Origin: a virus
Strand: one strand, 5' to 3'
Length of the DNA: 27,463 nucleotides
Virus record (IMG/VR): IMGVR_UViG_3300020467_000032
Location: 1 to 27,463 of that record
Part shown: piece by piece, positions 1 to 27,463 of the stretch
How positions within the stretch are numbered: the stretch's first letter is position 1
Layout of the letters: each line of letters opens with the position of its first letter
The notes under the pieces: generated by a model
Told to the model about the DNA's origin: nothing
The model's input: the letters and a program-made list of their open reading frames with translations, nothing else
The model's database searches: none
Made by a program: the position numbers and the translations under genes

Positions 1-1
1 C

Positions 2-79
2 AAGTCATTCTTGCGGTTAGCTCTTAGTTATCTTGGATCATTTGCCAAAGAGATGACTGTCTCTAAGAGGTATAGATGA
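2..79 (+). CDS. 3' end of a gene cut by the left window edge, function unknown
   Basis: Frame 2 is the only plus-strand frame open from the window edge; it reads about 25 residues (KSFLRLALSYLGSFAKEM and a basic tail ending RYR) before TGA at 77-79. The other two plus frames stop within the first 30 bases. The stop overlaps the next ATG as ATGA, the arrangement used between several genes further right, which supports a real gene end. The visible part is amphipathic with a basic C-terminus. No family can be named from so little sequence. Confidence 0.5.
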   Translation, partial: KSFLRLALSYLGSFAKEMTVSKRYR

Positions 80-153
80 TGTGGTATGTTATAGGGTGGA
101 CAATAGTTACATTGTGGCTATTGTCCAAGTTTGGTGTATTTAAGAAGCATTAA
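76..153 (+). CDS. 25-residue hydrophobic small protein, probably one membrane segment
   Basis: ATG at 76 follows a good Shine-Dalgarno sequence (AAGAGG, 65-70) and overlaps the upstream stop as ATGA, so translation is probably coupled. The peptide starts MMWYVIGWTIVTLWLL, a run of about 16 mostly apolar residues rich in Trp, Ile, Leu and Val, and ends with a basic tail (KFGVFKKH). This fits a single membrane span with a positive cytoplasmic end. The TAA (151-153) directly abuts the terminator hairpin, so the gene closes its transcript. Function is unknown; very short spans of this type can affect membranes or bind membrane partners, but nothing here shows that. A second ATG at 79 is an alternative start. 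Confidence 0.5.
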   Translation: MMWYVIGWTIVTLWLLSKFGVFKKH

Positions 154-177
154 AAAGACCCTCTTGCGAGGGTCTTT
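154..177. terminator. Bidirectional hairpin terminator between convergent genes
   Basis: A perfect 10-bp stem AAAGACCCTC / GAGGGTCTTT (154-163 and 168-177) closes a TTGC loop. It lies between the plus-strand 25-codon ORF ending at 153 and the minus-strand gene ending at 185. Read on the minus strand the stem is followed by five T residues, a good rho-independent terminator; read on the plus strand the T tract is shorter, but TTTAATGGTTTTATT follows. It probably serves both transcripts. Confidence 0.8.
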
Positions 178-184
178 AATGGTT

Positions 185-349
185 TTATTCTAGAATACTT
201 TGACATATTCGTTTGTCTGAATGGGTTGCTTCTGCATCTATCATACAGTTGTAATAATCGTCTATCTGGTCTAGTTCGTAACTAGCGTCTTCGGTTTCAA
301 AGTGTTTCCACTCTGCTAATTGATTACTGCTTAAGATATTATGATGCAT
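185..349 (-). CDS. 54-residue acidic protein on the minus strand, function unknown
   Basis: Read on the minus strand, ATG (349-347) is preceded by AGAGGT (360-355) at normal spacing, and the frame runs 54 codons to TAA at 187-185, close to the bidirectional hairpin. The protein starts MHHNILSSNQLAEWKHFE and is strongly acidic in the middle (ETEDASYELDQIDDYY), with two Cys residues and a C-terminus reading RICQSILE. The Shine-Dalgarno match, the terminator in the right place and the sensible composition make it a real gene despite its length. It is the only well-supported minus-strand gene in the window and is divergent from cpeT. No domain is recognised. Confidence 0.6.
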   Translation of the reverse strand: MHHNILSSNQLAEWKHFETEDASYELDQIDDYYNCMIDAEATHSDKRICQSILE

Positions 350-383
350 AGATTACCTCTACTAAAATTACTTGGACCATAAC

Positions 384-401
384 GAAGTGGTATTTCACTT
401 C
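384..401. repeat. Short inverted repeat in the divergent intergenic region
   Basis: GAAGTG (384-389) and CACTTC (396-401) are perfect 6-base inverted arms around a 6-base GTATTT spacer. The element sits between the start of the minus-strand gene (349) and the start of cpeT (475), within the 5' leader or promoter region of either gene. It could be an operator half-site pair or a leader hairpin. There is no T-run typical of a terminator. Confidence 0.35.
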
Positions 402-426
402 ATCTTGTTCTTCCTAATTCTACCAC

Positions 427-434
427 TATTTATG
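427..434 (-). promoter_or_regulatory. Possible T4-type late promoter for the minus-strand gene
   Basis: The minus strand reads CATAAATA here, one base from the T4 late consensus TATAAATA, about 78 bases upstream of the minus-strand start codon. Spacing and orientation fit. In AT-rich DNA a 7 of 8 match occurs by chance, so support is limited. Confidence 0.3.
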
Positions 435-454
435 TGTCGGTATCAACAAATACA

Positions 455-460
455 TATTAT
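455..460 (+). promoter_or_regulatory. Possible -10 element upstream of cpeT
   Basis: TATTAT matches a sigma-70 type -10 box and would place the transcript start within a few bases of the cpeT ATG (475). No convincing -35 element is seen about 17 bases upstream and no Shine-Dalgarno sequence precedes the ATG, so a very short leader is possible. Weak evidence. Confidence 0.2.
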
Positions 461-474
461 TTTAACAAATATTT

Positions 475-945
475 ATGCCTAGTTTAGATTTTTGTGACAA
501 ACTAGAAGGGTTCTATGACAATTGGTTTCAAGCTGCCTCTAATCCTTCTAAATATGCTCATTGTAAACTTAGATGGGAACGTCTAAGTGATAATGAACTG
601 AGTTCTAAGCAGTGGTATCATTATATGGGTGAAGATGCTCCTTATAGATACAAATGGCATAGGGTATTTGAACAGCAAGGTACTATTATAGTGCAGAATT
701 GGACACCTGATTGGGGTGATCACAATCATTGTTGCGACATGATGTTTTTTGATACTGGAGATTATTATGATGGTAAAGTTAAGACTGATGCTTGCATAAT
801 TAATGGAGGTATGGTAAGATCAACAGTAAAGTTCAATGGTGTTTATTATAAGAGTAGAGATCAAGGATGGAGAGATGACAAGGTAGTGTGGGGTAGTGAA
901 GTCATCTATGAATTTCAAAAAACTGACAAACCATTAGGAATATAA
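475..945 (+). CDS. cpeT: CpeT/CpcT-type phycobiliprotein lyase homologue
   Basis: The 156-residue protein follows the CpcT/CpeT order of motifs: NWFQAASNPSKYAHCKLRW near residues 16-34, a central DAPYRYKWHRV strand, then YKSRDQGW with VVWGSEVIYEFQK at the C-terminus, matching the family's ending of the type SxDxG...WGSxxGPFxF. Cellular members attach a phycobilin chromophore to a cysteine of a phycobiliprotein beta subunit; phage versions are known from marine T4-like cyanophages and are usually shorter than host enzymes, as here. It is probably expressed in the host cytosol to change light harvesting or pigment protein fate during infection; substrate and activity are not shown by sequence. 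The ATG at 475 lacks a clear Shine-Dalgarno sequence but no better start lies upstream. The next ORF starts one base after the stop. Confidence 0.75.
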   Translation: MPSLDFCDKLEGFYDNWFQAASNPSKYAHCKLRWERLSDNELSSKQWYHYMGEDAPYRYKWHRVFEQQGTIIVQNWTPDWGDHNHCCDMMFFDTGDYYDGKVKTDACIINGGMVRSTVKFNGVYYKSRDQGWRDDKVVWGSEVIYEFQKTDKPLGI

Positions 946-946
946 C

Positions 947-1111
947 ATGAAAACCGAAAAAAAATCCTGGACAAAAATTGACAAAAAAGGTCGTGAGGAG
1001 ACATGGGAGTGGGAAGAAACTCCAGAGCTTCGTGCATATATTAATTCACAGGCAACAAAGAGACTCCACGAGGATATAAAGGATGCCAATAAAGGACAAG
1101 GAAAAGAATAG
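947..1111 (+). CDS. 54-residue highly charged protein, function unknown
   Basis: ATG at 947 lies one base after the cpeT stop and follows AGGA (936-939) at 7-base spacing. The frame is 54 codons to TAG at 1109-1111. The product begins MKTEKKSWTKIDKKGREE, then TWEWEETPELRAYI, and is rich in Lys, Glu and Trp, without a membrane segment. It overlaps the start of the HNH gene by 29 bases, so the two are likely translated from one message. No family is recognised; the tight packing and ribosome binding site are the reasons to accept it. Confidence 0.6.
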   Translation: MKTEKKSWTKIDKKGREETWEWEETPELRAYINSQATKRLHEDIKDANKGQGKE

Positions 1112-1436
1112 ACAGTACCAACGTGAGTGGGCAAGAAAACACGGGAAGACTAAAAGAATGAATCAACGTGGTCCTGAGAATAGACAGAAATTGGTTGATG
1201 ATGCCAAGTCAAATCCTTGTGTCTGTTGTAATATACAGTATCCTTTATGTGTGATGGATCTCCACCATGCAGACAACAGTGAGAAGCAAGTTAGTATTAC
1301 AGGCTTGACAAGAACAGGTCCATATGATAAATTAAAGGAGGAAGTAGATAAGTGTGTACCCCTTTGTGCCAATTGTCACAGAATGGTACATACAGGGATC
1401 AAGCAATTGCCTGATCTCATACTATTACCTAGGTGA
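1083..1436 (+). CDS. HNH endonuclease, probably a free-standing homing type
   Basis: The 117-residue protein has a basic N-terminus (residues 1-40, many Lys and Arg) and a zinc-type HNH core: C46-x2-C49, the DLHHAD segment with H61 and H62, then CVPLCANCHRMVH with C95-x2-C98, N97, H99 and H103. This is the order of an HNH fold in which paired cysteines hold a structural zinc and the DLHH/N/H residues bind the catalytic metal. Proteins of this size in T4-like phages are often homing endonucleases that cut a related phage genome lacking them. GAGG (1070-1073) nine bases upstream supports the start. The gene overlaps the charged ORF before it and ends immediately before the tmRNA acceptor piece, so it may be mobile together with its neighbours. 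Confidence 0.85.
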   Translation: MPIKDKEKNRQYQREWARKHGKTKRMNQRGPENRQKLVDDAKSNPCVCCNIQYPLCVMDLHHADNSEKQVSITGLTRTGPYDKLKEEVDKCVPLCANCHRMVHTGIKQLPDLILLPR

Positions 1437-1483
1437 CTTTACGAATAGGATCGGACAGGGGTTCAACTCCCCTCACCTCCACC
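1437..1483 (+). ncRNA. ssrA: Acceptor piece of the permuted tmRNA
   Basis: This is the half that would carry alanine. It starts somewhere after the HNH stop (1436), contains the P2 strand CGAATAGG, the stretch TCGGACAGGGGTTC, which is very like the E. coli tmRNA 3' region, the T-loop TTCAACT, the acceptor strand and ACC. The base after ACC is T, so the terminal CCA is not fully encoded and would need end trimming and CCA addition. Confidence 0.8.
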
Positions 1484-1583
1484 TTTGGCCATGGGGGTGA
1501 CTTGGTTTTGACGGTCTATTACGATTGTGACTGAAAGCTGCTTGCATAAGCAACCCATATCTGCAAAAACAGATAAACCTGCT

Positions 1584-1658
1584 GCGAATAACATCGTAGC
1601 ATTCTCACGTCCTGTCAAGGGTACAGTAGTTCGCTCACGTGAACTCGCTCTTGCATGA
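1584..1658 (+). other. tmRNA proteolysis-tag reading frame (24 encoded residues)
   Basis: From the resume codon GCG at 1584 the frame reads ANNIVAFSRPVKG, then TVV, then RSRELALA, ending at TGA 1656-1658. ANNIV followed by an aromatic and Ser/Ala-Arg is the start of cyanobacterial tags (typically about 15 residues ending APVAA). This tag shares the start but is longer and ends LALA, still a small apolar end of the kind ClpXP-type proteases recognise. The tmRNA-borne alanine would add one residue in front. Confidence 0.8.
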
Positions 1659-1708
1659 CCTTAAGGTGAGATCGGGGTTAAGTTAGCCTTGTTACCCAAG
1701 TAACTCAT

Positions 1709-1736
1709 GAGGGGTGAAATGCCCCTCTTTATTTTT
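1709..1736 (+). terminator. Rho-independent terminator of the tmRNA
   Basis: GAGGGG (1709-1714) and CCCCTC (1722-1727) form a 6-bp GC-rich stem with a 7-base loop, followed by TTTATTTTT (1728-1736). It sits just past the last tmRNA helices (GTTAC/GTAAC, 1690-1704) and ten bases before the oxygenase start, so it closes the tmRNA transcript and separates it from the next gene. Confidence 0.8.
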
Positions 1737-1745
1737 GGATATATT

Positions 1746-2330
1746 ATGGCAGCAGAATTATCTTTCACTCCAATAAAAAGAATAATTACCGATTTTCCTC
1801 ATGCTTCCAAAATAAATTCTATTCTTTATGAATTGATTAAGGAGAATGTAAAGACAGCAGTTATTGGTGGTGGAAAAAGAACAGATTGGCAATTTGCCAA
1901 TGATAAAACTGGATCTAAAGAGCTTAAGATACTTTCTGATTGGATATATGAAATCCTTCCTCAGATTGTATTTTTAGTTGCTCAGGGACATAGTGATAGT
2001 GATTATAATCCTAAATTATTGGGGTTTAATCCAACTGAGTTTGTAATTTCTGAATCTTGGGGTGTTCATTACGATAAAGGAGAAGGAGTATTATTTCATA
2101 ATCATTTTCCTTATAATTTGTCTTATGTTTATTATGTTAGGACTCCAGAAGGAAGTTCAAATTTAATACTAGATAATGAAGAGATGTTTCTTAAAGAAGG
2201 ACAAATAATTTTTTTCTTAGCACATGAATTTCATTGTGTTGAGCCATGTGATGTTGGTGGTAGGTGTTGTATTGCTGGTAATATATTGTACAGTCCTAAG
2301 GGTTCAAATCACCTAGATATTAAATCTTAG
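1746..2330 (+). CDS. 2OG-Fe(II) oxygenase superfamily protein
   Basis: From ATG 1746 the protein has 194 residues. Its C-terminal half has the double-stranded beta-helix pattern of phage 2OG-Fe(II) oxygenases: ESWGVHYD, then LFHNHFPYNLSYVYYVRTP (residues 116-134, candidate iron ligands H118 and H120), an IIFFLAHEFH strand (H163) and GGRCCIAGN, where R173 fits the residue that binds the 2-oxoglutarate carboxylate. The N-terminal 100 residues are helical and less conserved. An in-frame ATG at 1707 would put 13 extra codons across the tmRNA terminator and lacks a Shine-Dalgarno sequence, so 1746 is preferred. Such enzymes use oxygen and 2-oxoglutarate to hydroxylate a substrate; they are frequent in marine T4-like phages, with targets unknown. 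It lies directly before the structural operon. Confidence 0.75.
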   Translation: MAAELSFTPIKRIITDFPHASKINSILYELIKENVKTAVIGGGKRTDWQFANDKTGSKELKILSDWIYEILPQIVFLVAQGHSDSDYNPKLLGFNPTEFVISESWGVHYDKGEGVLFHNHFPYNLSYVYYVRTPEGSSNLILDNEEMFLKEGQIIFFLAHEFHCVEPCDVGGRCCIAGNILYSPKGSNHLDIKS

Positions 2331-2359
2331 AACTCAAGTGAGATTAAGGGTTCTGCTTG

Positions 2360-2367
2360 TATAAATA
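2360..2367 (+). promoter_or_regulatory. T4-type late promoter of the structural operon
   Basis: An exact TATAAATA, the T4 late consensus read by the phage late sigma factor and sliding clamp, lies 35 bases before the ATG of the giant structural gene, in the 72-base gap after the oxygenase. AGGA at 2391-2394 is the ribosome binding site that follows. No promoter of comparable quality was seen before the downstream structural genes up to 25968, so this site may drive about 23 kb. Confidence 0.75.
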
Positions 2368-2402
2368 AATGGACGGCAGATAATACCCATAGGAATAGCA
2401 GT

Positions 2403-5400
2403 ATGGCTTTGACAAGACTTGACAATCTTATTAGTTCAAAAACTGGTAAGTATTTGTATGTGTCTCCTGATGATTTTAACGCATCAGATGAACTGAATAA
2501 TAGAGGTAATTCTCCTATTAGACCGTTCAGATCTCTTCAGAGAGCATTCATAGAAATTTCACGGTATTCTTACCAACCAGGTCCAGATAACGATAGGTTT
2601 GATCAATTCACTGTCATGGTAATGCCAGGTAAGCATTATATTGACAACAGACCAGGTCTTTTAAGTACTGAAGGAATTGATGAGTTTAGTTTTGATCAAG
2701 CAATGGGAGAATGGAATGATAATTCTATTCTAGACCTTAAGGATCCTAATAATATACTTTACAAGTTTAATAACAGCGAGGGTGGTGCTATTATCCCTCG
2801 TGGTTCTTCTATTATTGGTTATGATCTTCGCCGTACATCTGTCCATCCTCTCTACGTTCCTGATCCAGCTGATAATTTAGAGAAAAGATCTGCTATCTTT
2901 AATGTTACTGGTGGTTGTTACTTCTGGCAGTTTACCATCAGAGATGGTGATCTAGAGCCTTCTTCTCCATTATATGATGTTAATGAGGGTGTAGGTAAAG
3001 TTTATAATCAAACACCACCACCTGATAGTCCTGCTACTGCTTGGACTGAGTTAGCAGTACCTAATTTCTCTCACCACAAGCTTACTGTATTTGAATATGC
3101 AGATAAAGAAGAATTAGCAACATATTATCAGAAGATTGCTAAGGCATTCTCACAGTATCAACCTACTATTGATGATGCAAATGAGTTTAGTGATAGAATC
3201 CAAGAGACTAGAATTGTTGGACCTCTATCAGATATTCGTGCAATTGACAGTATTAAGTGTACTGATTCATCACCTGCTGGAACAATAACAGTTGAAGTAA
3301 CATCTAAAGTTAATCATGGTTACTTTAAGAATCAGTTTATTGCTATTGAGAATAATGGTCTTGATGAAGCCTTAGATGGCACATTCTCTATCAATGCTCT
3401 TGATTTGGTTGATAAGAGGAAGTTTACATATACTATTCCAGGAACTGTTGCTGCTCTTGGTACAACTACTAACCTTGTTAGTGGTACAACTTATACCGCA
3501 GCTAGTAGTCCAGCTTTAAGTCCAAATGCTGTAGTTAAGGCAGAGGTTGACTCTGTTGAATCTGCATCTCCATACGTATTCAACTGCTCCATTAGATCTA
3601 CATGGGGTATTTGTGGTATCTGGGCAAATGGTTTGAAAGCCACTGGTTTCAAATCAATGGTTATCGCTCAGTACACTGGTGTATCTCTACAGAAAGACGA
3701 TAGAGCATTCATCAGATATGATGAGTTTACAAATACATTCAATCAAGCATCTTTAACAGATGCATTTGCTACAGTTCCATATCATACTAAGGGTGATGCA
3801 TATTGGAAAGATGATTGGAGAAACTTCCACGTTCGTGCATCTGAAGACGCATTCATTCAGTGTGTTAGTATATTCGCTGTTGGTTATGCTGATCACTTCT
3901 TGATGGAGTCTGGTGGTGATATGAGTATCACCAACTCTAATAGTAACTTTGGTAATACATCACTACATGCTATAGGTCATAAAGGATATTCCTTTAACCA
4001 AGATAAGGGTGGATTTATTACTGATATTGTTCCACCTAAGACTGTTACTGAGGTAGGAAAGACTAAGAGACAATCTTATTATACTCTTGATGTTTATGCA
4101 TCAAATGATCAAGGAAATCATACTAAGATCTATCATGGTGATGATAGTGCATATGATCCAACCAAGCGTCCTGCTGCTACCATTAATGGTTATCGTATAG
4201 GTGCTAAGAATGATGATGAACTAAAGGTTAAACTTGCTCCAGTATCACCAGGATCAACTAATCTCTTTAGTGCTAAATTAAATCCTAGTGGATTTAAGAA
4301 GTTTACTGCTGCTGCGGATGTTCTTAATCCATCTGGTGTAACTATTAATAATAAAACTCTTGATGCTGCTGATTTAATTGAAGCAAATAAAGAGTTTATT
4401 GCACATGAATCATATGATCGTATTCTTGCTAAGTATCCAGCACTTAAGGTAAAGGAAACTATTACGATTGAGAAATGTCGTAGAGACGTTGGATATTTAA
4501 TTGATGCTACTGTTCAAGATTTAAGACTTGGTGGTAATGTTAATACTATTCAAGCTGCTGAATCTTATTACGTAGGTAACAATTTATCATATATTAATGA
4601 TGAATTAACTGAGACTCTAGAAGGTTACAATTATGCTAGAGACTTGGCAATTGCTGCAATGCGTAACTTCACGTATTTGCGTACAGGTGTTGAAACAACT
4701 AATGGATCTGCTTTAGTTGATATTGGTGATACCAGTGGTGTTGTAGAAGGTATGACAGTTGCTGATTATGATCCATCTATGTTTAATGATGGAAAACTAA
4801 ACAGTAATGCTCAAAGACCAACAACTCCTGTAATTCCTAACAATACATTTGTTAAACGTGTTGTTGACTCAACAACTATTGAGTTGGGTGATAACACACA
4901 GACAGCAGAGAAGAAATTTGTATCTGGTCGTTTTGGTGATGCACGTGCATTAATTCTTAATAATAAGACATTTATTGCAACAGAAGCATATGAGAGAATG
5001 CTTCTTGATTATCCTAACTATACACCTTCTACTGGTTATGATGCTGTTACAGGTAAAGCAAAGTGTATTGATGATCTTTCAAAAGCAATTGATGCAGTTG
5101 CTGAGAACGTAGGTTATGGTGGTAATGCTGAGACATGGGATGCTGCATATTATTATGATAGTGGTTCAGTTGTTGATTTAGCAGCTAAGAAGCAAGAAAC
5201 AATTGATGCATTTAATTATTGTAAAGACATGGCCATTCAGGTCATGCGTAAGGAGAAAGTATTTGTTTATGGTTCACATGGTTTAACACAGTCATATACT
5301 ACATCTAATGATCCTGTTGCAACAGATCAAGCAGAATTAGTTAATGATAGAAATGGTGATGCACGTAATTTAATCCTTGCTAATAGAAATTTAATTGCTA

Positions 5401-8400
5401 ATGAAGCTGTTGAGAGAATGATTCTCACTTCTTCAACACAGCAGTTTACTCCTAATCAGAATACCACATATAATGCACAGACAGGTGAGTTAACTGTTGG
5501 GTCAGTTGGTCATAATATGTCTGCTGCTACTAGTCATACAGTAACAGATGCGACTTATACTGCTGCTACTGGTAAATTAGTATTAACTATTCCTAATAAT
5601 AACTTTACTAATGGTCAAAGAATTTTAATTAAGGATAATTCATTGTCACTTAAGTGTGCAATGGATAATAATACTTCTACTAAGACATATCCACGTGCAA
5701 CTGATCCTGTAAGTGGTAAGTGGTTGACTATTACTAATGTTAATACTGCTAATAATACATTTGAAGTTAATGTTGGTAAGTCACCTTTAAGATATTTTAC
5801 ACCAACTGCTGCTACATATGATCCTAGCACAGGTTTAATGACCTTGACAATTGGAAATCATGGATTGAAAGCAGGAACAAGTATTAAACTTGCTCAAGAA
5901 TCTTTGAAGTTTAGTTGTGGATTTAATGGTGCTACTGGTACTGCTGCTCAGAAATCATATCCTAGAGCTACAGACCCATTCCATGATACAGCAATTAACA
6001 TTGAGTCTGTTACTGTTGACACAATTACATTACAGGTTCTAACAACTATACCTTCTACTAATACTGATGCTCATACATTTGTGAGTGCTCTTGGTGATGC
6101 TGTTATTGCTGGTGGTGATTATGTTCACCAGTATGAGGATGCTGCTAATGATGGTGTATTAGCAGAAAATGATAGTGTTAGAATTGATTATAATTCATTG
6201 ACATTCACATGTGGAATGGATTCTGATCGTACAGAACACCAGTATCCTCGTTTAGGTGATCCAGCAGCTAATTCTGTATTACCTATTGTATCAAAGACTA
6301 ATGATGCATTTACAGTTAATGTTGGTAAATCATTAGCAGTATCACATGATGTAACTAATGCATCATATAATACAGCAACTGGTGATCTTGATTTAACTAT
6401 TAATGATCATGATTTAAAAGTAGGACAGAGTATTAGAATAGGAACAGATTCTCTGTCATTTAAATGTACTCAGGATAATAACCAAGCTACAAAGACATAT
6501 CCAAGAGCAGATGTAACTACACATACAGTTACTGCTGGTACAGGAGTAGTTGATGTTACTGATGCTACTTATGATGCTGCAACTGGTTTGATGGTTTTGA
6601 CCATTGGTGCTGGTCACGGTTTAGATGTTGGTGATCAAGTTAAGATTGCTGGTAATTCATTGTCATTCACATGTGCAATGGATGGTGGCACTTCAACCAA
6701 GACATATCCACGTCCAACAGATCCTATTTGGGATACCACAACTCCTATTACTGCTAAGGATGCAACAACAATTACAATTAATGTTGGTCAATCACCTCTT
6801 GTAAATCATCAGGTTACCTTTGCTGATTATGATCCGTCAACTGGAGATATGGAGTTGACAATTGGTGTTAATCATGGATTAACTGTTGGTGAAAGTATCA
6901 GACTTGCTGATGATGCAATAACATTTAGTTGTCTTGCTGCTGTTGGTGAGCACAAATACGTTGGTGGTACTGTTCCTAATGGAGTTACTATTAATGGTAC
7001 ACCAGAGACATTCTATGATGCTGATTATGAACCCACAACAGGTATATTAACAGTAAATATTGGTTCTCATGCTTATAGTGTAGGATCAACAGTTCAGTTT
7101 TCTGCTGGTGCAGTTAAGTTTACTTGTGATGCTGACAACCATGCTACTCAGCATGATTATCCACGTGCAACTGACCCTGCTAACAATCCTGTAACTATTA
7201 CATCTGTAACTGCTGATGCATTTACAGTTAATGTTGGTATAGCGTCAAGTAATAATCAGAGTTCATATCCTCGTGCAACAGGTGCTAATACTACTAGTGG
7301 TAAGGACTATGCATATCAGAATGCTCTACCAATAACAAAAGTACTCGGTCAAAAGATTACAGTAAATGTTAATGGTGGACAGGGAGCAATTAGTGTAGGT
7401 TCTGCTCACACTTATGTAACGGCTGCTGCTGATGCTGTAGTTTCTGGTGGTAACTATGCTCATACATGGGCTGGTGGTACTGCTACTGGTGCTGTTATTC
7501 CTGGTGGTACTGCTGAATTAACTTATTATGATCCAAACTCAGGAAACTTAACATTATATGTTGAGAATCATGGATTTGAAATAGATGATCTAGTTAAGAT
7601 TGTTGACGAATCGTTATCATTTAGTTGTGGTTTTGGTGGTGCTAGTGGTGGTGCTGCTACTAAAGCATACCCTCGTGTAAGTGATCCAATTAGTAATAAG
7701 TATATTGCAATTACACATGTAACTCCTAATACATTTACAATTCCAGTTTTAGATACTATACCTTCAACTAATACTGATCCACATACTTTTGTAAGTGCTA
7801 CTCCTAATGGTGTTGTAAGAAGAATTGATAGAGCATATCAAAATGCTTTACCAATTAAGAAAGTAAGTAGTTCTTTTTACACCTCAACTGGTGCAACATA
7901 TGATACTGCAACAGGTGAACTTGTAGTTACTGTTCCTAATCATGGAATTGCTAATGGACAGAGAATTAAGATTGCTCCAGATTCATTAACATTTAAATGT
8001 GAGATGGATGGAAAAGCAACAGAGCATACTTATCCTAGAACATCTGATCCTACATTTGGTAAGTGGTTAAGTGTTACTGATGCAGACACAAATACATTTA
8101 AAGTTAATGTTGAATCTGCTGGTGCTAATAAAACATTTACCCCAGGACCATTGAGTACATATGACCCTTCAAGTGGAGATTTAGTACTTGATATTGGAGC
8201 TGATCATGGATTAACTACAGGTGAAAGTATTGTTGTTGATAATGATGCAATTTCATTCACATGTACGATGGATGGTAATAAGACTGCTATGTCTTATCCT
8301 CGTGCAGGAAAAGATAAGGCATCTGGTAGATCTTTAAAAATTAAATCTGTAACTGGTACAAGTATAACAATTAATGTTGGTAGTGCTGGTACTAATAAGT

Positions 8401-11400
8401 TCTTTAAACCTACAACAGCAACATATACTGAAACAAATGGCGATCTTGTTTTAACAGTTGGACAGCACGGAATGCGTGTTGGTGATAAGGTAATTCTAAA
8501 AAATAATTCGCTGAAATTTACGTGTTCAAAAGACGCAAATGCTACTGAACACACATATCCTCGTGTTGGTACTGATCCTTGGGCTGAGAAATCAATAGCA
8601 ATTACTCATGTTGGATCTACTAGTCATACTATAACAAATGCTGATTATAGTTCTGCTACTGGTAAGATAGTTCTTACAGTTCCAAATAATACTTTTGTTG
8701 AAGGTGATTACATTAAGATTGCTGATGATTCACTTAAGTTTACTTGTGATTTAGGATCTGGAATTAAGTCATATCCACGTGCAGGATTTGATCATCCAAG
8801 TGGACGTTGGTTAAGGATTTCTAATGTAGATTCAAATGCTGATACATTTGAAATAAATGTAGGACTTTCTAGTCATACAGGTGCTCATGTATTCTCATCT
8901 GCTAATCCTAATGGTCTTGCAAGACAAGATGGAACATTTAAGATTAATGTTGGATTTGATGGAAGTGCTGCGAATCAATACCCACATACTTTTGTAAGTG
9001 CTATTAATGATGCAATTGAATTCTTACCAGAATCTCCTCATACATTTGATGGTTCACAACCAGATAGTATTAAATTCTTACCACAGAGTGTTCATGAGTG
9101 GGTTAGATCATCTACTAATGGTATTGAGAAACAAAATGGTATTATTACTGTTAATGTTGGAGCTTCAGGTCCAGCAGATCAGTATGCTCATACATGGGCT
9201 GGTGGTACTGCTACTGGTGCTGTAACTAGTGGTGGACAGTATGGTCATCAGTTTAAACGTGCTGAAGTTGATTCAGTTCATAAGACATTCTCTATTGCTG
9301 GTAATAGAACTTATCATAAACAGGATTGTGTTGATGATGTTGTAGATCTATTAGGAGCAATTGCTGATAACGTAGCATACGGTGGTAACGATAAGACATG
9401 GGATGCTGCATACTCATATAAGACTGGTGCTCATGTTGCTGGTGAAGAGACAGAGACTAATAGAGTATTTGAACATGCCAAACAAATGGCTGCTCAGGTT
9501 ATTAAGAATCAGAAGATTCTTCCTATTGGTTCTCATGGTTTACTTCAGACATATGATACATCAATTACAAAAGATACTGATGATGCTACACCAAATGCAA
9601 ATGGTGATGCATATAATTTAATTCATTCAAATGCTGATTTAATTGCTAATGAAGCATATGCAAGAATGATTCTTAATAATCCTGGATTCTTACCTCCTAC
9701 TGGTAACTCACAGGATTGTGTTGATGATATTAAAGATTTCATTACCGAAATTGCATATAACGTAGCATTTGGTGGTAATGATCGTGTCTGGGATATGGCA
9801 AATCTTTATGTAACAGGTGCTCATGTTGCTGGTGAAGAAGCACAGACACTTGCTGCATTTACTGATGCTACTGAATTAACGATTCAAGCAATGAGAAATG
9901 AAAAGATTCTCATTATTGGTACACATGGTAAGACTCAGACATATGATACTACTATTACTCAAGGTGTTGCAAATCCACAGGATAATAAAGTTGCCGATGC
10001 ATTTACTTTAATCACTACTAATAAGAATTTTATTGCTGAAGTTGCTTTGGGTAGAATGACTACTCAGTATCCTGGTTATACTTGGCAGAGTGGTTATACT
10101 TCTGTTGATTGTCTTGATGATCTTAAGGATGTTGTAGATGTTGTTGCTCATAACTTAAGGTATGGTGGTAATGATAGAGTGTGGGATGCTGCTAACATGT
10201 ATGTTGCTGGTGCTCATGCTGCTGGATCAGAAAATGAAACTGTTTATGCATTTAATCAAGTACGTGATATTATAAAAGAAGTTGCTACTAATGTAACTGT
10301 TACTGTTGGAAATACTACACCAACAGCAGCTCAGCAGAAAGACACTACAATTACTGATGGTGTAACTACAGGAGAATGTGCTACTACATTAAGTGCTGTT
10401 GATACATTAGTTCTTATCTTAACTAATACTATTACAACACCAGCATCACTTGTTGATGTTCCACGTACTGCTGCAACATTTAGATGTTCTAGTGTAGAAT
10501 CTACAATTAATACTCTTTCTACAATTGCTAAGAATGCTATTTCAGATCCTACAAGTCTTGCTGGTAGTAAAGAAACTGTATCTGACGCTTCCTATAATGA
10601 GACAACTGGTGATTTAACTCTTACTATTGGAACTCATGATTATGAGGTTGGTGAGATAGTTCATATTCCTACAGAGACAATAGTATTCAATTGTACTAAG
10701 GATAACCAAGCAACTAATCACGCATATCCTCGTGCAACTGATCCTATATCATCAACACCTCCTACAGTTACTGCTGTATCTGGTACAACTATTACTGTTA
10801 ATGTTGGAGCAGCAGCTGTTTCAGATCAGTATGATCATACTTATGTAAGAGCAGATGAGCAAATACAAGTTGGTGGTGTTGGTAGAACTAGATCTGATGG
10901 TAATTGTAATGATGTAAGAGCAACTATTGATACACTATTCAAGATTGTTAAGAATACTATAACTATACCATCATCTCTTGATAATATAACAAGAACTGTA
11001 TCTAATGGTCCTTGTCAGAATGTTGCTTCAGCAGCTACAACATTGTTTGGTATTATTACAGGAACTATACAGACTGTTGGATATCTTGATACGATTGAGA
11101 GAAATTCTTCTCCAACGGGATTATCTACGGGTAATGCTGTAAATTCTAATGCAAGTAGTACTAATACATATCTCTACTTCACTTTAACTTCTGGACGTTA
11201 TACTTCAAATTATAGTCCTAAACCTGATGATACCATTACTCAGAGTACAGTGTATCCTCAGTGTGCCAGTGTAGCAACTGCTGTTCGTCAGTATTTTTCA
11301 AATATTACTACGATTATTCAGACAGGTCTTAATACTGTTCCAAGAACTCAACCTTCTGCTACATCTGATCTTTCACAGAGAGCAACGCTATGGACTCTTG

Positions 11401-14400
11401 ATAATTGGACTCCAGGACCATTGACAGGATCTAATCCTCATCAGTTAGAAACTGGAACTCCCGTAAGATTGGTTCCAAGACCCCGTTATGACAAATCAAC
11501 TAATAAGTATGTTGAAGTTGATAAGCGTAATGTAAGACTTCCTAATGGATTTAGTCCTAATGAATTATATTATGTTATTGCTCCTGGTAGAGTAACAAAA
11601 CCAGAGAATTATGGTAATCAGACAGCATTTAATGGTACACAAACTAGGAAGTTAATGCTTGCAAGTAGTAAGACTAATGCTGCTGCTGGTATATACATTC
11701 ACTCTGCTGAAGTTGAAGCAATACATCCAGATGTTGAGATTGATGTATATCAATTTGTTCTAGATGGTCAATATGATTTACATCAATACTCTTCTGAACT
11801 TACAAGTTCAGTAAGTGGTGGTATTGAGACTGATGTTCCACATATATTTGATGTACAAAATGCTACTGTTGAACCACATAAAGTATTCTTTAGAAAGAAT
11901 ATTGGTGGATCATTACCAGAGGTAGGTGGTGCTAATGCTAATGATACAGCAATTGTTGATTCTAATAACAGAATATTAGGAAATAGATTTTTCTTTGCAA
12001 GGTATATAAATGCTAAGGTATTTACTATACACAAGTCACATAATGGTGCAATCAATAATACTGAACTAATTGAGTTTGTTCCTCTTCAATCAGGAAAGTA
12101 TAACTTCTCAGTATTTGCTGATAAGCGTGAGTCACCTATGAAGTATGACCCAACTTATCAGAATCCAGGTACTACACCACCTATATTTGGTAAGTGGTAT
12201 TTACAGGTTAAGGATGAGTCTTCCGTAGGTAGTAATGCATATAGAACAGATAGTATTCTTAAGAGATTCCATGATTCTACTTACAATGATCAATCTGGTA
12301 ATAATAAGACCAATGATTCTTGGTTTGAAAGGATTGATGATGATAGAACAGCAGATGATCGTATCTATCGTTTCCGTTATGTAATTCCTAAGTATTTGAA
12401 GTCTGTTCGTGATCCGTTGAATGGATTCACAATCAAGATGAGGAAGGATGATACAAGAAAACTTCTTCCACAGAAATTGAAATTGAAGCAGGTAAGTGGA
12501 ACTGTAACTAAGGCGAAGTTCTATAATACCACAGATAGTGGAAACTCTAATGAAATTATTGGATATACTGATTCTGATTTCTCAACTCAGGGTATTGAGA
12601 AACAAAGTGCTGCTGGTGAGAATATATTCTATGATCCATATAAGAAGGATACTAAGGGAACTAAGAGCTTTACTAGAGTTATTGAGACAGAGAACTACGT
12701 TTCAATGTCTGTTCAGTCTGGTAGATATTATACCGAAGGTAGTGACGAGTTCTTAGAACTAACTGTATTCAACCACGGTATTACTAATATCGGATTGAAG
12801 AATGAAATTCTTACAACTGTTAAGATTACTGCACCTCAAGGTGGTAGTTTCACAGCAGATAAGACAGGATATGCTGGAACATATAGTGCATCATCAGCAG
12901 TAACATGGGATGGTAATTCTGAAGGTTCAGGTTATATTCATGCTGTATTACAAGTTCCTGGAACTACTGAGTGGCACTTAATTCTTAAGGGTGTTACTGG
13001 TAAAATTGATTACTCTGCAACTGATAATATTAGATTTAGTCAGGGTACAGTATTTGCTGATCTTATATCACACACAGACTATGGTAAGTCACTTGTACTT
13101 AAGGATCTTATTAAGGAAGAATTACCAGAATACTATTACAGACAAAATGGAGCAAAGGTTTATACCGCAACTCCTGGTGATATTATTACTGATGCTGATA
13201 ACAAACAGTTCTATATTGAATCTGTAGAAGATGTTGGTGAGATTGATGATACATTCTATATCTTTAATGTTGAGGAGATCCAAAGACGTATCTTTGATCA
13301 GCAAGATGGTATATTCTACATTACTGCTTTACGTGGTAATGTTTCACCATACCCACAAGGTGCTGGTAACCAGAAGAACTTCCATAACTTTAAGTTCTCT
13401 CAGCCCGTTAGCAAATTATATCCATTAAATTATAAGAATGATCCAGTATGGTTCAAACAGGTTGATCCTAATGCTGTTGATCCTCCTGCAACATATTCTG
13501 CTGCTGACAACTATATTCATGGTTTAGTTACAGTTAATGACTTTAAGGGTTCAACTACTAAAGAATCTGTAACTGATTTCCTTAAGACTGAAGCATTAAA
13601 GAATAACGAATACACCAACACAACTGTTGATACTTCTGGAGATATTGTTGATAATAGAATCATAGCACAAGATGGTAATGCTTCATCTGGTGCTGAAGAT
13701 CGTATTATTCCTATTGCTGGTGATAACAAAGTTGTTGTTGATCAGAGACTATATGTTGAACTTAGACGACCATCTATAGCACGTGCTGGTAACCATACGT
13801 TTGAATACCTTGGTTTTGGTCCAGGTAACTACTCAACTGGTCTACCTGCAAGACAAGAAGTTATTCTTACTACAACTCAAGACTTCTATTCTCAGTCTAA
13901 GAAGGAAGATGGTGGTTTAGTATTCTACACTGGTCTTAACTCTAATGGTGACCTATACATTGGTAACCGTAAGATTGATGCTATCACTGGTGAAGAAGAA
14001 TTCCTAGAGTCTGCAACACTTGTTGATTCTGCTGATGAGGATGATGTAGTTGATAGTCTTGTTACAACCTTTGATACTGCTGTTACATTCAATGAGTATA
14101 TCACAGTTAATGGTGGTGAAGCACAAGATAAGACAAGCACATTTAATTCACCTGTAACTATTAATGTTCCATCAACAGTTAGAGATGGTACTTTAGGTGT
14201 TCCTGGTATTGGTATTCTAACTTCACTTAAGGTAACTTCTCTAGTTTCTAATACTAAGGATGATGGTTCTTTAGATAGAACAGCAATGACGAAGAATCGT
14301 CAGACTGGTGGTGATATTATAATTGCTGGTAATAGAATTACTGCTGGTGTATTCCAGTGGAACCAACGTGGTTCTGATGGTACAGGACAAGGATATAAGA

Positions 14401-17400
14401 TTCAAACTCATATCACTGGAACTGCTGGTCTAGCATCTAACGTAACTCCAGATCAAGATGCTACTTATAGTAATAATCAGATTGTTGCTTATGGTGCTGC
14501 TGGTGGACCTAGAACAGGTGACATGTTACTCAAGGGTAAGCAAGTCGGTGGTTCTGGATCTCTTGGTTGGATTCTTGCTAATCAATTTGCTGATGTAGAA
14601 TCTAAGATAGAGAAACTTGTTTATAACAATAATAGTACTGTAATAGTTCAGTTAAAGACTGGTATTACAAACGATAATATTATTGCTGGTGGTATTTCAT
14701 CTGGAATGGAAGTTAAGATTGGTGGACATACCGATTCTGAAGTTAATGGAACATGGCAGATTAATGCTGGATTTGTTTCTTCTGGTAGTACATTTAATAT
14801 TAGTCTAGATCCAAGTTCTTCTCCTAGTGGAGAGAATGTTTGGGCAACGCAACCTGGTGGTGCAACATTTGAAATTGCTTCTTCTTCTTGGAAGGAATGG
14901 GGTGTACTTGGTGCTCAAGCATTTAGAACTAATACCCAAAAAATTGGTGAATTTAAGGTTGGTATCAACACTGTAGCACGTTCTGCACATGACGCATACA
15001 TAAATGCATTTGTTTCTGATGAGACAGATCCACGTGCTAATTTAGATGTCGTTGGTACAGTATTTGTTAGTGGTAAGACTATTCAATCTTATGCAAATAA
15101 TTCTACTGTAACTAAGACAGAGACTAACGAAGATAATGCATTCTTGGTTGGTGGTAATAGTATAAGTCCTAACAGTGTAGCAACATTTAGAGTTTCTACT
15201 ACAAATAGTGGCAGGGTTGGTATTAATACTAACCTTGGAAATATGAACAGTACCTTAACTGTTACTGGAACATCTGAGTTCACTGATGATGCTGTATTCC
15301 AAGAGGATGTTGCAATCAATGGTGGTGGTACTGGTAGTACTAAGGCTGCTGATATAACAACAGAAATTAGTGATGGTACAGTTAATCTCTTTATGACTGG
15401 AACCTTTAAAGGTCTTACAACTGGAGCACGACCAACTCAAGGTTTAAAGGTTGCTGGTGATGCACAGAATATTGAACTTGGTAATGTAACAACAGGTATT
15501 CAGAATATCAAGATTGGTAATACCAGTACTGATAGTCAGATAACAATTGGTGCTACTGTTGATGGTTCTGGTTCCAATGCATCTAGAAATGTTATTGGTG
15601 GTGCATATGCTAGTGATGAAACTAAGTCAGTAACTCAAATTGATACTAAGGTATTATCTGTTGCTGGTGATATAAGATTTGGACAAACTATTGATCCTAA
15701 CACTGGTAGTGTAGTTTCACCAGCATTGAGAGGTGCAGGTGCTTTTGTTAACTTTGATTCTAGTTCTGAGACATTTAATTTCTTATCTGGTAATAGTACC
15801 ACAAGTATACTTAACTTTGCTTTAAATGCGTCTGATATTACAATTGGTTCTCAGGGTGGTGACACAACAATTAGAAATAATCTAACTGTTGATGCTACTA
15901 GCACATTTAACTCTACACTGAAGTTATGTGGTGGTTATGCTAACTACTCATTCACTGGATACAGAGCACAGTCAGGATCTTCACTTAAGGCACATACTGC
16001 TTCTAGTGGTACTAATCCATCAAGAACTGTTGATATTATTAATGTTCTTGCATATGCTCCTAACATAGGAGATGGTAGATATAATAGATTTGACGAAGGT
16101 GGTTCTGGTGATTGGGGTAATGCTTCATGGAGTAATGAGATAACTACAGGTATTCCTGCTGGTGATCCTACATTACCTGCACTACCTGCTGGTGAGTTCT
16201 ATCTTCCATTGAAGTGGAAGCCAGTAGATCAAAATGGAGATCTTTGGTTCAATGTTAATGATATTTTATTGTTAGATACTGTTGAACAATCCAATAGACA
16301 TTCTGAATTTGTTAAGGTTGCTGGTCTTCCACGTGTTGCTAGTGCTCCATATTATATTAGTGTAACAAGACAACCATTTGGTGATCTTAATACAACACTT
16401 CCTGTTCAGAATTCTACTGATGGTCATGAAGATGAGACTGCTATTTACAAGTGTACAGTACAGTATGATTCTACTTGGTTGACTCAATCAATTAATGCAA
16501 CTGGTACTGAAGCAGATGTTTATCTTGCTCAGTTTGGTGGTGTTTTAATTGGTCGTGAATCTAGACAAAGTTCTACTAAGACTAATGCACAAGGACAGAT
16601 TGTTGCTAACCCACAATTTGTTGATGTAAATGCTCCAGGTGATTATGTACTTCTTTCACGTGATGATAGTACAAATCCAGATACAGGTGAAATCTTAGAA
16701 CTTAAGACTACACTTATTGAGACTGCTAAGAAGTTTATCATTAGAAATGGATGTTCTGGTGCTGCTGGTGAAGAAGATGTCTTTGTTGTAGATTCTGTAA
16801 CTGGTAAGGTGACTATTGTTGGTGACCAAGAGATAACTGGATCTCTCACAGTTAATGGTAAGTGTGCTACACCATATGTTAATGATCTTGCAAATAGAAA
16901 GTTAACTATTAATAATGGATCTGGTATCACTACATTTGAAGTTGATACTTGTACTGGTGATACTGTTATTGGTAATACACATGCAACAGTATTCATGCTT
17001 GCCGAGCAATTCGGAACAGCTCCTGCTGCATATACTAAGGGTAGTGATAAGGTTTACTCATATAGGCATGATCCTCTATCAATTCAGACAACTGGTCCTA
17101 AGACAACTATTGGTGCTAATACAGCTGCTGTTGATACCAATATTCAAATTGCTGGAAATCATCTTGCATTTGCTACTGGTGATTTGGTCGCAATATATGT
17201 TGATGACACAGCAACAGTTCCTGGTAAGATTGAGATTATTCAGTTAACTGATGCTCCATATGAAGGAACTGGTTCTAATGCTGGTAAGTACTTCTTACCT
17301 ACTGGTTCTAATTCAACATATCCTAATGGTGGTAGAGGTGTAGAAGATACAACAGCAACAACTTGGTCAGCAGGTGATAATGTTGTTGTTTTAATTCCTA

Positions 17401-18629
17401 TGGGAGAAACAACATTATTACGTGATATACCTGCTACACGTGATGCTAGAAAGAACGATACAACTCTTAAAGCAAGAACACCTAACCAGAGTGATATTAG
17501 ATTAGAGATTCCATTGAAGGATGGAGATATTATTGCTCCAAAACTTGATTATCTTACCTATGTGAGAATAGGAACAGAGTGGTTTAGACCTGATAGTGTT
17601 CATGGTGGTAATATTTGGAATCCTACTGCTGGTCTGGATCCAGATGGTGCAGTTAAGAAACCTAAGAGTTACAGGTCAGGTGCAAACACTAGTGGAGATC
17701 CAATAATAGATCTATACAATGGTGGTAAGACTACTATCCATGATGATTTGGAAATCCATAGTGGTGTCCTTAGAATGTATGGTTCTGATGGCAAGACACT
17801 GATTGCTTCTATTGCTAATGATGATGGTCACGTTGGTGATGGAGCAGTTAATGATCCTAAGATCAATAAAGCAGGTTTGACTGTTAAGGGTGAAGGTAAC
17901 TTCTATAGTGATCTTAAAGTTTATTATGAATCATGTATTGGTACTGGATTATGTTCTACTGATACTCAGTTTAAAGTTACTGCATTTGACGGTAGTGTTG
18001 ACCTCGGATACAAGTATTATCAGGAGGGTAAACTTAGTGTAGCACCTGACGAAACTGATGCTATATTCCATATTGATAATCTTGGTGGTGCTGGTACTGG
18101 TACAGAAGGTCCAAAAGACTTCAAGATTTATCAGAGTAATGCTATTGACTCGTTTGGTATTGAGAAGTATTGGACTGCTGGTGGTGGTAGAAGATATACA
18201 TATGTTCAGTTTGATTCTGGTCAAGGTATTGGACAGCAACAAACTAATCCGTTGAAGATTAACCAGAACTACTTAATTAATGTTACTAGTGGAAATAATA
18301 TAATATTATATCTTCCAGATGATGCACAGACAGGTGATATGATTAGGTTTATTGAACTTTCTGGTAACTTAACTTATAACACAAGTCTTGTTATAAGAGC
18401 TAAGAAGGTAAATAATACAGCAGTTCCTATTCAAGGTGACTCCAGTGGGTCCACTATAGCAGCTGGTCAGGGTGCAACCGATCCTCTTTGGGATTCAGGT
18501 GAACTAATTGTTCAAACAAGGAATGCATCGTTTGGTCTTGTTTATGTCGGAACAGTAGATATTGAAGGATCTACAGAAACACAAACAATTCCATCTTCTC
18601 TAAGAGGATGGTGGTTACAGGAGTTATAA
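2403..18629 (+). CDS. Giant modular virion structural protein (5408 residues)
   Basis: One uninterrupted frame of 16.2 kb. The N-terminus (MALTRLDNLISSKTGKYLYV, then PIRPFRSLQRAFIEISRYSY) resembles the start of large structural proteins in cyanomyoviruses, and the first 620 residues look like a Gly/Ser/Thr-rich beta-structure. Next come alpha-helical repeats of about 110-120 residues (from about residue 647 to 2630), interrupted by about twelve beta modules of 80 residues (1013-2290), then five Cys-containing helical repeats (2657-2980). Residues 3000-3880 are not assigned. From about 3880 the chain has short strands of the type SLTVNG, TLTVTGTSEF and NLTVDATSTF, as in trimeric fibre shafts, and it ends IPSSLRGWWLQEL. 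Position before three collar proteins suggests a distal tail, fibre or baseplate component. AGGA eight bases upstream supports the start. Exact virion role is unknown. Confidence 0.85.
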   Translation: MALTRLDNLISSKTGKYLYVSPDDFNASDELNNRGNSPIRPFRSLQRAFIEISRYSYQPGPDNDRFDQFTVMVMPGKHYIDNRPGLLSTEGIDEFSFDQAMGEWNDNSILDLKDPNNILYKFNNSEGGAIIPRGSSIIGYDLRRTSVHPLYVPDPADNLEKRSAIFNVTGGCYFWQFTIRDGDLEPSSPLYDVNEGVGKVYNQTPPPDSPATAWTELAVPNFSHHKLTVFEYADKEELATYYQKIAKAFSQYQPTIDDANEFSDRIQETRIVGPLSDIRAIDSIKCTDSSPAGTITVEVTSKVNHGYFKNQFIAIENNGLDEALDGTFSINALDLVDKRKFTYTIPGTVAALGTTTNLVSGTTYTAASSPALSPNAVVKAEVDSVESASPYVFNCSIRSTWGICGIWANGLKATGFKSMVIAQYTGVSLQKDDRAFIRYDEFTNTFNQASLTDAFATVPYHTKGDAYWKDDWRNFHVRASEDAFIQCVSIFAVGYADHFLMESGGDMSITNSNSNFGNTSLHAIGHKGYSFNQDKGGFITDIVPPKTVTEVGKTKRQSYYTLDVYASNDQGNHTKIYHGDDSAYDPTKRPAATINGYRIGAKNDDELKVKLAPVSPGSTNLFSAKLNPSGFKKFTAAADVLNPSGVTINNKTLDAADLIEANKEFIAHESYDRILAKYPALKVKETITIEKCRRDVGYLIDATVQDLRLGGNVNTIQAAESYYVGNNLSYINDELTETLEGYNYARDLAIAAMRNFTYLRTGVETTNGSALVDIGDTSGVVEGMTVADYDPSMFNDGKLNSNAQRPTTPVIPNNTFVKRVVDSTTIELGDNTQTAEKKFVSGRFGDARALILNNKTFIATEAYERMLLDYPNYTPSTGYDAVTGKAKCIDDLSKAIDAVAENVGYGGNAETWDAAYYYDSGSVVDLAAKKQETIDAFNYCKDMAIQVMRKEKVFVYGSHGLTQSYTTSNDPVATDQAELVNDRNGDARNLILANRNLIANEAVERMILTSSTQQFTPNQNTTYNAQTGELTVGSVGHNMSAATSHTVTDATYTAATGKLVLTIPNNNFTNGQRILIKDNSLSLKCAMDNNTSTKTYPRATDPVSGKWLTITNVNTANNTFEVNVGKSPLRYFTPTAATYDPSTGLMTLTIGNHGLKAGTSIKLAQESLKFSCGFNGATGTAAQKSYPRATDPFHDTAINIESVTVDTITLQVLTTIPSTNTDAHTFVSALGDAVIAGGDYVHQYEDAANDGVLAENDSVRIDYNSLTFTCGMDSDRTEHQYPRLGDPAANSVLPIVSKTNDAFTVNVGKSLAVSHDVTNASYNTATGDLDLTINDHDLKVGQSIRIGTDSLSFKCTQDNNQATKTYPRADVTTHTVTAGTGVVDVTDATYDAATGLMVLTIGAGHGLDVGDQVKIAGNSLSFTCAMDGGTSTKTYPRPTDPIWDTTTPITAKDATTITINVGQSPLVNHQVTFADYDPSTGDMELTIGVNHGLTVGESIRLADDAITFSCLAAVGEHKYVGGTVPNGVTINGTPETFYDADYEPTTGILTVNIGSHAYSVGSTVQFSAGAVKFTCDADNHATQHDYPRATDPANNPVTITSVTADAFTVNVGIASSNNQSSYPRATGANTTSGKDYAYQNALPITKVLGQKITVNVNGGQGAISVGSAHTYVTAAADAVVSGGNYAHTWAGGTATGAVIPGGTAELTYYDPNSGNLTLYVENHGFEIDDLVKIVDESLSFSCGFGGASGGAATKAYPRVSDPISNKYIAITHVTPNTFTIPVLDTIPSTNTDPHTFVSATPNGVVRRIDRAYQNALPIKKVSSSFYTSTGATYDTATGELVVTVPNHGIANGQRIKIAPDSLTFKCEMDGKATEHTYPRTSDPTFGKWLSVTDADTNTFKVNVESAGANKTFTPGPLSTYDPSSGDLVLDIGADHGLTTGESIVVDNDAISFTCTMDGNKTAMSYPRAGKDKASGRSLKIKSVTGTSITINVGSAGTNKFFKPTTATYTETNGDLVLTVGQHGMRVGDKVILKNNSLKFTCSKDANATEHTYPRVGTDPWAEKSIAITHVGSTSHTITNADYSSATGKIVLTVPNNTFVEGDYIKIADDSLKFTCDLGSGIKSYPRAGFDHPSGRWLRISNVDSNADTFEINVGLSSHTGAHVFSSANPNGLARQDGTFKINVGFDGSAANQYPHTFVSAINDAIEFLPESPHTFDGSQPDSIKFLPQSVHEWVRSSTNGIEKQNGIITVNVGASGPADQYAHTWAGGTATGAVTSGGQYGHQFKRAEVDSVHKTFSIAGNRTYHKQDCVDDVVDLLGAIADNVAYGGNDKTWDAAYSYKTGAHVAGEETETNRVFEHAKQMAAQVIKNQKILPIGSHGLLQTYDTSITKDTDDATPNANGDAYNLIHSNADLIANEAYARMILNNPGFLPPTGNSQDCVDDIKDFITEIAYNVAFGGNDRVWDMANLYVTGAHVAGEEAQTLAAFTDATELTIQAMRNEKILIIGTHGKTQTYDTTITQGVANPQDNKVADAFTLITTNKNFIAEVALGRMTTQYPGYTWQSGYTSVDCLDDLKDVVDVVAHNLRYGGNDRVWDAANMYVAGAHAAGSENETVYAFNQVRDIIKEVATNVTVTVGNTTPTAAQQKDTTITDGVTTGECATTLSAVDTLVLILTNTITTPASLVDVPRTAATFRCSSVESTINTLSTIAKNAISDPTSLAGSKETVSDASYNETTGDLTLTIGTHDYEVGEIVHIPTETIVFNCTKDNQATNHAYPRATDPISSTPPTVTAVSGTTITVNVGAAAVSDQYDHTYVRADEQIQVGGVGRTRSDGNCNDVRATIDTLFKIVKNTITIPSSLDNITRTVSNGPCQNVASAATTLFGIITGTIQTVGYLDTIERNSSPTGLSTGNAVNSNASSTNTYLYFTLTSGRYTSNYSPKPDDTITQSTVYPQCASVATAVRQYFSNITTIIQTGLNTVPRTQPSATSDLSQRATLWTLDNWTPGPLTGSNPHQLETGTPVRLVPRPRYDKSTNKYVEVDKRNVRLPNGFSPNELYYVIAPGRVTKPENYGNQTAFNGTQTRKLMLASSKTNAAAGIYIHSAEVEAIHPDVEIDVYQFVLDGQYDLHQYSSELTSSVSGGIETDVPHIFDVQNATVEPHKVFFRKNIGGSLPEVGGANANDTAIVDSNNRILGNRFFFARYINAKVFTIHKSHNGAINNTELIEFVPLQSGKYNFSVFADKRESPMKYDPTYQNPGTTPPIFGKWYLQVKDESSVGSNAYRTDSILKRFHDSTYNDQSGNNKTNDSWFERIDDDRTADDRIYRFRYVIPKYLKSVRDPLNGFTIKMRKDDTRKLLPQKLKLKQVSGTVTKAKFYNTTDSGNSNEIIGYTDSDFSTQGIEKQSAAGENIFYDPYKKDTKGTKSFTRVIETENYVSMSVQSGRYYTEGSDEFLELTVFNHGITNIGLKNEILTTVKITAPQGGSFTADKTGYAGTYSASSAVTWDGNSEGSGYIHAVLQVPGTTEWHLILKGVTGKIDYSATDNIRFSQGTVFADLISHTDYGKSLVLKDLIKEELPEYYYRQNGAKVYTATPGDIITDADNKQFYIESVEDVGEIDDTFYIFNVEEIQRRIFDQQDGIFYITALRGNVSPYPQGAGNQKNFHNFKFSQPVSKLYPLNYKNDPVWFKQVDPNAVDPPATYSAADNYIHGLVTVNDFKGSTTKESVTDFLKTEALKNNEYTNTTVDTSGDIVDNRIIAQDGNASSGAEDRIIPIAGDNKVVVDQRLYVELRRPSIARAGNHTFEYLGFGPGNYSTGLPARQEVILTTTQDFYSQSKKEDGGLVFYTGLNSNGDLYIGNRKIDAITGEEEFLESATLVDSADEDDVVDSLVTTFDTAVTFNEYITVNGGEAQDKTSTFNSPVTINVPSTVRDGTLGVPGIGILTSLKVTSLVSNTKDDGSLDRTAMTKNRQTGGDIIIAGNRITAGVFQWNQRGSDGTGQGYKIQTHITGTAGLASNVTPDQDATYSNNQIVAYGAAGGPRTGDMLLKGKQVGGSGSLGWILANQFADVESKIEKLVYNNNSTVIVQLKTGITNDNIIAGGISSGMEVKIGGHTDSEVNGTWQINAGFVSSGSTFNISLDPSSSPSGENVWATQPGGATFEIASSSWKEWGVLGAQAFRTNTQKIGEFKVGINTVARSAHDAYINAFVSDETDPRANLDVVGTVFVSGKTIQSYANNSTVTKTETNEDNAFLVGGNSISPNSVATFRVSTTNSGRVGINTNLGNMNSTLTVTGTSEFTDDAVFQEDVAINGGGTGSTKAADITTEISDGTVNLFMTGTFKGLTTGARPTQGLKVAGDAQNIELGNVTTGIQNIKIGNTSTDSQITIGATVDGSGSNASRNVIGGAYASDETKSVTQIDTKVLSVAGDIRFGQTIDPNTGSVVSPALRGAGAFVNFDSSSETFNFLSGNSTTSILNFALNASDITIGSQGGDTTIRNNLTVDATSTFNSTLKLCGGYANYSFTGYRAQSGSSLKAHTASSGTNPSRTVDIINVLAYAPNIGDGRYNRFDEGGSGDWGNASWSNEITTGIPAGDPTLPALPAGEFYLPLKWKPVDQNGDLWFNVNDILLLDTVEQSNRHSEFVKVAGLPRVASAPYYISVTRQPFGDLNTTLPVQNSTDGHEDETAIYKCTVQYDSTWLTQSINATGTEADVYLAQFGGVLIGRESRQSSTKTNAQGQIVANPQFVDVNAPGDYVLLSRDDSTNPDTGEILELKTTLIETAKKFIIRNGCSGAAGEEDVFVVDSVTGKVTIVGDQEITGSLTVNGKCATPYVNDLANRKLTINNGSGITTFEVDTCTGDTVIGNTHATVFMLAEQFGTAPAAYTKGSDKVYSYRHDPLSIQTTGPKTTIGANTAAVDTNIQIAGNHLAFATGDLVAIYVDDTATVPGKIEIIQLTDAPYEGTGSNAGKYFLPTGSNSTYPNGGRGVEDTTATTWSAGDNVVVLIPMGETTLLRDIPATRDARKNDTTLKARTPNQSDIRLEIPLKDGDIIAPKLDYLTYVRIGTEWFRPDSVHGGNIWNPTAGLDPDGAVKKPKSYRSGANTSGDPIIDLYNGGKTTIHDDLEIHSGVLRMYGSDGKTLIASIANDDGHVGDGAVNDPKINKAGLTVKGEGNFYSDLKVYYESCIGTGLCSTDTQFKVTAFDGSVDLGYKYYQEGKLSVAPDETDAIFHIDNLGGAGTGTEGPKDFKIYQSNAIDSFGIEKYWTAGGGRRYTYVQFDSGQGIGQQQTNPLKINQNYLINVTSGNNIILYLPDDAQTGDMIRFIELSGNLTYNTSLVIRAKKVNNTAVPIQGDSSGSTIAAGQGATDPLWDSGELIVQTRNASFGLVYVGTVDIEGSTETQTIPSSLRGWWLQEL
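7455..7495 (+). repeat. First copy of a 41-base exact direct repeat
   Basis: Identical to 9183-9223, 1728 bases (576 codons) apart and in frame; it encodes YAHTWAGGTATGAV. Exact identity at synonymous positions over 41 bases stands out against the diverged modules around it. Confidence 0.85.
9183..9223 (+). repeat. Second copy of the 41-base exact direct repeat
   Basis: Identical to 7455-7495 in the same reading frame, in the linker near the end of the beta-module array. Suggests recent copying or homologous exchange within the gene. Confidence 0.85.
10372..11345 (+). repeat. Five short Cys-containing helical repeats
   Basis: Units of about 35 residues start with GEC, FRC, GNC, GPC and PQC, and continue as xxVxxxIxTLxxIxxNxIxxPxSLxxxxRT. 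They lie near 10372, 10480, 10900, 11010 and 11256. The thirteenth beta module sits between the second and third units. Confidence 0.65.
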
Positions 18630-18632
18630 TCT

Positions 18633-20366
18633 ATGTCAGCAAGATACGATTCAATTAAATCTATGAGAGCTGCCAGAATTGGCACGATCATGCCTTGGGG
18701 AGGAGATGGTGGAAAAGGTAATCTTCCATCTAATATTCCTAAAGGGTGGATTACTTGTACAGGGCAGCAGAATTTAATGGCTAAAGATTATCCATTGCTA
18801 GCTGCTGAACTTGGAGATACTTATGGTGGTGACATGACTACTGGTAGTCCTGTATTCCCGTATCAAGATAGTACTGCATCATTTGGATTACCAAACTTAT
18901 CTTCGTATGTTGTTGTTGATTTAGAACCATCTCATTTAGCTGATCCAAAATATCAATTTAATCAGACTGATGCTGCTCAAGTTCTTGGTGATGCAGTTAA
19001 AGATTTAGGACAAACAACACCTATTAATACACAACGTGAAGCAGTAGCAGCATTAGAATTTACTCTTAACTTATCTGGATCATTATATGTTAAGTATACT
19101 GGTATCCAATTAAATTCTCCTGATTTTAATGAAAGTGTATATACATTAAGTCGTAAGTTGGGTATGAATCATACTCCCAGACACAGACATTCTGATACTA
19201 TTCCATCAGCTAATGTTCGTTCGGCTGGTGGTCAACCTTTTCATGTACCCATGAACCCTGTAAGAATGTTTGGTGATGCAAAACCTGATATATGTACTGC
19301 TGCAACAAGGAGTCCTGTATCATGTGAGGTTACTCCTGGTCTTACTTTACCATCATGGGCTAATGGTAGAGCAGAGATAACTTATTATGCTACTAGTGAT
19401 ATGGAAGATTCATTGCCAATGATGAGTGGGTTTAAGGAGTATATTTCAGATACTGATGGTAAAGATTATTGGGGTTACATACCAGCAGGTGATGATGAAT
19501 GGAAGAAATCACATTTGGGAACAGCAAGAACAGCAGTTAGTAATGATGATAGAGGTTCTGGACATAAAGATCCTACATATACACAATCTATTGGTCAAAA
19601 TGGTGTAACACAAGAAATACCTCAGACAATACCAATGGATACTCATAAACAACCAGCATATAAGGGTATGTTTCCGAGACCAGTTGAAGAGGGAGGAAGA
19701 CCAAACTTTTTAGGATATACTGATCTTAGTAATCCTGCTAATAGTCCACCAATTAAGGGAGGTATATCAGATCATCCAGAAGAAATGCAAGCATTTTTTG
19801 TAGATGACGTGGTATTTTCTGCTGGTGCAATGAATATTACTCTTCCTACTGGAGTAGATATCAGAAGAGTGTATGGTGATCCAAATAGCCAACCAGCAAC
19901 TTGGTGGTATCAGTGGGATAAGATAACTCCTTTGATGTATGTTACTACAGCTAGTGCTGATGTCAAATATAAGTATCTAGAAGAAGGAACACAGATATTA
20001 AGTATGGAAAGATTGACTAGTGGAGCATATAAATTAAATTTGAATTGGCCAATTAAAGCTGATTCTGGATCATCAGGGATAGAACTTAAGTTTAGACATG
20101 CTACTTATCCTACAAGTTTGAATACAACAGGGCCACTTAAGAATCCTCTTAGTGGTCAGTTTAAATCTCATAATCATGATAGTTTTGAGATATTTCAGCA
20201 TACAGGTTCAATGCCAACACAAGCAGGAACTTTTCTAACAACATATACTGCTGCTAATGCAAATGGTAGTTCATTACAACCAGATGCCATACCAAATGCT
20301 CTAAATATTTCTATAGATTCAGCACAACCTTCTGTAACTACTACGTTCATTATTAAAGCATTCTAA
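18633..20366 (+). CDS. Tail-collar-domain structural protein 1 (577 residues)
   Basis: Near the N-terminus is a phage tail-collar pattern: RIGTIMPWGG (15-24), IPKGWITCTGQ (35-45), DYPLLAAELGDTYGG (52-66) and FGLPNLS (84-90), as in the collar domain of T4 gp12-type fibres. HRH (near 184-186) and HNH of KSHNHDSFE (near 513) are His-x-His motifs like those that bind metal in the gp12 head, although the exact equivalence is not proven. The chain ends FIIKAF. AGGAG (18619-18623) gives a strong ribosome site nine bases before the ATG, three bases after the giant gene. It is probably a tail fibre or receptor-contact protein, and one of three adjacent paralogues. Confidence 0.8.
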   Translation: MSARYDSIKSMRAARIGTIMPWGGDGGKGNLPSNIPKGWITCTGQQNLMAKDYPLLAAELGDTYGGDMTTGSPVFPYQDSTASFGLPNLSSYVVVDLEPSHLADPKYQFNQTDAAQVLGDAVKDLGQTTPINTQREAVAALEFTLNLSGSLYVKYTGIQLNSPDFNESVYTLSRKLGMNHTPRHRHSDTIPSANVRSAGGQPFHVPMNPVRMFGDAKPDICTAATRSPVSCEVTPGLTLPSWANGRAEITYYATSDMEDSLPMMSGFKEYISDTDGKDYWGYIPAGDDEWKKSHLGTARTAVSNDDRGSGHKDPTYTQSIGQNGVTQEIPQTIPMDTHKQPAYKGMFPRPVEEGGRPNFLGYTDLSNPANSPPIKGGISDHPEEMQAFFVDDVVFSAGAMNITLPTGVDIRRVYGDPNSQPATWWYQWDKITPLMYVTTASADVKYKYLEEGTQILSMERLTSGAYKLNLNWPIKADSGSSGIELKFRHATYPTSLNTTGPLKNPLSGQFKSHNHDSFEIFQHTGSMPTQAGTFLTTYTAANANGSSLQPDAIPNALNISIDSAQPSVTTTFIIKAF

Positions 20367-21868
20367 TGGCAAAGTTTTATTCAAAAGAAAGATCTAAGTA
20401 TGGTAATCTTACTGGTCAAATAATAATTTGGCCCGTTGAATATGATGGAGCACCTGATGATGGATTTAATCCAGTTAATTTACCAGCAGGATATTTGAAG
20501 TGTGATGGTACTAGGTATCAAGCAGAAGATTATCCACAACTTGCTGCTATTCTTGGTATAGGAAGTAATACTACATTTAAGAGAACTAATTTAGATGGAT
20601 CTGATTTTGATACTGTAGCAGATAATCAATTCATGGTTCCTGATTTAGGATCAAAGTATCCTGAACCAACTTCAGGTGCTAATACTGGTGTGTATAATAA
20701 TATAAGGAAGGAGAATAAGCAAGGAATTGAGAAGAGTAGATCAGGAATTGGAATAGATGCAACAGTAACACAAGGAACTGATGGAGTTATTCCTTTAACA
20801 TATAGTGGAACAATTGTTGTTCCTAGTCAAGAAATTCCTATACCAGGAAAACCATCATATCAATATGGTAGTACTACACATTATACAGAATCAGGATCAG
20901 TAGAAGATGTTGCTATTCATCCTCATGCTCATTTCCATCAAGGTGTGAAACCTAGAACAATGGAGACTACCAATAGTGTTACTAATGACACACCAGCAAT
21001 GTATGGATATACTGGTAGATGGACTGCTACAACAATTGATATTGAAGACTGGTTAGATAATACAAGGTATACACAGTCATCACAACAAAGTAAAACATAT
21101 TATGCTCAAGGTGGTAATGATAATGAGAGTAATGTTTATGGTTCATCGGGTAATCCTGATGGATTAGCACAGAATACATGTAAAGCTATTACAGCATGGA
21201 ACCCTAATACTGGTACAAGTTGGAGTGGTACACCAATCTTTCATAATCATCCTATCAATGATACTGTATATTGGGGTGGATGTATAGATGGGTATGGTGC
21301 TCAAGAATATAAGTATGGATGTATTTTAAATAAACCTACAAAGATTGATAGAGAACATACTGTTGGATCTGCCAATGGTGTTAATACTACCTATTATATG
21401 CAGACATTTACTATATTACCTTTCTTTATTGGTTGTGCTCCTTACATGGGACAGGACGATACTAACGCTGACGGTGATGCTAAGATTACAGAAGCAGCTA
21501 CATATGTTGCTGGTGCTGTTGGTGTTCCTGTAGACAGTAACAATGTTAGTCTAGCAGATGTTTTACCATTAAATAGTGAAGAAGGAGTAACTACCAGACG
21601 ATCAATATTATCTGTTAATTCTGAATTGACAGAAACATCAGATTTGGCTCAAGAATCTGGTGACCCAACTGTTCATACTCATAGAATAAGACTTGAACCA
21701 GATGATAATGTTAACGGTGGTAATCACAGTTATAAAGTAAAGACTAGAGCGTTAGAATTAGAACCAGAGAATCTTAAAACAACAATTACTATTGGTGAGG
21801 ATGCATCACATTCAATTGATTCTGCAACACAACCATTTATTATAATGGAGTATTTAATAAAGACATGA
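20366..21868 (+). CDS. Tail-collar-domain structural protein 2 (500 residues)
   Basis: Starts in a TAATG overlap with the previous stop. The collar motif set is GQIIIWPVEYDG (17-28), LPAGYLKCDGTRY, DYPQLAAILG and NQFMVPDLGSKYP. His-rich segments are HPHAHFHQG (near 187), FHNHPINDTVYWGG (near 293) and PTVHTHRIRLE (near 437). The C-terminus reads PFIIMEYLIKT, similar to its two neighbours. No membrane segment or enzyme motif is seen. The arrangement with the same N-terminal collar and C-terminal IK ending suggests tandem duplication and divergence, with the middle adapted to a different partner or receptor. Role in the virion is inferred from family and context. Confidence 0.8.
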   Translation: MAKFYSKERSKYGNLTGQIIIWPVEYDGAPDDGFNPVNLPAGYLKCDGTRYQAEDYPQLAAILGIGSNTTFKRTNLDGSDFDTVADNQFMVPDLGSKYPEPTSGANTGVYNNIRKENKQGIEKSRSGIGIDATVTQGTDGVIPLTYSGTIVVPSQEIPIPGKPSYQYGSTTHYTESGSVEDVAIHPHAHFHQGVKPRTMETTNSVTNDTPAMYGYTGRWTATTIDIEDWLDNTRYTQSSQQSKTYYAQGGNDNESNVYGSSGNPDGLAQNTCKAITAWNPNTGTSWSGTPIFHNHPINDTVYWGGCIDGYGAQEYKYGCILNKPTKIDREHTVGSANGVNTTYYMQTFTILPFFIGCAPYMGQDDTNADGDAKITEAATYVAGAVGVPVDSNNVSLADVLPLNSEEGVTTRRSILSVNSELTETSDLAQESGDPTVHTHRIRLEPDDNVNGGNHSYKVKTRALELEPENLKTTITIGEDASHSIDSATQPFIIMEYLIKT

Positions 21869-24800
21869 CCGTATCATCACAGAGTTATAGAAATACCAGA
21901 AAGGGATACTATACAGATTATTGTGTAGAAACTACTCCCATTGGAGCTATTGTACCTACATTTAAAACAGAAAAGAATTCATACGATCATCAGTTTATTA
22001 AATCAACTGCTGCTCCTTATCCAGGATTAACTGAGACTTCTGGTAATGCATATCAGAATGGTGATGATCCAGCATATACACATCCAGGATATTTGTATTG
22101 TGATGGATCAGAGTATAATATTGGTGATTTTCCAGCATTATATGAAATTATATCTAATGATTATGGTGGATTAGCAAGTGAGGGTGTCACTATAACTAAT
22201 GCTGGATCTGGATACACTAGTGCTCCATCAATAACATTTTCTGCACCACCAACAGCAACACCAGTAAATTATACAGCAGAAGGAAAGGTTGAAATTGCTA
22301 CTGGTAGTGTTAGTAAATTTATTCTAACTGCTGGTGGTACTGGATATACATCTGTTCCTACTATTACTGTAGGTGAGGCATGGTTGTCTGGAAAATTGTA
22401 TGCTACAGGAGATCAAGTATTTAATGTTGGTAAGGTGTACACTGCTACAAGTGGCGGTAATGCAGGTTCTACTGCACCTACACATACTACAGGAACAGTA
22501 TCTGATGGTACTGTAAGTTGGTCATATGCTGGTGTTCAAGCAATTATAACTGTTCTTAGAGTTCATCCAACAACAGGTGTAGTAACTAAAATTACTAAGC
22601 TTAATGTAATGGAGTGGTTAGGTGATCAGAATTTAGGAACATTTAAAGTTCCTGATATGGTTGCTAAGAAAGTTGTTGGTAATGGTCCTGTGTATGGTAA
22701 CAACTCACCTAATATTGGTAATAGTAATCTTGGTGTTGGAACTACTGGTGGTGCTTGGTATCTTGATACAGATCAGCAAGATAATTACTTCTCTCTTGGT
22801 AGAATAATAACTACAGGATATGATTTGGTATCAGATTCAGTATCTTCTGATATTATTGGATCTCATACAGTTACCATTAAGATGGATGATCAGAAATTAA
22901 GTGGTCCTCCACAACATACTCATGCTGTATATTCAGCAACTCCAAATGATCAATTTGATATTGCAGAGAGTTCTGGTGATAGATATCTGAGATCATATAC
23001 ACAAACAACTAAAAGAGTTGATAGATTTGAACCTGTTAATGGTCAGGTATTAAGACATACACATGGTTTATTGAGAAGACCAAATACATCTCTTGATGTT
23101 GCTACCTATGATGTTTTAGATTATAAAGGTGGTGCAGGAGATGCTGGATCAATTGCGAATCCTAGAAATGCTGCTGATGATGCAGATACTCCTCTTTCTG
23201 AACAGAAATATCTTGCATCTGGTGGTGCAAATGCTGGTACATGGCAGAAACAAACTTTTGTTCCACCACCAACATTTCAGTCTGCTAAAGGTACACCATA
23301 TGGTGACGCTATAATTGGTGGCAGAGAGACAATTCAAGATCCAGGAGATCCAATATATGACTGGAGTTTTGATCAGACTTGGGATTCTGGTAGTGCATCC
23401 GTTAGTTTCTCTAGTTTAAATAATCCATCTGCATATAAGATAACCATGACAGGTGGTGGTGGATCAGGTGGTGCTGGTACTCTTGATGGTAATGATGGTA
23501 GTGATACTGAATTTAAATTTGATAGTGGTAATAAATTATGGATCAAGGCAGAGGGTGGAAAGAAAGGTAAAGGATGTCTAGGTGCTGATGGAGGTACACC
23601 AGGTCAAGGTGGTGCTGGTGGTGGTACTAGTGATTTAGCACCATCAGGAAGTACTGTTGGACCAAGTGGAGGTTATTCTGGTGGTGCTGGTGCTGCTGGT
23701 ACTGGTTCAAAATTATTTAAAACTGCACAAGCAACAGATCCTAATACAGGTGGTTCTGGTGGTTTTAATCAGGTTATGAATAAAGGAGATGGTTCTTCTG
23801 GTGCTAACGTACTTGTAGGTGGACAGTCTGGAACTCTTACTATGACTGCTACTCCACAAACTAATACAGAACAATGTACTATAACATTTTCTAATGGTCA
23901 ATCAAGTCAGAATACTGATGGTACGTTCCCAACATCAAATTTTGATACTATTACTTCTGCTACGTTTGTATTAAAGGGTGGAAAGGGTGGAGAAGGATGG
24001 TTACAGCATAGTCAGGTTCCTGGTCAAGGAGCACAATTAACTGTACAACTTTCTAGTAATGAGTATGCAAACTTTAAAAATCAAGCATGGAGAGTTAGAC
24101 TAGGAGGTGGAGGTGGAACTACTAATCCTTGTACTGGTGTTCAAATAGAAGGTGGTAGTCAGTATCTACACTCTGCTCAAGGATGTTCATGGCACAGTGC
24201 TAGAGGTGGTGCTGGTGGAAAAGGACAGAGACAAAATGGAGCTCAACAGTTTGCAATGGGTGGCGGTGGTGGTGCTGCAACCGTATTATATCGTGGTGGT
24301 CAAGTTATTGCAGGTGCTGGTGGCGGTGGTGGAGAAGGAAGTTCAGGATATGATAATGGTGCTGGTACATCTGGAAAAGCATCTCAATCACCTTTCAGTA
24401 GTAGTGGATTTCCTGTTTTAGATATTGATGCTGGTGAAGCTGGTGGTACTGCTGGATGTATTGGTGGAGGCGGCGGCGGTGGAGGCGGCGGTGTCAACCA
24501 ATCAGGACAACAAGGTGCTAAAGGTGGTGATGGTGGACCTGCTGACCACGGTGGTGGACAAGGTGGATATCAAGGTGCAAGTGCATTTTCAAATTCTTAT
24601 TTCTCAGGTGGTAGTAAAGCAAATCATAGTGATATTAATGGTAGTGCATCTCTTACTGTTGCATATAATAATGATTATTGGACTGCTGGAGCTGGTGGTG
24701 GAGGTGCTGGTGGTGTATGGATAACTTCAGGTGATTGGCAAGATGCTGGAGCTCCAACCTCATGCAATTATACTGTTGGTGGAGGTGGAAGTGGTGTATC

Positions 24801-25968
24801 AATGGGTGGACAAACTTCAGGAAATTCTGATAGTGGTCAAGGTGGACGGATTCGCTTACAAATTGGTGTTATAACAGGATATACTGGTGGAACTGTAGTA
24901 ATTTCAACAGGTCAGTGGGTTACTTCAGCATCAAAGGATAAGAATAAGTGGGATATTACTATGGAGAATGATGGTGCTGGTACTGGTGATGTAGGTGCAT
25001 TTAAATTGCCAAATAATCAAGCACCAACAGTATACTTTATAGGTGGTGGTGGATCAGGTGCTGTTGCAACAGCAAATCTTCAGAATAATAGAGTTACATC
25101 ATTTACTCTTACTGCTGGTGGCAGTGGATATACTGAAGCACCAATGGTTTATGTTATGCATGGATCTGGTGGTGGATGTTATACCAATGCAACTATCAAT
25201 ACATCTACTGGTGTTGTAACTGGGTTGAGTACTCCTAGTAATACATACACTTATGATAAGTACTTGAAGTTTGGTGGTGCTCTTGGTAGTGATGCTGGTA
25301 ACAGGTTTGCTGTATTAAAAGCAGTTGATACTACTAATGTTGCATATTTCTCTGTTAAAGCAGCAAGAGGAAATAATATAAATGGTGGTGACTATTCAGA
25401 GGAAGTATTACAAGTTAAATATCAGTTGTCTGGAAGCTCAACTTGGAACCCTATGGGTACTATTATTGATTCTTCTCAAACTTTAGAAGATGATCTTCTT
25501 GGTAATATAGATGCTGTTGATACTGGTACAACTAGTGGTAATGCTGATGGTGATTCTGGTGATACACAATGGCGTACATTTACAGTTGAAGTACCAACAC
25601 CAGCACAAGCACCTGATACTAAGTTTATGTTAGAACAACCAATGCCAGCACCAGGTGCTACTAATGATACTGGTCAAGATAAAGATCATTATGGTATAGT
25701 TGAGTGTATCTATTGGAGAAAGAAAGTAACCGAGGATGTATTTGTACCTGAATCTGGTGCAATTAGTAAAATGGCTATTGATTCATTAAATTATACTATT
25801 GAAGGTCCAAACAGTGCAACATACCAATCTGGTTTAAGTGCTGGTGAAGCAACTGTCACATTAAAATCAACAACCAAGATTGAACCAATTGCATCTATTG
25901 TACCAGATGGAGATGTACCAATGATTGAAGCTTACAGAACTTGTAAGTACTTGATTAAAGCTTTCTAA
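21865..25968 (+). CDS. Tail-collar-domain protein 3 with a glycine-rich adhesin-like region (1367 residues)
   Basis: ATGA overlap with the previous gene. Order: collar motifs HPGYLYCDGSEY and FKVPDM flanking inserted GSGYTSAPSITFS-type repeats and a module near 172-220 (YATGDQVFNVGKVYTATSGG...APTHTTGTVSDGTVSWSYAG) of the sort found in phage tails and resembling small carbohydrate-binding modules; HTH pairs near 352 and 400; a glycine-rich region from about 530 to 995; a second GGSGYTEAP repeat; a beta domain near 1125-1200 (NRFAVLKAVDTTNVAYFSVKAARGN); and the ending YLIKAF. Collar placement, sugar-binding-like module and glycine-rich part point to receptor contact. It is more than twice as long as its paralogues, and the extra length is the inserted modules. 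Function is inferred. Confidence 0.8.
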   Translation: MTVSSQSYRNTRKGYYTDYCVETTPIGAIVPTFKTEKNSYDHQFIKSTAAPYPGLTETSGNAYQNGDDPAYTHPGYLYCDGSEYNIGDFPALYEIISNDYGGLASEGVTITNAGSGYTSAPSITFSAPPTATPVNYTAEGKVEIATGSVSKFILTAGGTGYTSVPTITVGEAWLSGKLYATGDQVFNVGKVYTATSGGNAGSTAPTHTTGTVSDGTVSWSYAGVQAIITVLRVHPTTGVVTKITKLNVMEWLGDQNLGTFKVPDMVAKKVVGNGPVYGNNSPNIGNSNLGVGTTGGAWYLDTDQQDNYFSLGRIITTGYDLVSDSVSSDIIGSHTVTIKMDDQKLSGPPQHTHAVYSATPNDQFDIAESSGDRYLRSYTQTTKRVDRFEPVNGQVLRHTHGLLRRPNTSLDVATYDVLDYKGGAGDAGSIANPRNAADDADTPLSEQKYLASGGANAGTWQKQTFVPPPTFQSAKGTPYGDAIIGGRETIQDPGDPIYDWSFDQTWDSGSASVSFSSLNNPSAYKITMTGGGGSGGAGTLDGNDGSDTEFKFDSGNKLWIKAEGGKKGKGCLGADGGTPGQGGAGGGTSDLAPSGSTVGPSGGYSGGAGAAGTGSKLFKTAQATDPNTGGSGGFNQVMNKGDGSSGANVLVGGQSGTLTMTATPQTNTEQCTITFSNGQSSQNTDGTFPTSNFDTITSATFVLKGGKGGEGWLQHSQVPGQGAQLTVQLSSNEYANFKNQAWRVRLGGGGGTTNPCTGVQIEGGSQYLHSAQGCSWHSARGGAGGKGQRQNGAQQFAMGGGGGAATVLYRGGQVIAGAGGGGGEGSSGYDNGAGTSGKASQSPFSSSGFPVLDIDAGEAGGTAGCIGGGGGGGGGGVNQSGQQGAKGGDGGPADHGGGQGGYQGASAFSNSYFSGGSKANHSDINGSASLTVAYNNDYWTAGAGGGGAGGVWITSGDWQDAGAPTSCNYTVGGGGSGVSMGGQTSGNSDSGQGGRIRLQIGVITGYTGGTVVISTGQWVTSASKDKNKWDITMENDGAGTGDVGAFKLPNNQAPTVYFIGGGGSGAVATANLQNNRVTSFTLTAGGSGYTEAPMVYVMHGSGGGCYTNATINTSTGVVTGLSTPSNTYTYDKYLKFGGALGSDAGNRFAVLKAVDTTNVAYFSVKAARGNNINGGDYSEEVLQVKYQLSGSSTWNPMGTIIDSSQTLEDDLLGNIDAVDTGTTSGNADGDSGDTQWRTFTVEVPTPAQAPDTKFMLEQPMPAPGATNDTGQDKDHYGIVECIYWRKKVTEDVFVPESGAISKMAIDSLNYTIEGPNSATYQSGLSAGEATVTLKSTTKIEPIASIVPDGDVPMIEAYRTCKYLIKAF
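23452..24849 (+). repeat. Glycine-rich coding region with a Gly10 run
   Basis: Codes for many GGGGSGGAG-like stretches separated by variable, often aromatic or polar segments, including GGGGGAATVLYRGG, AGAGGGGGEGSSG and ten consecutive Gly at 24463-24492. Five of those ten codons are GGC, while the rest of the gene almost always uses GGT or GGA, so this run is locally GC-rich in an AT-rich genome. Confidence 0.8.
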
Positions 25969-25975
25969 ATAAATA
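25968..25975 (+). promoter_or_regulatory. Possible T4-type late promoter before the chaperone-like gene
   Basis: AATAAATA, 7 of 8 with the late consensus, overlaps the last base of the collar protein 3 stop and stands 18 bases before the next ATG. That leaves a very short leader, though GGAG (25977-25980) could still serve as ribosome site. May add transcription of the last two genes. Confidence 0.35.
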
Positions 25976-25993
25976 TGGAGAATATGTAACACA

Positions 25994-26878
25994 ATGGCAG
26001 CACAGGATCTTGTATTAGAATTACAGTTAGATGTAATTAACCAAACTCTTGACTATAAAGATGTTGAGAAAGTTATTCCCGAATCGTACTGGAAAGATAC
26101 TTTAGTGCCTATTCTATATCCTAATTGGGATACAGATAAGGATAAGTTAATCAATTTCTATTGGTATAGTAATGGTTCTTGGTCTGCTAAACGTAGAAAG
26201 TTTGTAAGAAACTTTGCCAAGAATGTTGATGAGTGGAAAGATTATGAGATGGAGCAAGTTGGTAATGATGTAGCAACTGCTCTTAAAGATAAACTAGTTG
26301 AAGCATTCTTCTTAATTGATTCTATTGAGAATCAGGAATATCAAGAGGAACTTGGTAGATTATATTCTAAGCAACAAGCGGTTTCTCCATTAACTGTAAG
26401 AATGGCTAGAAATTTCTTATTATCAGAAACTGATTGGACTCAATCCATTACTGATTCACCATTATCTGCTGATGAGAAAGCACAGTATGTTACATACAGA
26501 CAAAAACTAAGAGATATTACATCAACAACTGAGTTTAATAATAATATTGATAATATTAAATTTCCTATTTCTCCAGAGTTTTATAATAAGATATGGAAGG
26601 TTGAGAATCCTGGTGTAGATTATCTTGCAACAGATACACAGTTCATGAAACTTGGACTACATTATCTGAAACAATACAGAGAACAACTCACTCAGTATAT
26701 GTTAGTTAAGAATTTAACTGAAAAGAATACATTTGAATTGTTAATCTCAGAATATAATCAAAGAAAGATACCACCATCACTTGAAGCAACAGCTGATGAA
26801 GTAGCAGCTCGTAAGGATTTCTTAGAGAAGATTATTCAGCAAGTTAATGATGAGTTGACTAATGGAGAAATGATATGA
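25994..26878 (+). CDS. Tail-fibre assembly chaperone-like virion protein (294 residues)
   Basis: Residues around 143-177 read RNFLLSETDWTQSITDSPLS followed by VTYRQKLRDIT, the signature of phage tail assembly chaperone proteins (RxxLLxxTDWTQ...DxPLS...YRQxLRDIT), which help fold or attach tail fibres. In small chaperones this motif is near the C-terminus of a protein of about 100-200 residues; here it lies in the middle of a 294-residue, mostly helical, charged protein with a Trp-rich N-terminal part (ESYWKDTLVPILYPNW, FYWYSNGSWSAKRRKFV). GGAG at 25977-25980 is 13 bases from the ATG, a long spacing. It follows the collar proteins, consistent with service to them. It overlaps the next gene as ATGA. 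Confidence 0.6.
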   Translation: MAAQDLVLELQLDVINQTLDYKDVEKVIPESYWKDTLVPILYPNWDTDKDKLINFYWYSNGSWSAKRRKFVRNFAKNVDEWKDYEMEQVGNDVATALKDKLVEAFFLIDSIENQEYQEELGRLYSKQQAVSPLTVRMARNFLLSETDWTQSITDSPLSADEKAQYVTYRQKLRDITSTTEFNNNIDNIKFPISPEFYNKIWKVENPGVDYLATDTQFMKLGLHYLKQYREQLTQYMLVKNLTEKNTFELLISEYNQRKIPPSLEATADEVAARKDFLEKIIQQVNDELTNGEMI

Positions 26879-27216
26879 TTCAACAAGGAATACCATTACA
26901 GTTATTTGATATGATAGCAGCATATTGTGTTGCAAATGAATGTACATGCTTGTACATGAATTTTGATAACTTTAAGAAGTTGGATGCAACCAAAAAAGCA
27001 ACTGTCACAACATATTATACATCTATTCTTGATGAGGATATACTTGACCTATTAAAGAATGAAAGGTTCAACGTGTTACAATTCACAAGTGAAGAGTATG
27101 GAGCACTCTCTGCTTCTGGTTGGTTTCCAAAAGAATCACAGTGTCCTGACGCAGATCATTACATTCAAGCGTATATTGTTGATGATAAAGGAAATATCAC
27201 GTGGGAGAACGCTTAG
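26875..27216 (+). CDS. 113-residue protein of the tail operon, function unknown
   Basis: ATG at 26875 overlaps the preceding stop as ATGA, so translation is probably coupled. The product starts MIQQGIPLQLFDMIAAYCVA, has three Cys, a central charged helix (DEDILDLLKNERFNVLQF) and a C-terminus with GWFPKESQCPDADHYIQAYI. It is soluble in appearance, with no signal or membrane segment. Being last in the operon, directly before the terminator, it may be a small tail accessory or assembly factor. No family is recognised. Confidence 0.7.
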   Translation: MIQQGIPLQLFDMIAAYCVANECTCLYMNFDNFKKLDATKKATVTTYYTSILDEDILDLLKNERFNVLQFTSEEYGALSASGWFPKESQCPDADHYIQAYIVDDKGNITWENA

Positions 27217-27240
27217 TAGACACATCACAAACTGTCACAC

Positions 27241-27263
27241 ACCCCCTATACAGGGGGTTTTTT
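27241..27263 (+). terminator. Rho-independent terminator of the structural operon
   Basis: ACCCCCT (27241-27247) and AGGGGGT (27252-27258) form a 7-bp GC-rich stem with an ATAC loop, followed by a six-T run (27258-27263). It lies 24 bases after the last stop codon of the operon. Confidence 0.9.
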
Positions 27264-27273
27264 AATGCTATTA

Positions 27274-27281
27274 TATAAATG
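27274..27281 (+). promoter_or_regulatory. Late-promoter-like site after the operon terminator
   Basis: TATAAATG, 7 of 8 with TATAAATA, directly behind the terminator, a sensible place for a new late transcript running out of the window. The same octamer also occurs inside the giant gene (12005-12012), so chance is a real possibility. Confidence 0.35.
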
Positions 27282-27463
27282 TTGAGGGATATGTGGTTCC
27301 TACGCCCCAAACCTTCCAACTAGTCTGACAAATGCAAGGATCTATGGTTGTCTCTGTTCAGCAGAGAAATTACGTCCTGTAAGTCTAATAGAAGCAGACA
27401 CATGATGTTGGAAGAACCCTATTACTGCACATGACAGATGGGTGAGACTCTTAATTATACTTC
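27282..27463. other. Right-end stretch without an intact gene
   Basis: No complete ORF with a ribosome site is seen. Plus-strand ATG 27292 follows GAGGG but stops after ten codons. A plus frame reads YAPNLPTSLTNARIYG...RPVSLIEADT, then one TGA, then CWKNPITAHDRWVRL. The minus strand reads FFQHHVSASIRLTGRNFSAE, QRQP, then one TAG (27344-27342), then ILAFVRLVGRFGA and a second TAG. A hairpin TCTCTG/CAGAGA (27351-27367) lies in the middle. Could be a relic gene, a structured RNA or a leader; undecided. Confidence 0.3.

Follow-up and report, generated by a model that had tools for sequence, protein, structure and literature searches.

A cyanobacterial-type permuted two-piece tmRNA gene on a viral contig, and how its phage lineage differs from host genes

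Cyanobacterial tmRNA consists of two molecules, as Northern blots revealed for the host RNA (PMC1242208), and the two-piece genes of this type (Prochlorococcus and Synechococcus ssrA) are described by the Rfam family RF01851. Phage-borne permuted two-piece tmRNAs, cyanophage ones included, were published in 2022 (PMC9004378), and hence the gene analyzed here is not new in kind. It shares with the tmRNAs of Melnitz and other marine phages in that work the permuted order and the marine phage setting, and the cyanophage copies were grouped there with cyanobacteria, whereas the Melnitz tmRNA is of an alphaproteobacterial type with a glutamine riboswitch. A text search of PMC9004378 found the tag sequence and the spacer content undiscussed. 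Two further systems are close. A nominally archaeal gene has an intact tRNA-Ala in the spacer of a permuted tmRNA, which the 2025 tmRNA database paper presents as a unique feature among 97,179 (PMC11915505). Mycobacteriophage DS6A carries a tmRNA derivative reduced to the tRNA-like domain, and such a molecule inhibits tmRNA (PMC4131195, PMC11915505); DS6A is without a tag frame, whereas the cyanophages keep theirs.

The gene described below has in common with cyanobacterial tmRNA the permuted order, the G3.U70 pair, P2, the ANNIV-FSR tag core and the 3′ stems. It differs from the host genes in its tag and in a hairpin at the resume codon, and it belongs to a separate group on the tree. What is new is how the phage lineage differs from the hosts, namely by tag divergence, the resume hairpin and tRNA genes nested recurrently in the spacers of relatives; we found no description of these features in the open-access literature searched, outside which most subscription papers lie. 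The phage lineage varies naturally in just those parts that distinguish the release of ribosomes from the degradation of proteins.

Anatomy and genome setting of the tmRNA gene

The window, that is, the whole stretch of DNA analyzed, is the 27,463-nt virus record IMGVR_UViG_3300020467_000032. Its gene content (tail-fibre, tail-collar, tail assembly chaperone, CpeT-like and 2OG-oxygenase genes) is consistent with a T4-like cyanophage. All features given below lie on the + strand. A sequence-only reading of this DNA had proposed a phage-borne permuted two-piece tmRNA of the picocyanobacterial type and a covariance-model check, and the models bear it out. With cmscan, RF01851 (cyano_tmRNA) matched positions 1411-1725 with 104.0 bits (gathering score 70; E 2.1e-27) and RF04321 (tmRNA_permuted) matched 1432-1604 with 74.8 bits (gathering score 47; E 7e-13), both over the full model length, and ARAGORN called a permuted tmRNA at 1390-1749. 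Homologues were found on at least about 140 viral contigs, and at least 105 copies of the same type in cyanobacterial genomes. We conclude that the feature is a cyano-type permuted two-piece tmRNA.

The acceptor half precedes the coding half. Sequence, covariance models and ARAGORN place the acceptor RNA core (P2 3′ strand, T-arm and 3′ acceptor strand) at 1432-1481, with the acceptor strand CACCTCC at 1474-1480 followed by the discriminator A1481; CCA is incompletely encoded (ACC-T). An 11-nt spacer, CCTTTGGCCAT (1482-1492), is expected to be removed. The coding RNA (1493-1725) then provides the 5′ acceptor strand GGGGGUG (1493-1499, from G1493), the P2 5′ strand, the tag frame and the 3′ stems. 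Halves and spacer are located as first proposed, and the piece ends predicted at that time (1481-1483 and 1493) match those derived here. All seven pairs of the acceptor stem close, including G3.U70, the alanine identity pair (G1495 with U1478), the T-arm is intact, and P2 closes with one irregular position, earlier described as a bulged A. The G3.U70 pair is present in every phage copy, and across the phage set covariation links the two halves at acceptor pairs 5, 6 and 7. A 5′ hairpin that belongs to the host model is missing from the acceptor half of the window, where the alignment has a gap. Co-folding of the two pieces gave the acceptor stem and the T-arm; as proof of two-piece pairing its energy is weak, since it only modestly beats mononucleotide shuffles (z -2.0), and hence the covariance models and the comparative pairing carry the weight. 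Downstream, the stem UCUCAC (1603-1608)/GUGAGA (1666-1671), which is UCUCCC/GGGAGA in relatives, closes the tag-tail loop, and the probable 3′ end of the coding RNA is a GC-rich, terminator-like hairpin with a T run behind it (1709-1735).

The tmRNA gene is preceded by an HNH endonuclease ORF (1083-1436; phrog_3106, E 2e-26), whose 3′ end overlaps it, and is followed by the 2OG-oxygenase gene and, further downstream, by a giant 16-kb tail-fibre gene (2403-18629; phrog_4527/529). The latter is a conserved neighbour: a homologue of its N-terminus was found in at least 58 tmRNA loci, the window among them. In S-CAM1 and S-CAM3 the tmRNA instead adjoins tRNA-Arg and tRNA-Val. The longest ORF call, 1707-2330, begins within the tmRNA; ATG 1746 is the more likely start of the 2OG-oxygenase gene. 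A T4-type late promoter immediately 5′ of the tmRNA was rejected, with no + strand match from the window start up to the tmRNA; on that strand ATAAATA first comes at 2361, ahead of the fibre gene. Matches to sigma-70-like promoters were no more frequent than expected by chance. Closely related HNH genes are upstream of the tmRNA in the window and in contigs L346, L362, L013, L051 and L056, and downstream of it in L355, L098, L126, L347 and L115; it is possible that homing spreads the tmRNA. The HNH stop codon of the window (1434-1436) falls within the tmRNA gene, so that a non-stop HNH mRNA could result from maturation of the tmRNA.

Relatives, spacers and separation from host genes

Viral contigs, genome contigs and a phage collection were sampled. 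The phages with homologues include, by name, S-SSM7, S-SSM6a, S-CAM1, S-CAM3, Sf-FS3, S-CRM01 and AG-345-P14. In S-SSM7 (L003:3982-4200; SSSM7_025) and Sf-FS3 (L002:4233-4442) ORFs annotated as hypothetical proteins overlap the tmRNA, which is itself unannotated. Most of the permuted tmRNAs on contigs L363-L461 have AND...LAA tags and 70-95 nt spacers with inverted-repeat ends, and form a separate, non-cyanobacterial group. Another non-cyanobacterial permuted tmRNA (L338:3723-4244) has the tag GKTINMVERPQELRLAA and a 229-nt spacer, within which ARAGORN calls a tRNA-Met adjoining the coding half.

A tree was built by a quick method from 110 distinct phage and 97 distinct host sequences, its 251 columns giving limited detail; the spacer, the N-terminal extension of the tag and the tag tail were left out. 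The phage versus host label changes once on this tree, with all 110 phage sequences on one side, and the split has a support of 97 in a 155-row tree. No repeated recent captures from hosts were seen among the sampled sequences, and recent host capture is rejected for this sample. Since phages and hosts separate at one branch, the phage tmRNA is an old lineage, and a capture from a host, if there was one, happened long ago and probably once; the tree being unrooted, the direction of capture is what we infer. The sequence-only reading had considered the gene probably taken from a host and kept. That suggestion has to be qualified, in that such a capture would be old and probably single, the sample showing no recent uptake.

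The window spacer carries no tRNA, and its shortness is not a phage-specific trait, because hosts have 5-7 nt spacers too. At the same position, at least 25 cyanophage contigs (L016, L017, L032, L046, L048, L056, L061, L062, L064, L071, L072, L078, L089, L102, L105, L109, L118, L122, L271, L306, L354, L356, L357, L452 and L459) have a complete tRNA gene, either tRNA-Tyr(GTA) or tRNA-Asn(GTT), with a few bases on either side, compared with the single tRNA-Ala case of PMC11915505. No nested tRNA was found in a named isolate among the matches listed. S-CAM1 and L048 are 94.6% identical outside the spacer, which is 5 nt in the former and 88 nt, with tRNA-Tyr, in the latter. An assembly artefact is unlikely, given this near-identical gene with an empty spacer and junctions that recur across contigs and samples. 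The tree implies 11 changes of this trait, a number that weakly supported branches may inflate, and several different tRNA sequences are involved. An uncut RNA is hard to reconcile with a nested tRNA gene; the tRNAs of the relatives, which are not part of the window's own gene, thus support processing and link tmRNA maturation to tRNA processing. The gene closest to that of the window among the matches listed (L346:5774-6336) has a 220-nt spacer composed of repeated short hairpins (TTAGTATTC...AATACTC).

Probable role and the divergent tag

It is likely that the phage tmRNA is cut into two and charged with alanine, and that in infected cells it serves SmpB-dependent ribosome rescue and adds a modified tag. 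In the proposed mechanism, host tRNA-processing enzymes would cut the transcript near 1481 and 1493, and the acceptor and coding RNAs would remain joined via the acceptor stem and P2. The RNA would be charged through G3.U70 and, with host SmpB, would release ribosomes stalled on broken messages. Translation would resume at GCA 1563 and a 31-residue tag would be appended; this tag would retain the cyanobacterial core ANNIVAFSR, with an N-terminal stretch added and the tail LALA in place of VAA, and the changed tail would probably alter the efficiency with which host proteases remove the tagged proteins. Neither SmpB nor ClpP, for which controls were positive, had a match in 12 large related phage records carrying tmRNA, so phage-encoded versions were discarded and host factors should serve; host SmpB is presumed to be present. 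The host also supplies its own tmRNA, which makes a benefit to the phage less certain. In E. coli, a plaque assay of tmRNA revealed that the tag function is not critical and that low tmRNA activity suffices (PMC2481249), which fits a changed phage tail. Ribosome recycling and redirection of tagged proteins, the two roles first suggested for this gene, would both fit.

The tag frame, AKTDKPAANNIVAFSRPVKGTVVRSRELALA (1563-1658), runs from the resume codon GCA (1563-1565) to the stop codon TGA (1656-1658), and is supported by ARAGORN, by an A at position -4 and by third-position bias in the tail. It probably encodes 31 residues ending in LALA, and the host-equivalent tag begins at the core ANNIVAFSR (1584-1610), common to cyanobacterial tags. 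Host tags have 16 residues counted from ANNIV or ANKIV and end in VAA or IAA (105 of 105 among the matches listed), whereas phage tags cover the equivalent span with 14-25 residues and have the endings LATA, TVAA, LVTA, TALV, PVAA, LATV, LVAA, LALA and others; the tag of S-CAM1, for example, ends in SRSTVAA and that of S-SSM7 in RTDELVTA. The window gene falls outside the host tmRNA subgroup, in that its tag is longer and ends in LALA and in that phage and host genes separate, although tmRNA as such is not defined by a 16-residue VAA/IAA tag. In close pairs of the copies with a 7-codon extension, tag-tail differences numbered 62 at third codon positions versus 19 and 15 at the others, counts from pairs that are not independent and to which RNA structure may contribute. 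The nonsynonymous/synonymous ratio of the tail was 0.27, versus 0.68 and 0.81 in flanking non-coding 45-nt controls. This third-position bias suggests that the phage tag is probably translated. The ratio for the tag core (0.06) was set aside as evidence, since the search patterns had fixed most of the core bases.

A stronger form of the favored explanation, compatible with it, is that the altered tail diverts tagged proteins to a different protease or shields them from degradation, so that ribosomes are freed without the usual proteolysis. We regard this as possible, at somewhat less than even chance. The last two tag residues changed 25 times on the phage tree (length 11.6) and never on the host tree (length 4.4), where about nine changes would be expected at the phage rate. 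Most cyanophage tails depart from VAA and yet stay small or hydrophobic, the last residue being A or V in 84 of 84 distinct frames. Tail divergence is not a general phage habit, since the AA ending is kept in 58 of 64 distinct tags of other-type permuted phage tmRNAs, versus 18 of 64 in cyanophages. Furthermore, a change from LAA to AAV slows degradation in E. coli (PMC9382460). However, a degron under relaxed constraint would give a similar picture, and the 12 phage records offer no ClpP of their own. With one tag ending in hosts, and phages that conserve the ribosome-facing parts and vary the tag, the lineage offers a way to test which function a phage needs.

The resume site and its hairpin

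In most phage copies the first GCN is separated from the ANNIV codons by 18-21 additional bases, always in whole codons. An A at -4 of the first GCN (A1559 in the window) was present in 29 of 29 aligned regions; the equivalent A86 is essential in E. coli (PMC2481249). Since GCA 1563 has this A and lies ~11 nt past the preceding helix, whereas the alternative, GCG 1584, has a U at -4, we take the former as the likely resume codon. The N-terminal extension has a nonsynonymous/synonymous ratio of 0.64, close to the controls, and this weak protein-level constraint makes its translation less certain.

A predicted hairpin, AUCUG (1559-1563)/CAGAU (1570-1574), takes up both this A and the resume codon's G, its two strands being positions -4 to 0 and +7 to +11. 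It is present in most cyanophage copies. At least four contiguous pairs were found in 49 of 49 distinct phage regions, versus 1.7% of shuffles and 0 of 18 distinct host regions. Among 29 distinct rows 94.5% of the cells pair, although these stem from few independent events. Compensatory changes on both sides were observed in three of the five pairs (GC/UA, AU/CG, UA/CG), and the covariation score was 0.357, versus 0.084 for shuffled and at most 0.152 for slid alignments. A conserved hairpin on the resume codon challenges the usual view that resumption needs an open site. Pairing of 85-90 with 95-100 has been proposed to close access to the resume site in the A86C mutant of E. coli (PMC2481249); given the resemblance, the phage RNA could tag weakly or conditionally. 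More tentatively, cyanophages may have re-engineered trans-translation as a whole, with a hairpin that slows or conditions tagging, a tail that alters protein fate and, in some lineages, a tRNA delivered from the spacer; infected cells would then recycle ribosomes by phage-set rules.

The same hairpin could be read differently, as part of an inhibitor that binds host SmpB, AlaRS or stalled ribosomes, tags poorly because its resume codon is sequestered, and so dampens trans-translation. Its placement, like that of the pairing proposed to be inhibitory in A86C, and the precedent of DS6A speak for such a decoy. However, a pure decoy needs neither an open tag frame nor a tail with third-position bias, and the cyanophage copies did not lose the frame as DS6A did; we therefore consider it unlikely. 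A non-functional passenger, whether a host gene that drifts in the phage after capture or what remains of an integration into ssrA, is very improbable: host genes are only distantly similar and the acceptor type GGGGTAT/ATTCTCC of relatives (4 copies) has a mismatch, but most relatives do not show the lost pairing and lost frame that it would predict, and more than 100 contigs have the gene, whose covarying stems, tag frame, T-arm and identity elements persist where the tree adds up to 11.6 changes per column.
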